Assembly (NCBI RefSeq): GCF_000166135.1 | Contig: NC_014666.1 | Coordinates: 1,860,001-1,924,000, forward strand | Reading direction: 5' to 3' | Length of the DNA: 64,000 bases | Origin: Pseudofrankia inefficax | GTDB taxonomy: Bacteria; Actinomycetota; Actinomycetes; Frankiales; Frankiaceae | Part shown: positions 1 to 64,000 of the stretch, piece by piece | Layout of the letters: each line of letters begins with the position of its first letter | How positions within the stretch are numbered: the stretch's first letter is position 1 | Translations under genes and position numbers: made by a program | Notes under the pieces: generated by a model | Database searches by the model: none | Seen by the model: the letters and a program-made list of their open reading frames with translations, nothing else | What the model was told of the DNA's origin: nothing

Positions 1-361
1 GCGCTCGCGCGATCAAAATCCTGGTCACGGTCACTCCCGAGCTGGCCCATCGGTCAGCCTAAGCGACTACGACCCGGCGGCGGGCCCGAAAGTCAGCTTC
101 GCCAGGATGCGCGCCTTGCGCGGACTGCCGACTTGGGATGAAGCGTCGGCCACCTGGCAGCGGCGTCGCGGCTGCTGCACCTCGCGCTGGCTCGGGGTAC
201 CTCGCATCGTCGCCCTGCCAAGACGTGCCCTACCCCGGCGGCCCTCATCCGTGATGTCGATACTGCAAAATCCTCGTGACGTCGACGCGTTCATTCACTA
301 CTGTTCAGCAGGATCCTTGAAATCGGATGCCCGCAACTTCTGACATCGGAGGCGACTTGAT
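1..361. other. no supported gene (element interior)
   Basis: I see no convincing gene here. The short open frames on either strand have no recognisable domain, and the stretch has mixed composition typical of the interior of an integrated element. A purine-rich ribosome binding site (GGAGGCGAC) near position 350 belongs to the gene starting at 362. Confidence 0.4.
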
Positions 362-1069
362 ATGCCAGAATACGCACCCCCGAACCGTTCTGGCTTCGCC
401 GAAAGCCGGGAGTCGATGGCCTGCATGGGTCGTGCGTACTGGCTTCAGATTATTCAAGCGTCGCGATGGCAGGAAGCTCGTCGCATGAAAGGACCCGTCA
501 CTTCCTATCCAACGTTCATACGACGCGAAGAGCCCTCGCCCTGGCTTGGGCGCGCGCCTCTGCGTGTGACCATTACGTCGGGGACCTTCCAGAAGAGTTC
601 GCGCGCGCTCAGCCGAATTCTGTCGCTTTCAAAACTCGAAGATCGGGTCGAGATTCATGCGCATCGCGATATCGTCATCCCCGTCTTCGAAAGTCGAATT
701 CACAGATTCGATTGGGAGCTACACGGTCCCGCTGGCGGCTGGATAACGACCGATTCCAAGCCGAACACGTTAACTGCATTGAACCCGACCCATGATGTTC
801 GCCTAGGGTGGGAAGTGTGCGCCGATCGAACTTATCCCGCCCTACCAAGGGAGGATGCCCGTCGACTACACTTGGAAGTAGCAGCGCATGCCGCACTCGA
901 AAACGACATCCTTATTGCCGAAGATCCGAAGCTCCTCGCCGATAGGTACGAGGTGGCCGACTTGGGTGCGGCGGGAGTATTCTCCCCATCCGAGGCGGTT
1001 CGAATACTTGAGCTGTGGATACGCGACCGCGGCGAATCATTCATGATTCTCAATGAAGTTGTCAAATGA
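362..1069 (+). CDS. hypothetical protein, possibly truncated next to an IS
   Basis: This 235-residue protein is of unknown function. It starts at ATG 362 behind a GGAGGCGAC-like ribosome binding site. Codon use is much less GC-biased than in the right-hand part of the window. The last third (about residues 175-230) has a hydrophobic strand, an ED pair, a leucine-rich helix, then FSPSEAVRILELW. This loosely resembles the end of PIN-like nuclease folds, but I see no full acidic quartet, so the resemblance is weak. The stop codon falls only five bases before the stop codon of the convergent IS110 transposase. The C-terminus may therefore have been replaced when the element inserted. Confidence 0.5.
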   Translation: MPEYAPPNRSGFAESRESMACMGRAYWLQIIQASRWQEARRMKGPVTSYPTFIRREEPSPWLGRAPLRVTITSGTFQKSSRALSRILSLSKLEDRVEIHAHRDIVIPVFESRIHRFDWELHGPAGGWITTDSKPNTLTALNPTHDVRLGWEVCADRTYPALPREDARRLHLEVAAHAALENDILIAEDPKLLADRYEVADLGAAGVFSPSEAVRILELWIRDRGESFMILNEVVK

Positions 1070-1074
1070 TCAAG

Positions 1075-2271
1075 CTAGGCTGCGGCCGCGATCAGGGGCG
1101 GTGGGGCTGGTTGGTAGCAACGGTTGTCGCGCAGGAGCGCCCAGATCACGTTGACGCGACGGCGGGCGAGCGCGAGGACGGCCTGGGTGTGGCGTTTGCC
1201 CTCGGATCGTTTGCGGTCGTAGAAGGTTCGTGACTGGTCGTTGTAGCGGATGCTGACCAGCGCGGAGGTGTAGAAGACGCGTTGCAGGCCGCGGTGGTAG
1301 CGGCGGGGACGGTGCAGGTTGCCGCTGATCCGGCCGGAGTCGCGTGGGGCCGGGGCCAGGCCGGCGTAGCCGGCGAGGTGGTCGGCGGAGGTGAACGCGG
1401 CCATGTCGCCGCCGGTCGCGGCTAGGAATTCCGCGCCCAGTAGGACCCCGATGCCGGGCATGCTCAGCAGGGCGGCGGCGTGTCGGTGGCGGTGAAACCG
1501 GCCCTCGATGAGCGTGTCGGTCTGCGCGATCTGCTCGTCGAGGGACATCACCCCCTTCGCCATGTCCGCGACGAGCTGCGCGGCCAGTTGTTCGCCGGGC
1601 AGGGTGGTGCGTTGGGAGTTCGCTGCCGCCGTGACGGTGGCGGCCAGTGCGGCGGCGCCGCGAACCTTCTGCGACCGCAGCCACTGTTCGAGCCCGGCCG
1701 GGCCGAGCTGGCGGATGGCGGCCGGGGTCTGGACGTGGGTGAGCAGGACCAGCGGTCCGCGGTTGGTCAGGTTCAGGACGCGTTCGAGGGCGGGGCTGAT
1801 GCCCAGCAGGTGCTCGTGCAGCCTGTTGACCAGGCGAACCCGGTCGCCGGCGAGGTCGCGGCGGCGGGCGACCAGCATCCGCAGCTCGACGATCAGTTCG
1901 TCGTCGACGCGCATCGGGGCCAGGTCCCGGCGCATGCGGACCTGGTCGGCGATGATCGCGGCGTCTTTCGCGTCGGTCTTGCCTTCGCCCCGGTAGCCGC
2001 CGGCCGCCCGGCTGACCTGATTGCCGGACAGGTAGAACACCTGCTGTCCGTGTGCGACCAGCAGCCCCAGCAGTAACGCGGCTCCGCCTGTGCTGAGGTC
2101 GACGGCCCAGTGCACCCGCTCGGCCAACGCGGTGACCTGGCCGAGTAGATCCAGCAGCGTCGGCTCGTCGTTGGCTACCCGGCGCGACAGCATTCGGGCG
2201 CCGTCGGCGTCGATCACCACCACATGGTGGTGCTCCTTGCCGATGTCCACCCCGGCCCACACACGCTCCAC
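1075..2271 (-). CDS. IS110-family transposase
   Basis: This 398-residue transposase has the two-domain IS110 layout. The N-terminal RuvC-like DEDD-type domain shows VDIGK (Asp9), AVDLSTGG (Asp58) and KTDAKDA (Asp100, Asp103). The C-terminal Transposase_20 domain shows MPGIG around residue 270, then HLAGYAGLAP and the SGR..SGN segment expected to carry the catalytic serine. Length is normal for the family and no frameshift is seen, so it may be active. A longer open frame on the same strand (1070-2350) is a shadow. IS110 elements lack terminal inverted repeats, so I cannot set exact ends. The noncoding stretch upstream of the start (2272-2500) is where this family encodes its bridge RNA. Confidence 0.93.
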   Translation of the reverse strand: MERVWAGVDIGKEHHHVVVIDADGARMLSRRVANDEPTLLDLLGQVTALAERVHWAVDLSTGGAALLLGLLVAHGQQVFYLSGNQVSRAAGGYRGEGKTDAKDAAIIADQVRMRRDLAPMRVDDELIVELRMLVARRRDLAGDRVRLVNRLHEHLLGISPALERVLNLTNRGPLVLLTHVQTPAAIRQLGPAGLEQWLRSQKVRGAAALAATVTAAANSQRTTLPGEQLAAQLVADMAKGVMSLDEQIAQTDTLIEGRFHRHRHAAALLSMPGIGVLLGAEFLAATGGDMAAFTSADHLAGYAGLAPAPRDSGRISGNLHRPRRYHRGLQRVFYTSALVSIRYNDQSRTFYDRKRSEGKRHTQAVLALARRRVNVIWALLRDNRCYQPAPPPLIAAAA

Positions 2272-2500
2272 CCGTGTCTCCCTGCTCTGACCAGCACGTT
2301 GTCCACAGACGACCTCGCCGGCTCATCCCTACGCAGCGATCAGATCGCAATTCTCAATCAGCGGCCGAGTCGTCGAGGGGGCGCCGGGCGGCCAATCATG
2401 TGAAGCCACTCGTACGGCAGATGCTTGAAAGCCATACCCGACACCCCTGGGCCCCCGGACCCTACGACCGGCCCGAGTCGACCCAAGAAAGACGGTAGGG
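2272..2500 (-). ncRNA. candidate IS110 bridge-RNA region
   Basis: This 229-base noncoding stretch lies directly upstream of the IS110 transposase and before the next gene. In IS110-group elements the noncoding end upstream of the transposase encodes the structured bridge RNA that pairs with target and donor DNA. I infer that role from position only. I have not identified the two guide loops or the element boundary, and part of this stretch may be promoter for the gene at 2501. Confidence 0.35.
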
Positions 2501-3361
2501 ATGCTTGAGGAACACTACTCGGAGCGGCTCAAGGGAGGGTTGTTTATCGATGCGGTCGTGCATGGCCTTGCCCCGAATACCCTGACAGCGTACCGGAGTT
2601 CCCTTGAGCCCGCACGATCAGCCACCTATCAGGCCACTGTGGATTTTCTTCATTCAAATATCGATCGGATGGCGAACCTACTAATTGCGGTCGATGAGTT
2701 AGAAAGAATCAGCCAGGTGGAAGGTTACATGGGGGGGAATAACAACCTGCTGGCTCGATACGGTTATCACGCACAGTACGCGCTGTCCCTGATGGCGGGT
2801 TTGCTTGACGTTGTGCCATGGATATTTGCAAGTTCAGTTGGAGCCACTCCATCGCCAAGTCGTGTCAGTTGGAACAATCTTCGAAGCGTCGACAAGCCGC
2901 CACCCTGGATACGTGACGCCACGGGGCCGATTGCATCTTTGCGCGATCTAGCAAGATCCGGCGCCGGGATGGAGCACGGAGATTTCATATACTCCCTCAG
3001 AGCCTACGTACATCACCGCCATTCGCTGCGGGGGCGCGTGGTTGAATTTTGGGAGACATCTCAACCGTCGGCCCGCGCGAAGATCTGCGCATTTGACATC
3101 ACGGAGATTGATATTCCCGCCGGATGTGGGCGCTCGGATGGAATTTACATTTCAGACGGTCAGCGCCTCTTGATACCCGCTCCATTTTTTGCATCCGCGG
3201 CACGCAGGGTGATCTCCATCGTTGATCAGCTAATTGGTGTAGGCGCGTGGCCCAACGCTGATTGGTGGAGAGTGTCTCAGGACTGGGCGCGGCAAGCGGA
3301 GAGGATAGAGCGCCACGCCGAGGCGGCGCGGTGGTTGTACGATCCAAATCCTGACGTTTGA
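2501..3361 (+). CDS. hypothetical protein with a HEPN-like R-x4-H motif
   Basis: This 286-residue protein of unknown function starts at ATG 2501 behind AAGAAAGACGG. It is mostly helical, with a hydrophobic helix near residues 85-110. Around residues 165-175 it contains RAYVHHRH. That matches the R-x4-6-H core of HEPN ribonuclease domains and is followed by a basic stretch (SLRGR). HEPN is an inference from a very short motif and could be chance. Third-position GC is clearly lower than in chromosomal neighbours, in keeping with transferred cargo. It converges with the integrase, the two stops being 17 bases apart. HEPN-type cargo in an integrative element would suggest a defence or abortive-infection role. 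Confidence 0.55.
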   Translation: MLEEHYSERLKGGLFIDAVVHGLAPNTLTAYRSSLEPARSATYQATVDFLHSNIDRMANLLIAVDELERISQVEGYMGGNNNLLARYGYHAQYALSLMAGLLDVVPWIFASSVGATPSPSRVSWNNLRSVDKPPPWIRDATGPIASLRDLARSGAGMEHGDFIYSLRAYVHHRHSLRGRVVEFWETSQPSARAKICAFDITEIDIPAGCGRSDGIYISDGQRLLIPAPFFASAARRVISIVDQLIGVGAWPNADWWRVSQDWARQAERIERHAEAARWLYDPNPDV

Positions 3362-3378
3362 CCTCGGTGGGCGCGAAC

Positions 3379-4293
3379 CTAGAGACGATCGCCGAGCGCG
3401 GCTCGACGGTGTGCGTCCCGCGCTCGGTCATCGGCGGCTGACGCCGCGTACCGGCCGACCATCTCGCGGCTTCGCCATCCGGCGAGGCGCATCAGGTCCT
3501 GTTCCTGGTGACCCGCGGCGAGCCACGCGTGGGCGAAGGTGTGCCGGAACTGATGCGCGTGGAGCTTCGGGACGCCAGCGTCCGCCGCTCGCCGCTCCAG
3601 CATCTGGCTAATGCCCGAGCTGGTCATGGGACCTTTCTTGCCTAGCCAGAGTGCGGGGCTCTTGGCCTGGCCGTGCCGGGCGCGGGCGCGGATGTACCGA
3701 CGGAGCGCGTCGGCCGTGCGGTTCCCGTAAGGGACGGCACGGCCACGCCGTCCCTTACCCATCACGTGCGCCACGTCGTGATCGAAGTCGAGATCATCGA
3801 CGCTCAGCCCGACAAGCTCACCAATCCGGACCCCGGTGTCGAGGAACAGGCGGATGATCGCGGCGTCACGGCGGTTCTCGAAGCTGTTGCCCTTGCACGC
3901 GTCAAGGAGCTTCCGGAGCACGTCGTCACCCAGAATCGGTACCGGCTGCTCAGGGACGGCGGGCGCGCTCATCCGCTCGAACGGCGTCCGGCTGATCTCG
4001 CCATCCTCCACGAGCCACCGGAACAGCTGCTGGAGCGAGCGGTAGTGCTTGGCCACCGTCGCGGCGCTGACGCGCTCGCTGAGGGACACCAGGTACGCCT
4101 CGACGTGCTCCCGCGCGATGGCGCCCGCGGATCGTGGCATGCCCTGCTCGGTGAGGTAGCCGACGAACGACTCCCCGACTGTCAGGTAGCTCTGGATCGT
4201 GGCTGGAGATCGGTTGAGCGCCCGCAGATGCCGGCGCCAGTCCGGAAGGAGGGTGGTCAGGTCGTCGACAGCAGAGGCATCCGTCGCCTTCAT
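3379..4293 (-). CDS. tyrosine recombinase / integrase
   Basis: This 304-residue protein is a XerC/D-like integrase. An N-terminal SAM-like core-binding domain (about residues 12-100) precedes the catalytic domain. The active-site set is visible: Arg156 in GVRIGEL, Lys180 in [12 protein letters not shown] (His247, Arg250), Trp273 in AGWRS (replacing the usual second His, as in many recombinases) and Tyr282 in VGRYA. I chose ATG 4293 because the longer frame to 4383 would read into the tRNA. The gene ends 62 bases from the tRNA 3' end, the usual place for an integrase of a tRNA-integrated element. It probably catalyses integration and, with a helper, excision. Confidence 0.93.
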
Positions 4294-4355
4294 GATCTTG
4301 AGGATACCTTGCTGTACGAGCGCTGTCCGGGACCCAGTACTCGCGTATTGCCTGG

Positions 4356-4400
4356 TGGTGGGGCGGGTGGGGCTCGAACCCACGACCGGAGGATTATGAG
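4356..4400. other. probable attachment site (att) in tRNA 3' half
   Basis: Integrases next to tRNA genes normally recombine within the anticodon-to-3'-end segment, and the incoming copy restores the tRNA. This segment is the inferred att core. The partner repeat lies outside the window, so its exact length cannot be read here. Confidence 0.45.
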
Positions 4401-4432
4401 TCCCCTGCTCTGACCGGCTGAGCTACCGCCCC
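4356..4432 (-). tRNA. tRNA-Met (anticodon CAT)
   Basis: The 77-base sequence folds as a full cloverleaf on the minus strand. It has a seven-pair acceptor stem (GGGGCGG with CCGCCCC), a D arm GCTC...GAGC, and anticodon stem GGGGA/TCCTC with one G-T pair and loop CTCATAA. The T arm is GTGGG-TTCGAGC-CCCAC, followed by discriminator A and an encoded CCA. The anticodon CAT and the absence of initiator features point to elongator Met. A lysidine-modified Ile tRNA is the alternative. The 3' half is the likely attachment site of the neighbouring integrase. Confidence 0.95.
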
Positions 4433-4674
4433 GGGCTGCCGCAGTCTACCGACTACGGCCTAGTGGTGACGTAGGCGACTGCGCCGTAGGCACGTTCGTC
4501 TGGCGTCGCATACCGTTGGTCCCACCAACGAATTCTCTGTCTTGCGCCACGACGGTCTTTGGCCTCAGACCGGCCACGCGCGGCTGCTCACGCTCCGGGG
4601 AGCTCGGCTCCGCGCCGCCTCAAAGGCGAGGCGCGCTCTGTCACTGATTGGAGGAGAATGTCCGCCACTTCGAG

Positions 4675-5385
4675 TCAATATTCGACCTGGTAGAAGGAGT
4701 GCACGGCAGCCTGGCCGGTGTAGTTCGGCCCCGCGCGATCGTCTGCCCCCAGATAGGTGAACGGAGGGCTGATCTCGCGTCGGCCCTGGCAGGTGAGCCG
4801 ATGGCGACGAGCGTCGTAGGAGATGCCGCTGGTGCGTAGCGCCGTTGTCAGCGCCCGTCCGGCCGCCTGTCCGTTCGAGCGGCGCACGCTGACGGCGTCG
4901 AAGTCGGCGATGAAGAGGCCCGTTTCGGTCAACGCGTCGATGGCGCGAGTGATGACCGCGAGCTTGTCGCCGATGTAGTGCAGGCCGTGGACGCACGTGA
5001 TGAGGTCAAACGGTCCGGGCCAATTCCAGGTGACGATCGACGTGGTGGTCAGCTCCACATCACTGCCTGGCGTCCGTGGAGCGAACGCGTCGACGAGGTC
5101 CACGCCGACCAGGCGCACCGCGAGACCAAGACCCTCGGCGCGTAGCAGGTCGCCAGCCTGGAGCAGGGCCTGGCCGGTCCCGCAGCACAGGTCGAGCCAG
5201 GTGATCTGGGTCTGGCCGGCGTGGCGTTCGCTGCCGGCGCGTGCGCGCAGCCAGTCCAACGGGTTGAACCCCAGCTCGCGTTCGTAGCTGTTGACCCCCG
5301 CGAGCTGGCGCTCCCGGTTCATCGCCCGGTTGGCGACCACCGACGACGCGGTCAGCGCGTCCTCGTCGAGCAGGCGGGGCGGCAT
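4675..5385 (-). CDS. class I SAM-dependent methyltransferase
   Basis: This 236-residue protein has a Rossmann-fold methyltransferase core. Motif I is WLDLCCGTGQALL (about residue 82), an acidic strand end VGVDLVD follows, and then FDLITCVHGLHYIGD at the motif IV position. The N-terminal helix (NSYERELGFNPLDWL) is typical of small-molecule methyltransferases. The substrate cannot be read from sequence. It stands alone on the minus strand, 242 bases upstream of the tRNA end. It is chromosomal rather than element cargo, by its high GC and its position beyond the tRNA. Confidence 0.8.
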   Translation of the reverse strand: MPPRLLDEDALTASSVVANRAMNRERQLAGVNSYERELGFNPLDWLRARAGSERHAGQTQITWLDLCCGTGQALLQAGDLLRAEGLGLAVRLVGVDLVDAFAPRTPGSDVELTTTSIVTWNWPGPFDLITCVHGLHYIGDKLAVITRAIDALTETGLFIADFDAVSVRRSNGQAAGRALTTALRTSGISYDARRHRLTCQGRREISPPFTYLGADDRAGPNYTGQAAVHSFYQVEY

Positions 5386-5587
5386 AGCACCAGCCTGTCA
5401 GACCCGCCGCCGTAGGTTCGCGGCCATTCGAACCGGCCGAAGGTCGCCCGGACGAACTTCCGCCCCGGGCTACCGCGGGTGGACCGACCACTGCCGACTA
5501 GGGGTCATCCGACTGCGCAATCGAGGCCCCTCCGGCAGCTGGAGCTTGATCGTTGGAGTCGAGCGGCTTCCCCGCAGGGGCCGCGGC

Positions 5588-5604
5588 CCCCGCCTTAGGC
5601 GGGG
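5588..5604 (-). terminator. hairpin enclosing the P450 stop codon
   Basis: A seven-pair stem CCCCGCC/GGCGGGG has a three-base loop that is exactly the TAA stop codon of the P450 gene (5595-5597). It could end or stabilise the transcript, but there is no T run. Confidence 0.4.
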
Positions 5605-6806
5605 ATGAGGCGCACCGGCATCGAGGTGACGCCGTTGACGAAGTTGGAGCGAAGCCGGTTGGGTGGGCGCAGCGGTTCGACCCGGCGTACTCGGGCGGCC
5701 AGGGTGCGGTACATCAGCTCGACCTCGAGCATGGCGAGGTGGCGCCCGAGGCAGAAGTGTGGGCCGCCGCCACCGAAGCCGAGATGGGGGTTCGGGCTTC
5801 TGCCGATGTCGAAGGTGTAGGGGTCTTCGAAGACGGACTCGTCGAAGTTCGCCGAGGCGTAGAAGATGACGACCTTGTCGTTCTCGCGGATGAGCTGGCC
5901 GCCGAGTTCGACATCGCGGGTGGCCGTGCGGCGGAACCCGTTGACCGGGCTGACCCAGCGGACGATCTCGTCCGCGGCGTGGGGGGCGAGGCCGGGGTTC
6001 TCGCGGAGCCGTTCCCACTGGTCGGGGTGGTCGATCATCGCCTGCATGCCGCCGGCGATGGCGTTGCGGGTCGTCTCGTTGCCGGCGAACATCAGCAGGA
6101 GGAAGAACAGGTCGAACTCCAGCTCGGAGAGTTCCTCGCCCTGGTCGTCCTTGGCGATCAGGCGGCTGACGATGTCGTCGGCGGGGCAGGCGCGCTTGGC
6201 CGCGCCGAGGTCGTTGGCGTAGGCGTAGGCCTCGAGGACGGCGACCGCCGCGTCGCCGTTCTGGTCCATCCGCCCGTCGGTCGCGGAGGCGAGCCGGTTC
6301 GACCAGTCGAAGAGCTTGTGGCGGTCCTCGATCGGTACACCCATCAGCTCGGCGATGACGATCAGCGGAAGGTCGGCCGCGCAGAGATCGATGAAGTCGC
6401 CGGTGCCGACGGCCAGCGCCGAGTCGACGATCGTGTCGCAGGCGTCCTGAAGGCGTTCGGCCATCCGGCCGACCACCTTCGGCGTGAAGCCCCGGTTCAC
6501 CAGGCTGCGTAGCCGACTGTGTTCGGGCGGGTCCATGTTGAGCATCATCAGCCGCTGCTGGGTGTGCTGCTCCTCGGTCATCTCGGCCAGGATCGCGGTG
6601 CACCGGCTTGAGGAGAACAGCTCCGGACTGCGCGACACCCGCATCACGTCCGCATGCCGGGTGACAGCCCAGAGGCCGTCCGGTCGCTCATGGTCGGGGT
6701 GGCGGAAGACCGGTGCCTGTGCGCGCAGCACGCGGAAGTCGTCATGCGGAATGCCGGACTCATAGCGGACCGGGTCATAGACGTCGACGGTCGGCAGCGC
6801 GGACAT
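5595..6806 (-). CDS. cytochrome P450
   Basis: This 403-residue soluble bacterial P450 has all the hallmark motifs. The I-helix oxygen-activation motif is AGNETT (241-246), ExxR is Glu280-Arg283, and the haem loop FGGGGPHFCLG holds the cysteine ligand Cys352. The N-terminus (YDPVRYESGIPHDDF) resembles actinobacterial families acting on steroids, terpenoids or fatty acids (CYP124/125/142 type). The specific substrate is unknown. The start at ATG 6806 has a GGAGG site. No ferredoxin or reductase is adjacent. It follows a binding lipoprotein, an acyl-CoA synthetase and a TetR gene on the same strand, so a catabolic hydroxylation of an imported hydrophobic compound is plausible. Confidence 0.93.
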   Translation of the reverse strand: MSALPTVDVYDPVRYESGIPHDDFRVLRAQAPVFRHPDHERPDGLWAVTRHADVMRVSRSPELFSSSRCTAILAEMTEEQHTQQRLMMLNMDPPEHSRLRSLVNRGFTPKVVGRMAERLQDACDTIVDSALAVGTGDFIDLCAADLPLIVIAELMGVPIEDRHKLFDWSNRLASATDGRMDQNGDAAVAVLEAYAYANDLGAAKRACPADDIVSRLIAKDDQGEELSELEFDLFFLLLMFAGNETTRNAIAGGMQAMIDHPDQWERLRENPGLAPHAADEIVRWVSPVNGFRRTATRDVELGGQLIRENDKVVIFYASANFDESVFEDPYTFDIGRSPNPHLGFGGGGPHFCLGRHLAMLEVELMYRTLAARVRRVEPLRPPNRLRSNFVNGVTSMPVRLIPA

Positions 6807-6842
6807 GCGGTCCTCCGAGCGGGGCGGGTGGGCGGCGGGCGG

Positions 6843-6871
6843 GGGCCCGGCCGGGTGGACCGGCCGGGCCC
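6843..6871 (-). terminator. strong hairpin after binding-protein gene
   Basis: A 12-pair perfect stem (GGGCCCGGCCGG with its complement) and five-base loop lie 11 bases past the stop of the lipoprotein gene, before the P450 start. It probably limits read-through into the P450 gene. There is no T run. Confidence 0.55.
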
Positions 6872-6881
6872 GGTGCGTGGG

Positions 6882-8228
6882 TCAGGGCGCCTTGGCGATG
6901 GCGCCGCACTGCAGCGCGGGGGCCGTCCATTTCCCGTTGGTCAGGTGGGCGAGGGTTTCGCAGGGTGCCGGTGCGATGTGGTTGAGGGGCCAGCGGGTCT
7001 CGGGCACGGCGGCGGCCACGTAGTTGGTGTAGTTGGTGTTGAGGGTTTTCAGGAACGCGTCGACCGTGAGGTTCTGGCCGGTCTTTTCGAGGGCTTTGAC
7101 GAGCATGTCGGCGGACCAGTAGCCGGCCATCGACGTGAGGCTGAGCGCGGTGCCGGGGGCATACTTCTGGAAGTCGGCGGCCATCTGGGCGACGGCGGGG
7201 ATGTCGGTGGCGAAGCCGCCCTGCCACTGCAGGAGTGCGTAGGTGCCTTCGAGTTCGGGCACGGTCGAGACGCGTGGGTCATAGATCGGGGAGACGAGCG
7301 CGCCCTTGAAGCCGGCGGCCTTGAGTGCTCCGGAGAGCTTCACGGCGTCACCGAACTGGGCGACGTAGAAGACGACTGCGGGTGGTTTGCCGGAGTCGGC
7401 GGTCATGACGGCGTTGACGATCGCGGTGGCGTCGGTGAGCCCGGAGACGGGGATCGACGACTTGTTATAGACGATCTTGAAGCCGGCGGACTGGAGGCCC
7501 TGGCCGACGGTGATGATTCCCTGGCGGGCGGCGTCGTTGTCGAGGCCGATGAGTGCTGCGGTCCTGGCGGTGCCCGCGGGCAGTGCGTTGGCGATGGTCA
7601 GTGCGCCGCCGGTGTCGTAGGCGCGTGGGTCGCCGGTTTTGGGGGTCTGGCAGCCGGTGATGCCGAAGCCGATGGCGTTGCCGCAGAAGCCGGTGTTGTT
7701 GCCCCAGCCGAAGAACGGCATCTCGGCGGTGCAGAACGCGTCGATGTAGCTGCCGTTGGTGGTCCCGACGAGGGTGGCGAAGGCCTGGTCCTGTTGGACG
7801 ATGGCCTTGGCCTGGTCGGCGTCGCGGCCGGGGTCGGCGCCGTCGTCGCGGGTGGTGGTGAGGTCGAGGTGGCGTCCGGCGACGCCGCCGGCGGCGTTCG
7901 CGGCGTCGAGGCGGATCTTGGCGCCGGTGGGGAAGTCGCCGAACGCGACGCCGCCGGGGCTGGTGACGGTCGCGAGTGAGCCGATCTTTATCGAGGTCGC
8001 GGTGATCCCGCGGTTCGGATCCGGGGCCTTGGAGCCGCAGGCCAGCTTGGCTGGGTCGACGGTGACGTTGGTCTGGCTCCAGCCGTGGTCCGGGCCGAGC
8101 TTGCTCAACGCCGGGTTGACCGTGACCGCGCCGGAACCCGCGCCGCCGCTCGAACTCGTGGAACAACCAGCCACACCGACGGCGCAGGCCACGGATAAGA
8201 CCAGAGCAACCCGGCCGGGATGCCTCAT
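6882..8228 (-). CDS. ABC transporter substrate-binding lipoprotein (branched-chain amino-acid type)
   Basis: This 448-residue exported lipoprotein has a signal peptide ending in the lipobox VAGC (Cys22), then a Ser/Gly linker and a Peripla_BP_6 (LivJ-like) binding fold. GGVAGRHLDLTTTRDDGADPGRDA is the recognisable first-lobe segment, quoted in part as GRHLDLTTTRDDGADP. The start ATG 8228 has an AAGGAG site. No permease or ATPase gene is near, so it is an orphan that must use a transporter encoded elsewhere or act as a sensor. It lies between acyl-CoA synthetase and P450 genes, which suggests capture of the same hydrophobic or aromatic substrate. Confidence 0.88.
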   Translation of the reverse strand: MRHPGRVALVLSVACAVGVAGCSTSSSGGAGSGAVTVNPALSKLGPDHGWSQTNVTVDPAKLACGSKAPDPNRGITATSIKIGSLATVTSPGGVAFGDFPTGAKIRLDAANAAGGVAGRHLDLTTTRDDGADPGRDADQAKAIVQQDQAFATLVGTTNGSYIDAFCTAEMPFFGWGNNTGFCGNAIGFGITGCQTPKTGDPRAYDTGGALTIANALPAGTARTAALIGLDNDAARQGIITVGQGLQSAGFKIVYNKSSIPVSGLTDATAIVNAVMTADSGKPPAVVFYVAQFGDAVKLSGALKAAGFKGALVSPIYDPRVSTVPELEGTYALLQWQGGFATDIPAVAQMAADFQKYAPGTALSLTSMAGYWSADMLVKALEKTGQNLTVDAFLKTLNTNYTNYVAAAVPETRWPLNHIAPAPCETLAHLTNGKWTAPALQCGAIAKAP

Positions 8229-8310
8229 ATCGGTATCTCCTTCAGCAGCCGGACCGGCCTCGGGGACGGCCCTGGGGAATGGACTGGGGTCAACCCAGAT
8301 CCACGATGAG

Positions 8311-8326
8311 ATACTTGATACAGTAT
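8311..8326. promoter_or_regulatory. A+T-rich inverted repeat upstream of the lipoprotein gene
   Basis: ATACT-TGATAC-AGTAT lies 83 bases upstream of the lipoprotein start in an unusually A+T-rich pocket. It could be an operator for the TetR protein encoded at 10077-10736, or part of a promoter. Confidence 0.35.
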
Positions 8327-8362
8327 ACGTTCACGGTCGTGACGGCTGGACGAGGAACGGGA

Positions 8363-9940
8363 TCAGGGCCGCGGCGCCGGGACGGTCGGCTGCTCAGTGC
8401 GCGGAGCGAGGTACTCGGCGCGCAGCGCCGCCGTCGCGAGTTTGCCGGTGGGCATGCGGGGCAGTTCGGGCCGGAACGTGATGACCCGGGGGACCTTGTA
8501 GCCGGCGAGGCTGGCACGGGCGTGCCGGCGCAGCTCGTCGGCGAGCTCCGGGGTGCCCGCCTCCGGGTCGACGGGCTGGATGACCGCGTGCACGTACTCG
8601 CCCATCTCGTGGTCGGGCAGGCCGAAAACGGCGACGTCGGCGACCAGCGGGTGCGTGATGAGCGCGGCCTCGATCTCGGCCGGGTAGATGTTCACCCCGC
8701 CGGAGATGATGGTGAAGTTCTTGCGGCCGGTCAGGTAGAGGTACCCCTCGCCGTCCAGATAGCCGAGATCGCCGCAGGTCGTCCAGTTGGCCTGGTCAGG
8801 GTGGCGGCTGGCCTTCGTCTTTCCCGGGTCCCGGTGGTATTCGAACGGCGGCTCGTCGCGCTCGAAGTACAGCAGTCCCGCCTCGCCGGTCGGCAGCTCC
8901 CGTCCGGCCTCGTCGCAGATGTGCGGAGTCCCGACCAGCGGGCGGCCGACGGAGCCCGGGTGCGCCAGCCAGTCGGCGGACCCGATGTAGGTCAGGCCGC
9001 ATCCCTCGGTCCCCGAGTAGTACTCGTCCACGATGGGCCCTAGCCAGTCGATCGTCGCGCGCTTCACGTCCGCCGGGCAGGGCCCCGCGGCGTGCACGAG
9101 GCGGCGCAGGCTGGAGAGGTCGTATTTCGAGCGGACGCCGGCCGGCAGTTTCAGCAGCCTCACCAGCATGGTGGGCACCACCTGGACGTGGGTTATCCGC
9201 TCCCGTTCCAGGACGGCGAGCAGGCCCTCGGCGTCGAACTTCTCCTGCACGACCAGCGTCGCCCCCAGCTCGTGCACGCCGACCGACCATTGCAGGCCCG
9301 CCGCGTGGTACAGGGGAGTGGGGCACAGGTAGATCGTGTTCTCGTCCATCCCGAACAGGAAACGGCCCATCGTCGCGATACCGCCGCCGGACGGCTGGTC
9401 GACCGACTGGCCGGACAACGCGCGCCGAATCCCCTTGGGCCGGCCCGTCGTCCCGGAGGAATAGAGCATGACCTCGCCGCGGGGCTCGTCGGCCAACGGC
9501 TGCGCGGTCTGCGTGGCGAGAACCGCCTCGTACGGTTCGAATCCTGCCTGCGCGCCGTCCATCATCAGCCGCACGCCGCAGCCAGCCGGGCTCAGCCGCG
9601 CGACCTCCGTCGCCGTCGCGGCGAGATGGCTGGTGGTGATCAGCGCCTTCGCCTCGGAGTCGGCCACGAGGTAAGCCGCCTCGCCTGGCGACAGGTGCCA
9701 GTTGATCGCGGTCAGGTACAGGCCCGAGCGCAGCGCGGCCCACACGACCTCGAGATACCGCGGATGGTTCTCGGCCATGAGCGCGACGGTGTCGCCCTGG
9801 TTGAGCCCGCGTGCGCGCAGCAGCCGCGCTAGGCGCAGGGACCGCTCGTTCAGCTCGCGATAGGTCACCGTCTCACCGGTGCCCGCCATCACCACGGCGG
9901 CCCTGTCGGGGCGGGTGCTCGCGTGAGATCCGGGATACAA
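8363..9940 (-). CDS. AMP-forming acyl-CoA synthetase
   Basis: This 525-residue adenylate-forming enzyme activates a carboxylic acid to its acyl-CoA through an acyl-AMP. The phosphate-binding loop YSSGTTGRPKGI (about residues 160-171), the YYSGTEG motif and the hinge LTGRKNFTIISGGVNIYPAEIE segment (GGVNIYPAEIE) are present. The C-terminal lysine-bearing PRMPTGKL is intact. The likely start is TTG 9940, placed seven bases after a GAGGAG site. The substrate is unknown. Position between a TetR gene and a binding lipoprotein/P450 pair suggests a small catabolic module. Confidence 0.9.
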   Translation of the reverse strand: MYPGSHASTRPDRAAVVMAGTGETVTYRELNERSLRLARLLRARGLNQGDTVALMAENHPRYLEVVWAALRSGLYLTAINWHLSPGEAAYLVADSEAKALITTSHLAATATEVARLSPAGCGVRLMMDGAQAGFEPYEAVLATQTAQPLADEPRGEVMLYSSGTTGRPKGIRRALSGQSVDQPSGGGIATMGRFLFGMDENTIYLCPTPLYHAAGLQWSVGVHELGATLVVQEKFDAEGLLAVLERERITHVQVVPTMLVRLLKLPAGVRSKYDLSSLRRLVHAAGPCPADVKRATIDWLGPIVDEYYSGTEGCGLTYIGSADWLAHPGSVGRPLVGTPHICDEAGRELPTGEAGLLYFERDEPPFEYHRDPGKTKASRHPDQANWTTCGDLGYLDGEGYLYLTGRKNFTIISGGVNIYPAEIEAALITHPLVADVAVFGLPDHEMGEYVHAVIQPVDPEAGTPELADELRRHARASLAGYKVPRVITFRPELPRMPTGKLATAALRAEYLAPRTEQPTVPAPRP

Positions 9941-10076
9941 GTCTGAACTCCTCGTCCGCCACGCCTGGGTCCTGCGATCGACGCCGATGAGCGTGCCGTG
10001 CGCCGTGCGGGGCCGGCGATCCGGACGTTACCCCGCTGCCCAGATTTTCTGCAACAGATCACAGCAGAAAACAGGC

Positions 10077-10736
10077 CTAGCTGGCGGACCGCTCGGTGCC
10101 ACTGGCCTCGGTGGCGGCCGGACCCACGCCGGCGGCGGCTTTGATCAGGCGGGCGAGCCTGTGCGTGAACGCCTCGTCGATGGGAAGCCTGGTCACGCAC
10201 AGCCGCGTCGTGAGGGCGGACATCAGGCATTCGACCAGCATCGCGACATCCGCGTCGGGGTCGATCTCGCCACGGGCGACGGCCCGCTCGAACGGGAGCC
10301 GCAGGAACGCCATCTCCTGGCTCGCGAGCTGCAGGCCCCCGGTCAGGACGTCGTCGTTCGCGGTGGCTCGGGTCCTGATCAGGGCGATGGTCGTGGGATG
10401 GTTGAAGACCACGAGCAGGCCCTCGCGCAGCTTCTCGAGGTCGCGCTCCCAGCTGCCCTCGTCGGGGCGCGGAAGCGCGGCGGTCTCCGCGGCGACCAGC
10501 ACGTCGCGCACGAGAGCGGCCTTGCTGGGCCACTGCCGGTAGAGCGTGGTCTTGTGGACGCCCGCGGCCTCGGCGACGTCGTCGAGCCGCAGCGCCTCGT
10601 AGCCCGAGGTCGCGAGCATCGAGCGGACCGCGCCGAACACGTCACGGCGTACCCGTTCGGACAGCCCGCGCGGCCGGCCCCGGCCGCGGCCGGCCGGCGC
10701 GTGGCCATCCTCGGGATCAGGGTTGGTCTCCGTCAT
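10077..10736 (-). CDS. TetR-family transcriptional regulator
   Basis: This 219-residue regulator has an N-terminal TetR helix-turn-helix (about residues 28-72; DDVAEAAGVHKTTLYRQWPSK is the recognition helix region, here VHKTTLYRQW) and a ligand-binding C-terminal domain of the TetR_C type seen in acrR-like proteins. I chose ATG 10736. A GTG at 10751 would add five residues. It is the first gene of the minus-strand run that continues with the acyl-CoA synthetase and probably represses that run. Confidence 0.85.
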   Translation of the reverse strand: MTETNPDPEDGHAPAGRGRGRPRGLSERVRRDVFGAVRSMLATSGYEALRLDDVAEAAGVHKTTLYRQWPSKAALVRDVLVAAETAALPRPDEGSWERDLEKLREGLLVVFNHPTTIALIRTRATANDDVLTGGLQLASQEMAFLRLPFERAVARGEIDPDADVAMLVECLMSALTTRLCVTRLPIDEAFTHRLARLIKAAAGVGPAATEASGTERSAS

Positions 10737-11475
10737 GTCCGTCCCAGTCACGGTAGTCGCCGCTGCACCATGCCACCCTGCACCGTCGCGGCGATGTACG
10801 GGTGTCTACGGGCCCGGGGGACAGGTGGCATGCCATAGACCGCGATGGTCCGAGAAGGATCTCCATCCGGTCCCAGGCCCGGCAACGGGCCGTGGTTTGC
10901 CAGGTCATAGCAAGATCGTCTCCCTCTTGGTATGCCAAGTAGGGAGTCGGCCTCTAGCGCCTCTCCGTGGCCAGGGTCGGGTCTCGCGGCAATCTTCCCT
11001 GGTAGCAGGGCATTCGTGGGCCGTTCGAGCCTGTAACGAAGTCGGACAGGCGCGTTCATTCGAACGCAACATTTGGAAGATTGTATGCCTGATGTCGGGA
11101 GCGCTCGAAGTCACGCGAGACAGCTCGATCCCCTCGGAGGGTGGCAGATGAAGATCGATTCTTAGGCGCGGACTGACGTGGAGCGCGTCGCGTCTGGCCC
11201 TGCGGTGCCTGCCACGACGGCCGTCGTGGTGCCACGGCAGCTCAGGCGCCGGCGCGACGAGCGCCGACGGTCGGGCCGGGCGCTGGACCGACCGGCCGGG
11301 TCGTGCCGGGTGCAGCCCGCGCCAGCCAGACGCACGCGGTATACCAGAGGGCCCGACATTGGTGTCACGAAGAGGAGGAGGTCACCGCCGTGCCGGCTGC
11401 GAGCGTCTCAGACGACAGGCGCGCCGGCTTCCGTACGATCGTGGCGGCCACGGAGATCGACACGGGGGTGGGGCG
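10737..11475. other. long intergenic region between divergent regulators
   Basis: About 740 bases separate the TetR and GntR genes. Open frames here lack domains and actinobacterial codon bias. I see one perfect inverted repeat GCGTTC-ATTC-GAACGC (11052-11067), followed by a relatively A+T-rich stretch to about 11095 that could hold a promoter for the GntR gene. Nothing else is clear. Confidence 0.4.
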
Positions 11476-12210
11476 ATGACGACGCCTGGGTCAGCCGACC
11501 AGGTAGAGATCACGTCGCTCGACCCGCCGAGCCGGCTCGCCCCCGAACCCCTGGGCGTCGCCGACCGGTCGCTGGTCCAGCAGATCTACGAGAACATCCG
11601 TGAACGCATCATCAACGGTGAGCTGGCGCCGGGGACCAGGCTGCGGGAGCGAGAGATCGCGCTCGCCTTGGACGTCTCCCGGATCCCGGTACGAGAGGCG
11701 TTCCCTCAGCTGGAGGCGGAGGGATTCATCGTCTCCGAGCCTCGTCGCGGCTCGGTGGTGACCCAGCTGACGCTCCGCGATGTCGAGGAGCTCTTCGACG
11801 TACGTACCAGCCTGGAGTCGCTCGCCGCCCGGCTCGCCGCCCGTCAGTCGGGCAGGGGGGCGACCGATCGCCTGCACCGGGCGCTCGTCCTTGCCGAGGC
11901 GGCGACGGCGAAGGGCAACACGATGGCGATCACGACGGCGAATGCCTCTCTGCACGAGGAGATCGTGGCGCTCAGCGGTAACAGGACCCTGGCGAACCTG
12001 ATGCGGCCGATCAACGGTCGAGTCCGCTGGTTGTTCCGGCTTACCGCCGAGCGGGACGCCGGCGCGCTCTGTCGGGAGCACCAGGATCTCTGCCAGGCGA
12101 TCTGGGACGGCAACGCCGAGTACGCCGCGGCCATCGCCATCGCGCACGTCGAGCGGGGACGTTCCTACTCGATCGAGGCCCTGCGTTCCATCCTCCCCGC
12201 CACGGGCTGA
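11476..12210 (+). CDS. GntR-family regulator (FadR/FCD type)
   Basis: This 244-residue protein has an N-terminal GntR winged helix (about residues 30-100: INGELAPGTRLREREIALAL, then ISRIPVREAF-like recognition helix SRIPVREAF). A C-terminal FCD all-helical sensor domain follows. ATG 11476 follows a G-rich site; a longer frame from 11359 is unlikely. In the family the usual proline/leucine-rich helix reads VREALRQLE; here it is VREAFPQLE. It lies just upstream of, and on the same strand as, the catabolic operon starting at 12641. It is the obvious candidate for its regulator, with an organic acid or amine as the probable effector. Confidence 0.88.
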   Translation: MTTPGSADQVEITSLDPPSRLAPEPLGVADRSLVQQIYENIRERIINGELAPGTRLREREIALALDVSRIPVREAFPQLEAEGFIVSEPRRGSVVTQLTLRDVEELFDVRTSLESLAARLAARQSGRGATDRLHRALVLAEAATAKGNTMAITTANASLHEEIVALSGNRTLANLMRPINGRVRWLFRLTAERDAGALCREHQDLCQAIWDGNAEYAAAIAIAHVERGRSYSIEALRSILPATG

Positions 12211-12640
12211 GGACCTGACCAGACTCGTCGCGTCCAACGGCGGACCACGGCCGAGTCCACGTACTCGACCCGTCCGTTGAGTGGTGCGCCGCGACCGCGG
12301 CGCCCCAACACAGTCCCGCCATGGCGGTGCGGCCGGGGTTTTTCGCGCGGCCCGACGTGCGTGCCCCAGGCCACGCCCGCTCTCCGATCGGCCGGCCAGG
12401 CCTGACCCGCTGGCGACCGGCATCGCCCCGTCTCGCGATCGGCCTGACGCGGGCTGCCCGAACCGCGCCCTGAGCCGCCACGGTTCCCTCCGGCACGCCC
12501 CCGTCGCTCGGCGCGTCCTCGCACGTCCCGCGCCAGGAAGGAAGGTCACAGCCCATGCCATGGATCGCTGGCGCCGCCGACGATCTCTCGGTCGTCTCCG
12601 GCGGCCGACCGATCGCGCGGGCCGGGAGGCCCGGGCCGCG
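12211..12640. other. intergenic region before catabolic operon
   Basis: A 430-base gap separates the GntR gene and the operon. An open frame runs through it in phase with the next gene, but it has no domain and ordinary third-position bias is absent. I see no clear terminator or palindrome. The operon promoter probably lies here. Confidence 0.4.
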
Positions 12641-13612
12641 ATGACGCTGCTGCTCAGCCGCTCGGAGATCGAGTCGCTCATCGACAGGACCGCGGTCATC
12701 GGCGCGGTCGAGGACGCGCACCGTGGCCTGGCCGCGGGCCGGGCCACCAACGGCAAGGCGTCGGCCGTCACGGTCGGCGACGCGGTGTTCCTCCCGATGC
12801 TCGCCGTCGACGAGCGCCTGCGGACCGCGACCGTGAAGTTCCTCGCGGACCTCGTGGGCGCCGGCGGCAAGGTGCAGCGCACCACCCTCCTGGTCTGCTC
12901 GACCGTGACCGGCGAGTGCGAGGCGCTCCTGGACGGTCGGCTCATCACCGCGGTGCGCACCGCGGCCGCCAGCGCGGTCGCGACGAAGTACCTGGCCCGA
13001 GCGTCCAGCCGCACGCTTGGGCTGGTGGGCGCGGGCCGGCTCGCGATCGAGCACCTACGCGCGCTGGCGCACGTGCTGCCGGTCGAGGACGTCGTCGTCT
13101 GGTCGCGTTCCGCGTCGACCGTCGATGCCTTCACCGAGCAGGCGAAGGCGCTGGGGTTCGCGGTGCGAGCACTGTCGTCGCCCGAGGCCGTCACCCGCCA
13201 GGCCGACGTCCTGTGCACCCTGACCCCGTCCCGCGAGCCGCTCGTCCACGGTGCGTGGTTCGCCCCCGGCCTGCACGTCAACGTCGTCGGGGCCCCGCCA
13301 CGGACCGACCACCGCGAGGTCGACAACGAGGCCATGGCTCGGGCCTACGTGGTCGTCGACTCGGCCGACGAGAGCCTGGCCAAGTCCGGTGACACGGCGT
13401 TGGCGATCAGAGATGGCGCGATCAAGGCCGAGGAGGCCCTGCGCGAGCTCGGGGACGTCATCGCTGGTCGCACCCTGGGCCGCACGTCCCCCGACCAGAT
13501 CACCCTGTTCAACTCGATCGGCCTCGCGCTGCAGGACACCGCGACGGCCCGCCTCCTGATCGACCGCGCCCGCGCCGAAGGCGTCGGCCGCGAGATCGAC
13601 CTCAGCGCCTGA
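12641..13612 (+). CDS. ornithine cyclodeaminase / mu-crystallin family protein
   Basis: This 323-residue NAD(P)-binding protein is of the OCD family. Members reduce imines, deaminate ornithine, or act as alanine, iminosuccinate or lysine cyclizing enzymes. The family segment VRTAAASAVATKYLAR (about 108-123) and the dinucleotide loop LGLVGAGRLAIEHL (about 127-140) are present. ATG 12641 has GGGAGG upstream; the much longer upstream frame is unlikely. It is the first gene of the operon and probably handles an imine or amino-acid intermediate from the imported compound. The exact reaction cannot be told from sequence. Confidence 0.85.
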   Translation: MTLLLSRSEIESLIDRTAVIGAVEDAHRGLAAGRATNGKASAVTVGDAVFLPMLAVDERLRTATVKFLADLVGAGGKVQRTTLLVCSTVTGECEALLDGRLITAVRTAAASAVATKYLARASSRTLGLVGAGRLAIEHLRALAHVLPVEDVVVWSRSASTVDAFTEQAKALGFAVRALSSPEAVTRQADVLCTLTPSREPLVHGAWFAPGLHVNVVGAPPRTDHREVDNEAMARAYVVVDSADESLAKSGDTALAIRDGAIKAEEALRELGDVIAGRTLGRTSPDQITLFNSIGLALQDTATARLLIDRARAEGVGREIDLSA

Positions 13613-13689
13613 ACGACCGCCGCGCGTGCACGAAGTACCACCTGACCCCGCCCCGCCAACTGCGTGCCTGTCTTACGAAAGGAATGCGC

Positions 13690-15144
13690 GTGAGCGCCGC
13701 AGCCACCACCACCACGGACGCACGAGTCGCCGACCTGCGCCGCGCCGTCGGATGTGACGTCATCGCCGAGGGCGATGCCGGGTACGACGTGCTGCGACGG
13801 GTCTGGAACGCCGACATCGACCGCCACCCACTCGCCATCGTCCGCGCCACGTCCGCGACGGACGTCGTCGCCGCCCTCCAGCACTGTGTGGCGGCCGGCC
13901 TTCCGATCACCGTTCGAGGCGGCGGGCACAATCTCGCGGGCACCGCCGTCCTGGACGGCGCCGTCATGATCGACACGGGCCTGCTGCGGTCGGTCGAGCT
14001 GGACGAGCGGACCGGACGGGTCGCGGTCGGCGCCGGCTGCCGCTGGGGCGACGTCGATCAGGCGCTGGCCGGCCACGGCCTGGCCGTGCCCGCGGGCGTC
14101 GTGTCGCACACCGGGGTCGCCGGGCTCACGCTCGGCGGTGGTCTCGGCTATCTGTCCCGGATGTTCGGCGCGACCGTGGACCACGTCGAGCAGATCGAGG
14201 TCGTCGTGGCCGACGGGCGAATCCTGACCGTCACCGAGCAGGACCATCCGGAGCTGTTCTGGGCGCTGCGGGGCGCCGGCCACAACTTCGGGATCGTGAC
14301 TCGGTTCGTGTTCCGCACGATTGCCCTCCCGGGCCTGGTCACCATCCGACAGCAGCTCTTCGGCGCCTCGGACCGGCGCGCGATCCTGCGGTTCTTCCAC
14401 GAATGGGGACCGGCGGCTCCGGGCAACATGGGGACCTACATCCGCCTGCTGCGCGCTCCGGAGTACTGGTCACAGATTCCCGCCGAGCATCGCGGCGAGC
14501 AGATCATCTCGGTCGCCACGATCTTCTACGGTGACCCGGCGGGGGAGGCCGAGGCCACGGCGCCGATGTTCGCCCTCGCCGACCCGATCTATTCCAGCCT
14601 GCGGACCATCCCGCACGTCACCCTTCAGCACAGCACTGACGACGAGTTCCGTTACGGGCTGGGCCATTACTGGAAGCACACCTCGCTCGACAACTTCGAC
14701 GACGAGGGCATCGACGTGGTGCTGAGGTTCGTCGACGAGTACCCGGGCCGCAGCCTCAACTCGAGTGCCCACATCGCGCATCAGCTGCTCTGCCCGTTCG
14801 AGCTCATCGCCGGCACGCACCAGCCGCGGCCTCGCCCGAACGACTCGACCGCGGGCATCGAGTCGGTGCTCAGCGTCAACATCGGCGCGGACTGGCGGTA
14901 CCCGTCGGAGAAGGCCCCACTCGTCGACTGGGCCCGCAGGTTCGACAACGAGCTGGAGCCCTACCGAAACGGCACCTACATCAACTTCACCTCGGTGGCG
15001 GGCGACGAGGAGATGGCCCGCTCCGTCTACGGCGACAAGTACGAGCGTCTCGCCAGGGCGAAGCGGCTCTACGACCCGAACAACGTGTTCTCCCGGGGCC
15101 TCGTCAACCTGGCGGAGAACGAGGACTCGGTGTGGGCGAAATGA
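13690..15144 (+). CDS. FAD-linked oxidase, berberine-bridge-enzyme type
   Basis: This 484-residue flavoprotein has a FAD_binding_4 (PCMH) domain (about residues 38-175). ITVRGGGHNLAG contains the flavin-linking histidine position, and HTGVAGLTLGGGLGYLSR the conserved glycine loop. A C-terminal BBE motif YDPNNVFSRG is present. Such enzymes oxidise alcohols, amines or sugars with oxygen. I chose GTG 13690 because the AAAGGA site is directly against the ATG at 13684. The second flavin-linking cysteine position is not obvious, so single His linkage is possible. It sits second in the catabolic operon. Confidence 0.85.
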   Translation: MSAAATTTTDARVADLRRAVGCDVIAEGDAGYDVLRRVWNADIDRHPLAIVRATSATDVVAALQHCVAAGLPITVRGGGHNLAGTAVLDGAVMIDTGLLRSVELDERTGRVAVGAGCRWGDVDQALAGHGLAVPAGVVSHTGVAGLTLGGGLGYLSRMFGATVDHVEQIEVVVADGRILTVTEQDHPELFWALRGAGHNFGIVTRFVFRTIALPGLVTIRQQLFGASDRRAILRFFHEWGPAAPGNMGTYIRLLRAPEYWSQIPAEHRGEQIISVATIFYGDPAGEAEATAPMFALADPIYSSLRTIPHVTLQHSTDDEFRYGLGHYWKHTSLDNFDDEGIDVVLRFVDEYPGRSLNSSAHIAHQLLCPFELIAGTHQPRPRPNDSTAGIESVLSVNIGADWRYPSEKAPLVDWARRFDNELEPYRNGTYINFTSVAGDEEMARSVYGDKYERLARAKRLYDPNNVFSRGLVNLAENEDSVWAK

Positions 15145-16181
15145 CCAGGGTCGGCGCCGACAGCAGCAAGTTCCCGCGCTCCCTCGAACTGGGCGCGATC
15201 GGGACGCTCGAGGCCATGAAGGCGGCCGGGCTTCAGGGCACCTTCTTCCGGTCCCCGTTCGAGCTGAGCCGGACGATGGACCCCGCCGAGCTCTCCGACG
15301 TCGTCCAGGCGGCGGCCGCCCTCGACATGTACATCGAGACCGGTATCGCCAAGGTGAACCCGTATGCCACGCCGGAGGCACCCGAGATCCGGGAGTTCGG
15401 GCGGGGAAGCTACTTCGACGGGATGGCCCGCATCATCGAGGCGGTCGCGGACGCGGGCATCACGGAGCTGTGGACCGCGACGGCGAACTACAAGCACAGG
15501 CTCCCGGGCCTGTTCGCCTGCGACCGCTTCCGCACCGACGTCGACTGGGAGGACCAGCTCGCCGCGACGGAGAAGTACCTGACGAAGCTCGGGCCGGTGC
15601 TGCGCGGCGTCGGGGCGCACCTCAACATCGAGACGCACGAGGAGATCACGTCCTTCGAGACCATCCGGCTGGTCGAGGCCGGCGGGCCGGACGCCTTCGG
15701 TATCACCTTCGACATCGCGAACGTGGTCTGCCGGGGTGAGGACCCGAGCGCGGCCGCCCGGCGGCTGGCTCCCTATGTGCGGCAGACCCATTTCCGCGAC
15801 GTCGCCCTGGTCGAGACGGATGACGGCTACGGGCGGTTCATCGTTCCCATCGGCACGGGGATCATCGACTGGCCGGTGGTGCTCGGGCTGCTCGCCGAGC
15901 ACAACCCGAACCTCAACATCTCGATCGAGGGCATCACGGCCACCAGAGCCGAGATGTCGCTGTTTCTGCGCGAGCCGCGCTGGGCCGCGTCCCACCGGGA
16001 TCTGACGGCCGACGAGTTCGCCGCGCTGGAGCGGAGCGCGGCCGCGTACGGCGCCGAGGTCGCCGCCGGTCGCCGTCCGGGCCCGGCCGAGCTCCGGGCG
16101 AACGTCAGTGAGCAGCAGGAACTGGATTTCTTCACGACGTCGGCCGCCGCGCTGCGCGACGTGATCACAGCGGCGGCCTGA
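15132..16181 (+). CDS. sugar phosphate isomerase/epimerase-like TIM-barrel protein
   Basis: This 349-residue protein has the xylose-isomerase-like (AP_endonuc_2) TIM barrel. Likely metal ligands are visible at strand ends: Glu in LNIETHEE, Asp in ITFDIANV, His in RQTHFRDV and Glu in ISIEGI. It could isomerise or epimerise a hydroxy-keto product, or cleave one. The start may be GTG 15132 (GAGG seven bases upstream) or ATG 15141, which overlaps the preceding stop as ATGA. Either way it is translationally coupled to the flavin oxidase. The nearest family function is unknown. Confidence 0.8.
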   Translation: MGEMTRVGADSSKFPRSLELGAIGTLEAMKAAGLQGTFFRSPFELSRTMDPAELSDVVQAAAALDMYIETGIAKVNPYATPEAPEIREFGRGSYFDGMARIIEAVADAGITELWTATANYKHRLPGLFACDRFRTDVDWEDQLAATEKYLTKLGPVLRGVGAHLNIETHEEITSFETIRLVEAGGPDAFGITFDIANVVCRGEDPSAAARRLAPYVRQTHFRDVALVETDDGYGRFIVPIGTGIIDWPVVLGLLAEHNPNLNISIEGITATRAEMSLFLREPRWAASHRDLTADEFAALERSAAAYGAEVAAGRRPGPAELRANVSEQQELDFFTTSAAALRDVITAAA

Positions 16182-16353
16182 CCCAGCCCGCGGCGAGTGA
16201 TCGCCGTTCCCAGTCCATTCGACCAAACGCGATCGGTGAGCCCGCGCCTCTTCATGACCGGCGCCCGCACCACCACCGGCAGTTGTCCTCCGCTGCCGCT
16301 CCTGAGCAAAGAAGAGATTCCACCGAGGTGTCGACAGAAATGGGGAAGGTTCC

Positions 16354-17919
16354 GTGAGGAAGAACTACAGACGAGGGGCCGTCGTGCTCGCCACCATGGC
16401 GCTGGCCGGCGGTTCGCTGGCCGCCTGCGGTGGCGGTTCCGGCGGCGGCGCCGGGGGCAGCCGGGTGGTGATCGGCATTGTCCAGGTGCCGCACACCCTC
16501 GACCCGCAGCAGGTCTCCGACATCCAGAACGACGAGGCGATCACGAGCATGTACGACACGCTCGTGACCTTCGACGCGAACGGGAAGCTGGTCAGCGGCC
16601 TGTCGACGTCCTGGGAGTACGCGCCCGACGGCAAGAGCATCTCGTTCACGCTGCACGACGGCGCCAAGTTCCACAGCGGGAATCCGGTGACGGCCGCCGA
16701 CGTGGCCTACACGCTGAACCGCATTAAGAAGGTCAACACCGGGGTCGCGGCGTACATGCAGGACTTCGCGAGTGCCACGGCCACCGACGGGACGCATCTG
16801 ACGATCAGCCTCACGCAGCCTGACCTGCAGTTCATCGGTGTGCTGAGCAAGGTCTACATCCTGGACTCGAAGCTCGTGGGCCAGCACGAGGGCAGCGACG
16901 ACGCGCAGAGCTGGCTGGCGACCAACGACGCCGGCTCGGGACCGTACGACCTCGCCGGGTACAAGGCGAACTCGAACCTCGACCTCACGCTCGACACGTC
17001 CTACTGGAACTACGACGCGACGCGCCCGCAGAACCTCGACTTCCGCTACATCGCCGAGAACAGCACGTTGGCCAGCGAGCTGAGGAACGGCGGGGTCGAC
17101 GTCGTCGCCCAGCTCGACGCGACCAATCTCAAGCAGTTCCAGAACAACCCGTCCTACAAGGTCACGGTGCTGCCGACCCTGAACGAGACGATGGTCATCA
17201 TGAACACGGCGGGTGGCGTGACCGCCGACCCTCGGGTTCGCGAGGCCATCCAGCTCGCCTATGACTACCAGGGCCACCTCAGCACCATCCTGGGCGGCGC
17301 CGGACAGGTGGCGACGGGCCTCGTCTCCCCGGCCGTCGCGTGTGGCGTCCACGGCGCTCCGAGCGCGCAGAACGTGGCGAAGGCGAAGCAACTCGTCCAG
17401 GACGCCGGCGCCACCGGCAAGAGCCTGACATTGATGTACCAGCCGGTCTTCCAGGAGCACACGCAGGCGGCGACGCTGCTGCAGACCGACCTCAAGGCGA
17501 TCGGCCTGAACCTGACGCTCAAGCAGGTCACGTTCCCGCAGTACCTGCAGATGGTGAGCTCGGCGGACACCGAGCCCGACCTCGCCATGGTCTGGGACTC
17601 GCCGAACTACCCGCAGATCGGCGCCTGGCTGCAGCAGCGGTTCGCCAGCAAGTCGATCGGGACGACGAACCTGGCCCGCTACAGCAACCCCCAGGCCGAC
17701 AAGCTGATCGCCGCCGGGGCGGAGGCGACGGACGCGACGACGGCCTGCTCGGACTTCAACCAGGCGCAGCACCTGATCCTCGACGACCACGTCGCCGTGA
17801 CCATCGCCAACCCGGCGACCCCGGTCGTCACCGACGCGAAGGTGAAGCCGTTCGGCTTCGACCCCTCGTTCGTCATCTTCAACCCGAAGCTCATCCGCCT
17901 GGCGTCCGGCGCCAACTAA
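16354..17919 (+). CDS. Opp/Dpp-type substrate-binding lipoprotein
   Basis: This 521-residue lipoprotein starts at GTG 16354 and has a lipobox LAAC (about Cys25). The SBP_bac_5 fold of peptide, nickel and opine binding proteins follows: TLDPQQVSDIQ near the N-terminus, then WEYAPDGKSISFTLHDGAKF (in part SISFTLHDGAKFHSGNPVTA) as the family signature. It is the binding component of the ABC importer encoded just downstream. Family members take up oligopeptides, opines, sugars and other polar compounds, so ligand identity is open. Confidence 0.92.
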   Translation: MRKNYRRGAVVLATMALAGGSLAACGGGSGGGAGGSRVVIGIVQVPHTLDPQQVSDIQNDEAITSMYDTLVTFDANGKLVSGLSTSWEYAPDGKSISFTLHDGAKFHSGNPVTAADVAYTLNRIKKVNTGVAAYMQDFASATATDGTHLTISLTQPDLQFIGVLSKVYILDSKLVGQHEGSDDAQSWLATNDAGSGPYDLAGYKANSNLDLTLDTSYWNYDATRPQNLDFRYIAENSTLASELRNGGVDVVAQLDATNLKQFQNNPSYKVTVLPTLNETMVIMNTAGGVTADPRVREAIQLAYDYQGHLSTILGGAGQVATGLVSPAVACGVHGAPSAQNVAKAKQLVQDAGATGKSLTLMYQPVFQEHTQAATLLQTDLKAIGLNLTLKQVTFPQYLQMVSSADTEPDLAMVWDSPNYPQIGAWLQQRFASKSIGTTNLARYSNPQADKLIAAGAEATDATTACSDFNQAQHLILDDHVAVTIANPATPVVTDAKVKPFGFDPSFVIFNPKLIRLASGAN

Positions 17920-17929
17920 CTGGCCCCGT

Positions 17930-17959
17930 GGGTCCCGGGCCGACGCCGTCCCGGGACCC
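17930..17959 (+). other. hairpin between binding protein and permease genes
   Basis: GGGTCCCGGG and its complement form a 10-pair stem with a 10-base loop between the binding-protein stop and the permease start. In ABC operons such intercistronic hairpins often stabilise the upstream message so that the binding protein is made in excess. That role is inferred. Confidence 0.5.
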
Positions 17960-17984
17960 GCGGCCCTCACGGGTAGGCAGGTCA

Positions 17985-19010
17985 ATGAGAAATTTCGTGG
18001 TAGCGCGGCTCGGCCAGGCGATTCTCTGCGTATGGGGTGTCGTCACGATCGTGTTCGCTCTCACCAAGGTGATTCCCGGCGACCCTGCGCGGATCGCCGC
18101 GGGCCAGACGGCGACTCCCGCGCAGATCGACCAGGCGAGGGCCGCGCTTGGTCTGAACCACCCGTGGATCGTGCAGTACCTCGACTTCATCGGGCGGGCC
18201 TTCCGGGGTGACCTCGGGACCTCGACGGTCACCCACCAGCCTGTGATGCACGACCTCGCGCAGACCATTCCGACGACCATTCAGCTGGTCGCGATCGGCC
18301 TGCTGATCATCATCGTCCTCGGTATCCCGATCGGGGTGCTGGCCGCCTGTTTCGAGAACAGGCCGATCGACGGCGCGCTCCGCGTCTTCCTTGCTTTCCT
18401 GGGTGGCGCGCCGGTGTTCTGGGTCGCCATCCTGATTCAGTTCGTCTTCGCGGCGAAGCTCCGGATCGTCCCGATCTCCGGCTCCAACGACTACGGGCTG
18501 GCCCCGGCGCACCACACGGGATTCACGCTGATCGACTCGCTCGTCGACGGCAATGCCTCCGAGTTCTTCAACTCGCTGACGCACCTGCTCCTGCCGGCGT
18601 TCGCGCTGGCCGCGCCCTTTCTGGCGCACCTCGCCCGCAACGTTCGGACCACCATGATCGGAGCCCTCCGCACCGACTACGTGACCTTCGCCCACTCCAA
18701 GGGGCTCGACACGCGCCGAGTCGTGTTCCATCACGCGCTGCGCGCCACCCTGGCCTCCTCGATCACGATGCTCGGGATGCAGTTCGGCTGGATGATCGGC
18801 TCCGCGCTGCTGGTCGAGACCGTCTTCGGACTTCCCGGGGTGGGGACCTACCTCAATCAGGCCGTCCTGAGCCAGGACATCTTCGCCGTGCTCGGCGGCG
18901 TCCTGATCATCGGTGTCGTCTTCATCGTCAGCAGCCTGATCGTCGACCTGGTGCAGATCAGATTCGACCCGCGGGTCCGCGCCACGATGCTGGCGGAGGC
19001 GGCGCGATGA
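17985..19010 (+). CDS. ABC permease, DppB/OppB type
   Basis: This 341-residue inner-membrane permease begins with the family-typical VVARLGQAILCVWGVVTIVFAL helix (in part LGQAILCVWGVVTIVF) and continues through six predicted membrane helices. The BPD_transp_1 EAA loop lies near residues 220-250 (YVTFAHSKGLDTRRVVFHHA) and the C-terminal FGLPGVG motif is present. ATG 17985 is chosen over the long upstream in-frame extension, which overlaps the binding-protein gene. It pairs with the DppC-type permease that starts by ATGA overlap. Confidence 0.92.
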   Translation: MRNFVVARLGQAILCVWGVVTIVFALTKVIPGDPARIAAGQTATPAQIDQARAALGLNHPWIVQYLDFIGRAFRGDLGTSTVTHQPVMHDLAQTIPTTIQLVAIGLLIIIVLGIPIGVLAACFENRPIDGALRVFLAFLGGAPVFWVAILIQFVFAAKLRIVPISGSNDYGLAPAHHTGFTLIDSLVDGNASEFFNSLTHLLLPAFALAAPFLAHLARNVRTTMIGALRTDYVTFAHSKGLDTRRVVFHHALRATLASSITMLGMQFGWMIGSALLVETVFGLPGVGTYLNQAVLSQDIFAVLGGVLIIGVVFIVSSLIVDLVQIRFDPRVRATMLAEAAR

Positions 19011-19927
19011 ACAACGCGAACCCGGACATCACCTTCGTCGCGCCGCGCCGGCTGCCCAGGCTGGAGACGAGGCGTCTGGTTGGCGCGCCCGCGCGAGCGC
19101 TGCGCGGCCTCGCCGGCCGGCACGCCCCCTGGCTGGACCGCATCGCGGTCGGGATCCTCTGCCTCGTCCTGCTGGTCTCGGTCGTCGGTGCCTTCTGGCG
19201 CCCGGCCGATCCGTACACCGCCAATCCAAAGACGGCGCTGCTCGGCCCCAGCGCCCACCACCTGTTCGGTACCGATGACGTCGGGCGGGACGTGCTGTCG
19301 CGCATGCTCGCGGGCGCTCCGGAGACGCTGCTCGCGGCGCTCGGCATCACGTTGCTGGCGACGCTCGTCGGCGTGGTCCTCGCCTCCGTCGCCGCGTTGT
19401 CACCGCGGTGGCTCGATGCCGCGGTCATGCGGCTCTGCGACATCACGTTGGCGCTGCCGACGCTCGTGTTGGCGCTGGGCATCGCGGCCGCGCTCGGCCC
19501 GTCGAACCGCTCCCTGACCATCGCCATGGTGCTCTCGCTGTGGCCGGGCACGGCCCGGCTGGCGCGCACCACCATCCGGGAGACGATGTCCCAGCCGTAC
19601 ATCGAGACCGCGCGACGGATGGGGGCTGGCCGGCTCTCGCTGCTGTTCCGGCACATCCTGCCCAACTCACTCGACCAGATCGTCGTCACGGCCAGCATGG
19701 AGATCGGCGGGGCCATCGTGATCATGGCGGGTCTGGCGTTCATCGGGGTGGGCGCGCCTCCACCAGATGCCAACTGGGGTTCCATGGTGGCCGAGGGGCA
19801 GTCCTACATGACCACCGCGTGGTGGATCTCGATGTTCCCCGGGCTCGTGATCACGCTTTCCGCGATGGCCTTCGGCGTCATCGGTGACGCGATCCGTGTC
19901 CGTATCGATCCGGCGATGGTCCGATGA
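19007..19927 (+). CDS. ABC permease, DppC/OppC type
   Basis: This 306-residue permease has a cytoplasmic N-terminal tail, a first helix near residues 45-65, then LFGTDDVGRDVLSRMLAGAPETL (in part GTDDVGRDVLSRML), the DppC hallmark. A BPD_transp_1 domain carries the EAA loop PYIETARRMGAGRLSLLFRH (about residue 200). The start overlaps the DppB stop by four bases and the end overlaps the next start in the same way. This indicates translational coupling. Confidence 0.93.
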   Translation: MNNANPDITFVAPRRLPRLETRRLVGAPARALRGLAGRHAPWLDRIAVGILCLVLLVSVVGAFWRPADPYTANPKTALLGPSAHHLFGTDDVGRDVLSRMLAGAPETLLAALGITLLATLVGVVLASVAALSPRWLDAAVMRLCDITLALPTLVLALGIAAALGPSNRSLTIAMVLSLWPGTARLARTTIRETMSQPYIETARRMGAGRLSLLFRHILPNSLDQIVVTASMEIGGAIVIMAGLAFIGVGAPPPDANWGSMVAEGQSYMTTAWWISMFPGLVITLSAMAFGVIGDAIRVRIDPAMVR

Positions 19928-20823
19928 AGCCCCGCGCGATCGATCGCGACATCGAGCCCTTCCTGCGCGTCCGGAAGCTGCGGGCCACCGTCGCCGCGCC
20001 GGGACACAGGCCGGAGCTCGGTGAACGCGAACTCGTCAGGGGCATCGACCTGGACGTCTGGCCCGGAGAACGGGTCGCGCTCGTCGGCGAGTCCGGTTCG
20101 GGGAAGTCGGTGACCGCCCGCGGCATCCTCCAGCTCGACCCCTCCCTCCGGCTCACCGGGTCGGTCGAGGTGGCCCGACAACAGCTGATCGGCGCCGCGC
20201 CGGGCACGGTCCGGGGAATACGGGGCCGGGTGGTCTCGATGGTCTTTCAGGACCCGATGACGGCACTGAATCCTGTTCTCACGGTGGGCGACCAGGTGGC
20301 CGAACCGTTGAGGCTCGCCGGCACCTCCCGCAAGGAGGCCATGAGGCAGGCCGCCGACATGCTCGACCGGCTCGGCGTGCCCAACGCGCGAACACGGCTC
20401 GGCGCGTATCCGCAGGAGTTCTCCGGCGGCATGCGCCAGCGGGTCGTCCTCGCGGCCGCGCTCATCGGCCAGCCCTCGTTGCTGATCGCGGACGAACCGA
20501 CGACCGCGTTGGACGTCCTGGTGCAGGAGCAGATTCTCGACCTAATCGTGCGGCAGTCCGACGAGCTGCGGCTCGCGGTCCTTCTCATCACCCACGACCT
20601 CGGCCTCGTGGCGGGGGCGACCGACCGGGTCTACGTCATGCGCTCAGGGGAGATCGTCGAGGAGGCGCTGGTCGACGATCTCTTCACCCACCCCGGGCAT
20701 TCCTACACCCGCGCTCTTCTCGGCGCGGTTCCGACCCTCGACCACGACCCGGAAGTACCACTCGCGCCCGTGCCGGCGGCCGGGGCCGAACCCGAACAAT
20801 GCCTACCGAGGAGCCGCCGATGA
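19924..20823 (+). CDS. ABC ATPase, DppD/OppD type
   Basis: This 299-residue ATPase has Walker A GESGSGKS (about residue 57), Q-loop SMVFQDPMTALNPVL, signature FSGGMRQRV and Walker B LLIADEPTTALDV. The C-terminal extension with HPGHSYTRALLGAVP is the start of the oligopeptide/dipeptide C-terminal motif. The canonical cysteine-rich iron-sulfur-like tail seen in many OppD proteins looks incomplete here. It powers the importer with its partner at 20820. Confidence 0.93.
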   Translation: MKPRAIDRDIEPFLRVRKLRATVAAPGHRPELGERELVRGIDLDVWPGERVALVGESGSGKSVTARGILQLDPSLRLTGSVEVARQQLIGAAPGTVRGIRGRVVSMVFQDPMTALNPVLTVGDQVAEPLRLAGTSRKEAMRQAADMLDRLGVPNARTRLGAYPQEFSGGMRQRVVLAAALIGQPSLLIADEPTTALDVLVQEQILDLIVRQSDELRLAVLLITHDLGLVAGATDRVYVMRSGEIVEEALVDDLFTHPGHSYTRALLGAVPTLDHDPEVPLAPVPAAGAEPEQCLPRSRR

Positions 20824-21641
20824 CCGCGCTGTTGGAGGTGGACGGCCTCACCAAGTCCTTCGGCCGGGGCAGAAAACGTCACCAGGTTCTTCACGACGTG
20901 TCGTTCTCGGTTCCCGCGGGGCGCGTCGTCGGCATCGTCGGCCAGTCGGGGTCGGGGAAGACGACCGCCGTTCGGTGCGTGCTCGGCCTCGACCAGCCGG
21001 ACGCGGGTGCGGTGCGGTACGACGGCTTCGACGTCCTGGCCGCCGGGCGTGCGCAGCGGCGACGTTTCCAGACGGAAGTACAGACGGTGTCGCAGGACCC
21101 GTACACGAGCCTCGATCCCCGTATGCGGGTCGAGAAGATCGTCGGGGAACCGCTGTGGATCGGTGGCCTGCGTGACCGCGCCGCACTGCGGGCCCGCGCC
21201 CTGGAGGCTCTGGCGCTGGTCGGGCTTCCCGACGACGCCGGCAGCCGTTTCCCGCGGGCGTTCTCGGGCGGGCAGCGCCAGCGCATCGCCATCGCCCGTG
21301 CCCTCATCACCCGGCCCCGCCTGCTGGTCTGCGACGAGGCCGTCTCGGCGCTGGACGTCTCCGTGCAGGCCGAAATCCTGAATCTCATCCGGACGATGCA
21401 GCGACAGCTGTCCCTTTCGGTGCTTTTCGTCGCGCACGACCTCGCGGTTGTCAAATACCTGTGCGAGCACGTCGTCGTCATGTCCGAGGGACGCGTCGTC
21501 GAGGCCGGGAGCCGTGAAGCGATCTACGACGCCCCGGCGACCGAGTACACCCGGCGACTTCTCGCCGCCGTCCCAAGGACCGATCCGGCCGCCGAGCGGG
21601 CCCGCCGCCACGCTCGGCTTTCCGCCGGAGCAGGCCGGTGA
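20820..21641 (+). CDS. ABC ATPase, DppF/OppF type
   Basis: This 273-residue ATPase has Walker A GQSGSGKT, Q-loop VQTVSQDPYTSLDPRM, signature FSGGQRQRI and Walker B LLVCDEAVSALDV. I chose ATG 20820, which overlaps the DppD stop as ATGA and follows GAGGAG; a start at 20799 is possible. It completes a five-part importer (binding protein, two permeases, two ATPases), the usual complement for Opp/Dpp systems. Confidence 0.93.
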   Translation: MTALLEVDGLTKSFGRGRKRHQVLHDVSFSVPAGRVVGIVGQSGSGKTTAVRCVLGLDQPDAGAVRYDGFDVLAAGRAQRRRFQTEVQTVSQDPYTSLDPRMRVEKIVGEPLWIGGLRDRAALRARALEALALVGLPDDAGSRFPRAFSGGQRQRIAIARALITRPRLLVCDEAVSALDVSVQAEILNLIRTMQRQLSLSVLFVAHDLAVVKYLCEHVVVMSEGRVVEAGSREAIYDAPATEYTRRLLAAVPRTDPAAERARRHARLSAGAGR

Positions 21642-21684
21642 GCGCCGTCGTACCCGGAACGTCCTGCCCCAGGGCGGAGCTCCG

Positions 21685-23091
21685 TTGACCGAGCGTCCAC
21701 CGGTGACCCGCGAGCTGGCCGCCTTCGCCGCCGGGCTGCGTTTCGAGGACCTGCCGAGCTCCGCCGTGGCGATGGCCAGGATGCACACCCTGAACATCGT
21801 GACCGCCGCCATGACCGGTTCGACGCTGCCCGCGGCGGCCAGCGTCCTCACGGTCCACCTCCGCGCGGGCGGCGTGCCCGAGAGCTCGGTCATCGGCGGC
21901 GAACGGCGTCTGCCTCGCGCGGCCGCGGCGGCGGTCAACGCCCATTCCGCCTACTGCACGATGAACGACGACAGCTTCATGGAAGGCGACCTGCACCCCG
22001 GCCACTCGGCGGTGACCGCCGCGCTGGCGGTCGCCGAGTCGGTGGGAGCCGGCGGGAAGGACTTCCTGCTCGCGCTCGTGGCCGGGATCGAGGTCGGCTG
22101 CAGGATCGGCGCCTCGCTATGCCAGACCCAGGAGTCGCACAAGGCCCGAGCGGGCTGGCACTGCAACCTCGGTGACACGTTCGTCGCGGCCGTCGCCGCC
22201 GGCAAGCTCCTCGGGCTGAGCGAAGACCAGTTCGTCGCCGCGCTCGGAATCGCGGCGACCGCGGCGGCCGGGCTGAACGAGGTGATGAATCCTCCGCCCT
22301 CGCTGGTGTGGCCCTGGGACGGCGGGCGCAACACCGGTCAGGGGGTCCTCGCCGCCGAGCTGGCCCTGGCTGGAATGACCGCGGGCACGACCGCGCTCGA
22401 GGGGCATCAGGGCTTCATCGAGATGTTCACCGGTGGGCGCGCGGAGCCCGTCGCGTTCGACCGCGCGCTCCGGGGCCTGCACGCGGAATGGATCAGCGAA
22501 CAGCTGCTCATCAAGACGCGCTCCGCCTCCGTGATGACCCACAGCGCCATCGACGCCGCGCAGCACCTCGTGCTGCACCACCAGGTCGCCCTGGCCGAGA
22601 TCGAGACCATCGAGGTGCGGACGAACAGGTGGACGGCCGAGAAGCTCTGCCATCGAGACATCCCGGACTTCAACGTCTCGGTGTTCAGCCTGCCGTTCGC
22701 CATCGCCCTGGCGATCCTGACCGGTGACCGGCTCTCGCCGCCGAGCTCTCATCAGGCCTATCTCGACAACGTCGAGATCAGGTCGCTGATGGCCCGGGTG
22801 GTCGCGATCGAGGATCCCGAGATCGACAAGGTCTTCGGCTTCTCGTTGCCCGCGGACGTCACGGTGCGGACCACGGACGGTCGCCGCTACCGGGCCCGTG
22901 AGGACATTCCGTACGGGCAGTATCCGCACAAGCCCCTCGATCCGGAGGTGTTCGAGCGAAAGCTCCGCCTCAACGCCGCGCCCCTGCTGCGGGCCGACCG
23001 GGTCGACCGGCTCATCGACTGGGTCTCGGACGAGCTGACCAGCGCTCGCACCCTGGAACCGCTCGCCCGGCTCATCGCCCCCTCCAGCTGA
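21685..23091 (+). CDS. MmgE/PrpD family protein
   Basis: This 468-residue protein is of the MmgE/PrpD family (2-methylcitrate dehydratase, cis-aconitate decarboxylase and iminodisuccinate epimerase relatives). Typical features are an N-terminal all-helical domain, AHSAYCTMNDDSF and LHPGHSAVTAALAVAE (about 85-125), and KTRSASVMTHSAIDAA (in part SVMTHSAIDAAQHL) leading into the lid domain. Length fits the family. The best start is TTG 21685 behind GGGCGGAG, with GTG 21703 as an alternative. Within an operon with an OCD-type enzyme it may epimerise or dehydrate an amino-polycarboxylate-like intermediate. That is inference. Confidence 0.85.
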   Translation: MTERPPVTRELAAFAAGLRFEDLPSSAVAMARMHTLNIVTAAMTGSTLPAAASVLTVHLRAGGVPESSVIGGERRLPRAAAAAVNAHSAYCTMNDDSFMEGDLHPGHSAVTAALAVAESVGAGGKDFLLALVAGIEVGCRIGASLCQTQESHKARAGWHCNLGDTFVAAVAAGKLLGLSEDQFVAALGIAATAAAGLNEVMNPPPSLVWPWDGGRNTGQGVLAAELALAGMTAGTTALEGHQGFIEMFTGGRAEPVAFDRALRGLHAEWISEQLLIKTRSASVMTHSAIDAAQHLVLHHQVALAEIETIEVRTNRWTAEKLCHRDIPDFNVSVFSLPFAIALAILTGDRLSPPSSHQAYLDNVEIRSLMARVVAIEDPEIDKVFGFSLPADVTVRTTDGRRYRAREDIPYGQYPHKPLDPEVFERKLRLNAAPLLRADRVDRLIDWVSDELTSARTLEPLARLIAPSS

Positions 23092-23120
23092 CGACCTCGA
23101 CCCGACGAAAAGGAATTCCG

Positions 23121-23585
23121 ATGACCATCTCTGTGCAGGACGCGATGAAGCGCTCCCTGGAGCTCGCGGCCGAAGCCGCCGCCGCGGGCGACAACCCGTA
23201 TGGTGCCGTGCTCGTCACCGCCGACGGGCAGGCCGTCGAGGAGCGGAACCGGGTCGTGACGACGTCGGACCCCACGGCCCACGCGGAGAGCATGGCGATC
23301 CGGGTGGCCGCCAAGACGTGGGGAATCGACCTGTCGGGCGCCACGATGGTGGCCTCCTTCGAGCCGTGTCCCATGTGCTGCGGGGCGATTCTCGAGGCGG
23401 GCATCACGGTCCTCGCCATCGGTCAGCGGCGGACGGTCGGGGAGGCGCCGCTCGGCCGCTACACGGTCGAGAACCTCCTTGAACTCGTCGACCGCCCGCA
23501 CGCCCTCCAGGTGGTGACGGGGGAGTTCGGGGACGAGGCGGCGGCCTTCTACGCGACGGTCGGCTCGACGACCGAAGAGGCCTGA
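23121..23585 (+). CDS. cytidine/deoxycytidylate deaminase-like zinc enzyme
   Basis: This 154-residue protein has the zinc deaminase signature: HAES (His and catalytic Glu) near residue 54 and PCPMCCGAI (two Cys ligands) near residue 83. The fold resembles guanine deaminase and TadA-type enzymes, but the gene lies in a catabolic operon, not a translation context. A purine, pterin or related cyclic amidine or amine substrate is therefore plausible. ATG 23121 has AAAAGGA upstream. It ends one base before the amidohydrolase start. Confidence 0.87.
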   Translation: MTISVQDAMKRSLELAAEAAAAGDNPYGAVLVTADGQAVEERNRVVTTSDPTAHAESMAIRVAAKTWGIDLSGATMVASFEPCPMCCGAILEAGITVLAIGQRRTVGEAPLGRYTVENLLELVDRPHALQVVTGEFGDEAAAFYATVGSTTEEA

Positions 23586-23586
23586 C

Positions 23587-24930
23587 GTGGAGCCGACCCG
23601 GCGGTCGTTCCCGACCGCGAGCCAGGCCTTCCTCGCCAAGCGGATCTTCACCGCCGTCGGTGCCGAGGGAACGCTGATCGAGGACGCCGCGCTGGTTCTC
23701 GAGGACAACCAGATCCTGTACGTCGGACCAGCGCGGGAGGTCGAGCTGGCGGCGGTGCCGGTCCATGACCTGGGCGACGTCACCGTGCTTCCCGGCCTGG
23801 TCGACGCGCACGCCCACCTGACCCTGCCCGCCGACAAGCGCAACTACGAGCAGGTGCACCAGGATCCGGACGAGATGCTCGCCCTGGTCTGCGTCATGAA
23901 CCTGCGGAAACACCTGGCCGCCGGCGTGACGACCATTCGCGACAACGGCGGGAGAAACCGGGTCACCTTCACCGTGCGGGACGCCATCCGGCGCGGCTAT
24001 CTCGCCGGCCCACGGCTGCTCCTTTGCGGTCGCCCGGTCACCCAGCGACTCGGCCACTTCTACTTCTGCGGCGGCACGGCGGACGGCCCGGTCGAGATTC
24101 GAGCGACGGTCCGCGCCCTCGTCGCGGAGGGCGCGGACCACATCAAGATCATGGCCTCGGGTGGCGCCACCCTGGGCAATCTGCCGTACTACGCCGCCTA
24201 CACCGTCGAGGAGATGAAGGCGGCCGTCGACGCCGCGCACGACCTCGGCCGGCTCACCACGGGCCACTGCCGGGCAACGCAGTCGATGCGTTACGCCCTG
24301 GAGGCCGGATTCGACGCGATCGAACACGCGGAGTTCCTGGAGGCAGATCTCTCGCGCAAGGCCAACCTAGGGGCGCACCACAATCTCCAGGGCGGGCAGA
24401 GCGTCTACGACGGGCGGCTGGCGCAGCAGCTCCTCGATGCCGGCACGTTCATCAGCACCACCCTGCAGTGCGGGGGATATGACACGGTCGTCGACCTGAG
24501 GCACAAGAAGGACACCGCTGGCCTCACCGGGCAGGAGCAGGGGCAGCTGGATGCCCTGCAGTTCTACTTCGAGCAGAAGGTCGGAAACTTCAGCCAGCTG
24601 ATCAAGGACGGCTTCGTCGGCAAGCTCGCCATCAGCAGCGATGCCGGCCCCTTCGACACCCAGTTCGGCCGGATGGACCTCGGGCTGTGCCTCGGTGTCG
24701 AAGGCGGCATGACGACCGGGCAGGCCCTGGTCGCGGCGACGAGGGTCGGCGCCGAGCTCTGCGGCATCGCCGACGAGGTCGGAACCCTGGAGCCCGGAAA
24801 GCTGGCCGACTTCTTCGCCGTCGACGGCGACCCGACGCGGAACATCGCCGACATCGCCAACGTGACGGGCGTCTGGGCCGACGGCCGCCTGAGGTCCCAC
24901 GGACCGGGCGTCGGCGTCGAGTGGCCGTGA
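23587..24930 (+). CDS. amidohydrolase family protein
   Basis: This 447-residue metal-dependent hydrolase is of the imidazolonepropionase/prolidase-like branch. The metal site can be traced: VDAHAHL (HxH), HIKIMASGG (Lys that is usually carboxylated), TGHCRAT and IEHAEF (two His), and SSDAGP (Asp). The start is GTG 23587, one base after the deaminase stop. Such enzymes open cyclic amides or hydrolyse peptides, so this may open a ring left by the deaminase. It is the last gene of the operon. Confidence 0.9.
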   Translation: MEPTRRSFPTASQAFLAKRIFTAVGAEGTLIEDAALVLEDNQILYVGPAREVELAAVPVHDLGDVTVLPGLVDAHAHLTLPADKRNYEQVHQDPDEMLALVCVMNLRKHLAAGVTTIRDNGGRNRVTFTVRDAIRRGYLAGPRLLLCGRPVTQRLGHFYFCGGTADGPVEIRATVRALVAEGADHIKIMASGGATLGNLPYYAAYTVEEMKAAVDAAHDLGRLTTGHCRATQSMRYALEAGFDAIEHAEFLEADLSRKANLGAHHNLQGGQSVYDGRLAQQLLDAGTFISTTLQCGGYDTVVDLRHKKDTAGLTGQEQGQLDALQFYFEQKVGNFSQLIKDGFVGKLAISSDAGPFDTQFGRMDLGLCLGVEGGMTTGQALVAATRVGAELCGIADEVGTLEPGKLADFFAVDGDPTRNIADIANVTGVWADGRLRSHGPGVGVEWP

Positions 24931-24989
24931 TCAATACGCCCGCGCGGCCGGCTCGGCTTGGCTGAACCGCGGCCTCCCCTTGGCGGCGG

Positions 24990-25625
24990 TCAGAATGTCA
25001 GGTCGTCCCAGGTGATGGTGACCGGGATGGGGTTGGTGATCGCGGGTGGGCCGCCGGCCTCGTCCTTCATCAGAGTGCCGAGGTGTTTGTAGAGCATGCT
25101 GGCGTGGTCGAGTGCGTAGCGTTCGATGGTGGTGACGCCGTCGTTGTCGAGGCGGGTGATCCAGTAGTGCGGAATCCCGGCGCGGGCGTACTCACCGAGC
25201 TTGTCGGTGGTGTCCTGGGTTTCCGAGCCGGGCGAGACGATCTCGATGACGAGCAGGGCGTGCTCGGCGCGGGGTCGTTCGCCGCGGTCGCGGTCCAGGC
25301 AGCGGGAGAGAATGACGTCGGGCCGCCGGTTGAGCAGCGGGATGTCGCGAAGCCGCAGATCGACGTCGTTGTTGACCGTGAGGCAGCCGTACCGGCCCGA
25401 CTTCACCGCGTTCTGAGCGTGCCGCTCCAGCAGGTTGGCAAGGCGGCGCCCCGCGGTCTGATGGTCCGGGGTAGGAGCCTCGCAGAAGACGATGTAGCCG
25501 TCGACGATCTCGATCGAGCGGGCGATCTCCTCCGACAGGGCCTCGTACTCGGCGGCCGTCACGCGCGCGGGCTGCGGGCGGAGGGCACGCAACCAGCTGT
25601 CCTTCGGCAGGGCCGTTGTCACCAT
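24990..25625 (-). CDS. Uma2-family (DUF820) putative endonuclease
   Basis: This 211-residue protein has the PD-(D/E)XK-like Uma2 fold. An N-terminal MTAAEYEALS-like segment (VTAAEYEALSEEI) is followed by PDVILSR, then LLVIEIVSPGSETQDTTDK and EYARAGIPHYWI. Asp in PDV, Glu in EIVSPGS and Lys in TTDK fit the nuclease motif. The family is very common in actinobacteria and cyanobacteria, and its biological role is poorly known. ATG 25625 has a GGGAGG site; a longer frame to 25775 is unlikely. Confidence 0.85.
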   Translation of the reverse strand: MVTTALPKDSWLRALRPQPARVTAAEYEALSEEIARSIEIVDGYIVFCEAPTPDHQTAGRRLANLLERHAQNAVKSGRYGCLTVNNDVDLRLRDIPLLNRRPDVILSRCLDRDRGERPRAEHALLVIEIVSPGSETQDTTDKLGEYARAGIPHYWITRLDNDGVTTIERYALDHASMLYKHLGTLMKDEAGGPPAITNPIPVTITWDDLTF

Positions 25626-25815
25626 TGCCTCCCGAGCGGATGAGTCGTCACACGTCCAAGACGTCGGCAGGCCGCGACCGCCCGATCTCAGCGTAGATCC
25701 CAGGCTGGCGCAGACGTGCATCGCAGGCGACGCGACCACGTCAGGGCCGCCGGAGCCCGGTCTCGACCTCACCATGATCGCGGTTTCGGCCCCCCGCGTT
25801 GGCTACGCTGCCGTC

Positions 25816-25837
25816 ATAAGAAACCAAGGTTTCTTAT
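25816..25837. promoter_or_regulatory. perfect 22-base palindromic operator candidate
   Basis: ATAAGAAACC-AA-GGTTTCTTAT is a perfect inverted repeat with a two-base centre, A+T-rich in a GC-rich setting. It ends 19 bases before the start of the gene at 25857. Its size and symmetry suit a dimeric repressor of the MarR or TetR kind. The regulator is not adjacent. Confidence 0.6.
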
Positions 25838-25856
25838 CGGGCTGGGAGGGTGGGCG

Positions 25857-26552
25857 GTGTCGGACCGGGCAACTGGCGGGCCAGGAACCCCGACCGTCCT
25901 AGGAGGACCCGTCGGTTCAGCCGGTGACTCGGCCGTGAGCGGTGCGTTGACCGCGTCGTTCTCGCGCCGTCGCGGGCAGGCGGACCAGGTTCACGTCACC
26001 CGTGGCGACAGGAGCACGACCAGCTGGAGGTTCCCCAGCTACGGCGACGTCCTGCCGCACGACCTCGTCCACTTCGTCGTAGAGGAGGGCCTCGGTCTGA
26101 CCGATGGCTTCTGGGGCCTCGTCGACCAGGGCGCCGACGTGATCCTTGAGGGCGACCAGGCCGTCCTGACCCGGGACGGCCTACCCCTCACCGAGCACCG
26201 CGACGTCGACTTCACGGGCCTGACCCGGGCCGAGGAAGCCGTCGCGCTCCTTGGCCCCCAGCCGCGCTTGGAGCAGCCCGGGAGACTCATCGTCGCGCGG
26301 CCCGCCCCGGGCTCCTTCACCGCGCCCGACCTTGCCGACGCCGCCCGCCGCCTGGGCTTTCGCCTACCGCCGACCGCCACCGCCGACACCATCGCGGCGA
26401 TCCACACGCGCCTACGGGACCTCGCGCACCGCTGGAACGCCCGCGACGGCGAGGCGATCACGCTCACCTGGCACCGCTGCGACGTCGACCGCGGCCACGA
26501 TGGGCAACGCGCCGGCCAGCCGTCGTGCGGCGGTGGGAAGCTCGGCCCGTAG
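25857..26552 (+). CDS. hypothetical protein
   Basis: This 231-residue protein is of a type I do not recognise. GTG 25857 follows GGGAGGG at good spacing, and the palindrome at 25816-25837 sits just upstream. The most conserved-looking core is FPSYGDVLPHDLVHFVVE and GLTDGFWGLVDQGADV (about residues 60-95). A helical C-terminal half with an arginine-rich amphipathic helix (HTRLRDLAHRWNARDGEA) follows. No signal peptide or membrane helix is seen. The 3' end overlaps the 3' end of the convergent histidine kinase gene by 141 bases. Confidence 0.65.
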   Translation: MSDRATGGPGTPTVLGGPVGSAGDSAVSGALTASFSRRRGQADQVHVTRGDRSTTSWRFPSYGDVLPHDLVHFVVEEGLGLTDGFWGLVDQGADVILEGDQAVLTRDGLPLTEHRDVDFTGLTRAEEAVALLGPQPRLEQPGRLIVARPAPGSFTAPDLADAARRLGFRLPPTATADTIAAIHTRLRDLAHRWNARDGEAITLTWHRCDVDRGHDGQRAGQPSCGGGKLGP

Positions 26553-27839
26553 ACAGGCACCGGTCACGGCGTGGCCCGGGGGGTGGTCCGGCTCGGTCGC
26601 GGTCAGCGTGCCGCCGTGCGCGTGCGCGATGTCCCGGGCTATCGCGAGGCCGAGCCCGCTGCCGCCGCCGTCCCGCGCCCGTGTCTCGTCCAGCCGCGTG
26701 AACCGGTCGAACACCGACTCGCGGTGCTGGGCGGGAATGCCAGGGCCGTCGTCGGACACCTGCACGGTCGCGGGCGCCGCCACCCGCACGACCACCGTGG
26801 ACGCGGCGTGCCGCACGGCGTTGTCGACCAGGTTCCCGACCATCCGGCGCAGGTGGGAGGCCGAGCCGGTCACGACCACGTCGGGGGCGATGTCCAGCGT
26901 CACCTGGACGTCCCCGCGCCGGGGCCGCAGCGCCTCCTCGGCGGCCACCTCGCCGAGGTCGACCTCGTCCACGCGCAGCGGCTCGCCGGCGTCTAGCCTC
27001 GCCAGCAGGAGCAGGTCGGCGGCCAGGTTCTGGAGCCGGTCCACGTCGGTGAGCGCCTCCTCGACCAGGCAGGGGGCCTCGCGCTGGCCTAGCTCCAGGC
27101 GGGTCCGCAGGATGGCCAGCGGGCTGCGCAGCTCGTGCGCCGCGTCCGCGACGAACCGCTTGTGCCGCTCGACCGCCTGCTGCAGCCGGTCGAGCGTCGC
27201 GTTCATCGTCCGTGCCAGCCGGGCGATCTCGTCGCCCGAGTGGGGCACCGGAACCCGCCGGTGCAGGTCGGTGGCCGTGATGTCGGCGAACGTCGCGCGG
27301 ATGGCCGAGACCGGGGCGAGCGCCCGTCCGGTCAGCAGCCAGGTCAGCCCGGCGACGAGCAGCAGCAGGACGGGCAGGCCCGCGAGCAGCAGATTCCGCA
27401 GCATCGCCAGCGCCGCGTCGGCCGGATCGAGCGAGACGCGGGCGGACACGGTCACGGGACCGGCCGCGGTGGCGACCTGGCGCTGGGCGGTGGCGTAGCC
27501 GGAGCCCCAGGCGACCTGCCCGGCCGTGCCGGCCCCGGTTCCCATGCTCTGTGAACCGGTCTGGCCGGCGACCTCGATGTTGGCCGCGCTGATGACCTTC
27601 ACGTCGGGGTCGGGTCCGACGACGTTGGTGATGACCAGCGCGGGCCGGCCGGGCTGGTCGGTTTCGGCGCCCTGGGTGAGGACGGCCGCGGCCTCGTCCG
27701 CTCGCCGCGCCGCCTCCTGGCTCGCGCCCGAGACGAGGCTTCCCCGCAGGACCAGGACGAGGACCAGGCCCGCGGTGCCGAGGGCCAGCGCGACCGTCAC
27801 CGTCGCCACCACCGTCGCGCGCAGCCGTACGGACCTCAT
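26412..27839 (-). CDS. sensor histidine kinase
   Basis: This 475-residue membrane kinase has two membrane helices (about 9-31 and 148-170) flanking an extracytoplasmic sensor loop, then HAMP (about 170-225). The HisKA box is FVADAAHELRSPL with phospho-acceptor His235. HATPase_c has N box NLVDNAVRHA, G1 DDGPGIP and G2 GGSGLGLAIA. Its start overlaps the response-regulator stop by one base. The C-terminal about 45 residues past the ATPase fold overlap the opposite-strand gene and may not be conserved. Confidence 0.95.
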   Translation of the reverse strand: MRSVRLRATVVATVTVALALGTAGLVLVLVLRGSLVSGASQEAARRADEAAAVLTQGAETDQPGRPALVITNVVGPDPDVKVISAANIEVAGQTGSQSMGTGAGTAGQVAWGSGYATAQRQVATAAGPVTVSARVSLDPADAALAMLRNLLLAGLPVLLLLVAGLTWLLTGRALAPVSAIRATFADITATDLHRRVPVPHSGDEIARLARTMNATLDRLQQAVERHKRFVADAAHELRSPLAILRTRLELGQREAPCLVEEALTDVDRLQNLAADLLLLARLDAGEPLRVDEVDLGEVAAEEALRPRRGDVQVTLDIAPDVVVTGSASHLRRMVGNLVDNAVRHAASTVVVRVAAPATVQVSDDGPGIPAQHRESVFDRFTRLDETRARDGGGSGLGLAIARDIAHAHGGTLTATEPDHPPGHAVTGACLRAELPTAARRLAGALPIVAAVDVAAVPGERDRLAVAGVPAVREVP

Positions 27840-28513
27840 CAGCAGGCTCCATCCAGCCGGTACCCCGCCCCTCGCACGGTGACCAGGCTCGCCCGGCCGA
27901 ACGGGGCGTCGATCTTGCGCCGCAGCGCGCTGATGTAGACCTCGACGATGCTCGGGTCGCCGTCGTAGGCGAAGTCCCAGGCCTGTTCGAGCAGCTCGGC
28001 CTTCGAGACCACCTCGCCCACCCGCCGGGCGAGCGCGTGCAGGACGGCGAACTCCTTCGGGGTGAGCGCGATCTCCGTCTCGCCGCGCCGGCAGCGCAGG
28101 CCGGCCGGGTCCACGGCCAGGTCACCCGCGGTCAGGACGACCGGTCGCTCCCGCCCACCGCGGCGGATCAGCGCCCGCAGCCGGGCCAGCAGCACCACGT
28201 AGGAGAACGGCTTGGAGAGGAAGTCGTCCGCGCCGGTGTCGAGCGCCTCCGCCTCGTCGTACTCCCCGTCCTTCGCGGTCAGCATCATGATCGGCGTCCA
28301 GTTGCCGTCCTCTCGCAGTCGGCGGCAGACGGCATAGCCGTTGAGCAGGGGCAGCATCACGTCGAGCACGATCGCGTCGTACCGGTTCTCGGTCGCCATC
28401 CACAGGCCCTCCTGGCCGTTGTGCGCGACATCGACCGCGAATCCCTCGCCGGCCAGCCCGCCGCGCAGCAGTCCGGCCAGCCGCTCTTCGTCCTCCACCA
28501 GCAGCACTCGCAT
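27839..28513 (-). CDS. OmpR/PhoB-family response regulator
   Basis: This 224-residue response regulator has a receiver domain (DAIVLDVMLPLLNG with the phospho-acceptor Asp near residue 51; Lys in SKPFSY) and a C-terminal winged helix (ALTPKEFAVLHALARRVGEV, then SIVEVYISALRRKID). It forms an operon with the kinase at 26412. CTTCAG-type repeats just upstream (28548-28573), between this gene and the divergent secreted-protein gene, are likely its binding sites. Confidence 0.96.
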   Translation of the reverse strand: MRVLLVEDEERLAGLLRGGLAGEGFAVDVAHNGQEGLWMATENRYDAIVLDVMLPLLNGYAVCRRLREDGNWTPIMMLTAKDGEYDEAEALDTGADDFLSKPFSYVVLLARLRALIRRGGRERPVVLTAGDLAVDPAGLRCRRGETEIALTPKEFAVLHALARRVGEVVSKAELLEQAWDFAYDGDPSIVEVYISALRRKIDAPFGRASLVTVRGAGYRLDGAC

Positions 28514-28547
28514 GACTACAGGGTGACGGACGCGACCTAATGGCTAC

Positions 28548-28573
28548 CTGAAGATCACTTCAGCTGGCTTCAG
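28548..28573. promoter_or_regulatory. CTTCAG direct and inverted repeats, likely response-regulator boxes
   Basis: Two CTTCAG direct repeats (28558-28563 and 28568-28573) are spaced ten bases apart, and the first also forms a perfect inverted repeat with CTGAAG (28548-28553) across ATCA. OmpR-type regulators bind direct repeats one helical turn apart. The site lies in the 133-base divergent gap and could serve both directions. Confidence 0.6.
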
Positions 28574-28646
28574 GGGTGCCTCAGCCGCCGGACGGGAGTC
28601 TGGCTCCGGCCCCAATGAGGGGGCCATCGAGAAGAGGAGGTGCACG

Positions 28647-29234
28647 ATGCGAATCCGCCGGATCGTCCTCGTCAGCGCGATCACCCTCGGGCTGGCCGGC
28701 TCGGGCGCCGCGGCCGCCAACGCCAGCGGTAACCAGCCCGGCTCCGGAGCCCCCTCGGGCCAGCCGTCGACCTGCCCCGCCCCGCCGCAGGGCGCGGGCC
28801 TCGACAACGTCCAGGTGAAGGACGGCAAGGTCTACCTGAACGGGAAGCTGGTCGGCACGGCCAAGCCAGGCGAGCCCGTGGCGGTGAAGGACGGCAAGGT
28901 CTACACCGGCGCGGCCGCCGAGGCGCTGCCCAAGCCGCCCGGGGCCGACGACTTCCAGGTGAAGGACGGCAAGATCTACCACAACGGAAAGGTGGTCGGT
29001 GAGGCCAAGCCCGGCACGCCGGTCGTGGTGCGGGACGGCCAGGTCGTCACCGGCGGTGCCGCCGAGGGGCTGCCGAAGCCGGCGGATGCCGACGGCCCGC
29101 ACCTGATCAGCGTGTTCGGCAGCGCCGGCCCCGGCGACAAGGGCCCCGGTGCCAAGGTCTTCGGCGAGAAGGGCCCCGGTGACAAGGGCGGCCTCGTCTG
29201 CGCGATCGAAGGCGCCCAGCCAAGCCAGGACTAG
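28647..29234 (+). CDS. secreted two-repeat protein of unknown function
   Basis: This 195-residue exported protein has a Sec signal peptide ending near AAANA-SG (about residue 26). Two tandem repeats of about 43 residues follow (about 53-95 and 100-142), each beginning with QVKDGK(V/I)Y and containing NGK(L/V)VG and LPKP. A glycine/lysine tail carries GPGDKG motifs. No enzyme domain is seen. It is divergent from the two-component system and shares its operator region, so it is probably a regulated envelope protein. Its repeats resemble beta-hairpin units and could bind a surface ligand. Confidence 0.75.
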   Translation: MRIRRIVLVSAITLGLAGSGAAAANASGNQPGSGAPSGQPSTCPAPPQGAGLDNVQVKDGKVYLNGKLVGTAKPGEPVAVKDGKVYTGAAAEALPKPPGADDFQVKDGKIYHNGKVVGEAKPGTPVVVRDGQVVTGGAAEGLPKPADADGPHLISVFGSAGPGDKGPGAKVFGEKGPGDKGGLVCAIEGAQPSQD

Positions 29235-29257
29235 CGGCGCGGAACCCGTTTGGCCGC

Positions 29258-29299
29258 GCGCGGAGCCGCGCCCCGTTGGTGGTGGGCGCGGCTCCGCGC
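29258..29299. terminator. 16-pair hairpin between convergent genes
   Basis: GCGCGGAGCCGCGCCC and its exact complement form a stem with a 10-base loop, 24 bases after the secreted-protein stop and 36 bases beyond the stop of the convergent LuxR gene. It can act in both directions. There is no T run. Confidence 0.6.
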
Positions 29300-29334
29300 C
29301 GCGTTCGTGGCCCTCTAGTCGTCGGGTCGCTACG

Positions 29335-32151
29335 TCATGATCGACGTCGTTCGCGCCACCGCGCGAGTTCGACGCGGTTGGCGCAGCCGGTCTTGGCCAG
29401 GATTCGACGCATGTGGCTCTCGACGGTCCGTTCGGACAGCACCAGTGCACGGGCGATGTCCCGGTTGGACATCGCCTGCGCGACCAGCGCCAGTACCTCG
29501 TTCTCGCGGTCGGAGAGCGGATCGGTGGCACGGGCCAGGCCCGCGGCGTCGGCGATCAGGGCGTCGGCCGCCCGCAGCGGGCCCGGCAGGTCGAGCCGGC
29601 GCGCGTCGGCGGCGGCCTGCCGGGCCAGCTCGGCGGCCGGTCGGATCGCTCCGGTGGCGGTGAGCGCGCGCGCCAGAGCCAGGCGACCGTGGACGACGAA
29701 CGGACGAGCACCCAACCGGGCGTCGACCCGGATTCCCTCTTCCAGCAGCGGGATCGCCGCCTCCGGCCGGCCAGCACCGAGTTCCAGCTGGCCGAGCACG
29801 CGCGCGGTGGCGCCGTAGAAGAACACCGACCCCGCGCCGACCGCCAGCGTGGTCGTGAGCGTGGCCGCCATCCAGTCACGGACCTTGACGCAGCCGGGGA
29901 CGTCGCCGAACTCGGTCGCCAGGAACGCCAGGTAGGTCAGGGCCGCGGCGTCGTGCGCGGTACGGGCGGCGACCAGCACCGGCAGCAGCGGCTCGTAGAG
30001 GTCGAAGGCCTCGGCGTCGCGACCCGCGAGGTGCAGCGCCGCGGCGAGCAGCGCGCGGGCGACCGGCGGGAGGCTGTGGACCTCGGCGAGGTGCAGGTCC
30101 CAGCCCGCGGCGAGGTCGGTCCGGTCGCCGCGCACCATGGCCAGGCCCACGGTCTGGCCGAGATGGATGTAGTGGGCTGACGTGTCATGCCAGGTGACGG
30201 CCAGCGCGAAGGCCTCGCCGCCCAGCCGGCGGCAGCCGTCGAAATCCCCCGCGAGCGCGGCGAAGGAGGCTCGGCGGCGCAGCAGGTGCCAGCGCACCAA
30301 CGGAAGCCCGGTCTGGGCGGCGAGCGCGCGCATCGCCTCCACCTCGATGCGGGCCGCGGCCAGGTCCGCCCGGTGGACCGCGCGGTCGGACCGCCACGCG
30401 TGGGCCCACAGGCGGGCGAGCGGGCGTTCGGTCGGACCGGCGAGGTCGATGGCCCGGCCTCCGAGCGCGTACACCTCGTCCGCCTGGTCGGGCCGCCAGG
30501 CGACCATCACCCGGGCGTGGATCGCGTCCAGCTCGGCGTCGGTGTCCCCGGTGGCCTCGGCCTCGACCAGGGCCTGCGCCGACCAGCGGGCCGCCTCGTC
30601 CACCTGGCCGAGCTCGATCAGCGCGCAGGCCAGCGCGGCCTGGATCCGGGAACGCAGCACCGCGGTGCCCGTGGCGCCCACGGCGAGGGCGCGGCGGCAG
30701 AGGGCCTCGACCCGCGCGTTGGTGTCGGGATGGCCGATGCCCTGCACGGTGATCGCGGCGCGGGCCACCACATCGGCCCGGCCGGACCGTTCTCCGTCGG
30801 TGGCCGCGCGTTCGCAGCTGGCGAGGGCCGCCGTGATGTGGCCACCGAGGTACTGCGCGCGGGCCAGGTCGAGCAGCACCTCGGTGGTGTCGACGCCGCA
30901 GTCCGCCGGTGCCCGGTCGGCCGCGTCGAGGGCGGACTCCAGGTAGGACGCCGCCTCGTCGTACGCGCCGGCGGCCCGTGCGGCGTCGGCGGCCCGCACG
31001 GCCCAGCCCGCGGCCCGGCTCGGCTCGTCGGCGCGGGCCCAGTGCCGGGCGACGGCGCCAGCCCGCTCGTCGCGTCCCCGGGCGAGGGGCTCCAGCAGTT
31101 CCGCGGCGCGGCGGTGCAGCGTGAGCCGGCGCCGCGGGGCGAGCGAGGCGTAGACGGCGTCGTGGACCAGCGAGTGCGCGAACCGGACCGGCGCGCCGGC
31201 GACCGGTGCGACCTCCACCAGGCCGGTCGGCACGGCCGGGAGCAGCCGATGCGCGGCGACACCGGCGTCGACCCCGATCAGGCCGCCGAGCAGGGCCGGG
31301 TCGGCCTCGGCGCCGAGCACGCTGAGCGCCTCGACGGCGTCGGCCGCGACCGGCCCGGCGGAGCGCATCGCCGCCGTGACGAGGCCGCGGAACTCGGCCG
31401 CCTCGCCGACCGCGGCCGCCCAACCGCCGTCGCCGCGCAGCGGCCCGGCCGCGACCCGACTGAGCGTGCGCAGGTAGAGGGGATTGCCACCGGACAGTTC
31501 GATCGCCCTGCGCACCGCGCGCGGATCGGACCGCGCCACGGCCGACGTGAGGTAGGCGCCGGCCTCGGCGGGAGCCAGCGGCCCGAGGTGCACGTCGTCG
31601 GTGGCGCCGTGTCGCGGTAGCGCGTCCAACGCGCCGGCGAGCGCGCCGCGGTGGGCGCCGACCACCAGAACCGGCAGGCGTCGGACCTCGGTGGCGACGC
31701 GGGCGAGCAGCCGCAGCGTCGCGCGGTCGGCCCAGTGCAGGTCGTCCAGGACGATCACCAGCCCGGCCGCCGCGGCCGTCGCCGCCAGGGCGTCGATGAC
31801 CTGGGTGTCGGCGGCGAAGGTGGTCGCCGCCGCGTCCTGAGCGCTGCCGTGCTCCCGTTGCGCGTCACCCGCGACAACCGCCGACAGCGCGTCACGCGGC
31901 CCGGGCAGGCCGCGCAGCGCGCGGGTCCACGGCCACAGCGGAGGCGCACCCTGGTCCGCGACCGCGCTGCCCCACACGACCGGTGTCGGGGCGGCCTCGG
32001 CCACGAGCTCCTCGATCAGCCGGGTCTTGCCGATCCCCGCCGGGCCGCTGACCATGACCACGCCGCCGGATCCGGCCCGAGCGTCGGCCAGCCGCCGGCG
32101 CAGCAGGTCGAGTTCGTCCTGCCGCCCGACGAAGCGGTCATCGGCTGCCAC
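29335..32151 (-). CDS. LuxR-family regulator with AAA/NTPase domain (LAL type)
   Basis: This 938-residue regulator is of the large ATP-binding LuxR class. An N-terminal AAA_16 domain has Walker A SGPAGIGKT (about residue 35) and Walker B LVIVLDDLHWAD. A long helical TPR-like middle region follows, then a C-terminal LuxR helix-turn-helix (LSDRENEVLALVAQAMSNRD, ALVLSERTVESHM). The start is GTG 32151. Such proteins activate transcription after ligand-induced ATP binding. It is divergent from the GshB-MAPEG-MFS operon, its most likely target by position. Confidence 0.93.
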   Translation of the reverse strand: MAADDRFVGRQDELDLLRRRLADARAGSGGVVMVSGPAGIGKTRLIEELVAEAAPTPVVWGSAVADQGAPPLWPWTRALRGLPGPRDALSAVVAGDAQREHGSAQDAAATTFAADTQVIDALAATAAAAGLVIVLDDLHWADRATLRLLARVATEVRRLPVLVVGAHRGALAGALDALPRHGATDDVHLGPLAPAEAGAYLTSAVARSDPRAVRRAIELSGGNPLYLRTLSRVAAGPLRGDGGWAAAVGEAAEFRGLVTAAMRSAGPVAADAVEALSVLGAEADPALLGGLIGVDAGVAAHRLLPAVPTGLVEVAPVAGAPVRFAHSLVHDAVYASLAPRRRLTLHRRAAELLEPLARGRDERAGAVARHWARADEPSRAAGWAVRAADAARAAGAYDEAASYLESALDAADRAPADCGVDTTEVLLDLARAQYLGGHITAALASCERAATDGERSGRADVVARAAITVQGIGHPDTNARVEALCRRALAVGATGTAVLRSRIQAALACALIELGQVDEAARWSAQALVEAEATGDTDAELDAIHARVMVAWRPDQADEVYALGGRAIDLAGPTERPLARLWAHAWRSDRAVHRADLAAARIEVEAMRALAAQTGLPLVRWHLLRRRASFAALAGDFDGCRRLGGEAFALAVTWHDTSAHYIHLGQTVGLAMVRGDRTDLAAGWDLHLAEVHSLPPVARALLAAALHLAGRDAEAFDLYEPLLPVLVAARTAHDAAALTYLAFLATEFGDVPGCVKVRDWMAATLTTTLAVGAGSVFFYGATARVLGQLELGAGRPEAAIPLLEEGIRVDARLGARPFVVHGRLALARALTATGAIRPAAELARQAAADARRLDLPGPLRAADALIADAAGLARATDPLSDRENEVLALVAQAMSNRDIARALVLSERTVESHMRRILAKTGCANRVELARWRERRRS

Positions 32152-32310
32152 CCGGGCATTATCGCGGGTGCCAGGGGGTCACGAGAGCGTCTGTGCCGGC
32201 GCCGGGCGCGGCCCGGATTGCGTGCCGTGGTTACGTACCGGCACTGATGTGACCAGGGGCGAGCGACCCGATCGTGGACCCATGACCACAACGCATCGCA
32301 CCCCCCTGCC

Positions 32311-33282
32311 ATGAAGATCGCTTTCGTGGCCGACCCGCTGGAGTCGTTGGACGCCACGGTCGACACCACGGTCGGTCTGATGCACGCCGCGCAGGACCGC
32401 GGCGCCGAGGTGTGGGCCACCGAGGCCGTCCGCCTGGAGGCGGTCCGCGGCCGGGCCCGGGCCCAGGCCCGTCGGGTGCGGCTGGCGCCGACCCACCCGG
32501 CCGGTGGCTGCCGCTGGTCCGTGGCCGACGCCTGGTTCACCGCGTCGGCACCGACCATCGTGTGGCTCGACGACATGGACGCCCTGTTCATGCGCACCGA
32601 ACCGCCGCTGGACGCGACCTACACCACGGCGACGCTGATCCTCGACCTGCTCGTGCCCGCGCGTACGGCCCTCATCAATGACCCTCGCGGGCTGCGCGCC
32701 TGCAGCGAGCATCTGTTGGCGCTGCATTTCGACGACCTGATACCGCCAACCGTCGTCACCGCCGACGGCGACACCATCCGCGACTTCCTGACGCAGCACG
32801 GCACAGCGGTGCTGAAACCCGTCGACGGGTTCGGCGGCCGCGGAGTCCTCCGACTGGACCGGCACGACCCCAATCTCGCGTCACTCCTCGAACTCGCCAC
32901 GGCCGGTGGCACGCGCGCCGTCGTGGTGCAGCGGTTCCTGCGCGAGGTCGCCGCCGGGAACAAGCGCGTCTTCGTCATCGCCGGCGAGCCGGTGGGCGCC
33001 GTCTACCGGTACCCGGCCGCCGGCGACTTCCGGATCGGTGACGCGACGGCGCAGGCGCCGATCACGGACCGCGACCGCGAGATCTGCGCCCGGCTCGCCC
33101 CCGTGCTGCGGGCCAACGGCATCCACCTCGCCGGACTCGACGTCATCGGCCCCCACCTCATCGAAGTCAACGTGACCAGCGTGGGCGCCCTGCGCAAGGC
33201 CGACGCCCTGCTCGGCTGGACCCTCTGCGCGGACCTTCTGGACAGTGTCCTGCCCGCGCCGACCCTGGAGAGAAGCGCATGA
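32311..33282 (+). CDS. gshB: glutathione synthetase-like (GshB) ATP-grasp enzyme
   Basis: This 323-residue protein has the layout of prokaryotic glutathione synthetase: an N-terminal GSH-S_N domain (MKIAFVADPLESL, then TIVWLDDMDALFMRTEPP and INDPRGLRACSEHL), and an ATP-grasp half (AVLKPVDGFGGRGVLRL, then VFVIAGEPVGAVYRYP, and LIEVNVTSVGAL). Length matches GshB. Glutathione is unusual in actinobacteria, which rely on mycothiol, and no GshA-like ligase is adjacent. The gene overlaps a MAPEG gene by four bases. A different gamma-glutamyl or peptide ligation cannot be excluded. Confidence 0.85.
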   Translation: MKIAFVADPLESLDATVDTTVGLMHAAQDRGAEVWATEAVRLEAVRGRARAQARRVRLAPTHPAGGCRWSVADAWFTASAPTIVWLDDMDALFMRTEPPLDATYTTATLILDLLVPARTALINDPRGLRACSEHLLALHFDDLIPPTVVTADGDTIRDFLTQHGTAVLKPVDGFGGRGVLRLDRHDPNLASLLELATAGGTRAVVVQRFLREVAAGNKRVFVIAGEPVGAVYRYPAAGDFRIGDATAQAPITDRDREICARLAPVLRANGIHLAGLDVIGPHLIEVNVTSVGALRKADALLGWTLCADLLDSVLPAPTLERSA

Positions 33283-33677
33283 CCATCGCCATCAGCTGCG
33301 CCGCCATTCTCGGCGCGCTCGTCTTCGGCCTCGGCTTCAACGTGTCCCGCCTGCGCGGGATCGTCGGCAAGGCCGGCGGCGCCCAGCAGCCGACCGATCC
33401 CACCGACCGGCTGTTCGTCGCGGTCCGCGCGCACGGCAACGCGGCCGAGTACGTGCCGACGCTCATGGTCCTGTTCCTGCTCGTGGGGGAGCGCAGCCCG
33501 GCCGCCGTGGCGATCCCACTGATCATCGGTGCCACGGTCGCCCGCCTCGCTCACGTGGTCGGCATGCTGACCACGCCTGACTGGTCGATCCCGACCCGGT
33601 CCCGGCTGGTCGGTGCCCTGGGCACCTATCTGTTCGGCGTGGCCCTCGCGATCGCCGCCGCGGTGACGCTGCTGTGA
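33279..33677 (+). CDS. MAPEG family membrane protein
   Basis: This 132-residue four-helix membrane protein is of the MAPEG family (membrane-associated eicosanoid and glutathione metabolism). FNVSRLRGIVGK and RAHGNAAEYVP are the usual conserved pieces, with Arg, Asn and Glu at expected positions. ATGA overlap with gshB and GTGA overlap with the MFS gene show coupled translation. Family members conjugate or peroxidise with glutathione, so the pair suggests a glutathione-based membrane detoxification step. Confidence 0.88.
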   Translation: MTIAISCAAILGALVFGLGFNVSRLRGIVGKAGGAQQPTDPTDRLFVAVRAHGNAAEYVPTLMVLFLLVGERSPAAVAIPLIIGATVARLAHVVGMLTTPDWSIPTRSRLVGALGTYLFGVALAIAAAVTLL

Positions 33678-35035
33678 GCCGGACCTCCCGGACCTTCCGG
33701 ATCGCTCGGCCCCGAGGCACATCGAGCGCCACGTCGCCGCTCGGGGCACTGCGCTCGCCGGGCTTCCGGCGCTACCTGCTCGGCCAGGTGCCGTCGGTGA
33801 CAGGTTCCTGGGCCCAGGTCGTCGCGTTGTCGTGGGCCGTGGTCGACCGCGATCCGGCGGCCCTGGGCTGGGTGGTCGCCGCGCAGTTCACGCCGAGCCT
33901 GGTGCTCGGCCCGTGGTTCGGCGCGGTGACCGACCGGCATGACCGCAAGCGGATCCTGATGTTCGCCGAGGCCGGCCTGGGGGCCGTCGCCGCGGCGTAT
34001 GCGCTGGCCGCCGCCACCGGGCACCTCACGCTCGGTGTCATCGGTGTCCTCGCGTGCTGCTGGGGCGTGCTCAACGCACTGGACACGCCGGCCCGGCGGG
34101 CGCTCGTCCCGATGCTGGTCACCCCGGACCGCTCGGCCAGCGCGTCGGCCCTGAGCGGCATGGTGCTGCTGTCCGGGATGACCGCCGGCTCGGCCCTCGG
34201 CGCCGCGCTGGTCGCCGCGGCCGGAGTCACGACCGCCTTCGCCGTCAACGCCGCGACGTTCGCCTTCGACCTCGCCGTCCTCGCCACCATCCGGGCCGGA
34301 GCCTCGCCGCGGGTCGCACGGGCGCCTCGGCAGCTACGCGACGGGCTCGCCTACCTTCGCCACACGCCCCGGCTGCGCACGCCGTTGGTCGCCCTGGCCG
34401 TGCTGGCGACGCTTGCCTTCACCGTCCAGGTGTCGGTCCCGATCCTGGTGCGAACCGTGTTCGGCGCCGGCGCGGGCGTCGTCGGCATCGCGTTCACGGT
34501 GGTCACGGCCGGTGGGCTCGTCGGATCGGTGCTGTTCGCGACCTACTCCGGCGGCCGGGCGCTGGTCGGCGCGGCGGCCGGCATGGCGGCGTCGATGGCG
34601 CTCACCGCGGCCGCGCCGACTCTGGGTGTCGCGCTGATCGCGCTGGCCGGGGTCGGTCTGACCTGGTCGGTGTTCATCGCCGCGACCGTGGCCATCCTGC
34701 AGACGGCAGAGCCCGCGTTCATGGGCCGGGTGATGTCGTGGCTCGCCGTCGTGCTCGTCGGCGGGTTGGCCGCGGGCGCGGCCGTGGCCGGCGTGGTCAC
34801 CAGGTTCGCCGGCGGCCGGGCGCCGTTCGTCGTCGGAGCCATCGCCGCCATCGCCGCCGCGGCCCTCACCTCCGGCACCGGCCGAGCGCCTGACCGCGCG
34901 GTCAGCCGGAGTACGGATCCCGCAGGGTCATCGGGGTTCCCGCGAGGTCGAGAGCCGGCTGAGGGAAGCGGGGGCCCGCCGTGTAGTAGCGGGCCCGGGT
35001 TCGGCCGACCGGCACCAGGACCTGAGCGGTGGTGA
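33674..35035 (+). CDS. MFS transporter (MFS_3 / effector-type)
   Basis: This 453-residue transporter starts at GTG 33674 inside the MAPEG stop. It begins SPGFRRYLLGQVPS and has about twelve hydrophobic segments, with the cytoplasmic loop GAVTDRHDRKRIL between the second and third. This is typical of MFS_3 drug exporters and siderophore transporters. The last about 45 residues are low-complexity and overlap the 3' end of the convergent Fic gene by 134 bases, so the functional protein probably ends near residue 405. As third gene in the operon it may export the conjugated product. Confidence 0.88.
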   Translation: MSRTSRTFRIARPRGTSSATSPLGALRSPGFRRYLLGQVPSVTGSWAQVVALSWAVVDRDPAALGWVVAAQFTPSLVLGPWFGAVTDRHDRKRILMFAEAGLGAVAAAYALAAATGHLTLGVIGVLACCWGVLNALDTPARRALVPMLVTPDRSASASALSGMVLLSGMTAGSALGAALVAAAGVTTAFAVNAATFAFDLAVLATIRAGASPRVARAPRQLRDGLAYLRHTPRLRTPLVALAVLATLAFTVQVSVPILVRTVFGAGAGVVGIAFTVVTAGGLVGSVLFATYSGGRALVGAAAGMAASMALTAAAPTLGVALIALAGVGLTWSVFIAATVAILQTAEPAFMGRVMSWLAVVLVGGLAAGAAVAGVVTRFAGGRAPFVVGAIAAIAAAALTSGTGRAPDRAVSRSTDPAGSSGFPRGREPAEGSGGPPCSSGPGFGRPAPGPERW

Positions 35036-36038
35036 GGTCTCGGAGATCTCGTTGTGCCTGCTGCAGGCTCAGGCCCTCGGCTTCCTCGTAGCGTGAGCGG
35101 CGGACGCGCCCGGCCATGGCCACGTCGTGGAGGGCGGTCACCACCCGTTCGTCCAGGCCGGTGGCCGCGGCGAACTCCGACAGCGCCCCCCACACCCGCC
35201 CGGAGCGGTCGAGCCGGCCCTGCACGGTCTGGGCCTGCTGGTGGTAGGCGGTCAGGTTGAAGCGGATCCAACTGGCGACGTCCTGGTCGGGTACGTACGT
35301 CGGGCCCCGGCCGGCGAGTTCCCGGTAGTACTCCCAGGTGTTGCCGGGACGGCCAAGCCACGCCTCGATGGATGAGAACTCCGGGGCGAGAACACCTTCG
35401 CGAGCGATCATGAGCGTCTGCAGCGAGCGGGACATTCGGCCGTTCCCATCGGCCCAGGGGTGGATGGACACGAGGTGCAGGTGCGCCATGGCGGCCCGTA
35501 CCAGCGGATGGGCGTCGTCGTCGGTGTCGAGCCAGTCGACGAGTTCCTTCATCAGTGCGGGGACGGTATCGACGTCTGGGGCGGTGTAGGCCGCGATGCT
35601 GGGGTCGCGGGCGTCCGTGACGTAGACGGGACCTCGGCGCCATTGCCCGGCCGGCCTGCGCGCGGTGTGCCGGTGGCCTTGCAACATCCAGTGCAACGCG
35701 TTGAACAGGCCTTTGCTGTAGCTGAAGTCCTGGGCATCGTGGAGCGTCTGGATATAAGCCATCATTCGCTCGTAGGCGAGCGTCTCGTCGCGATTTTCCT
35801 CGGAGACCTCGACATCCCGCTCGCCGTCGATCAGATCCTCGACGTCGATCGTGGACACCTTGAAGCCCTCGATCGAGTTCGAGGCCGCGACCGCGTCGGC
35901 CGTCAGGAACTTCCGGAGCCCGGCTGTCCACTTGGACGGCGTGGTCTGGATCTGGTGCCGCAGCGCCTGCCGCATGACGTCGATCTCGGCGAGCACCCGA
36001 TCATCGGCGGGCGTCCGAGGCGGCGTGGGGTAGAGCAT
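34902..36038 (-). CDS. Fic-domain protein (class II)
   Basis: This 378-residue protein has an intact Fic catalytic motif HPWADGNGR (193-201), expected to transfer AMP or another nucleotide phosphate to a target hydroxyl. The inhibitory helix precedes it: SNSIEG (53-58) fits (S/T)xxxE(G/N), so activity is normally self-blocked. A Fic_N-like N-terminus and a C-terminal winged-helix-like region (AQRDLRDLTTAQVLV) complete the common actinobacterial architecture. ATG 36038 is close to a palindrome at 36055-36073. No antitoxin gene is adjacent. Confidence 0.93.
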   Translation of the reverse strand: MLYPTPPRTPADDRVLAEIDVMRQALRHQIQTTPSKWTAGLRKFLTADAVAASNSIEGFKVSTIDVEDLIDGERDVEVSEENRDETLAYERMMAYIQTLHDAQDFSYSKGLFNALHWMLQGHRHTARRPAGQWRRGPVYVTDARDPSIAAYTAPDVDTVPALMKELVDWLDTDDDAHPLVRAAMAHLHLVSIHPWADGNGRMSRSLQTLMIAREGVLAPEFSSIEAWLGRPGNTWEYYRELAGRGPTYVPDQDVASWIRFNLTAYHQQAQTVQGRLDRSGRVWGALSEFAAATGLDERVVTALHDVAMAGRVRRSRYEEAEGLSLQQAQRDLRDLTTAQVLVPVGRTRARYYTAGPRFPQPALDLAGTPMTLRDPYSG

Positions 36039-36054
36039 GCAGGGAATGATATGA

Positions 36055-36073
36055 TGACGTAGTCATTACGTCA
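36055..36073. promoter_or_regulatory. perfect inverted repeat upstream of fic
   Basis: TGACGTA-GTCAT-TACGTCA lies 16 bases upstream of the Fic start in a locally A+T-rich segment that probably holds the promoter. The C-terminal winged helix of the Fic protein may itself bind here. That is inference. Confidence 0.55.
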
Positions 36074-36101
36074 AATTGCCGGGCCGCGCGAGCGGTAGCG
36101 G

Positions 36102-37295
36102 TCACCAGATGCGGCGTAGTTGGGCGCCCTCGCGTCGGATCCGCAGCTGTTGGGCCCGCTCGGCGGGAGTGACCACGACGGTGTCGGGGGGTAGGTGCTT
36201 GAGCACGTCCGCGACTGGCACCTTGGTCACCGTCGCCTTGGGGTATTCGTTGGCCCGGTAGAAACGGGCCTGGAGGATTCCCCACGGGAAGTCGGCCTTG
36301 TCGAGCCAGTTGTGCACCCCGGGGTCCTGCCTGGAGACGACGGCGCGGAACCAGCCGTCGGGGTCGACGCGGGCCTGGAAGTCGTTGAGGCTCGACTGGC
36401 GGTTCACCCAGTCGACGGTGGAGAACCGGTCGTCGGCGACGAGGATCTGCCAGTAGTGGCATTCGGTCGGGACGGGGAACTCGACGATCAGCGCCTCGTC
36501 GTCGGCGATCTGGTGGATGCCGTCGTAGTAGGCCTGTTTCGCCAGGCCGCCGGCGTCCTCGATCCACTGGGAACGCAGCAGGACGTTGATGCCGTGGTGC
36601 TCCCGGTAGTACCGGACGAGCTGCATGTCGAACCGGATCATCCCGTCGATCCACTCGGCCAGGTCCGAGAACCGGCCGGCGCTCTCGGCCGGGGTCATGT
36701 CCGCGCCGGGGTCGTCCAGGCGGTTGATCGCGACCCGGGCGTCGACCTCATGCGTCCAGTCGCAGGCGCATTTGCGCATCAGGAGCTTGCGGGTACGGGG
36801 GTCGAGCGGCCACCAGTCGCCGTCGTGGCCGTCCGGGCGCCGCGCGCTGAGCGTGACGCGGAACGACCCGTCGGCGCCGATGGTGAGCTCGTCGAGGTCG
36901 TTGGTGACCCGCAGCGGGGGACCGGTCCGGCGCTCGAAATGCTTCGGGCTGGTCATCTCCGATTCCTGCTGCGTGATCTCGACGAACCGGGTCGTGCCGC
37001 GGAAGCCCGAGATCTCGTAGACGCCGGCCGGGTCGACCTCGGTCGTCAGGTAGACGTAGTCCGGGTTGGGCCCGCCCTGGTTGCACGCGAAGTTCCACAA
37101 GGGCATGAACACGGGCCGGCGGGCATCGGTGTAGACGTGGCACAGGTACCCGTCGGCGAGGATCGACAGGGCGAGCTTGTTCATGTCCTGCGTCTCGGCC
37201 TCGGTCGCGCCGTCCGGCCGCCAGGTGGCTATCAGGTTCTCCGCCACGCCTTCGAGCGCGCGCAGCTGGTCTGTCCAGGTCGGAAGCGCGGTCAT
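36102..37295 (-). CDS. DUF1214-domain protein
   Basis: This 397-residue protein ends with the DUF1214 region (about 255-395), with the typical finish AQQLRIRREGAQLRRIW. It also has an N-terminal half rich in aromatic residues (YLTTEVDPAGVYEISG). Function of the domain is unknown. Homologues sit near lipid and sterol genes in mycobacteria and relatives. It begins four bases after the sulfotransferase stop, so it is co-transcribed. No signal peptide is seen. Confidence 0.8.
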   Translation of the reverse strand: MTALPTWTDQLRALEGVAENLIATWRPDGATEAETQDMNKLALSILADGYLCHVYTDARRPVFMPLWNFACNQGGPNPDYVYLTTEVDPAGVYEISGFRGTTRFVEITQQESEMTSPKHFERRTGPPLRVTNDLDELTIGADGSFRVTLSARRPDGHDGDWWPLDPRTRKLLMRKCACDWTHEVDARVAINRLDDPGADMTPAESAGRFSDLAEWIDGMIRFDMQLVRYYREHHGINVLLRSQWIEDAGGLAKQAYYDGIHQIADDEALIVEFPVPTECHYWQILVADDRFSTVDWVNRQSSLNDFQARVDPDGWFRAVVSRQDPGVHNWLDKADFPWGILQARFYRANEYPKATVTKVPVADVLKHLPPDTVVVTPAERAQQLRIRREGAQLRRIW

Positions 37296-37299
37296 CGCG

Positions 37300-38442
37300 T
37301 CAGCCCTCCACGGCTACGTCGAAGTGGCGGATGTAGAAGTCGTAGTCGGCGCGGATCTGGGCGGTGCTGAGGCCGAACTGCTCGGCGGTGTACCGGTGGG
37401 TGCCGGCGGCGCCCATCCGGTTGGCCTGCTGCCAGTCGAGGATCGTCCGCTCGACCGCGGGGGTGAGCTCGAAGCCGAGCCACGCGTAGATCCGGCGCAC
37501 GGTCCCCTTCGGGTCGGCGACGAGCTCGCGGTGGTGGACGTCGAGGAACCGGTCCTCGCCGAGGCTCTTGCGGGCGTCGATGGCGTGGAGCAGGCCGCTG
37601 CGCAGGTGGTCGCTGATCTCGCGGCCGAGCCGGTGCAGGTCGCGTTCGCCGGCGGCGGGCGGCGTGATCGAGGAGACGAGGCTGGAATACGAGGGGACGA
37701 CCTTGGCCGGGTCGCGGTGGGTCATGACGAAGCGGATGTCCGGATAGGCCGCCGCCAGCGCCTCGAGATGGAATTTGTGGTGCGGCGCCTTGAACAGCCA
37801 CAGCTGCGGCGGGCGTCGCGATCCCAGCAGTTTCACGACGCGGCGGTGGTACTGGTAGGTCGAGGTCAGGTCCGCCTCGCGCCACCAGTCCCGGTAGCCG
37901 GCCACGGGTAACACCATCTGCTGGCCGTGAAACGCCATGCCGAGAAGCTCCGTGTCCTCCATCGTGGCGTCGACCTCGACGAGGTGTTTCGCCCGGCTCT
38001 CCGGCGACCGGCGCTCCTGGACGGCGATGAACTCAAGCCGTCGAGGGTCGTTCGCCTCGTCGTCCGGCGTCGGCGGCGGGCACGGTTCGGCCTGCTCCCA
38101 GCCCCGCAGGCAGCGGAACCGCGGGTCGAGGGACAGCATGTCGGCGAGCGCCGTGGTGCCGGTGCGGGGCAGCCCGTTGATGTCGACGGGCCCGAGGACC
38201 GGGACGTCGGCGACCTCCGGGTGCTCGCCGTACCAGGCCTCGACCTTGAGACGGTTGACGAGGCGGCGGCGGAAGTCACCGATCACGGCCGCGTCGGTGC
38301 CCGGGTCCAGGTCGCCGTCGCGTTCGAGGCTGTCGAGCAGCACGGCGAGGCCGTCGCGGAAGTCGCCGGGGCCGAAGTCGGCCAGCCCGGCCTGCGCGGC
38401 GGCCTCGTCGAGTAACTGGTTGGCGGAGGGATAGCGCCGCAT
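37300..38442 (-). CDS. PAPS-dependent sulfotransferase family protein
   Basis: This 380-residue protein has the sulfotransferase fold: the 5'-phosphosulfate loop GLPRTGTTAL (about residues 90-99) and a 3'-phosphate segment FVMTHRDPAKVVPSYSSLVS (about 235-254, in part MTHRDPAKVVPSYSS). It would transfer sulfate from PAPS to a hydroxyl of a lipid, sterol or carbohydrate. Spacing of four bases to genes on both sides shows a three-gene operon with an epimerase and a DUF1214 protein. Confidence 0.88.
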   Translation of the reverse strand: MRRYPSANQLLDEAAAQAGLADFGPGDFRDGLAVLLDSLERDGDLDPGTDAAVIGDFRRRLVNRLKVEAWYGEHPEVADVPVLGPVDINGLPRTGTTALADMLSLDPRFRCLRGWEQAEPCPPPTPDDEANDPRRLEFIAVQERRSPESRAKHLVEVDATMEDTELLGMAFHGQQMVLPVAGYRDWWREADLTSTYQYHRRVVKLLGSRRPPQLWLFKAPHHKFHLEALAAAYPDIRFVMTHRDPAKVVPSYSSLVSSITPPAAGERDLHRLGREISDHLRSGLLHAIDARKSLGEDRFLDVHHRELVADPKGTVRRIYAWLGFELTPAVERTILDWQQANRMGAAGTHRYTAEQFGLSTAQIRADYDFYIRHFDVAVEG

Positions 38443-38446
38443 CGGA

Positions 38447-39364
38447 TCAGCTCGCCTTCACGCGGTCGGGGTAGAAGTGGGCGGCCATCCGGCGGAAGCC
38501 GTCGCGCCAGTCGACCCGGCAGGGCCCGGTGATCGTTGACCTCCTGGCGTGGTCCCCGACGGAGCCGAGCGAGGCCCCGGGGACGGGCTCGACGGCGACC
38601 GTGGCCTCGACACCGAGCAGCTCGCCGAAGTACGCGGACCACTGCTGGACCGTCACCGGCTCGTCGCCGGACCAGTTCACGATCCGCGCCGGCGTGCTGG
38701 CGACGGCGAGCAGCGCCTCGCACTGGGCGTTGATGTCGTCGTAGTGGATCGGGCTGTAGGGGAGCGGATCCCAACGAGCCGTGACCGGCCGGCCGGCGGC
38801 GATCGCGTGCAGGGAGGACGCGGGCAGACCGCCGCGGGCACCGTAGGCGCTGCCCATCCGGGCGATGGTGACCGGAAGGTCGAACGCCCGGGCGCAGTAC
38901 CGGGCGACCGCCTCCTGGGCGATCTTGCCGATCGAGTACGGCCTCGGCTCGGGCAGGCCGGCGTCGCCCAGCGGGTCGTCCTCCCGGAAGGGGTGCCACG
39001 GATCCGGGTGCGGCTTGTAGACGGTCAGCGTCGACATCACCAGCGCGGCCTTCGCCGTGCGGCAGTGCGCCAGCAGGAGGCCCGTTCCCTCGCCGTTGAC
39101 CCGTAGCGCGCGCTCGTAGTCGTTCCCGAAGTCCGCCGCGATGTGCAGCAGGTACGTGAAGTCGGAGGGGAGATCACCGAAGTCGCCGTCGCCCAGGTCC
39201 ACGGCGCGGGTCGTCACCCCCAGCGCCTCGATCTCGGCGCGCGCCGCCGGATCGCCGAAGCGGGCGATGCCCCAGACCTCGTTGTCCGCCGCCAGCGTCT
39301 CGGCGAGACCGAACGCGATCCGTCCGGTCGGCCCGGTGATGAGGATCTTCTCGCCGCTCAGCAC
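38447..39364 (-). CDS. NAD-dependent epimerase/dehydratase family protein
   Basis: This 305-residue extended SDR has dinucleotide loop ITGPTGRIAFGLAE (a TGxxGxxG variant) and catalytic YSIGK (Tyr and Lys, about residue 135). I chose GTG 39364 after AAGGGGCGG; the longer frame to 39448 would run into the divergent thioesterase gene. Sequence style resembles 3-beta-hydroxysteroid/NDP-sugar enzymes, but the substrate is not defined. It is the first gene of the sulfotransferase operon. Confidence 0.85.
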   Translation of the reverse strand: MLSGEKILITGPTGRIAFGLAETLAADNEVWGIARFGDPAARAEIEALGVTTRAVDLGDGDFGDLPSDFTYLLHIAADFGNDYERALRVNGEGTGLLLAHCRTAKAALVMSTLTVYKPHPDPWHPFREDDPLGDAGLPEPRPYSIGKIAQEAVARYCARAFDLPVTIARMGSAYGARGGLPASSLHAIAAGRPVTARWDPLPYSPIHYDDINAQCEALLAVASTPARIVNWSGDEPVTVQQWSAYFGELLGVEATVAVEPVPGASLGSVGDHARRSTITGPCRVDWRDGFRRMAAHFYPDRVKAS

Positions 39365-39424
39365 CCCGGGCCGCCCCTTCGGAGGATCTCTGATCTTTGA
39401 TCCATGGTGGCCTAGACTAGCCGG

Positions 39425-40336
39425 GTGAACTCGCCCGTGCAGCCCCATCTCGACGCGATGCTCGACGCGCTCGATGGTCTCCTAAGGGCCCTCGAACCGG
39501 AACAGCTCGCCGAGGATCGTTCTCAGGTGCCACCCGACACCGTCAGCACGGCCGGACGGGTCTACGGCGGCCAACTCCTCGCCCAGGCGCTCATCGCCGC
39601 CGGCCGCTCGGTGACCGGCAAGGCCCCGCACTCGCTGCACGCCTCCTTCGTGCGCGCCGGAACCCCCGGCCGGCCGCTGGAACTGGCCACCGACCGGGTA
39701 CGCGACGGACGCTCGATGGCGACCCGGCAGGTCACCGTGACCGAGGACGGCAAGCCGCTGCTCGTCGCGATCGCCGCGTTCCACGGCGCCGATCCCGGAC
39801 CAGGCGCGGCCGTCAGCGCCCCCGCGGTGCCGCCACCGGACGAGCTGCCGGGGCTGCAACAGTGGGCCGCCGAGCTGCCGGCCGACCTTCGGGAGTACGG
39901 ACGCCACTGGATCGAGCGGCCACCGCCGATCGAGTTCCGCATGGCCGAGGCGCCCTCGTTCCTCGGCGGCCCGCGGGCCGGTATGGCCGCGAGCGCCTCC
40001 CGGTCGCACTGGATGCGCCTGCCGCGCTCCGTCGGCGACGACCCGCTGCTGCACCTGGCGCTGCTCGCCTATGCCAGCGACTTCCTGCTGATGGACATGA
40101 TCTTTCGCGGCCACCCGGGAGCGGCCGGCCCAGGCCGCTGCAACGGCCTGAGCCTCGACCACGCCATCTGGTTCCATCGGCCCACCCGCTTCGACCAATG
40201 GCACCTGCACACCCAGGAAGCGGTCACCATCGTCGGCAACCGGGGCCTCGTCCGTGGCGCGATCCACGACGCCGACGGCCAGCTGGTCGCCACCGTCATG
40301 CAGGAGGTTCTTGTGATCCCGGAGGCCACGCGATGA
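39425..40336 (+). CDS. tesB: acyl-CoA thioesterase II (TesB family)
   Basis: This 303-residue double hot-dog thioesterase has the TesB landmarks GRVYGGQLLAQAL, HSLHASFVRAG, RDGRSMATRQV in the first fold, and LDHAIWFHRP with the catalytic Asp region in the second. It hydrolyses acyl-CoA to free acid and CoA. GTG 39425 is divergent from the epimerase start by 60 bases, so both promoters overlap. It is coupled by ATGA to the VOC protein at 40333. Confidence 0.92.
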   Translation: MNSPVQPHLDAMLDALDGLLRALEPEQLAEDRSQVPPDTVSTAGRVYGGQLLAQALIAAGRSVTGKAPHSLHASFVRAGTPGRPLELATDRVRDGRSMATRQVTVTEDGKPLLVAIAAFHGADPGPGAAVSAPAVPPPDELPGLQQWAAELPADLREYGRHWIERPPPIEFRMAEAPSFLGGPRAGMAASASRSHWMRLPRSVGDDPLLHLALLAYASDFLLMDMIFRGHPGAAGPGRCNGLSLDHAIWFHRPTRFDQWHLHTQEAVTIVGNRGLVRGAIHDADGQLVATVMQEVLVIPEATR

Positions 40337-40905
40337 GCCCGATCGAGCACCGCCTGTTCCAGCAGTCCTGGCCCGAGGGCGAGTACCGGTTCTTCCAGCA
40401 GGGCTTCCTCGTCGACGACGTGCTCGCCGCCGCGGCCCGCTGGGCCCGGGTCTTCGGCGTGGGGCCCTTTCACGTCATGCCGGCCTTCGACCAGACCGCG
40501 CTGCACCGGGGCGCGGAGGCCACGATCACGCTCCAGGTCGCGGTCGCGCAGGCCGGTCCGGTGCAGATCGAGCTGATCCAGCAGCACTGCGACCGTCCCA
40601 GCGTGTTCCGTGACTGGAGCCGCGGTGGGACCTGCGCGTTCCACCAACTGGCGACGGTGACGCCCGACTACGACAAGAAGAAGGCCCACTACGAGGGGCT
40701 GGGCTACGAGATCGTCACCGAAAGCCTGTCCGGCCGGTTCCGCGTCGCCTTCGTCGACACGGTCGCGGACTTCGGTTTCTATACCGAGGTCGTCGAGAGC
40801 ACGCCCGGCTTCCTGGCCAACCTGGGCAAGATCGCGCGGGCGTCGGAGGCCTGGGACGGGACCGACCCCGTCCGGATGCTCGGCCCCGACGGAAGGGTGA
40901 AGTGA
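40333..40905 (+). CDS. VOC (glyoxalase/bleomycin-resistance) superfamily protein
   Basis: This 190-residue protein has one long glyoxalase_4-like VOC domain (about 20-160). YRFFQQGFLVDDVLAAAARWA opens the first beta-alpha-beta unit (QQGFLVDDVLAAAARWA), and TCAFHQLATVTPDYD with a metal-ligand His and VDTVADFGFYTEVVE with Glu open the second. It resembles epimerases and dioxygenase-like proteins found near steroid and fatty-acid genes. Coupling to TesB suggests an acyl-CoA-linked role. Confidence 0.8.
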   Translation: MSPIEHRLFQQSWPEGEYRFFQQGFLVDDVLAAAARWARVFGVGPFHVMPAFDQTALHRGAEATITLQVAVAQAGPVQIELIQQHCDRPSVFRDWSRGGTCAFHQLATVTPDYDKKKAHYEGLGYEIVTESLSGRFRVAFVDTVADFGFYTEVVESTPGFLANLGKIARASEAWDGTDPVRMLGPDGRVK

Positions 40906-40965
40906 TCTCGCGTCGCCGGTCGGTCGGCTCGTCGTCCTGCTGGCGCGGGGCTGGGCCCGGGGGAC

Positions 40966-41634
40966 CTACTCGCCGCTGAGCACGCCGCGGCGGGCCAGCT
41001 CCTGGACGACCTTCCGGCCGGCGTCGCGGAAGTCGTCCACCCGGTAGCGGGCGGCCTTCTCGCCGTCGCCCGCGGCGACGGCGCGCACGACGCGGGCGTG
41101 CGCCTCGACGATCTCGTCGTGGCTTCGGTTGGTGCTGATGCGAAAGACCAGCGGCAGATAGCCGGTGAAGGCGCGCAGCTCGGCGCGCAGCCGGCGGGAG
41201 CCGCCGGCGCGGTGCTCGGTGGTGAGGATCGTGCGTACGAGTTCGATCGTCCGGTCCCGGTCACCCGCCGGCGCGGCCCGCAGCTCGTCGACCAGACCTT
41301 CGAGTTCGGTGATCACCTCGCGGTCCTGCTCCTCGGCCAGCCGCCGGACCGCGACGCCGCTGAGCAGCCCGATGATCTCGAAATCGTCGATGACCGACTT
41401 GGCGTCGAACGGCTCGACGAAGACGCCGCGGTGGTAGGTGGAGGTGACGAGGCCGTCCCGCTCCAGCATCACGATGGCTTCGCGGACGGGGAGCCGGCTC
41501 ACGTCGAGGTCGCGGCAGACCTGGTCCAGGTCGATGCGGTCGCCCGACTTGAGATGGCCTTCGAAGATCTGCTCCAGGATGTAGTCCACGACGGCGGGGC
41601 TCGTCTTTTTCCGCGGGATGGGACGAGACGCCAC
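40966..41634 (-). CDS. GntR-family regulator (FCD type)
   Basis: This 222-residue regulator has a GntR winged helix (EGHLKSGDRIDLDQVCRDLD, SRLPVREAIVMLE; about 18-75) and a C-terminal FCD domain. The start is GTG 41634 behind AAGGA. A 17-base tandem repeat lies just upstream (41673-41712). It is divergent from the SDR/hot-dog pair at 42062-43317 and probably controls it or itself. Confidence 0.88.
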   Translation of the reverse strand: MASRPIPRKKTSPAVVDYILEQIFEGHLKSGDRIDLDQVCRDLDVSRLPVREAIVMLERDGLVTSTYHRGVFVEPFDAKSVIDDFEIIGLLSGVAVRRLAEEQDREVITELEGLVDELRAAPAGDRDRTIELVRTILTTEHRAGGSRRLRAELRAFTGYLPLVFRISTNRSHDEIVEAHARVVRAVAAGDGEKAARYRVDDFRDAGRKVVQELARRGVLSGE

Positions 41635-42061
41635 AGCGGAGGATCCTTATCGAAGACTAGTGCGCGTTCCGGAGCATCAGAACATCAGAAGCATCAGAAC
41701 ATCAGAAGCATCGGTGCTCGCCGCCGCATCAGAGCTGGTCGCTCGATCGACGCTATCACGGATCTTGAGACCGGCCGGCTGGCCTGGTGCTGGCGGGTGC
41801 GTCCGGCGGCTGCCCCCGCGGGGGCCTCGTCGCGTCTGTGCAGGTCGACCCGCAGGACCAGCCGCGGTGATGGGCGTACGCCCAGCACGTCGGAGCCTGG
41901 TCATCTGAGCGAGTGTTCACTACATTGTTGCGCGCCGGGCGATCGCCCAACATCGCCTCGGCCGGTCAGGCCCGCGGGCCGCGCGGCGACGGTCGCGACG
42001 TCTGGTCCGCGTCGCCGTCCGCTTGCAGCCAGCCGTTCTGTCGCAAGACTGAGGAGAACCC
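41635..42061. other. regulatory gap between GntR and SDR genes
   Basis: This 427-base divergent region holds no supported gene. It contains the 17-base tandem repeat (41673-41712) and a perfect 14-base palindrome TGGGCGTACGCCCA (41871-41884). Both are candidates for GntR or other regulator binding. Confidence 0.45.
41673..41712. repeat. 17-base tandem repeat, 2.3 copies
   Basis: The unit AGCATCAGAACATCAGA occurs twice exactly, followed by AGCATC. It lies 39 bases upstream of the GntR start, in a short A+T-richer pocket, so it may be an operator array or a promoter-length switch. Confidence 0.6.
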
Positions 42062-42838
42062 GTGGCACATCGTGAGGGCCGTCTTGAGGGTCGACTTGAG
42101 GGCAAGGTCGCGATCGTCACGGGAGCGGGCATAGGACAGGGCCGGGCCGCCGCCCTGCGGCTCGCCCGCGAGGGCGCGCTCGTCGTGGCGGCCGATGTCA
42201 GTGGCGCCGAGCAGGACACCGCCGCCGAAAGCGACAAGATCACCCCGTTGCGCGCCGACGTCACCAGCGCGCCCGACGTGGCGAACCTGGTGGCGGAGTC
42301 GGTCGAGCGGTTCGGCCGCCTGGACGTGCTGTGCAACGTGGTCGGCGTGGCCGGACTCGCGCAGGCCGCGATCCCCGACATCGACCCCGATGATTTCGAC
42401 AAGCTGATGTCAATCAACCTGAAAAGCGTCTTCCTCGGCATGAAGTACGCGATCCCGGCCATGGTCGCCAGCGGTGGCGGGTCGGTCATCAACTGGTCTT
42501 CGGTCGGCGCGATCGTTTCCTCTCCCCATACGGGTGCCTACGGCGCCTCCAAAGCGGGAATTCTCGCCATGACGCGGTCCGCGGCCCGCGAGTGGGGCAC
42601 CGCGAAGGTCCGGGTCAACGCGCTGTGCCCCGGCTTCATCTACCCGACCGGAATGACACTGATGGGCGAGGAGCGTTTCCCGGAGCTGGTGGCGAAGGCG
42701 GCGTCGAAGTCAGCCCTCGACCGGCCGGGCCATCCGGACGAGGTCGCCGCGGTCGCGGCATTCCTCGCCTCCGACGATGCCTCGTACGTAACCGGATCCA
42801 CCATCGTCGTCGACGGCGGCTGGACCGCCGGCGGCTGA
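42062..42838 (+). CDS. short-chain dehydrogenase/reductase (SDR)
   Basis: This 258-residue classical SDR has cofactor loop VTGAGIGQGRAAALRLA (TGxxxGxG, residues 19-26), NVVG at the NNAG position, catalytic Ser in INWSSVG, YGASK (Tyr and Lys) and VRVNALCPGFI. Substrate is an alcohol or ketone of unknown identity. GTG 42062 has GAGGAG. A repeated GRLEGRLEG lies at the N-terminus. It is followed 35 bases later by the hot-dog protein. Confidence 0.92.
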   Translation: MAHREGRLEGRLEGKVAIVTGAGIGQGRAAALRLAREGALVVAADVSGAEQDTAAESDKITPLRADVTSAPDVANLVAESVERFGRLDVLCNVVGVAGLAQAAIPDIDPDDFDKLMSINLKSVFLGMKYAIPAMVASGGGSVINWSSVGAIVSSPHTGAYGASKAGILAMTRSAAREWGTAKVRVNALCPGFIYPTGMTLMGEERFPELVAKAASKSALDRPGHPDEVAAVAAFLASDDASYVTGSTIVVDGGWTAGG

Positions 42839-42873
42839 CCGAACCCGACCGCGACCTGAAAAGGACCGATGAG

Positions 42874-43317
42874 ATGGCGTACAACGTCTACTTCGAGGAC
42901 GTCGAGGTCGGCCAGGAGATCCCGGCCTTCCAGCGCAGGACGGACTTCATGAACTGGAACCGGTTCGCGGCCGTCAACGAGGAGTTCTACTACATCCACA
43001 TGGATGACGAGGCGGGAAAGGCTGCCGGGCAGGGCGCTGCTTTCGGTATGGGTAATCTGCGGTGGGCCTACGTGCTCAATGCGCTGCGAGCCTGGATAGG
43101 TGACGAGGCGGAAGTCCGTGAGCTCACTCTGCAGTTCCGCGCCGTCAACCACAAGAACGACGTCCTCACCACAGTCGGCGTCGTGGCCGAAAAGAAACAG
43201 GAGAACGGGGAGAACCTGGTGACCCTCGACGTCAACGTGGTCAACCAGGACGGAGTGGGGACCTCTCCCGGCCGAGCGGTCGTCTTGCTGCCCAGTCGGG
43301 TAGATGCAGTATCTTGA
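42874..43317 (+). CDS. MaoC-like hot-dog fold protein
   Basis: This 147-residue protein resembles the MaoC/hot-dog dehydratase fold. YFEDVEVGQEIPAF near the N-terminus and RFAAVNEEFYYIHMDDE at the hydratase position (Asp and His expected) support this, as do TLQFRAVNHKNDVLTTVGVV strands (in part FRAVNHKNDVLTTVG). It may hydrate enoyl-CoA or bind acyl groups. ATG 42874 has AAGGA. It probably works with the SDR upstream. Confidence 0.75.
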   Translation: MAYNVYFEDVEVGQEIPAFQRRTDFMNWNRFAAVNEEFYYIHMDDEAGKAAGQGAAFGMGNLRWAYVLNALRAWIGDEAEVRELTLQFRAVNHKNDVLTTVGVVAEKKQENGENLVTLDVNVVNQDGVGTSPGRAVVLLPSRVDAVS

Positions 43318-43411
43318 TCGCCTGTTTCCCTGGAATACTCGCCGAGGTACGACCAGACCCTATCGCCGGCGCCTGAGGGCGCGAGAACGATCAACATCGG
43401 AGCCAAATCCA

Positions 43412-44650
43412 GTGACACCTCGATTACGTCGCTTCCTCTTACGGTCGGCCGCGGCGGCGACCGGCGTGAGCTGCGCGGTCGCGCTGACCGCCTGCGCCTC
43501 GGCCGACGCGGGCGCGGGCGGACGGCAGTCCTGCGCCGCCACACCAGGCGTCACCGCGGGAGCGGTCAACGCGGGCCTCTTGTACTCCGACTCGGGACCG
43601 GCCGGAACGAGTCTGCCCGCATTCCGCGCGGGTATCGACGCGCGGTTCGGACTGGCCAACGCGAACGGCGGCGTCAACGGCCGAAAGATCACATACACGT
43701 GGCGCGACGACCAGGGCGAAACGGGGACAAACCGCACCCAGGCCGAAGATCTCGTCGCCAATGGCGGCATTCTCGGGCTTATCGAAGGCCCTAACGCCAC
43801 GGATGCCGGTTCAGCCGACTACCTTGCGAAGCTGCACCTGCCCGTCGTCGGGATGGGCAGTGACTCGGTCTGGCTCACCCACGACAACATGTCCTCCTGG
43901 CTCTTCGTGAACACCACGCCGTCGACCGTCTTCGGCCAGTACGTCCACGCCCAGGGCGGTACTCGTGCCGCGATGGTGGACCTCGCGGGAGACCAGGGCA
44001 GCCAGGGCTCCGTCCAGCAACTCGCCGTCAGTCTCAACAAGGCGGGTGTCGCCACCCCGCTCAACGTCGAGATCGCTCCCGGGACCGCCAGCTACGCGGC
44101 GATCGCGAACCGCATCAAGGACGCGCACGTCGACACGCTCGCCGGTGTCGTCCTCCCGGACTCGCTCGCGAGCCTGGCGCCCGCGCTGCGCGCCATAGGC
44201 GTCGATCTCAAGGTCGCGCTGCTCCCGCTGGGCTACGACCAGGCGCTGCTGCAGAAGCTCGGCCCAGCGATGGCCGGCGCCACCATCTACATGGCGTCAC
44301 GCCCCTTCGAGGACAAGACCCAGGCGCAGCAGGTCTTCCTCACCGCCATGTCGGACTACGCGCCCGAGGTCCAGGTCCCGACCCAGGAATCCGCCCTGTG
44401 GGGCTGGCTGGCCGCCGACCTGTTCCTCGACGGCGTCCAGGCCGCGGGGCAGTGCCCGAGCCGTGAGTCGCTGGCGACGGGCCTGAACAGCCTGCGCAGC
44501 TTCGACGGCGGCGGCCTGCTCCCCGCCCCCGTGGACATCTCGAAGGCCCGCACGCTGCCCACCTGCTATGCCTTCGTCAAGGTCAGCGCGGACGGCAAGC
44601 GGTTCGAGCCGGTCCCGGTCGCCGACCCCTGCGGCAAACCGATCCAATAA
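43412..44650 (+). CDS. orphan ABC-type substrate-binding lipoprotein A
   Basis: This 412-residue lipoprotein starts at GTG 43412 with lipobox LTAC (about residue 28). A Peripla_BP_6-like fold follows: GLLYSDSGPAG, VNGRKITYTWRDDQGE and the C-terminal FDGGGLLPAPVDISK. It is a clear paralogue of the protein at 45555-46889, sharing WRDD and DGGGLLP(A/S)PVD(I/L)SK. No transporter genes are near. Two cysteines near the mature N-terminus and near the end (PTCYAF) may form a disulfide. Confidence 0.83.
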   Translation: MTPRLRRFLLRSAAAATGVSCAVALTACASADAGAGGRQSCAATPGVTAGAVNAGLLYSDSGPAGTSLPAFRAGIDARFGLANANGGVNGRKITYTWRDDQGETGTNRTQAEDLVANGGILGLIEGPNATDAGSADYLAKLHLPVVGMGSDSVWLTHDNMSSWLFVNTTPSTVFGQYVHAQGGTRAAMVDLAGDQGSQGSVQQLAVSLNKAGVATPLNVEIAPGTASYAAIANRIKDAHVDTLAGVVLPDSLASLAPALRAIGVDLKVALLPLGYDQALLQKLGPAMAGATIYMASRPFEDKTQAQQVFLTAMSDYAPEVQVPTQESALWGWLAADLFLDGVQAAGQCPSRESLATGLNSLRSFDGGGLLPAPVDISKARTLPTCYAFVKVSADGKRFEPVPVADPCGKPIQ

Positions 44651-44674
44651 CGGTAGGCGGCGCAGCTGGCGTTC

Positions 44675-45178
44675 TCACGTGCCGTCCCGCGGTTCCAGGA
44701 TGACGACGGGAATCTCGCGTTCGGTCCACGCGGCGTACTTCGCGAAGTCGGCGTAGAGCTCGACGAGACGGGGCCACAACGACGCCCGCTCGTCGGGGGT
44801 GGCGACGCGGGCGTGCACGGGCCGCCCGCGCTGCTTGCGCAGGTGCACCAGGGTGTCGGGGTGGGCAAGCAGGTTGGCGTACCACTGCGGGTTCTTCGGC
44901 AGGCCGCCCTGGGAGGCGACCACGACGAGGTTGGGGGCGTCGTCCAGGTAGAGCAACGGTGTGGTGAACCGTCGCCCTGATGTGCGGCCGACGTGCTCCA
45001 GCAGCAAAGTCGGCACCGGTCTTCTGAAACCGGCCCCCACCCGCCAGCTGCTGCCCACGCGCCCGTTCGTCAGAGCGAAGACCCGCACCTGGGCCTTCGC
45101 CATGTACTTGATGACTCGCGCGGTCGCGGGGGAGTCGAGGCCGCCAGGTCGCTCCTGCGGCAGAGAGAACCGTCCCAT
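44675..45178 (-). CDS. F420-type nitroreductase family protein (Ddn-like)
   Basis: This 167-residue protein matches the deazaflavin (F420)-dependent nitroreductase family: LLLEHVGRTSGRRFTTPLLY, LVVVASQGGLPKNPQWYANL (in part ASQGGLPKNPQWYANL) and the C-terminal WPRLVELYADFAKYAAWTE. It reduces quinones, nitro compounds or enones with reduced F420. I chose ATG 45178; the longer frame to 45778 is unlikely. It sits between two paralogous binding lipoproteins. Confidence 0.88.
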   Translation of the reverse strand: MGRFSLPQERPGGLDSPATARVIKYMAKAQVRVFALTNGRVGSSWRVGAGFRRPVPTLLLEHVGRTSGRRFTTPLLYLDDAPNLVVVASQGGLPKNPQWYANLLAHPDTLVHLRKQRGRPVHARVATPDERASLWPRLVELYADFAKYAAWTEREIPVVILEPRDGT

Positions 45179-45554
45179 GGCTGGACGCGCCTTCCGGATC
45201 GCTTGTGCCGTGCCGCCGCCGCGCGGCGTCGGGCCAGTACCACTTCTGTGATGGTCCCAGAGTCGACCATGTTCGCGCTCGTCCGGGCGCGCGGGTCGGT
45301 CGGCTCCGGGCCGGCGAGGTTCATCCCGTCGTCGGCCTGTCCAGGTCGGCCCGCTAGGGTTCGCGTATGTCGATGTTGACGTCAACGTTGTTAATTGGTC
45401 AGGGATTAAAAGCCGCCCCGAGGTGTGCCTCGTCGAGGCCGTCACGGCCTGCCGGCCAGGAGTGCGGCTCCCGAACGGCCGCCGACCGTGACCTCGCATG
45501 CGGGCTTTCCCCGCGCCCTGCCGAATCCCTGAGCAACCCGACACGGAGAACCAC
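45179..45554. other. divergent intergenic region
   Basis: A 376-base region lies between the Ddn-like gene and lipoprotein B. It has one A+T-rich pocket (45368-45412) with a perfect palindrome GTTGACGTCAAC at 45375-45386 next to CAACGTTG. This is a likely promoter/operator for lipoprotein B. No small gene is seen. Confidence 0.5.
45375..45386. promoter_or_regulatory. 12-base palindrome
   Basis: GTTGACGTCAAC is a perfect palindrome within the only A+T-rich pocket of this divergent region, followed by TTGTTAATTGG. It may be an operator. Confidence 0.4.
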
Positions 45555-46889
45555 GTGGCTCCTCGCGCCAACGTCAAAGGCCCGAACCCTCGCGCCCGAT
45601 CCACCGCGCGCCTGTCCCTGAACCTGAGCGGTCCGCGGTCCCGCGGCCGGGCGGTGCGGCGCGCGGCGCTCCTCACCGTCCTTGCCACGGCGCTGGCGGC
45701 CGGCTGTACGGCGTCGAGCGGCAGTACGCCTGCTGGATCGGTCGCCGGCTGTGACACACCCGGATTCGTCGGGGACACGATCAGGCTCGGGTTCGCCTAT
45801 CCCGACAGTGGTGTCGGCGCGGCCGCGCTGGCCGCCGCCAGAAGCGGGTTCGTCGCCCGGATCGAGCAGGCGAACGCGGCGGGCGGAATTCATGGCCGCA
45901 AGCTGGTGTACGTCTGGCGGGACGACGCCAGCGTGTCCAGCCAGAACCTCGAGGTCGTGCGTGACCTCGTCGAGAACCAGAAGGTCTTCGGCCTCGTCGA
46001 GGCGTCGATCAGCGCCGCCGAGGGAGCCGCCTACCTGCGCGATCACGGTATCCCGGTCACCGGGATCCCGGCCGAGGCGTTCTGGGCGGACCCCAGCTAC
46101 CGCAACATGTTCGCCTACTCCTACGTGGTCAACGACGGGCCGCCGGTGTCGACCTTCGGTGCCTTCGCGAAAGCCCAGGGAGGTACCCGGGCGGCGGTCA
46201 TCCAGAACGACGTCTCCCCGGCCGCGAACGCCATCGGAGCCAAGATCGGCGCGAGTCTGACCGCGGCCGGAATCCCGACCGTGCCTGACCGTTTCGTCTA
46301 CAACCCGACCCTCACCGACCCCGTACAGCTGGGCCAGCAACTGCACAGGGCCGGAGTGGACGTCGTGACGGCCGCCTTCGACGGAAAGGACCTGGCCGAG
46401 GTCGTCCGCGGTATCCGGGCGGCCGGCGCGCCGGTGAAGGTCCTGCTCGCGCCCAGCGGTTACGACCGCTCGCTGCTGGAGACGTACGGCCCGACGCTCA
46501 GCGGGCTGACCGCCGCCATCAGCTACGTGCCGTTCGAGCTCGGCGGCCCCGCCCACCAGGTATTCCTGCGGGCGATGAGCAGCTTCGCGCCCGAGGTCCA
46601 GCCGCCCGCCCAGGAACTGGCGCTGGTCACCTACATCCTCACCGACCTGTTTCTCTACGGTCTCGACAAGGCCGGGACCTGCCCGACTCGGGCCCAGTTC
46701 ATCGACAGGCTGCGGGCCAGCACCTACGACGGTGGGGGCCTGCTGCCGAGCCCCGTCGATCTGTCAAAGGGCTTCGGTCAGCTCGCCACCTGCTACACCT
46801 TCATGCGCGTCAACGCCGCCGGCACCGGCTACGACCTCGTCCGTGACCCCACCAACCGCGACCAGTGGTGCGGCCACCCGCTCACCTGA
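45555..46889 (+). CDS. orphan ABC-type substrate-binding lipoprotein B
   Basis: This 444-residue lipoprotein starts at GTG 45555 (GGAG six bases upstream) with a long basic signal peptide and lipobox LAAGC (about Cys53). The binding fold has LGFAYPDSGVG, IHGRKLVYVWRDD and YDGGGLLPSPVDLSK, mirroring lipoprotein A. The two were probably made by duplication and now flank the F420-type enzyme. No permease is near, so it may capture ligand for a distant transporter or signal across the membrane. Confidence 0.83.
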   Translation: MAPRANVKGPNPRARSTARLSLNLSGPRSRGRAVRRAALLTVLATALAAGCTASSGSTPAGSVAGCDTPGFVGDTIRLGFAYPDSGVGAAALAAARSGFVARIEQANAAGGIHGRKLVYVWRDDASVSSQNLEVVRDLVENQKVFGLVEASISAAEGAAYLRDHGIPVTGIPAEAFWADPSYRNMFAYSYVVNDGPPVSTFGAFAKAQGGTRAAVIQNDVSPAANAIGAKIGASLTAAGIPTVPDRFVYNPTLTDPVQLGQQLHRAGVDVVTAAFDGKDLAEVVRGIRAAGAPVKVLLAPSGYDRSLLETYGPTLSGLTAAISYVPFELGGPAHQVFLRAMSSFAPEVQPPAQELALVTYILTDLFLYGLDKAGTCPTRAQFIDRLRASTYDGGGLLPSPVDLSKGFGQLATCYTFMRVNAAGTGYDLVRDPTNRDQWCGHPLT

Positions 46890-46904
46890 CAACCGCGGAA
46901 CGCA

Positions 46905-46934
46905 CCCGGCCGCGGGGGTATCCCCGCGGCCGGG
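46905..46934 (+). terminator. 13-pair hairpin after lipoprotein B
   Basis: CCCGGCCGCGGGG and its complement with loop GTAT lie 15 bases after the stop. Strong stem, no T run, as usual for high-GC actinobacteria. Confidence 0.65.
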
Positions 46935-47105
46935 CCGTGGTCCTGATCGCGCCGACTGTCCGGGAGGCGACAGCTTCTGGCACCCCCACCGTGAACCGTT
47001 CGGTGTCGCGCGGCCAAAGACGTCATGAGCACCGGTGACGACGCGCGCCCCGCCGCGGCGGGAGCGTCCTGACCCCTGAGAGGGACGGCGAACGGTGAGA
47101 GACAG

Positions 47106-47981
47106 ATGACGTCCATGCGGAGACCGGCGGCACTCGCGCCGTCCTGGTGGACGGACGCCGGGCGTTCCGAAACCGCCGTCCACCGCGCGGCTCCGGCCGG
47201 CGCGCAGGACCGTAGGGGCGTGATCGGGCCGCCGTCGGCCAGGCACGGTGACCCGGCCGCGCAGCCGCCGCCCGCGACCGCCCGGGCCGGTTGGCCGGGT
47301 GGTGCCGCGGACTGCGACGCGGAGATCATCGCGGCCTCGCGGACCGATCCGAGGAGATTCGGCGCTATCTTCGATCGTCACTATTCCGCGATCTACCGAT
47401 ACGTGGCGCGGCGGGCCGGCCACAACGTCGCCGAGGATGTGGCCGCGGAGACGTTCACCACCGCGTTCGCGAGCCGCGCGGTCTATGACCTCGGCTTTCC
47501 CGACGCTTTGCCCTGGCTCTTCGGAATCGCGCACAACCTGCTGCGCACCCATCAGCGCGCGGAGCGACGCATGCTCGCCGCCTATACGCGCCATGGCGCG
47601 GACCCGGCCGTCGACCCGGCCGCGGCGGACGCCTTCGGCCGGGCCGACCTGCGGGTCGACTCGGCCGCGGCCGCCCCGGCCATCGCCGCCGCGCTGAGCG
47701 CGATGACGCCCGGTGACCGGGATGTGCTTCTGCTCATCGCCTGGACCGACCTCAGCTACACCGACGTCGCCCGCGCTCTCGGCCTGCCCGTCGGGACGGT
47801 CCGGTCACGGCTGCACCGCGCCCGGGCGCAGTTGAGGCCGCGGCTTGCGGCGGTGCGACCGGGAAACACGGTGCGACCGGGAAACACAGTGCGACCGGGA
47901 AACACGGTGCGACCGGGAAACACGGAGGGCTCCTCCGAAAGACAGACGGAAGCGGGAGACGGACCGGAGGACAGGCCGTGA
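47106..47981 (+). CDS. sigma-70 family (ECF-type) RNA polymerase sigma factor
   Basis: This 291-residue protein has sigma region 2 (IFDRHYSAIYRYVARRAG, then VAEDVAAETFTTAF; about 85-130) and region 4 (MTPGDRDVLLLIAWTDLSYTDVARALGLPVGTVRSRLHRAR, in part YTDVARALGLPVGTVRSRL; about 200-245). An 80-residue low-complexity N-terminal extension is unusual. The C-terminal tail is four copies of VRPGNT from an 18-base repeat. The stop overlaps the next gene by four bases, so its partner is probably a sensor or anti-sigma-like protein. Confidence 0.9.
   Translation: MTSMRRPAALAPSWWTDAGRSETAVHRAAPAGAQDRRGVIGPPSARHGDPAAQPPPATARAGWPGGAADCDAEIIAASRTDPRRFGAIFDRHYSAIYRYVARRAGHNVAEDVAAETFTTAFASRAVYDLGFPDALPWLFGIAHNLLRTHQRAERRMLAAYTRHGADPAVDPAAADAFGRADLRVDSAAAAPAIAAALSAMTPGDRDVLLLIAWTDLSYTDVARALGLPVGTVRSRLHRARAQLRPRLAAVRPGNTVRPGNTVRPGNTVRPGNTEGSSERQTEAGDGPEDRP
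47853..47924 (+). repeat. four 18-base tandem repeats inside sigma gene
   Basis: GTGCGACCGGGAAACACG occurs four times in tandem, the second copy with one base change. It encodes VRPGNT four times in the sigma factor tail, in frame. Copy number can probably vary by slippage without frameshift. Confidence 0.85.
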
Positions 47982-49123
47982 ACGAGATGACAGCTGAGAT
48001 GAGCGCGGTTCGCCTGTTCCGCGCGGAGGCAGGCGAGCCCTCGGCACAGACCGTCCACCGGGCTCGTGGCCTGCTGGACCGCCTGATCGAGGACGCCGCG
48101 GCCGGCTCACCGGACGCCTCGGCCGTGCCCACCGCCGAGGCCGCTACTCGGCTCGCGGCCGTCGCTCCGGCACCCGCAGCGGCGGACAGGTCGGCGAGGA
48201 CCATGAGCCCCTCGACTGGCGATCTCTCGGCTTCGGCGACCGCGGCGGCTCCGGTCGGGCCGGCTGCCCACGCCGGTGGCCTTCACGGTCGTGTCGGTCG
48301 CCGCGGCCGCAGGCCCCGCGCGGTCGCGATCGCCGCCATCGCCGTCGGTGTCGCCATCGCGGTGGCGGTGCCGGTTGGCATGGTGACGACACGTCACGGC
48401 GATCACGCGACCACCCTGGTCCCGGCCGCCACGGGCGCACCCACGCGGCCGGCCTGCTGGACTGAGCCGGCCCCCCAACGGGTCAAGCTCCCACCGAGCT
48501 CCGCGGCCAGTGTGAAGGGGCCGTTCTGGTACACCGAAACCTTCGCGACGACCTGGTGGAGCACGGAGCATCCCGGCCAGATACCGCCCTTGCGGTCAGA
48601 CTGGCAGGGGCCCATCTGGGCGATGTATGGCAGCAAGTACGACGTCGACCTCGACAGGTCGCCGCTGACCTATCGAGTCGGCGGCACGTGGTACACGATC
48701 GCGCAGTTCGCCACGCTGCCGGCGGATCCCGCCGTACTCGGCCCGATGATCGTCGATGACTGGCCTCAGCCCGTCGCGGACCGCACCGTCTACACCGCCG
48801 CGACGGACCTGCTGCGGCTCCCGGTGAGTCCCGCCGTCCAGGCGGCACTGTTCACCATCGTGAGGTCGCTCGAGACCGCCACGACCAACGAGCACGACCG
48901 CGACCTGATCGGCCGGCCCGCGGTCAGCGTCAGCGTGCCGGACCCGGAGAACCCTGGCACGTTCAACCGGGTCTACTTCACCCCGGAAAGCCATCATTAC
49001 CTCGGCCAGGACGAGAACGGGAAGGTCAACAATCCCTGCACCTTCGACGCCCGAGAGGTTGTACTGGCGAGCGGCTGGGTCGGCTCCATCGGCCAGACCG
49101 TCCCCCGCCATGACCATTCCTGA
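47978..49123 (+). CDS. membrane-anchored protein coupled to the sigma factor
   Basis: This 381-residue protein starts at GTG 47978 inside the sigma stop. A cytoplasmic N-terminal part (VRLFRAEAGEPSAQTVHRARGLL; in part FRAEAGEPSAQTVHRAR) is followed by a low-complexity basic stretch, one membrane helix (AVAIAAIAVGVAIAVAVPVGM, about 115-136) and an exported 240-residue domain. The arrangement matches the CU044_5270 type of actinobacterial proteins that accompany ECF sigma factors. I infer that it controls the sigma factor, but a classical zinc anti-sigma motif is not visible. Confidence 0.72.
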   Translation: MNEMTAEMSAVRLFRAEAGEPSAQTVHRARGLLDRLIEDAAAGSPDASAVPTAEAATRLAAVAPAPAAADRSARTMSPSTGDLSASATAAAPVGPAAHAGGLHGRVGRRGRRPRAVAIAAIAVGVAIAVAVPVGMVTTRHGDHATTLVPAATGAPTRPACWTEPAPQRVKLPPSSAASVKGPFWYTETFATTWWSTEHPGQIPPLRSDWQGPIWAMYGSKYDVDLDRSPLTYRVGGTWYTIAQFATLPADPAVLGPMIVDDWPQPVADRTVYTAATDLLRLPVSPAVQAALFTIVRSLETATTNEHDRDLIGRPAVSVSVPDPENPGTFNRVYFTPESHHYLGQDENGKVNNPCTFDAREVVLASGWVGSIGQTVPRHDHS

Positions 49124-49144
49124 AGCCCATCCGGACCCAGAAAT

Positions 49145-49186
49145 CGGCGCCGTCGTCACAGTCGCTCGACTGTGCCGACGGCGCCG
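49145..49186. terminator. 19-pair two-part hairpin
   Basis: CGGCGCCGTCG and CACAGTCG pair with CGACTGTG and CGACGGCGCCG around a two-base turn, with one mismatch. It starts 22 bases after the sigma operon and is the strongest hairpin in the gap before the convergent TIR gene. Confidence 0.75.
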
Positions 49187-49315
49187 GTTGTCGAAAGCGC
49201 GGTCGCCAGATCATCCCCCTTTTGTCCGGTGAGGGCGCCGTTTTGTTCTAGTTCGCAGACCTGGACCTGGGTTCTGTGTCGGGTTGCGCCGCTTGCTGCG
49301 GGTGGTTTCAGCCTG

Positions 49316-50671
49316 CTACGGGTAGGCCCATGCGGCACCGGCGGCTGGATCGTTCACGTTGAGGACGTCGTAGAGCTGGTTGCCGACCAGCCCGTCGGTC
49401 TCAATTGCCCAGATGCCGTGCGGGTTGCTGATCAGGTGGATGAGCGTGTTCCCATCTCGTTGCAGGCGGTGGCTTTCGCCGACCATGAAGTCATTGAGTT
49501 CTGTATTGTTCGTGAAGGTGTACATCGTCGCGTTATTTATGCTGCTGTTTGCTGATACGACGCATTTGCTCGTCGGCGGTTCGGGGTTGGGGACGGAACA
49601 GCCGAGGCCCCTGAGGTCGTAGGCGAGGCGAGCGAGAGTTCTCCGTTGGTCGGCCGGGAAGGGCTGTGAGACGTCGGTGACTGCCGGGTCGTTGTAGACC
49701 GAAGGGGGTCGGGAAGACGACGTGGCGGGGTGTGTCCTTTGCTGAGGTGGCAATGTGGTCGGCTGTGTGCCCCGGCCCACCGTGGACTCCACCTGAGCGG
49801 ACGTATAGGTCGCGGGGACACCGCTGGGCGATGTCAAAAATGTCCTCGGGGTCGGGGTTAGCGATGTGCGCCCAGTTGACCCGGCAACGAGCGTAATCGC
49901 CCGGGGCACGATGAACGGCGCGGCGCCGACGAGAGCCACAGCGACGCAGGCAAACACGATCCAGCCTGGGCGGGGGCGCGGCCTGGCAGAGCGCTCGGAA
50001 CTCGTCTGCGTCGGCATGGGTGAGTCGCCACCGCGCGCAGGTGCTTCGGCGGTCTCGCTCGTGGAAGGGGCATCGTTGGTAGCGGTCGTCAATCCGGGGA
50101 AAGTTGGAGACTCTCCGGGCGGGATCTGTCGGGGAGCGACTAGTTCCGGCGGCGGCGGAGTGTGGCCCGGAAAGTTCGGTGCGGACGACGGTTTGGCGCG
50201 TCCCACAATGGCGTAGGCGATCATGTCGAGGAGGTGGCTGCGGGCGGCGTCAGCGTGGTGGTTGAACAGGTCCAAGGAGACCACCTCGCCGAGCAGGCCT
50301 GGGCGGGCGCAGTCCTCGACGCGGATAGGAATGAGTCTTCGGGCGAATCCCTGAGGGTCGGCACGGTATACGGCCTGCCACTCCGCCCGGCCGTATACCG
50401 ACGTGAGATACGCATCCGACAAGATTGCTACAGTGCGCTCGGCGCCGAGGATTCCTTCTTCCATCTGCGTCTGCCAGTGCGAGCCCGGCACGAAATCCCA
50501 GACTTGAATAAGAACCCGGTAACCTGCGGTCTCCAGCTGCCAGGCGACCCACTCGGCCCACGCTTGGTCGCGCCCGGTGTAGGAAACGAAGAAATGCCAC
50601 CGTGACTCGGGCGCCACGCCCTCGGCCACCTCCTCGTCGACGGCCTCGCGCTCCGGCTCTGCCGCGGGCAC
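49316..50671 (-). CDS. TIR-domain protein with a membrane anchor
   Basis: This 451-residue protein begins with a TIR domain (about 25-155). Signature pieces are FFVSYTGRDQAWAEWVAWQL, the BB-loop-like WDFVPGSHW, and SDAYLTSVYGRAEWQAVY, in which Glu97 sits at the usual NAD-hydrolase catalytic position. A proline-rich linker, one membrane helix (about 237-257) and an outer domain of about 190 residues with a Cys pair (GCSVPNPEPPTSKC) follow. The cytoplasmic TIR is N-terminal. An envelope-stress or phage sensor is plausible. Codon use is slightly less biased than neighbours. Confidence 0.85.
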   Translation of the reverse strand: MPAAEPEREAVDEEVAEGVAPESRWHFFVSYTGRDQAWAEWVAWQLETAGYRVLIQVWDFVPGSHWQTQMEEGILGAERTVAILSDAYLTSVYGRAEWQAVYRADPQGFARRLIPIRVEDCARPGLLGEVVSLDLFNHHADAARSHLLDMIAYAIVGRAKPSSAPNFPGHTPPPPELVAPRQIPPGESPTFPGLTTATNDAPSTSETAEAPARGGDSPMPTQTSSERSARPRPRPGWIVFACVAVALVGAAPFIVPRAITLVAGSTGRTSLTPTPRTFLTSPSGVPATYTSAQVESTVGRGTQPTTLPPQQRTHPATSSSRPPSVYNDPAVTDVSQPFPADQRRTLARLAYDLRGLGCSVPNPEPPTSKCVVSANSSINNATMYTFTNNTELNDFMVGESHRLQRDGNTLIHLISNPHGIWAIETDGLVGNQLYDVLNVNDPAAGAAWAYP

Positions 50672-51124
50672 CGAACGAACCGGCCTGCGGCCGGCCGCCC
50701 GGTATCCTACCCCACACGAACGGTGACCACCCTAGCGCTCGAAGGGACGCAAATTCTGCGCAGGCTGGTTAGTGCCAAGGCACGGTGAATCGGTATGAGA
50801 GCTGAGACGAGGCACAGCAAGGTCTCGGGGTATCGCGCGAGGCGATGGCGCTGCTCTGCTTGCCCCAGTCAGGCGTGGGTGCCCGGCGGAGTCGAAATAG
50901 CTCAGACCGTGGGTGATCTGCCCGAACGGAATGGGGGACTGATGCTTTGCCCGCTTCAGGCCTTCGGTCCCCGCGACGTCGCCGCGCCGGCCAGTCGGCG
51001 CTGGCCGAGCCAGAATGAGTTCATCGCGCGGCCCGTGCCCAGGCAGCAGATGGAATGTCCGCCAGACAGCCTCGCCCGCCGTCACATGTCATGACGGCGG
51101 GCGAGGCTGAATCCGGGGGAACGG
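50672..51124. other. intergenic region before MFS exporter gene
   Basis: A 453-base gap. I see no supported gene; the plus-strand frame at 50795 has no domain. It holds the 17-pair hairpin 51068-51108 behind the exporter gene and presumably the promoter of the TIR gene. Confidence 0.45.
51068..51108 (-). terminator. 17-pair hairpin after MFS exporter
   Basis: AGCCTCGCCCGCCGTCA and its exact complement form a stem with a seven-base loop, 17 bases after the MFS stop. It is among the strongest hairpins in the window and should end the TetR-MFS transcript. Confidence 0.75.
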
Positions 51125-52576
51125 TCAGGAGTTGGCGGGCTCCAGGCCCAGGCGGAGGGCTGATTCGGGGGCGTGGGCGTCGACGGGCTCGGTGGCCGGC
51201 CGGCGGCGGGGGACGAGCAGGGAGCCGAGCGCTCCGGCGGCGGTCACGGCCGCGCCGACGATGAGGGCGGTGCGCAGTCCGTGGGTGAAGTCGACGGCGT
51301 TGGTGTAGCCGCCGGCCGCGGCGAAGACCGAGGCGAGGACCGCGATGCCGAACACCCCGCCGGCCTCACGGACGGCGTTGTTGGTTCCGGACGCCACCCC
51401 CTCGTACTCGGGAGGTACCGAGCCCATGACCACGTTGGCGACGGGGATGAAGAACAGGGCCATCCCGATCCCGGCGATGATGAAGGAGGGCACCAGCGTC
51501 AGGAACGTCGTGTCGGGGGCGAGGACCGCCCGCATCCACAGCAGACCGCCGGTCATCAGAGTCAGCCCGGTGATCATGAGTGGCCGCCCGCCGATCCGGT
51601 CGGACAGCGGGCCGGCGATCGGGGCCACGAGCAGCGGCATGACCGTCCAGGGCAGGGTGCGCAGCCCGGCACCGAGCGGCGAGTAGCCCATGACGTTCTG
51701 CAGGTACTGGGAGAGCAGGAAGATCGAGCCGAACATCCCGAAGGAGAAGAAGACCGAGACGGCGTTGACGGCGGCGAACCCGCGGCGGCGGAACAGGCTC
51801 ACCGGCAGCATCGGGCGCCCGCCGGATCGCTCGGACCGGATCTCCCAGGCGACGAAGGCCGCCAGCCCGACCGCGCCGGCGGCGATCGCGCCGAGCACGC
51901 CGGCGCTGGTCCAGCCGTGGTCCTGACCGCGGACGAGGCCGAGCACGACGCCGAACAACCCGAGGCTGACCAGGACGGTGCCGGGGGTGTCGAGGCGGCT
52001 GGAGGCCTCGCGGCTCTCGGTGAGCCGGGCGAACGCCAGCGGGATCGCGGCGAGGCCGAGCGGGACGTTCAGCCAGAAGATCCACTGCCAGGCGGCGCCC
52101 TGGGTGATGGCTCCGCCGACGAGCGGGCCGAGGGCGATGGCCAGGCCGGACACGCCGCCCCAGATACCCAGGGCGGCCCCGCGGCGTTCGGCGGGAACCG
52201 CGGCCGACAGCAGGGTCATCGACAGCGGCAGCACGATCGCCCCGCCCACGCCCTGCACGGCCCGGGCGGCGATGAGGAAGCCGACGTCCGGGGCCAGGGC
52301 GGCGGCGGCACTGGCCACGGTGAAGATGGCCAGGCCGGCGGCGAAGACGCGGCGCCGACCGAGCCGGTCACCCAGCGCCGCGGCGGGCAGCAGCAGGACG
52401 GCGAAGCTCAGGGTGTACGCGTTCACGGTCCATTCCAGCCCGGCCAGGCTGGCGTGCAGGTGTTCCCGGATCGACGGCAGCGCCATCGTGACCACCAGGT
52501 TGTCCAGGGAGGTCATGAACGCGGCGATGCACGTGATGATGATGGTCCAGGTGAGTCGGCTCCGGTCGGTGGTCAT
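51125..52576 (-). CDS. MFS drug exporter, EmrB/QacA (DHA2) type
   Basis: This 483-residue transporter is predicted to have fourteen membrane helices. Family motifs are SLDNLVVTMALPSI in helix 1 (motif D1), GDRLGRRRVFAAGL in the 2-3 loop (motif A) and LGPLVGGAITQGAAWQWIFW in helix 5-6 (motif C, in part GPLVGGAITQ). ATG 52576 has a GGAAGGA site; a frame to 52729 is longer but unlikely. Two operator copies precede it and a TetR gene lies upstream, so it is probably induced by its drug substrate. Confidence 0.93.
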   Translation of the reverse strand: MTTDRSRLTWTIIITCIAAFMTSLDNLVVTMALPSIREHLHASLAGLEWTVNAYTLSFAVLLLPAAALGDRLGRRRVFAAGLAIFTVASAAAALAPDVGFLIAARAVQGVGGAIVLPLSMTLLSAAVPAERRGAALGIWGGVSGLAIALGPLVGGAITQGAAWQWIFWLNVPLGLAAIPLAFARLTESREASSRLDTPGTVLVSLGLFGVVLGLVRGQDHGWTSAGVLGAIAAGAVGLAAFVAWEIRSERSGGRPMLPVSLFRRRGFAAVNAVSVFFSFGMFGSIFLLSQYLQNVMGYSPLGAGLRTLPWTVMPLLVAPIAGPLSDRIGGRPLMITGLTLMTGGLLWMRAVLAPDTTFLTLVPSFIIAGIGMALFFIPVANVVMGSVPPEYEGVASGTNNAVREAGGVFGIAVLASVFAAAGGYTNAVDFTHGLRTALIVGAAVTAAGALGSLLVPRRRPATEPVDAHAPESALRLGLEPANS

Positions 52577-52591
52577 CTGAGTCCTTCCGAG

Positions 52592-52613
52592 GTAGTGACT
52601 GACCACTTCCTTG
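52592..52613. promoter_or_regulatory. TetR operator copy 1
   Basis: GTAGTGACTGACCACTTCCT with TG after it contains the inverted core AGTG-N6-CACT. It ends up 16 bases upstream of the MFS start. The following GGGC-A6 context is shared with copy 2. Confidence 0.7.
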
Positions 52614-52704
52614 CATGGGCAAAAAACTGGCCGTGCGACCGCAGGACCCTCCGTCAAACCGGAGCGACCTGTAACCGGTCGGCACGAGCCGTCGGCCAGC
52701 CGAA

Positions 52705-52736
52705 CACTACGAAAGTAGTGACTGGCCACTTCCTTG
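52705..52736. promoter_or_regulatory. TetR operator copy 2 with extra inverted repeat
   Basis: GTAGTGACTGGCCACTTCCT (from 52715) repeats copy 1 with one change, and CACTAC-GAAA-GTAGTG (52705-52720) adds an overlapping perfect inverted repeat. The context CCTTG..GGGC-A7 is shared. It lies between the TetR stop and MFS start. Confidence 0.7.
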
Positions 52737-52755
52737 TTGGGGCAAAAAAAGATCC

Positions 52756-53403
52756 TCAGCCGTCGTCGGCGTCACCATCGGCATCGCGATCAGGTCCGGC
52801 GGCCGGGTCGCCGCCGAAGCCGCGCGCGATGGCCTCCTTGCTCGCCTTGATGCCCGAGCTGTTCTCGTCGGTAGGGCAGATCAGCTGGGCCCAGCGCTCG
52901 TCCACGGCGGGCAGGTCCATGGCGGCCGTGACGTTGCAGAGCATCCCCATGGCGAAGAACGCGCGTAGGACGTCCGGGTCCACCCCGGCCAGGCGCTCGA
53001 CGGTGTACCACAGATCGCGGAACCCCCGCCGGGTCGCGGCCCGGATGTCCAGGTCTGCGCAGGCCGCGTAGGCCTGCATCTGCATCAGGAGGTAGCTGGG
53101 CTCGGCGAGCAGACCGTTGTAGGCGTTGGCCATGGCGGTCAGCGCCTCCTCGCCGGACAGCTCTCCCGCCGCGCTCTCGAAGGCCGCTACCGTCCGGGCG
53201 AAGGTCTCCTTCACCGCGGCCAGGAACAGGCCCTTCTTCGAGCCGAACAGGCGGAACAGGTAAGGCTGGGAGATCCCGACCGCCGCGGCGATCGTCTCGG
53301 TCGACGTGCCCTCCAGCCCGCCTCGGGCGAACTCGGAGATGGCCGCCGCGAGCACGGACACGCGACGCTCGTCCGCCGTCTGTCTCGTTCCTGCCGCAGC
53401 CAT
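52756..53403 (-). CDS. TetR-family transcriptional regulator
   Basis: This 215-residue repressor has a TetR helix-turn-helix (about 14-60; SETIAAAVGISQPYLFRLFGSKKG type, here VGISQPYLFRLFGSKKG) and a ligand-binding C-terminal domain. ATG 53403 is chosen; a start at 53427 would lie inside the operator. Operator copy 3 lies just upstream and copies 1-2 lie before the MFS gene. I infer self-regulation and repression of the exporter. Confidence 0.9.
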   Translation of the reverse strand: MAAAGTRQTADERRVSVLAAAISEFARGGLEGTSTETIAAAVGISQPYLFRLFGSKKGLFLAAVKETFARTVAAFESAAGELSGEEALTAMANAYNGLLAEPSYLLMQMQAYAACADLDIRAATRRGFRDLWYTVERLAGVDPDVLRAFFAMGMLCNVTAAMDLPAVDERWAQLICPTDENSSGIKASKEAIARGFGGDPAAGPDRDADGDADDG

Positions 53404-53412
53404 GGCTCGAAG

Positions 53413-53432
53413 GTAGTGGCCAATCACTTCCT
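53413..53432. promoter_or_regulatory. TetR operator copy 3
   Basis: GTAGTGGCCAATCACTTCCT carries the same AGTG-N6-CACT core and flanks as the two copies before the exporter gene. It ends 10 bases before the TetR start and so should give autoregulation. Confidence 0.7.
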
Positions 53433-53469
53433 CGTCAAGCTCGCCGTTCGCCGAGTCGCGCGGGTCGGG

Positions 53470-55029
53470 CTACTCGCGGGGCAGCGCGGCATTGGCGGCC
53501 CCGACGCCACTGGCGGCTCCGACGGCCTCGGTGGCTCCGGTGCCAAGGTCATCGTCGGGTATCGGGCCGCCACCGGCCGGCCGCAGCCTGCTCAGGAGCG
53601 CCACCGCGACTCCCACCACCCGCCGGCCGAGCCGGAGGAGCAGGTAGAGCATCCCGGCCGCCGGCATCGCGACCAACAGCGTGCTGACGGCCCCGGCGAG
53701 CGCGCTGATCAGGTCTCCGCTGGCCAGCGCCCGGCTCGCCTGGCCGAACTCGCCGCGCACCGCCGAGGCTGTCCGGGGCACCACGAAGGGCGCGTAGATC
53801 ACCAGCATGACGAGGTTCACGAAAATCACCGGGGCGGCGCACAGCGCCCAGGCGGTGACCATGAGCTGGGCGCGTCTGGTCAGACCGGCCATCCGCGGAT
53901 CCTGCGTTGGTCCGGCGGATTGCCGGGCTCGCCGCCGGAACGGGACAGCGAGCGCCGCCGCCCGCAGAGCCGACCGCACGGCTGGGCCCATCCGGTCGAA
54001 CAGGTCGGGCACGCCGACGAGGTCGCTGACGATGTAGTAGCCGTCGAGCCGGACGAAGGGCGCGAGCTGCCGGAACGCGTCCAGGTGGACGAGGACCGCG
54101 GCCGTCACGAGCACCTCGGCCCGGGTGACCGCGAACGCCCCCACCACGAGCAGCGCGAAGATCCCGTTGAAGTAGATGCCCCCGAGGTCGGTGCGCAGCC
54201 GTCCCCAGCGGCGCAACCGGTAGGAGTCGGTGACGTCGGTGAAGAAGGCCGGCCAGACGAGGTACATGCCGACCCCGATCACGCCGGGCCGCGCGCCGCC
54301 GTAGCGGCAGGCCGCCGCGTGGCCGCATTCGTGAAACAGCGCGCTGACGAGCGTCACGCCAACCAGCGCCAGGATCATCCACGGCGTGGCCAGCACCGCG
54401 GCGGCGCTGTCACGCGTGCTGTGCCGACCGAACAGCCAGAGATCACCGGCCAGCAGGCCGCCCAGCAGTATCGCCATGGCCGCCGGACGGAACAGCACAG
54501 CGAACACGCCGCTGAGCCGGTACACGGCCGGCGCGGGCAGCAGGGTCCGCCGGCCGCCGAGCTGCAGGAGCGACCTCGCCCGCGGTGTGGGGGTGACACC
54601 GGTCGGGGCGGCGATCAGGCCGAGGGGCATGAGCCGGTGGGCCAGCAGGTACGCGATGTCGGCGCCGCTCACCTGGCGGGCGCAGCGCTCCCCGGCGTGC
54701 TCGGCGATCGCGGCGACGTCGCGGCTGCCGTCCGCCGCTTCGAGAACGCGCGCGAGCAGCTCGGTGAGCGCCACCACCTGACCGTCGGCGCGGCGCGCCA
54801 GGAAGACCGGACGGGCGAGGCCCGATCCCGCGAACTCGCCGAGCAGGGCAAGACCGTCGGCGCGGGTCGGCCGGGCGGGCAGCTCGACCCCGCTCGACCC
54901 GGCGGGTCCCGGGCCGGCGCCGACCGACGCGTCGTGCTGCTTCTGGCCGGGCACCAGGGCGACCTGCGACTGCCGGGTGGGACCGGGAGCCTGGCGGGCC
55001 GGCGTCCGCGGGCACGCGGGCTCGGTCAT
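53470..55029 (-). CDS. membrane M50-type zinc protease with PqqD-like N-terminal domain
   Basis: This 519-residue protein has several hydrophobic helices (about 175-200, 215-235, 290-312, 390-415, 445-465). The zinc protease motif HECGH is at 233-237 and LDGYY with the third ligand Asp329 follows. This is the S2P/YydH-like family of peptide zinc metalloproteases. Residues about 73-140 (RPVFLARRADGQVVALTELL, then DVAAIAEHAG and LLAHRLMPLGLI) resemble the PqqD/RRE winged-helix fold that binds RiPP leader peptides. The gene follows two small peptide genes on the same strand. It may cut or export them. TetR and MFS genes lie downstream. Confidence 0.85.
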   Translation of the reverse strand: MTEPACPRTPARQAPGPTRQSQVALVPGQKQHDASVGAGPGPAGSSGVELPARPTRADGLALLGEFAGSGLARPVFLARRADGQVVALTELLARVLEAADGSRDVAAIAEHAGERCARQVSGADIAYLLAHRLMPLGLIAAPTGVTPTPRARSLLQLGGRRTLLPAPAVYRLSGVFAVLFRPAAMAILLGGLLAGDLWLFGRHSTRDSAAAVLATPWMILALVGVTLVSALFHECGHAAACRYGGARPGVIGVGMYLVWPAFFTDVTDSYRLRRWGRLRTDLGGIYFNGIFALLVVGAFAVTRAEVLVTAAVLVHLDAFRQLAPFVRLDGYYIVSDLVGVPDLFDRMGPAVRSALRAAALAVPFRRRARQSAGPTQDPRMAGLTRRAQLMVTAWALCAAPVIFVNLVMLVIYAPFVVPRTASAVRGEFGQASRALASGDLISALAGAVSTLLVAMPAAGMLYLLLRLGRRVVGVAVALLSRLRPAGGGPIPDDDLGTGATEAVGAASGVGAANAALPRE

Positions 55030-55106
55030 CGAACGTCCTCTCGGCGCCTGGGTGATCTACCCGGCCGGCCGCGTCCGGGTCCGGGGCCTGTGCGGCTAGG
55101 AAAAAC

Positions 55107-55535
55107 TCACATGCCGAACCATCGGCGGAGAAAATCCATCCACTGGCCGCCGTCCGCGGACGAGCCGGCGGCGGGGACATCCTTGCCGGCGGTGCCGTCG
55201 GCAAGGCCGTCGCCGGCGTGGTGCCCGACGCCGAGGCTCTCCGGGCTCGAACCCTGGACGATGAAGTTGAAAGTCGGCATGAACGTGATGACGACCGGCA
55301 TGAAGCCGCCGGACACCTGCGGCTGTGAAACGGAGTTGACGACCGCGTTGTTCGACGCGGGCGAACTGATGGGGAAGTTGCTCGACGTGGGTGAGTCGAC
55401 CACGGCGTTGGTGGGGGTGAACCCGTATCTGTTGGTCCCGATCGCGGCGAGGGTGGTCCGATCGGGAAGAAGCTCCGCGCGCTCCTCGGACAGCTCCACC
55501 TGATCGCCCGACCGATTCACGCCCGCGTCACTCAT
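55107..55535 (-). CDS. precursor-like small peptide B
   Basis: This 142-residue protein of unknown family starts at ATG 55535 behind GGGGGAG. Residues about 17-28 are EERAELLPDRTTL, closely matching the ELLPERITL of peptide A. An Asn/Ser/Val/Pro-rich region (TNAVVDSPTSSNFPI, SSPASNNAVVNS) with the same NN-VV-SP pattern as peptide A follows. Next come a hydrophobic stretch (FMPVVITFMPTFNFIV), a glycine-rich spacer and an aromatic C-terminus WMDFLRRWFGM. The shared motif and the adjacent M50 protease suggest a leader and core, but no modifying enzyme is seen, so the mature product is unknown. Confidence 0.7.
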   Translation of the reverse strand: MSDAGVNRSGDQVELSEERAELLPDRTTLAAIGTNRYGFTPTNAVVDSPTSSNFPISSPASNNAVVNSVSQPQVSGGFMPVVITFMPTFNFIVQGSSPESLGVGHHAGDGLADGTAGKDVPAAGSSADGGQWMDFLRRWFGM

Positions 55536-55737
55536 CTTCCGTCTCCCCCGTACAGTGCCTCCAGGAATACCCTTGAGCGGAGACGCTAGTCGCACCGGGA
55601 AGCGACTCAAAACATTTTCGCGGGCGTGTCGTCGCCGTGAGAAAGAGGATCAGGATCATTCAATGCGCCGCAGGGCGCGATGAATTCCGCCGGCCGACGG
55701 CCGAAGGAGAGACGGCTCGGGTGAAGGGTGCCAGCGT

Positions 55738-55759
55738 GCACAGGCGCAACCGCCTGTGC
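55738..55759 (-). terminator. hairpin after peptide A gene
   Basis: GCACAGGCG-CAAC-CGCCTGTGC is a nine-pair perfect stem five bases beyond the peptide A stop. Such hairpins behind precursor genes often let more precursor than enzyme be made. There is no T run. Confidence 0.6.
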
Positions 55760-55764
55760 CGCCG

Positions 55765-56025
55765 TCACCACTGGTTGAGGAAGGTGTCGCCGCTGGCGAT
55801 GGAGTTGATGAACGCTCCGTAGTTGCCGACCGTCTGCACCATCGAGCTGTTACCGGTGACGACGTTGTTGCTGCCCGGCGAGTTGACCGGGGAGTTGTTA
55901 CCGGTACCCACGGACTGTCCGTTCTGGAACAACATCAACGTAATGCGTTCGGGCAGCAGCTCGACATACTCGGCAGCCAGCTCGGCGAAATCCATTCCCG
56001 AGTGGCTGGTCTTCGTCAGATCCAT
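55765..56025 (-). CDS. precursor-like small peptide A
   Basis: This 86-residue peptide starts at ATG 56025 with GGTGGGG upstream. It has an acidic, helical N-terminal half (DFAELAAEYVELLPERITL) that looks like a leader. An Asn/Gly/Ser/Val-rich segment (VGTGNNSPVNSPGSNNVV, then TGNSSMVQ) and a C-terminus ending FLNQW follow. The composition changes sharply at about residue 34, as in ribosomal natural-product precursors. It lacks Cys, so lanthionine or thiazole rings are unlikely. It shares ELLPxRxTL and the N/S/V pattern with peptide B. It is the first gene of the protease locus, preceded by a long hairpin. Confidence 0.72.
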   Translation of the reverse strand: MDLTKTSHSGMDFAELAAEYVELLPERITLMLFQNGQSVGTGNNSPVNSPGSNNVVTGNSSMVQTVGNYGAFINSIASGDTFLNQW

Positions 56026-56357
56026 TACCCCACCATCCCTCGTTCTGTCCCCGGGCGGAACCCGCGATGAAGCGCCGCGGGTTCCGCCCGATTGCACGCG
56101 ACGGTTTGTGACGCACGTACGTCGGCGCGGTGGCGCGGGCTCCACCACGTGCGCTCCGTAACAGACCGGGCTTTGCTACCCGCAGCAGCCAGCCGGCACT
56201 TCTGCACCCTAGGCCCGCCCACGACCGACCGCAATGCGATGTTGAACGTCGCCATATTGCCGGTCCCGTGGGTGTTTCGGCCCACGGCCGGGTCAGGTGG
56301 ACGGTGGTGACCGGTGGAGATTCTCGGTTATTGGCCCGGGCTCGTCCGGTCTGGCCG
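56026..56357. other. intergenic region upstream of peptide A
   Basis: A 332-base stretch with the 15-pair hairpin at 56052-56090 and a probable promoter for the peptide locus. I see no other structure; the SDR gene ends at its right border. Confidence 0.4.
56052..56090 (-). promoter_or_regulatory. 15-pair hairpin upstream of peptide A
   Basis: CGGGCGGAACCCGCG and its exact complement form a stem around a nine-base loop, 26 bases upstream of the peptide A start. It may be in the mRNA leader (a control or stability element) or be an operator. No gene overlaps it. Confidence 0.6.
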
Positions 56358-57182
56358 TCAGGTGCCGGTGGGGCCGGCCGGATCGTCCGCGCGGCTGACG
56401 GAGAAGCCCCGGCTCATCGCGAGCACGGCGTCGCGGCGGGGCAGCGCGCCGAACGGGGAGCCGCCGGTCGGGGCGGGGCTGCCGAAGATCCAGGTGGGCC
56501 CGTCGGCGAGGTGGTCGATCGCCTCGCGGGCGACGTCGGCGGGATCGGCCGTCTCGCCGTAGGGCTCGCCCTTGGCGTCGAAGACCCGGCGCATCGACGG
56601 GGTGTCGGTCTTGCCGAGCACGAGGCCCAGGACGTCGACCCCGCTGGAGCGCCATTCCGCCCACAGTGCCTCGGCGAGGATGAGGTCGAAGGCCTTGGTG
56701 GCGCCGTAGGTGGCGAGCGTGGCGCCACCCGCCCAGGCCGCGCCCGAGGTCACGAGCACCACGCCACCGCGCCCGCGGGCCACCATCGGCCCGCCGAAGC
56801 GGTAGGCCGCTTCGAGCACGCTGTCGCAGTTGCGATGGACCAGGGCGAGGTGGGTGGCGAGGTCCTTGTCGAGAAAGGGGGTGCTGAAGTCGTCGCCGCC
56901 GGCGTTGTAGACGAAGAGGCCCACCTCGAGGTCGGCCGTCGCGTCCGCGAGCTCCGCCAGCGCGCCCGGGGCGCTGAGGTCGAGCGCGAGGGTGCGCACC
57001 TCGACGCCGTGCTTCGCGCGGATCTCCTCGGCGAACGCCGTCAGTACGGGGACTCGCCGCGCCACCAGCACCACGTTCAGTCCCCGGGAAGCCAGCTCGT
57101 GGGCGAACGCGGCCCCGACGCCGTCGGACCCGCCGGCCACGACACCCCACGGCCCGTAGGTGATCGCCGTTCCTGTAGCCAC
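56358..57182 (-). CDS. short-chain dehydrogenase/reductase (SDR)
   Basis: This 274-residue SDR has cofactor loop VAGGSDGVGAAFAHELA (GGSxGxG), NAGG at the NNAG position (YNAGGDD), catalytic Ser in LVTSGAAW, and YGATK with Tyr and Lys. It ends in a region typical of actinobacterial SDRs fused to no other domain. GTG 57182 is preceded by a promoter-like A+T-rich pocket with a 13-base direct repeat. Substrate unknown. Confidence 0.9.
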   Translation of the reverse strand: MATGTAITYGPWGVVAGGSDGVGAAFAHELASRGLNVVLVARRVPVLTAFAEEIRAKHGVEVRTLALDLSAPGALAELADATADLEVGLFVYNAGGDDFSTPFLDKDLATHLALVHRNCDSVLEAAYRFGGPMVARGRGGVVLVTSGAAWAGGATLATYGATKAFDLILAEALWAEWRSSGVDVLGLVLGKTDTPSMRRVFDAKGEPYGETADPADVAREAIDHLADGPTWIFGSPAPTGGSPFGALPRRDAVLAMSRGFSVSRADDPAGPTGT

Positions 57183-57248
57183 CTGTACTCCTCGTCTCGC
57201 AGGATCTGGATCTCCGCCGGGCTGGGCCCGTGCTGAGGTTACAGAAGA

Positions 57249-57286
57249 GCCTGTCCTAGAACTTTATAGAACGGCCCGTCCTGGAA
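57249..57286. promoter_or_regulatory. 13-base direct repeat upstream of SDR
   Basis: GCCTGTCCTAGAA and GCCCGTCCTGGAA (57249-57261 and 57274-57286) are 25 bases apart with an A+T-rich ACTTTATAG between them. On the minus strand that reads TATAAAGT and could be the -10 box of the SDR promoter, flanked by regulator sites. The HxlR protein at 58565 is a candidate. Confidence 0.5.
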
Positions 57287-57337
57287 ACTAGAGTCGGCCG
57301 GGACCTCGCGCACCGCGGCCCCGCCGGCGCGGCCCCG

Positions 57338-58451
57338 TCATCGCCCGGTTCTGGCCTGTTCGGCCAGCCAGTCGGCGGTGCGGTCCAGCCACTGCCAGCG
57401 GGTGTTGCCCAGGAGGTGGTCGCCACCCGGAACGAGCAGCAGCTCTCCGGCGGGCGCGGTGGCGGCGATGTGCCGGGCCTGGGCCGGTGGCGGGAGCTCG
57501 TCCGCGCCACCGCTGACGACGAGCAGGGCCTGGTGGACGGCGGCGAGCAGGCCTGGCTGCGCGAGCGCGGCGATCACGTCCCGCGCGTGGTCCGCGCCGC
57601 CGCAGCGGATCGTCAGGGTGTCGACGGCGAACGGGGGCAGCGTGTCCCAGGTCGGCATCGGGTACGGCCCGCTGACCGTCGCGACCGCGCGAATGCGGCG
57701 ATCGGCGGCCGCGGACCGCATCGCGTACAACCCGCCGAGACTGAGACCGATGAGCACGACCCGGTCGGGATCGACCGCTCCGCCGGCGGTCAGGCAGTCG
57801 ATCACCGCGCTGGTGACCTGCTGGTAGGCCGGCTCGGGCGGCTCGGGCGAGCGCGCCCTGGCCGGGCCCGTCGATCGCGGCGACGGCGACACCGCGGTCG
57901 AGCAGCGCGTCGGCGAGGTCGAGGAACTCGGCCCGCCCGGAGTCGAGTCCCGGGACGATGACGGCCACCGGCGGCGGGGCGTCGGCAGTGCCTGCCGGCA
58001 GGCCCTCGGCAGTGCCTCCCGGTAGGCCGGTGACAGTGCCTGCCGGTAGGCGCAGCTCGCCTTCGAACCGTGGCTTGCCCGGTCCCGGCGCCAGGTCGTG
58101 CACCGTTCCCCACAACGCGGCGTAACGGCGTAGCGCGTCGACCGCCTGCCGGTCCGCGGCGACGGCCGCCTTCAGGTCGGGGTTGGGCAGCGTGTTCGCG
58201 AGGTGGGCCGACGCTGCCGCCGCCCGCCACGCCTGGCGGGCGGTGACGGTGCGCCCGGCCCGCTCGGCGGCCTCGGCGGTTCCGGCGTCCTGCTCGGCGG
58301 CCTCGACGAAGGCGGGCAGCCAGTCCCGCAGCGTGGCGAGACCGGCGGTGAGGCTGTCATAGCGGAACGGGTCGACGCCGGCCCCGATCGCTCGGGACCG
58401 GCAGACCGCCGCGATCGTGGCGACGTCCGCGTCATCGACGAACCAGGACAT
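57338..58451 (-). pseudogene. frameshifted alpha/beta hydrolase
   Basis: Two frames together make one alpha/beta hydrolase of about 371 residues. The first frame (from ATG 58451) carries a helical N-terminus, then PVAVIVPGLDSGRAEFLDLA and AAIDGPGQGALARA. The second, from about 57850 to 57338, carries the nucleophile elbow VVLIGLSLGGLYAMR, the acid region and the catalytic HLL near LVPGGDHLL. The phase changes at about 57845-57855, where GCCCGAG holds one extra C. It is either a real inactivating indel or a sequencing slip. It also holds a 24-base triple repeat (57983-58054; LPAGT units). FrsA/DUF1100-like. Confidence 0.8.
57983..58054. repeat. three 24-base repeats in hydrolase gene
   Basis: Three imperfect 24-base units with core CAGTGCCT(G/C)CCGG encode LP(A/G)GT(V/A) repeats on the minus strand within the hydrolase N-terminal half. 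It is a coding minisatellite, not a CRISPR. Confidence 0.65.
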
Positions 58452-58564
58452 GTGTGGCGCTCTCCTCGGAGGTGGGTTCTTCGAGACTGGCGCAGCTAGG
58501 CTCTTGCCGAAAGTAGGCAGCAAATGGTGCCGTAGGAACCTTTTCGAAACCAATGAGGAGACCG

Positions 58565-58969
58565 ATGGTCTCGGCCGCCGCCTCGGCCGACGGGCGTTAC
58601 GACGTCCTCGCCGCCGCCTGCCCGACCCGGCAGATCGTCGACCGCATCGGCGACAGGTGGAGCCTGCTGGTGCTCTACGCGCTGGAGGGCGGCACGCTGC
58701 GGTTCCAGGAACTGCGCCGAGCCGTCGAGGGCATCAGCCAGAAGATGCTCACCCAGACCGTCCGCGGCCTCGAACGCGACGGCCTGGTCGAACGCACCGT
58801 CCACGCGGTCATCCCACCCCGGGTCGACTACTGCCTGACCCCACTCGGCCGCGGCCTGTCCTCGCGCATCGCCGAGCTACGGAACTGGGCCTACACCCAC
58901 ATCGACGAGGTGAACGACGCCCGCGCCGCGTTCGACGAGCGCGTCGGGGTGCCGCCGCCTCGCCGGTGA
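58565..58969 (+). CDS. HxlR-family transcriptional regulator
   Basis: This 134-residue regulator has the HxlR winged helix: CPTRQIVDRIGDRWSLLVLYAL, then GTLRFQELRRAVEGISQKMLTQTVRGLERDGLVER (in part ISQKMLTQTVRGLERDGLV) and PPRVDYCLTPLGRGL. ATG 58565 follows GAGGAG. The single Cys near residue 20 (ACPTRQ) is the position used for redox sensing in some relatives. It is divergent from the hydrolase and close to the SDR gene, its likely targets. Confidence 0.9.
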   Translation: MVSAAASADGRYDVLAAACPTRQIVDRIGDRWSLLVLYALEGGTLRFQELRRAVEGISQKMLTQTVRGLERDGLVERTVHAVIPPRVDYCLTPLGRGLSSRIAELRNWAYTHIDEVNDARAAFDERVGVPPPRR

Positions 58970-58991
58970 CCGCCACGGGCCGCCTGCTGGC

Positions 58992-59150
58992 TCAGGGGAG
59001 CCGTCTGGCGGTGTCCGGCCCGCCGAGGCTACCGGCGAAGACCCAGTGGCCGTCGGCGACGAGCCGCGCGTTGAACACGTCGATCGCGGCCTCCTCGTCC
59101 GGCGAGGCCAGGACGGTGTCGTCAAAGATCACGGAAACCAGGTACTGCAT
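58992..59150 (-). CDS. short YCII-like protein, probably truncated
   Basis: This 52-residue gene starts at ATG 59150 and ends at 58992. The N-terminus (MQYLVSVIFDDTVLASPDE, then FNARLVADGHWVFAGSLGGP) matches the first half of YCII/DGPF-domain proteins. These normally continue with TDGPF and a further 50 residues. Here a stop follows DTARRLP. No continuation is seen in other frames, so it is either a remnant or a shortened family member. GGGAG lies upstream. Confidence 0.55.
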   Translation of the reverse strand: MQYLVSVIFDDTVLASPDEEAAIDVFNARLVADGHWVFAGSLGGPDTARRLP

Positions 59151-59326
59151 CTCGGATCACTCCCGTGTCGCGCGGCGCCCCTCGTGGGCGGCCTCTCACC
59201 CCTACTACGAACGCCTCCGCCCCGATCCGACACAGGCCCCCGGACTCTTCCCGCGAGACGGCGATGACATGCCAGCCGTTTCGGCGCCACCTGGAAGAGC
59301 AGACGCCGGCGTCGCGGCTCACGCCG

Positions 59327-61213
59327 TCAGGGGCTGGCGGCGAGGAGCTGGTTGGTCGCGAGCTCGCGATAGGTGGGGTCGGCGTCGAGCAGCTCGCTGT
59401 GGGTGCCGACGGCCCGCACCCGGCCCGCCTCCAGGACGACGATCTGACGGGCGTTGACGACCGTCGACAACCGGTGGGCGACGACCATCACCGTGGTGGT
59501 CCTGGCCGCCGCCTCCAAGGTGGTGCGCAGCGCGGCCTCGTTGACCGCGTCCAGCGCGGAGGTCGCCTCGTCGAGCAGGAGCAGCCGCGGCCGACGCAGG
59601 AACGCCCGGCCGATCGCGATGCGCTGGCGCTGGCCACCGGACAGGGTGCCGCCACGATGGCCGATCCAGCCGTCGAGCCCGCCCGGCAGGGTCTGGACCA
59701 GGTCCTCCAGCCGGGCGAGGGCCACGACCTCCCAGAGCCGCTCGTCAGCGACCCCGGACAGGCCGAGCGTGAGGTTGTCGCGCAGGGTGCCGGCGAGCAC
59801 GGGAGAGTCCTGTTCGACGTAGCCGATCGCCCGGCGCAGCTCGGCGAGCGGCCAGTCACGGACGTCCCGGCCGTCGAGGAGGACCCGGCCCGAGGTGACC
59901 TCGTGGAACCGTTCGAGCAGGGCGAACAGGCTCGACTTGCCGGCACCGGACGGTCCGACGACGGCGGTCGTGCCGCCCGGCGGCACGGTGAACGTCACGC
60001 CCTGGTGCACCAGCGGGAGGTCCGGCCGGTAGCCGAACACGACGTGTTCGAAGGCCACGGCGGCGCAGAGACCGGCCCGGCGTGGGTCGGCGCGTGGACG
60101 GTCAGCCCCGTTCGCGCCGGTTGGGAAGGGCCCGTGACCGCGGTCGCCGAACCGGGTTCTAGCCCTGGCCGCCAGGGCGGCGATGGCCCGACCGTCCACC
60201 GGGCCGACGGTCGCCGGCTCGGGTTCGACGGGCAGTCGCAGCACGTCCTGGATGCGTTCGGCCGCTGCGCCGCCGACCTTGAGCTGGCCCCAGGCGCTGA
60301 CCAGCGTGGTGACGGGTTGGGTCAGGAAGAACATGTACAGCAGATAGGCGATCAGGTCGGCGAGCGGCAGCCGTCCCGCGGCGACGCGCGCGCCGCCGAC
60401 GCCGAGTACGGCGAGGAACGAGGTCTGCATCAGGAGGCCGGCGGATGCTCCGCTGGCCGCCTGCCAGCCGGCGACCCGCAGGCCGCGCCGCCACGCGGTG
60501 TCGGCGGCGTCGGTCAGCAGGCCGATCTCGTGGGCCTCGGCGCCGGCCGCCTTGACGGTCTGGAAGGCCCCGAGGTCGCGGTCGAGCAGCATGGCCAGGT
60601 AGGCGACGGCTTCCTGCGCCTTGCCGGTGGCCGCCCCGATTCTGGCGGCGGCCCAGCGCACCGAGACACTCATCGTCACGACAGCGCCCAGCGTGACCGC
60701 GAGCAGCACGTAGTCGATCAGGCCCATCAGGACGAGGGAACCCAGAAGGGCGAGCATGGCGGTGACGGAGGCGACCATCGCCTGGGTCGTCACCTGGCGC
60801 AGCAGGGTCGTGTCGGCGACGAGCCGGGACAGCAGGTCCGCGGGTGGGATCCTGTCGGCGGCCGCGGGGCGCATGCGCAGGATGCGGGTCACCAGCAGCC
60901 GTCGCACGGTGCGGACGAGGGACTCGCCGACCGACTCGACGAAGAAGTAGCCGACGCCCCCGACCGCGGTCCCGAGCACGACGGCCCCGGCCAGGAGCAG
61001 GAGCAGCCCGCCGGTCGGCTGGTGTCGGGCGAGGCGGTTGAGGATGCGCTGCGCGACGATCGGCTGCGACAGCGACAGGGCGGTGCCCGCGAGCGTCAGC
61101 ACACTGCCCAGCGCGAGCCTGGCCCGGAAGCCTGCGGTGTACCAGAGGATCAGCCGCAGCCGGTTGTGTGGCCGGTGCCGGGGGGCGGGACCGGCGAGCT
61201 CGCTCGCGCTCAC
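59327..61213 (-). CDS. ABC exporter, fused membrane and ATPase domains
   Basis: This 628-residue half-transporter has a six-helix exporter membrane domain (about 25-310) and one nucleotide-binding domain. Walker A is GPSGAGKS, Q-loop IGYVEQDSPVLAGTLRDN (in part YVEQDSPVLAGTL), signature LSGGQRQRI and Walker B LLLLDEATSALD. It would act as a homodimer or pair with another half. GTG 61213 overlaps the glycosyltransferase stop by four bases. A long extension to 62029 in the same frame is a shadow. It probably exports the PKS-derived glycoside made by the operon. Confidence 0.92.
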   Translation of the reverse strand: MSASELAGPAPRHRPHNRLRLILWYTAGFRARLALGSVLTLAGTALSLSQPIVAQRILNRLARHQPTGGLLLLLAGAVVLGTAVGGVGYFFVESVGESLVRTVRRLLVTRILRMRPAAADRIPPADLLSRLVADTTLLRQVTTQAMVASVTAMLALLGSLVLMGLIDYVLLAVTLGAVVTMSVSVRWAAARIGAATGKAQEAVAYLAMLLDRDLGAFQTVKAAGAEAHEIGLLTDAADTAWRRGLRVAGWQAASGASAGLLMQTSFLAVLGVGGARVAAGRLPLADLIAYLLYMFFLTQPVTTLVSAWGQLKVGGAAAERIQDVLRLPVEPEPATVGPVDGRAIAALAARARTRFGDRGHGPFPTGANGADRPRADPRRAGLCAAVAFEHVVFGYRPDLPLVHQGVTFTVPPGGTTAVVGPSGAGKSSLFALLERFHEVTSGRVLLDGRDVRDWPLAELRRAIGYVEQDSPVLAGTLRDNLTLGLSGVADERLWEVVALARLEDLVQTLPGGLDGWIGHRGGTLSGGQRQRIAIGRAFLRRPRLLLLDEATSALDAVNEAALRTTLEAAARTTTVMVVAHRLSTVVNARQIVVLEAGRVRAVGTHSELLDADPTYRELATNQLLAASP

Positions 61214-62397
61214 CGGCGCCGGCCGGCTTCCCTGACGACTGCCTCCACGTGGTCCGCGGCGGCGCCCGCACCGCCCGCGGTTCGCAGCGAGGCGCCGACG
61301 GCTTCGGCGGCCTTGCGGTAGCGGGCCCGGCCCAGGACGTCGACGACCGCGGCGGCGACGAGGTCGGCCGTCGCCCGGCCGAAATGCAGCCGGATGCCCG
61401 CGCCCGCGTCGACCACCTGCTGGGCGACGATCGGCTGGTCGTCGCGGATCGGCGCGACGACCAGCGGCACGTCGTGCGCGAGCGCCTCGCACACCGTGTT
61501 GTGCCCGGCGTGGCACACGACGGCGGCCGCGTGCGACAGGAGCGGAAGCATCGGCAGGCGCGGTCGGACGAGCACGTTGTCCGGGACCGCCGTCAGCGCT
61601 CCCGACGGGTCGGCGATCGCTGCCTGCGCGCCGCGCAGCTGACCCAGCGCGTCGACGCAGGCCCGCAGGAACCGCGCGCCGACGGGAGCGTTGACGGTGC
61701 CCAGGCTCACGACGACGAGGGCCGCCGCCGGATCCAGCCAGGCCCACGGGAACTGGTCGTCCGGCCCGGCGCCCGGCTGGCGCAGCGCGGGGCCCACCCA
61801 GGCGGTCGGCGCCCCGGACGGCTCCGCCGGCCCGGCGAGAGCCTCCGTGGTGAAGGCCAGAACCAGCAACGGGGAGCGTTCGAGGGTCGCGGGCGTCAGC
61901 GCCACGGCGGGCCGCGGGCAGCACCGCGCGATCAGGCCGGCGAACAGGTCGTCCAGCCAGCGCCGGACCTGGGGCGTCGCGGTGAACGGATCCCGCAGCG
62001 AGCCCGACGTGCTGGCCGAGGTCACCCACGGAATCCCCAGCCGGGCGCCGGCGAGAGGTCCAGCCAGCGCCTGCATGTCGCAGACCAGGAGGTCGGCGTC
62101 GACGCGTTTGGCCGCGTCGGCGACCGACTCGTGGGTGGCCTCGGCGAGCGGGACGAGGAAGTCCTCCCAGAGAAACCGGGCGGCGGCGTAGCCCCGCAGG
62201 CCGAGGCCCTGGTCGGCGCCCAGCGGCGGGCCGAGGGCGGGGTGCACCTCGGCCTCCGGTCCGGCGAGCGCGCGGACCAGTGACGGTTCACCCGACCAGG
62301 CGACGCGGTGGCCACGGGCCGCCAGCTCGTCGGCCACCGCGACCAGCGGCGTGATGTGCCCGACCAGCGGCGGGACGACGAGCAGGAAGCTGCTCAT
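61210..62397 (-). CDS. GT1 (MGT/UGT-like) glycosyltransferase
   Basis: This 395-residue GT-B glycosyltransferase has an N-terminal acceptor domain (PLVGHITPLVAVADELA, then GHRVAWSGEP) and a C-terminal donor motif (VVCHAGHNTVCEALAHDVPL, then APIRDDQPIVAQQVV). This is the His-Asn/Asp-Gln layout of antibiotic and macrolide glycosyltransferases. It transfers a sugar from a nucleotide donor to a small molecule, probably the PKS product of this operon. It overlaps the hydrolase by ATGA and the exporter by GTGA. Confidence 0.92.
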   Translation of the reverse strand: MSSFLLVVPPLVGHITPLVAVADELAARGHRVAWSGEPSLVRALAGPEAEVHPALGPPLGADQGLGLRGYAAARFLWEDFLVPLAEATHESVADAAKRVDADLLVCDMQALAGPLAGARLGIPWVTSASTSGSLRDPFTATPQVRRWLDDLFAGLIARCCPRPAVALTPATLERSPLLVLAFTTEALAGPAEPSGAPTAWVGPALRQPGAGPDDQFPWAWLDPAAALVVVSLGTVNAPVGARFLRACVDALGQLRGAQAAIADPSGALTAVPDNVLVRPRLPMLPLLSHAAAVVCHAGHNTVCEALAHDVPLVVAPIRDDQPIVAQQVVDAGAGIRLHFGRATADLVAAAVVDVLGRARYRKAAEAVGASLRTAGGAGAAADHVEAVVREAGRRR

Positions 62398-63209
62398 GCC
62401 TGCCCTCCGGGCGCCACCGGGACGGTGTGGTGCGAGAAGATCCAGTCGAGCAGCAGCTCCCGTACCTGCCGATGGGCCTCGACGAGTACCGAGTGGTCCT
62501 GGTCGGGGATCACGACGGTCCGGCAGTCCGGCAGCAGGCTCTCCAGGAGATACGGGTCGTCGGCCTGGAACCCGTCGCTGCCGATGATGCTCAGCACCGG
62601 GACGGTGATCTGGCTGAGGTCGGTCAGGTCGAGCATCGGCCCGGTCGGGATCTCCTCGACCATCGAGGTCGCCTCCAGCCGCCGGTAGGCCTGCCGGGAC
62701 AGCCGGGCGTGGTGGTCACCGAACCGCACCGCGATCCACTGGTACGCCTCGTCGGTGGACAGCTCCCGCTTGGTGTTGGCCAACACCTCACCCACCCGCG
62801 CGGCCCACGTCTCGGTCGGCGGCTCGGACTCGATGCAGACCAGGCTGGCGACCCGCTCGGGGTACGCGGCGGCGAACCCGAACGCGATCGTGCCCCCGAA
62901 ACTGTTCCCGATCAGGTGCACCGGTGCCCGCACGTCGAGCGCGCCGAGCAGCCCGTCGAGATCGGCCACGAAATCGCCGACCTGGTAGCCGCTGGCGGGT
63001 CGGGCGCTGTTCCCGTGGCCCCGCAGGTCGTAGAACAGCAGGTCGACGCCGGCCGCGGCCAGCGGGGCGGCCAGGGTCAGGTAGAAGCTCGCGAGGCTGT
63101 CGGTCCCGAGACCGTGGACGCACACGAGCGTCGGTGCCGGGTCGTCCGACGGCCGGCCCGACGTGTGCAGGTAGTGGATGTCCGCACCGTTGACATGAAG
63201 AGTCGGCAT
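62394..63209 (-). CDS. alpha/beta hydrolase
   Basis: This 271-residue hydrolase has nucleophile elbow HLIGNSFGGTIA (Ser near residue 103), oxyanion segment VCVHGLGTDS and catalytic His in IPDQDHSVLVE. In PKS operons this fold often works as an offloading or editing thioesterase or as a product esterase. It is placed between ACP (two-base gap) and glycosyltransferase (ATGA overlap), so a release or editing role is probable. Confidence 0.9.
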   Translation of the reverse strand: MPTLHVNGADIHYLHTSGRPSDDPAPTLVCVHGLGTDSLASFYLTLAAPLAAAGVDLLFYDLRGHGNSARPASGYQVGDFVADLDGLLGALDVRAPVHLIGNSFGGTIAFGFAAAYPERVASLVCIESEPPTETWAARVGEVLANTKRELSTDEAYQWIAVRFGDHHARLSRQAYRRLEATSMVEEIPTGPMLDLTDLSQITVPVLSIIGSDGFQADDPYLLESLLPDCRTVVIPDQDHSVLVEAHRQVRELLLDWIFSHHTVPVAPGGQA

Positions 63210-63211
63210 GC

Positions 63212-63520
63212 TCAGTCGACGGCCGTCGCGACATCGAGGCGGGACACGACGTAGTCGACGACCTGGCCGACGCGCAGGCCGATGACGTCCGCGAGGTCCT
63301 TGTCGGAGAGGAACTCCGCCATGCTCACCTGGTCCCCGTACCGCGCCGCGAGCATCACGCCGAGGGTGACCAGGTCGATGCTCTCCAGCTCCAGCTCACT
63401 GTGGAACAGCGTGTCCATCGTGACGTCGACGGGCGGTGACCCGTACTTCTGGACGATCTCGTTGATGAGACTGTTGATCTCGGTCAGGACGGCGCTGGTC
63501 TGGTCGTCGTCTGCGGTCAT
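63212..63520 (-). CDS. acyl carrier protein
   Basis: This 102-residue ACP has the phosphopantetheine attachment site ELELESIDLV with Ser47, in the place of the usual DSL, and the flanking helices (TEINSLINEIVQKYG, then DLADVIGLRVGQVV). It is freestanding and ends two bases before the hydrolase. ATG 63520 overlaps the preceding PKS-type gene as ATGA. The S-I-D variation is compatible with function. Confidence 0.9.
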   Translation of the reverse strand: MTADDDQTSAVLTEINSLINEIVQKYGSPPVDVTMDTLFHSELELESIDLVTLGVMLAARYGDQVSMAEFLSDKDLADVIGLRVGQVVDYVVSRLDVATAVD

Positions 63521-64000
63521 GCTTCGATTCCTCTCGATTCCAGATGGTGTTCGTCGTGGCTGGCGCTGTCCGGCGTGGCGGGATCGGTTCGCGCGGCCAG
63601 CGGCCGCGCGATGGCCGCCGCGAGATCCGGCTGGCTCGTGACCTCGATCTCGAACGGGGGCAGCGCGTAGCCGTGGGCACCGGAGACCGCCACGGCGCCC
63701 GTGACGTCGCGTCGGTGTGCCCCGTCCGGACGGGAGGCGGTGCCGAAGGGGTCCGACACCCGCAGCTGGGCCGGGAAGATCGCCTGACGGCGCGGCCCCC
63801 AGAGCTGGGCGCGGACGGCGTCCTTCACGGCGATCCGCCGCAGCAGCCATTCACGCCGCAGCGTCGGGGGAGTGGCGTCGTACTGTGCGCGTTCCGCCGC
63901 GCCGAGGTAGCGGCTGAGCACCATCTCGCGGACGGCGAGGTCGGACCACCGCTCGGTCGCCACCATCCAGCCGTCGGCGCGGCGCTCGGCGAACGGCTGC
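63517..64000 (-). CDS. C-terminal end of a PKS-type protein with PPTase-like domain (partial)
   Basis: The frame is open to the right edge, so at least 160 C-terminal residues are visible and the start is outside. LRREWLLRRIAVKDAVRAQLWG matches the PPTase-like segment found at the C-terminus of some actinobacterial and other iterative type I PKS proteins (R-IA-KDA, similar to the W-KE motif of Sfp-type enzymes). DVTGAVAVSGAHGYALPPFEIEV follows. Stop overlaps ACP start by ATGA. A stand-alone PPTase-like protein is possible, but the 34-base upstream continuation suggests a longer enzyme. Confidence 0.65.
   Translation of the reverse strand, partial: QPFAERRADGWMVATERWSDLAVREMVLSRYLGAAERAQYDATPPTLRREWLLRRIAVKDAVRAQLWGPRRQAIFPAQLRVSDPFGTASRPDGAHRRDVTGAVAVSGAHGYALPPFEIEVTSQPDLAAAIARPLAARTDPATPDSASHDEHHLESRGIEA

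What the first reader, a model, noticed from the sequence alone, without database searches (positions are those of the whole stretch)
53470..56090. Undescribed peptide-protease locus resembling a RiPP system
Two small genes (55765-56025 and 55107-55535) encode peptides that share an ELLPxRxTL leader-like motif followed by an Asn/Ser/Val-rich segment. Neither contains a sequence I can assign to a known class, and peptide A has no Cys. They are followed by a membrane M50 protease whose residues 73-140 resemble the PqqD/RRE leader-binding fold. Known RiPP logic (RRE recognises leader, YydH-type M50 protease matures or exports) fits, but there is no visible modifying enzyme. Seen: gene order, motifs. 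Inferred: function.
Basis: partly seen in the sequence, partly recalled or inferred. Interest (0 to 1): 0.8.

Follow-up and report, generated by a model that had tools for sequence, protein, structure and literature searches.

The report
Peptide pair with leader-reading membrane protease
Two small sister peptides sit beside a membrane protease that carries a built-in leader-reading domain, and versions of this pairing recur across actinobacteria with no modifying enzyme shared between lineages, which suggests a little-known way of maturing small peptides.

Summary
Peptides A (86 aa) and B (142 aa) are real, paralogous genes with an ELLPxRxTL leader, followed by a 519-aa membrane protease. AlphaFold gives it a PqqD/RRE-like N-terminal domain and a site-2-protease core with HExxH and a distal Asp. 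In 35 genomes of the window's family, 18 of 19 with a strong protease match have the peptides, against 0 of 16 others. A leader model trained on other loci finds a peptide near 21 of 27 proteases sampled across the phylum, against 1 of 134 background stretches (itself a real peptide of another protease). No other gene is shared between lineages. It is not a daptide locus: motif, C-terminus and neighbouring enzymes differ, although the protease is a distant relative. Most likely the RRE domain binds the leader and the intramembrane protease removes it, releasing an unmodified product. Binding, cleavage, export and product function are inferred. Cores are conserved within lineages but switch type between them, so neither a toxin nor a structural or signalling product is excluded. 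New variant of a known kind.

The parts
55765..56025 (-). Peptide A precursor, 86 aa: leader with ELLPERITL, then Asn/Ser/Gly-rich core ending in Trp
55936..55962 (-). Leader motif ELLPERITL of peptide A (residues 22-30)
55721..55765 (-). GC-rich hairpin at the stop codon of A (no T-run); possible attenuator between A and the downstream genes; not found in all relatives
   Evidence: -28.0 kcal/mol, 0 of 40 mononucleotide shuffles as low
55107..55535 (-). Peptide B precursor, 142 aa, paralogue of A, with a hydrophobic stretch and a variable polar tail
55449..55475 (-). Leader motif ELLPDRTTL of peptide B (residues 21-29)
53470..55029 (-). Intramembrane metalloprotease (M50/site-2 protease clan) with N-terminal RRE/PqqD-like domain, 519 aa
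54601..54870 (-). RRE/PqqD-like domain of the protease (residues 54-143 as aligned to TbiB1; strands and helices 61-133)
   Evidence: PqqD Pfam match in 1 of 38 aligned members
54319..54333 (-). HECGH zinc-binding motif (residues 233-237)
54040..54048 (-). Distal LDG motif with the third metal-ligand Asp (residues 328-330)
   Evidence: role from general knowledge of site-2 proteases

Best explanation
A leader-guided peptide maturation cassette. The ribosome makes A and B with an N-terminal leader, and the RRE domain at the N-terminus of the protease binds its short helix and ELLPxRxTL segment. This brings the peptide to the intramembrane HExxH active site, which cuts between leader and core and releases the core at or across the membrane. 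Shown: genes, paralogy, leader conservation, RRE-like and site-2-protease-like folds (predicted), complete active-site motifs, co-inheritance of peptide and protease, no other gene shared between lineages. Inferred: leader binding, the cut and its place, release without further modification, and a product with a conserved (structural or signalling) role rather than a fast-evolving toxin. A third A-like peptide lies 3.3 Mb away with no protease beside it and would be served in trans.
For: Co-occurrence in the window's family: 18 of 19 genomes with a strong protease match (E <= 1e-60) have the peptides at E <= 0.001, 0 of 16 others. Held-out leader model: 21 of 27 protease loci at >= 9 bits within 3 kb upstream, against 1 of 134 background 3-kb stretches. 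Peptide type follows the protease tree with the fewest possible changes, 6 for 7 labels. Fold: leader-bound TbiB1 Z 7.9, PqqD Z 7.6, TruD Z 7.0 on residues 45-145; protease core: RseP Z 9.8, M. jannaschii S2P Z 9.1, SpoIVFB Z 9.0. In the poor model of peptide A (pLDDT 47) the one helix is in the leader, residues 13-22, at about 60. In 15 Frankiaceae loci only peptides and protease occur in every lineage. Published parallel: the RRE-dependent daptide protease MpaP removes leaders (PMC10036551, passages and section 6 seen).
Against: No cleavage, binding or product data. The RRE matches lie under Z 8, where the tool warns of common arrangements, and winged-helix domains of other enzymes match the same stretch about as well (PKMT2 Z 7.6, GdmN Z 7.0). 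Foldseek alone gives no hit under E 0.001. G016 has the protease, but no peptide was found in its 1.7 kb of upstream sequence on a short contig; L051/L171 (one genome) have none. Peptide A has no membrane-spanning stretch (max Kyte-Doolittle 0.73), unlike a usual site-2-protease substrate. No transporter is shared between lineages, so how the core leaves the cell is unexplained.
Confidence: 0.6

Rival explanations
1. A and B are a modified RiPP: an enzyme encoded elsewhere in the genome alters the cores, and the protease is only the last step.
For: RRE domains are described as the way modifying proteins bind leaders (PMC7470986, passages). A third peptide copy lies far from the protease, so action in trans is already likely. 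Only ten window ORFs were scanned for enzymes.
Against: No other gene is shared between lineages beside the peptides; A and B have no Cys, and the cores of different lineages look unrelated.
Confidence: 0.2
2. A two-peptide bacteriocin: A and B are sister peptides that act together on competitors after leader removal.
For: Two peptides in all 11 Frankia/Pseudofrankia genome-contig loci and in the window. B has a hydrophobic stretch (KD 1.42 in the window, 2.20 in Frankia). Among six Pseudofrankia-like loci there are two core types, and mean dN/dS over all 15 pairs is 0.86 for A and 0.50 for B, above the protease's 0.40.
Against: No candidate immunity gene or transporter is shared between lineages. 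Among six Frankia loci the peptides are under purifying selection, dN/dS 0.22 and 0.31 against 0.38 for the protease.
Confidence: 0.2
3. Self-assembling surface or matrix peptides: the cores are Asn/Ser/Gly/Val-rich strands that assemble outside the cell.
For: Composition (63% N+S+T+G+V in the A core); conservation of cores within lineages; repeat-bearing cores in Micrococcaceae; in other lineages the protease carries or neighbours an extra domain with two CxxC units.
Against: The chaplin resemblance of one relative was no better than a shuffled sequence; the peptide model has pLDDT 47 and no confident core fold; window cores do not match the NAAAP-type core model better than shuffles.
Confidence: 0.25
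4. Regulated intramembrane proteolysis: A and B are regulators of the protease or of a membrane signal, not secreted products.
For: Site-2 proteases are best known for signalling (general knowledge); SpoIVFB and RseP came up in the fold search.
Against: A constant leader with cores that vary between lineages, and one to three peptides per protease in the loci read, look like precursor logic.
Confidence: 0.12

Closest known systems
Daptides (MpaP/DapP protease, NF041824; PMC10036551)
   Same: RRE domain fused N-terminally to an intramembrane site-2 protease; short precursors with a conserved leader motif; Actinomycetota
   Different: Leader ELExMEAP and invariant C-terminal Thr versus ELLPxRxTL and Trp or Met ends; no daptide enzyme among the ten window ORFs scanned; protease scores 101 bits against a cut-off of 300
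Epipeptides (YydF/EpeX with M50 protease YydH/EpeP, NF058609)
   Same: M50 membrane protease matures a short peptide; EpeP is thought to cleave and export (PMC10885120, passages)
   Different: No radical SAM enzyme among the ten window ORFs scanned; protease 40 bits against a cut-off of 225; RRE domain fused here
TMcin (TmcA/TmcP; preprint PMC13252029)
   Same: A site-2-protease-clan enzyme removes a leader in the membrane
   Different: TmcA has a transmembrane helix and a Cys pair, with DsbA-like and ABC-transporter genes; A has neither helix nor Cys; the term RRE does not occur in the TMcin main text
Lasso peptide RRE (TbiB1) and PqqD
   Same: Fold of the leader-binding domain (predicted here)
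   Different: There the RRE is not fused to an intramembrane protease (general knowledge)

Membership tests
Daptide | RRE-fused intramembrane site-2 protease | tested here: met
   AlphaFold model and structural matches, with the caution on RRE Z-scores; NF041824 scores 101.4 bits, under its cut-off of 300
Daptide | Leader motif ELExMEAP | tested here: not met
   A ELLPERITL, B ELLPDRTTL; a daptide-like motif (ELEMQELEALEAP, C-terminal Thr) was seen at L191 as contrast
Daptide | Invariant C-terminal Thr of the precursor | tested here: not met
   A ends in Trp, B in Met
Daptide | Decarboxylase, aminotransferase and methyltransferase genes in the cluster | tested here: not met
   None among the ten ORFs scanned between 49.3 and 62.4 kb. 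The rest of the window and genome were not scanned for them
Epipeptide (YydF/EpeX) | YydH/LiaK-family protease | tested here: not met
   NF058609 39.9 bits, cut-off 225
Epipeptide (YydF/EpeX) | Radical SAM epimerase beside the peptide | tested here: not met
   None among the ten ORFs scanned
TMcin | Precursor with transmembrane helix and conserved Cys pair | tested here: not met
   No Cys in A or B; A max KD19 0.73, B 1.42
RiPP in the strict sense | Post-translational modification beyond proteolysis | not testable with these tools
   Needs mass spectrometry
RiPP in the strict sense | Leader recognised by an RRE | tested here: inconclusive
   RRE-like fold and co-inheritance; binding not tested
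Chaplin (PF03777) | ChpA-C domain | tested here: not met
   A and B give no PF03777 hit at E <= 10; a relative's weak hit was beaten by a shuffle
Site-2 protease (M50) | HExxH plus distal Asp in a transmembrane core | tested here: met
   PF02163 at 18 bits is under its cut-off of 27.2

The most novel reading that the evidence does not exclude
An RRE used for sorting rather than for modification: a route, widespread in Actinomycetota, in which a short leader address and a single protein, an RRE-fused intramembrane protease, suffice to mature and release small unmodified peptides and even repeat proteins of about 200 residues, with at least five core classes riding on one kind of leader.
Probability: 0.38. 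Interest if true: 0.82.

Novelty: new variant of a known kind. Interest (0 to 1): 0.62.

Why it matters
RRE domains are called the most common domain of RiPP biosynthesis (PMC10036551, passage) and are usually read as signs of a modifying enzyme. A widespread group in which RRE, leader and protease are the whole shared unit would be missed or misread by enzyme-centred genome mining, would give a minimal model for leader recognition coupled to intramembrane proteolysis, and would open the question of what these conserved small products do in Frankia and other actinobacteria.

Tried and rejected
Chaplin homology: one relative's peptide (L187) hit PF03777 at E 0.016, under the curated cut-off, but a model built from 20 real chaplin domains scored a shuffled relative (16.6 bits) above the best real one (14.1 bits); rejected.

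One common core across the phylum: a model of the NAAAP-type core matches some Amycolatopsis and Streptomyces cores (L054, L173: 0 of 200 shuffles as high) but not window A (23 of 200), B (141 of 200) or the third copy (100 of 200); rejected for the window.

Hairpin as conserved attenuator: of 24 intergenic stretches in 12 loci, those with at most 2 of 40 shuffles as low are after A in the window, L031 and L034, and after B in L035, L036, L037 and L039; the other 17 gave 5 to 39 of 40. Shuffles were mononucleotide and the stretches after B in the relatives run a fixed 120 bases and can reach into the protease gene; kept only as a remark. No sigma-70-type promoter site was found, and both terminator-like sites (2, 0.9 expected) lie inside the protease gene.

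Peptide fold: AlphaFold of A gives pLDDT 47 and says nothing on the core. Defence-system models: no hit for A, B or the protease. Phmmer against PDB sequences: no hit for the protease at E <= 1.

Literature: the searches in the open-licence PMC library showed no description of this pairing in the listings (listings are capped); the motif search returned three papers, all on vertebrate LPXRFamide-type peptides. Seen of papers: PMC10036551 (passages and section 6), PMC12670281, PMC10885120, PMC7470986, PMC12710340, PMC8939145 and PMC11093716 (passages), PMC13252029 (abstract, outline, passages); the rest as listings only. Most subscription papers are not held, so absence is not proof.

The first control was flawed: its two top reverse-strand scores were real peptides on the other strand in L165 and L168. 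It was replaced by the held-out test.
Full report
What is there. On the minus strand of the window lie, in order, peptide A (55765-56025, 86 aa), peptide B (55107-55535, 142 aa) and a 519-aa membrane protease (53470-55029). A and B hold ELLPERITL and ELLPDRTTL; the pattern ELLPxRxTL occurs nowhere else in six frames of the window. A and B align along leader and core (34% identical in the window, 44-52% in six Frankia loci) and are paralogues. Neither matches a Pfam or NCBIfam family at E <= 0.1; at E <= 10 A has one chance-level Pfam hit and B none. Against the nearest relative (L031, Frankia sp. AgB1.9) the last 76 residues of A are identical with dS 0.13 (98% identity over all of A), B is 93% and the protease 89% identical. 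So these are real genes.

The protease. NCBIfam finds two distant relatives, the daptide protease (101 bits, cut-off 300) and the YydH/LiaK protease (40 bits, cut-off 225). In 38 aligned sequences, window included, H233, E234, H237 and D329 are invariant. The AlphaFold model (pLDDT 83) shows three strands and three helices at residues 61-133, then a membrane core. Among Foldseek's candidates VIA-align ranks RseP (Z 9.8), the M. jannaschii site-2 protease (9.1) and SpoIVFB (9.0) on the core, and leader-bound TbiB1 (7.9), PqqD (7.6), TruD (7.0) and ThcOx (6.7) on residues 45-148. These scores are below 8, where the tool urges caution, and winged-helix domains of PKMT2 (7.6) and GdmN (7.0) match the same stretch about as well; Foldseek alone has no hit under E 0.001. 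Several independent RRE entries on the same stretch, the strand-helix order, homology to an RRE protease family and a PqqD Pfam match in 1 of 38 members (E 0.0084) make the RRE reading probable, not proven.

Co-occurrence. Of 35 genomes of the window's family (Frankiaceae, judged by contigs shared with named records), 21 have a protease match at E <= 1e-10, 19 of them strong (E <= 1e-60) and 2 weak (G009, G019). A peptide query finds peptides at E <= 0.001 in 18 genomes, all among the 19; G016, on a short contig, is the exception, and G021 has a marginal hit at 0.087. Fisher p is 4e-9 without correction for shared ancestry. In genome contigs 69 protease loci were found, 68 of them actinobacterial by title and one weak Marinomonas match. 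A strict motif search finds upstream peptides in 25 of 68. A leader model finds them in 66 of 68 at 12 bits or more, but its seeds came partly from these loci; the other two are L051 (none) and L090 (no upstream sequence).

Held-out test. A sample of 396 Actinomycetota genomes, the own one included, has the protease in 26. Regions around the 29 matches outside the own genome were fetched. With a leader model whose seeds come only from the genome-contig loci, 21 of 27 loci reach 9 bits within 3 kb upstream on either strand, against 1 of 134 stretches elsewhere, and that one belongs to a further protease in L045. At 5 bits it is 23 of 27 against 9 of 134. Of the six misses, five (L172, L182, L186, L188, L189) hold leader-like peptides by eye; L171, the same contig as L051, has none. 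L191 turned out to be a daptide-type locus (ELEMQELEALEAP, C-terminal Thr), a natural contrast.

Leader and core. By eye the leader pattern is xELxxExxELLPxRxxL or ELxxQxxExLPxRExM; cores differ: NSPGSNN type in Frankia and Pseudofrankia, hydrophobic in Protofrankia, Cys-bearing in some Amycolatopsis and Streptomyces, NAAPVNAAVAANVLSD type in several other lineages, and repeat-bearing proteins of roughly 220-290 residues in Micrococcaceae, whose true starts I did not settle. On a quick tree of 62 proteases the seven labels (assigned by eye) need 6 changes, the fewest possible; shuffles average 29.5, none of 200 as low. The ELLPxR label alone needs 4 changes, so it is not one clade. Labels follow lineage, so this shows linked inheritance, not binding.

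Selection. In six Frankia loci mean dN/dS is 0.22 (A), 0.31 (B) and 0.38 (protease), with cores 88-90% identical. In six Pseudofrankia-like loci there are two core types and means over 15 pairs are 0.86, 0.50 and 0.40. So cores are conserved within a type but can switch between types; the second result weakens the case against a toxin.

Neighbours. In 15 Frankiaceae loci the peptides and protease are the only genes found in every lineage; some flanking genes, not annotated here, are shared by 4 to 6 Frankia loci, and the SDR, TetR and MFS genes flank the cassette only in the window and L031. In the wider set the other gene clusters with more than six loci (except the Frankia/Pseudofrankia peptides) begin at L050 or later and look like Micrococcaceae synteny; their members were not checked one by one. 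Genes were called by a simple script and flanks were at most 7 kb. Among ten window ORFs scanned there is no RiPP-modifying enzyme. A third A-like peptide lies at G000:C1:5247628-5247888 without a protease beside it, while the protease itself has one match in the genome.

Mechanism. The best reading is leader capture by the RRE domain and cutting by the intramembrane protease, with release of the core. The steps from binding onward are inferred, by analogy with the daptide protease, which removes leaders (PMC10036551), and with EpeP, thought to cleave and export (PMC10885120). What the product does is open. Conserved cores within Frankia and the lack of a shared immunity gene or transporter argue mildly against a bacteriocin; B's hydrophobic stretch, the sister pair and the core switch in Pseudofrankia argue mildly for one.

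Novelty. It works like the protease end of a daptide pathway but is no daptide: motif and C-terminus were tested and not met, and no daptide enzyme is among the neighbours scanned. I saw no description of this pairing in the searches listed under Tried and rejected. I file it as a new variant of a known kind: a stand-alone leader/RRE/site-2-protease system.

Noticed in passing
L130:7629-7889 (own genome C1:5247628-5247888): Third A-like peptide with the same leader and a related core, one Cys, no protease gene beside it; peptide hits far from the protease also in G031 and G033.
   Followed up: partly
L047:6890-9373 and many other loci; separate protein in L048, L049, L165, L167, L168, L172: A domain with two CxxC units (roughly N.A.A..C..C..VAVAFQVVL) is fused to the C-terminus of the protease in Micrococcaceae and others, or encoded as a separate protein nearby; no Pfam hit for L047 at E <= 0.5; in the window's family seen only in G016.
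   Followed up: partly
L049:2953-3132, L051:6497-6754, L048:3000-3182: Small basic proteins without the leader, upstream of the protease, of which two score on the NAAAP-type core model (20.1 and 8.7 bits, 0 of 200 shuffles as high); the third is weak (2.0 bits, 2 of 200).
   Followed up: partly
L191, about 5980-6400 in protease orientation (G057): A daptide-type locus with two precursors (ELEMQELEALEAP ... C-terminal Thr) in a genome that also has chaplin genes.
   Followed up: no
window 49316-50671 (-): TIR-domain protein (TIR_2 E 1.8e-36) with a membrane-like segment by eye; PADLOC gives weak matches to models named Aga_TIR and bSEFIR.
   Followed up: no
L011 (G030:C2:701794-703242): Protease relative with one in-frame TGA, while two leader peptides beside it read open; pseudogene or sequencing error.
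   Followed up: no
L032 and L038 (Pseudofrankia sp. BMG5.36): Two copies of the cassette in one genome, each with its own core type.
   Followed up: partly
L045 (Gandjariella thermophila): Three proteases of this kind within about 8 kb, with leader peptides beside them.
   Followed up: partly
window 47752-48204: Short tandem repeat visible in the ORF list (repeated CFPVAP/FPGRTV), away from the finding.
   Followed up: no
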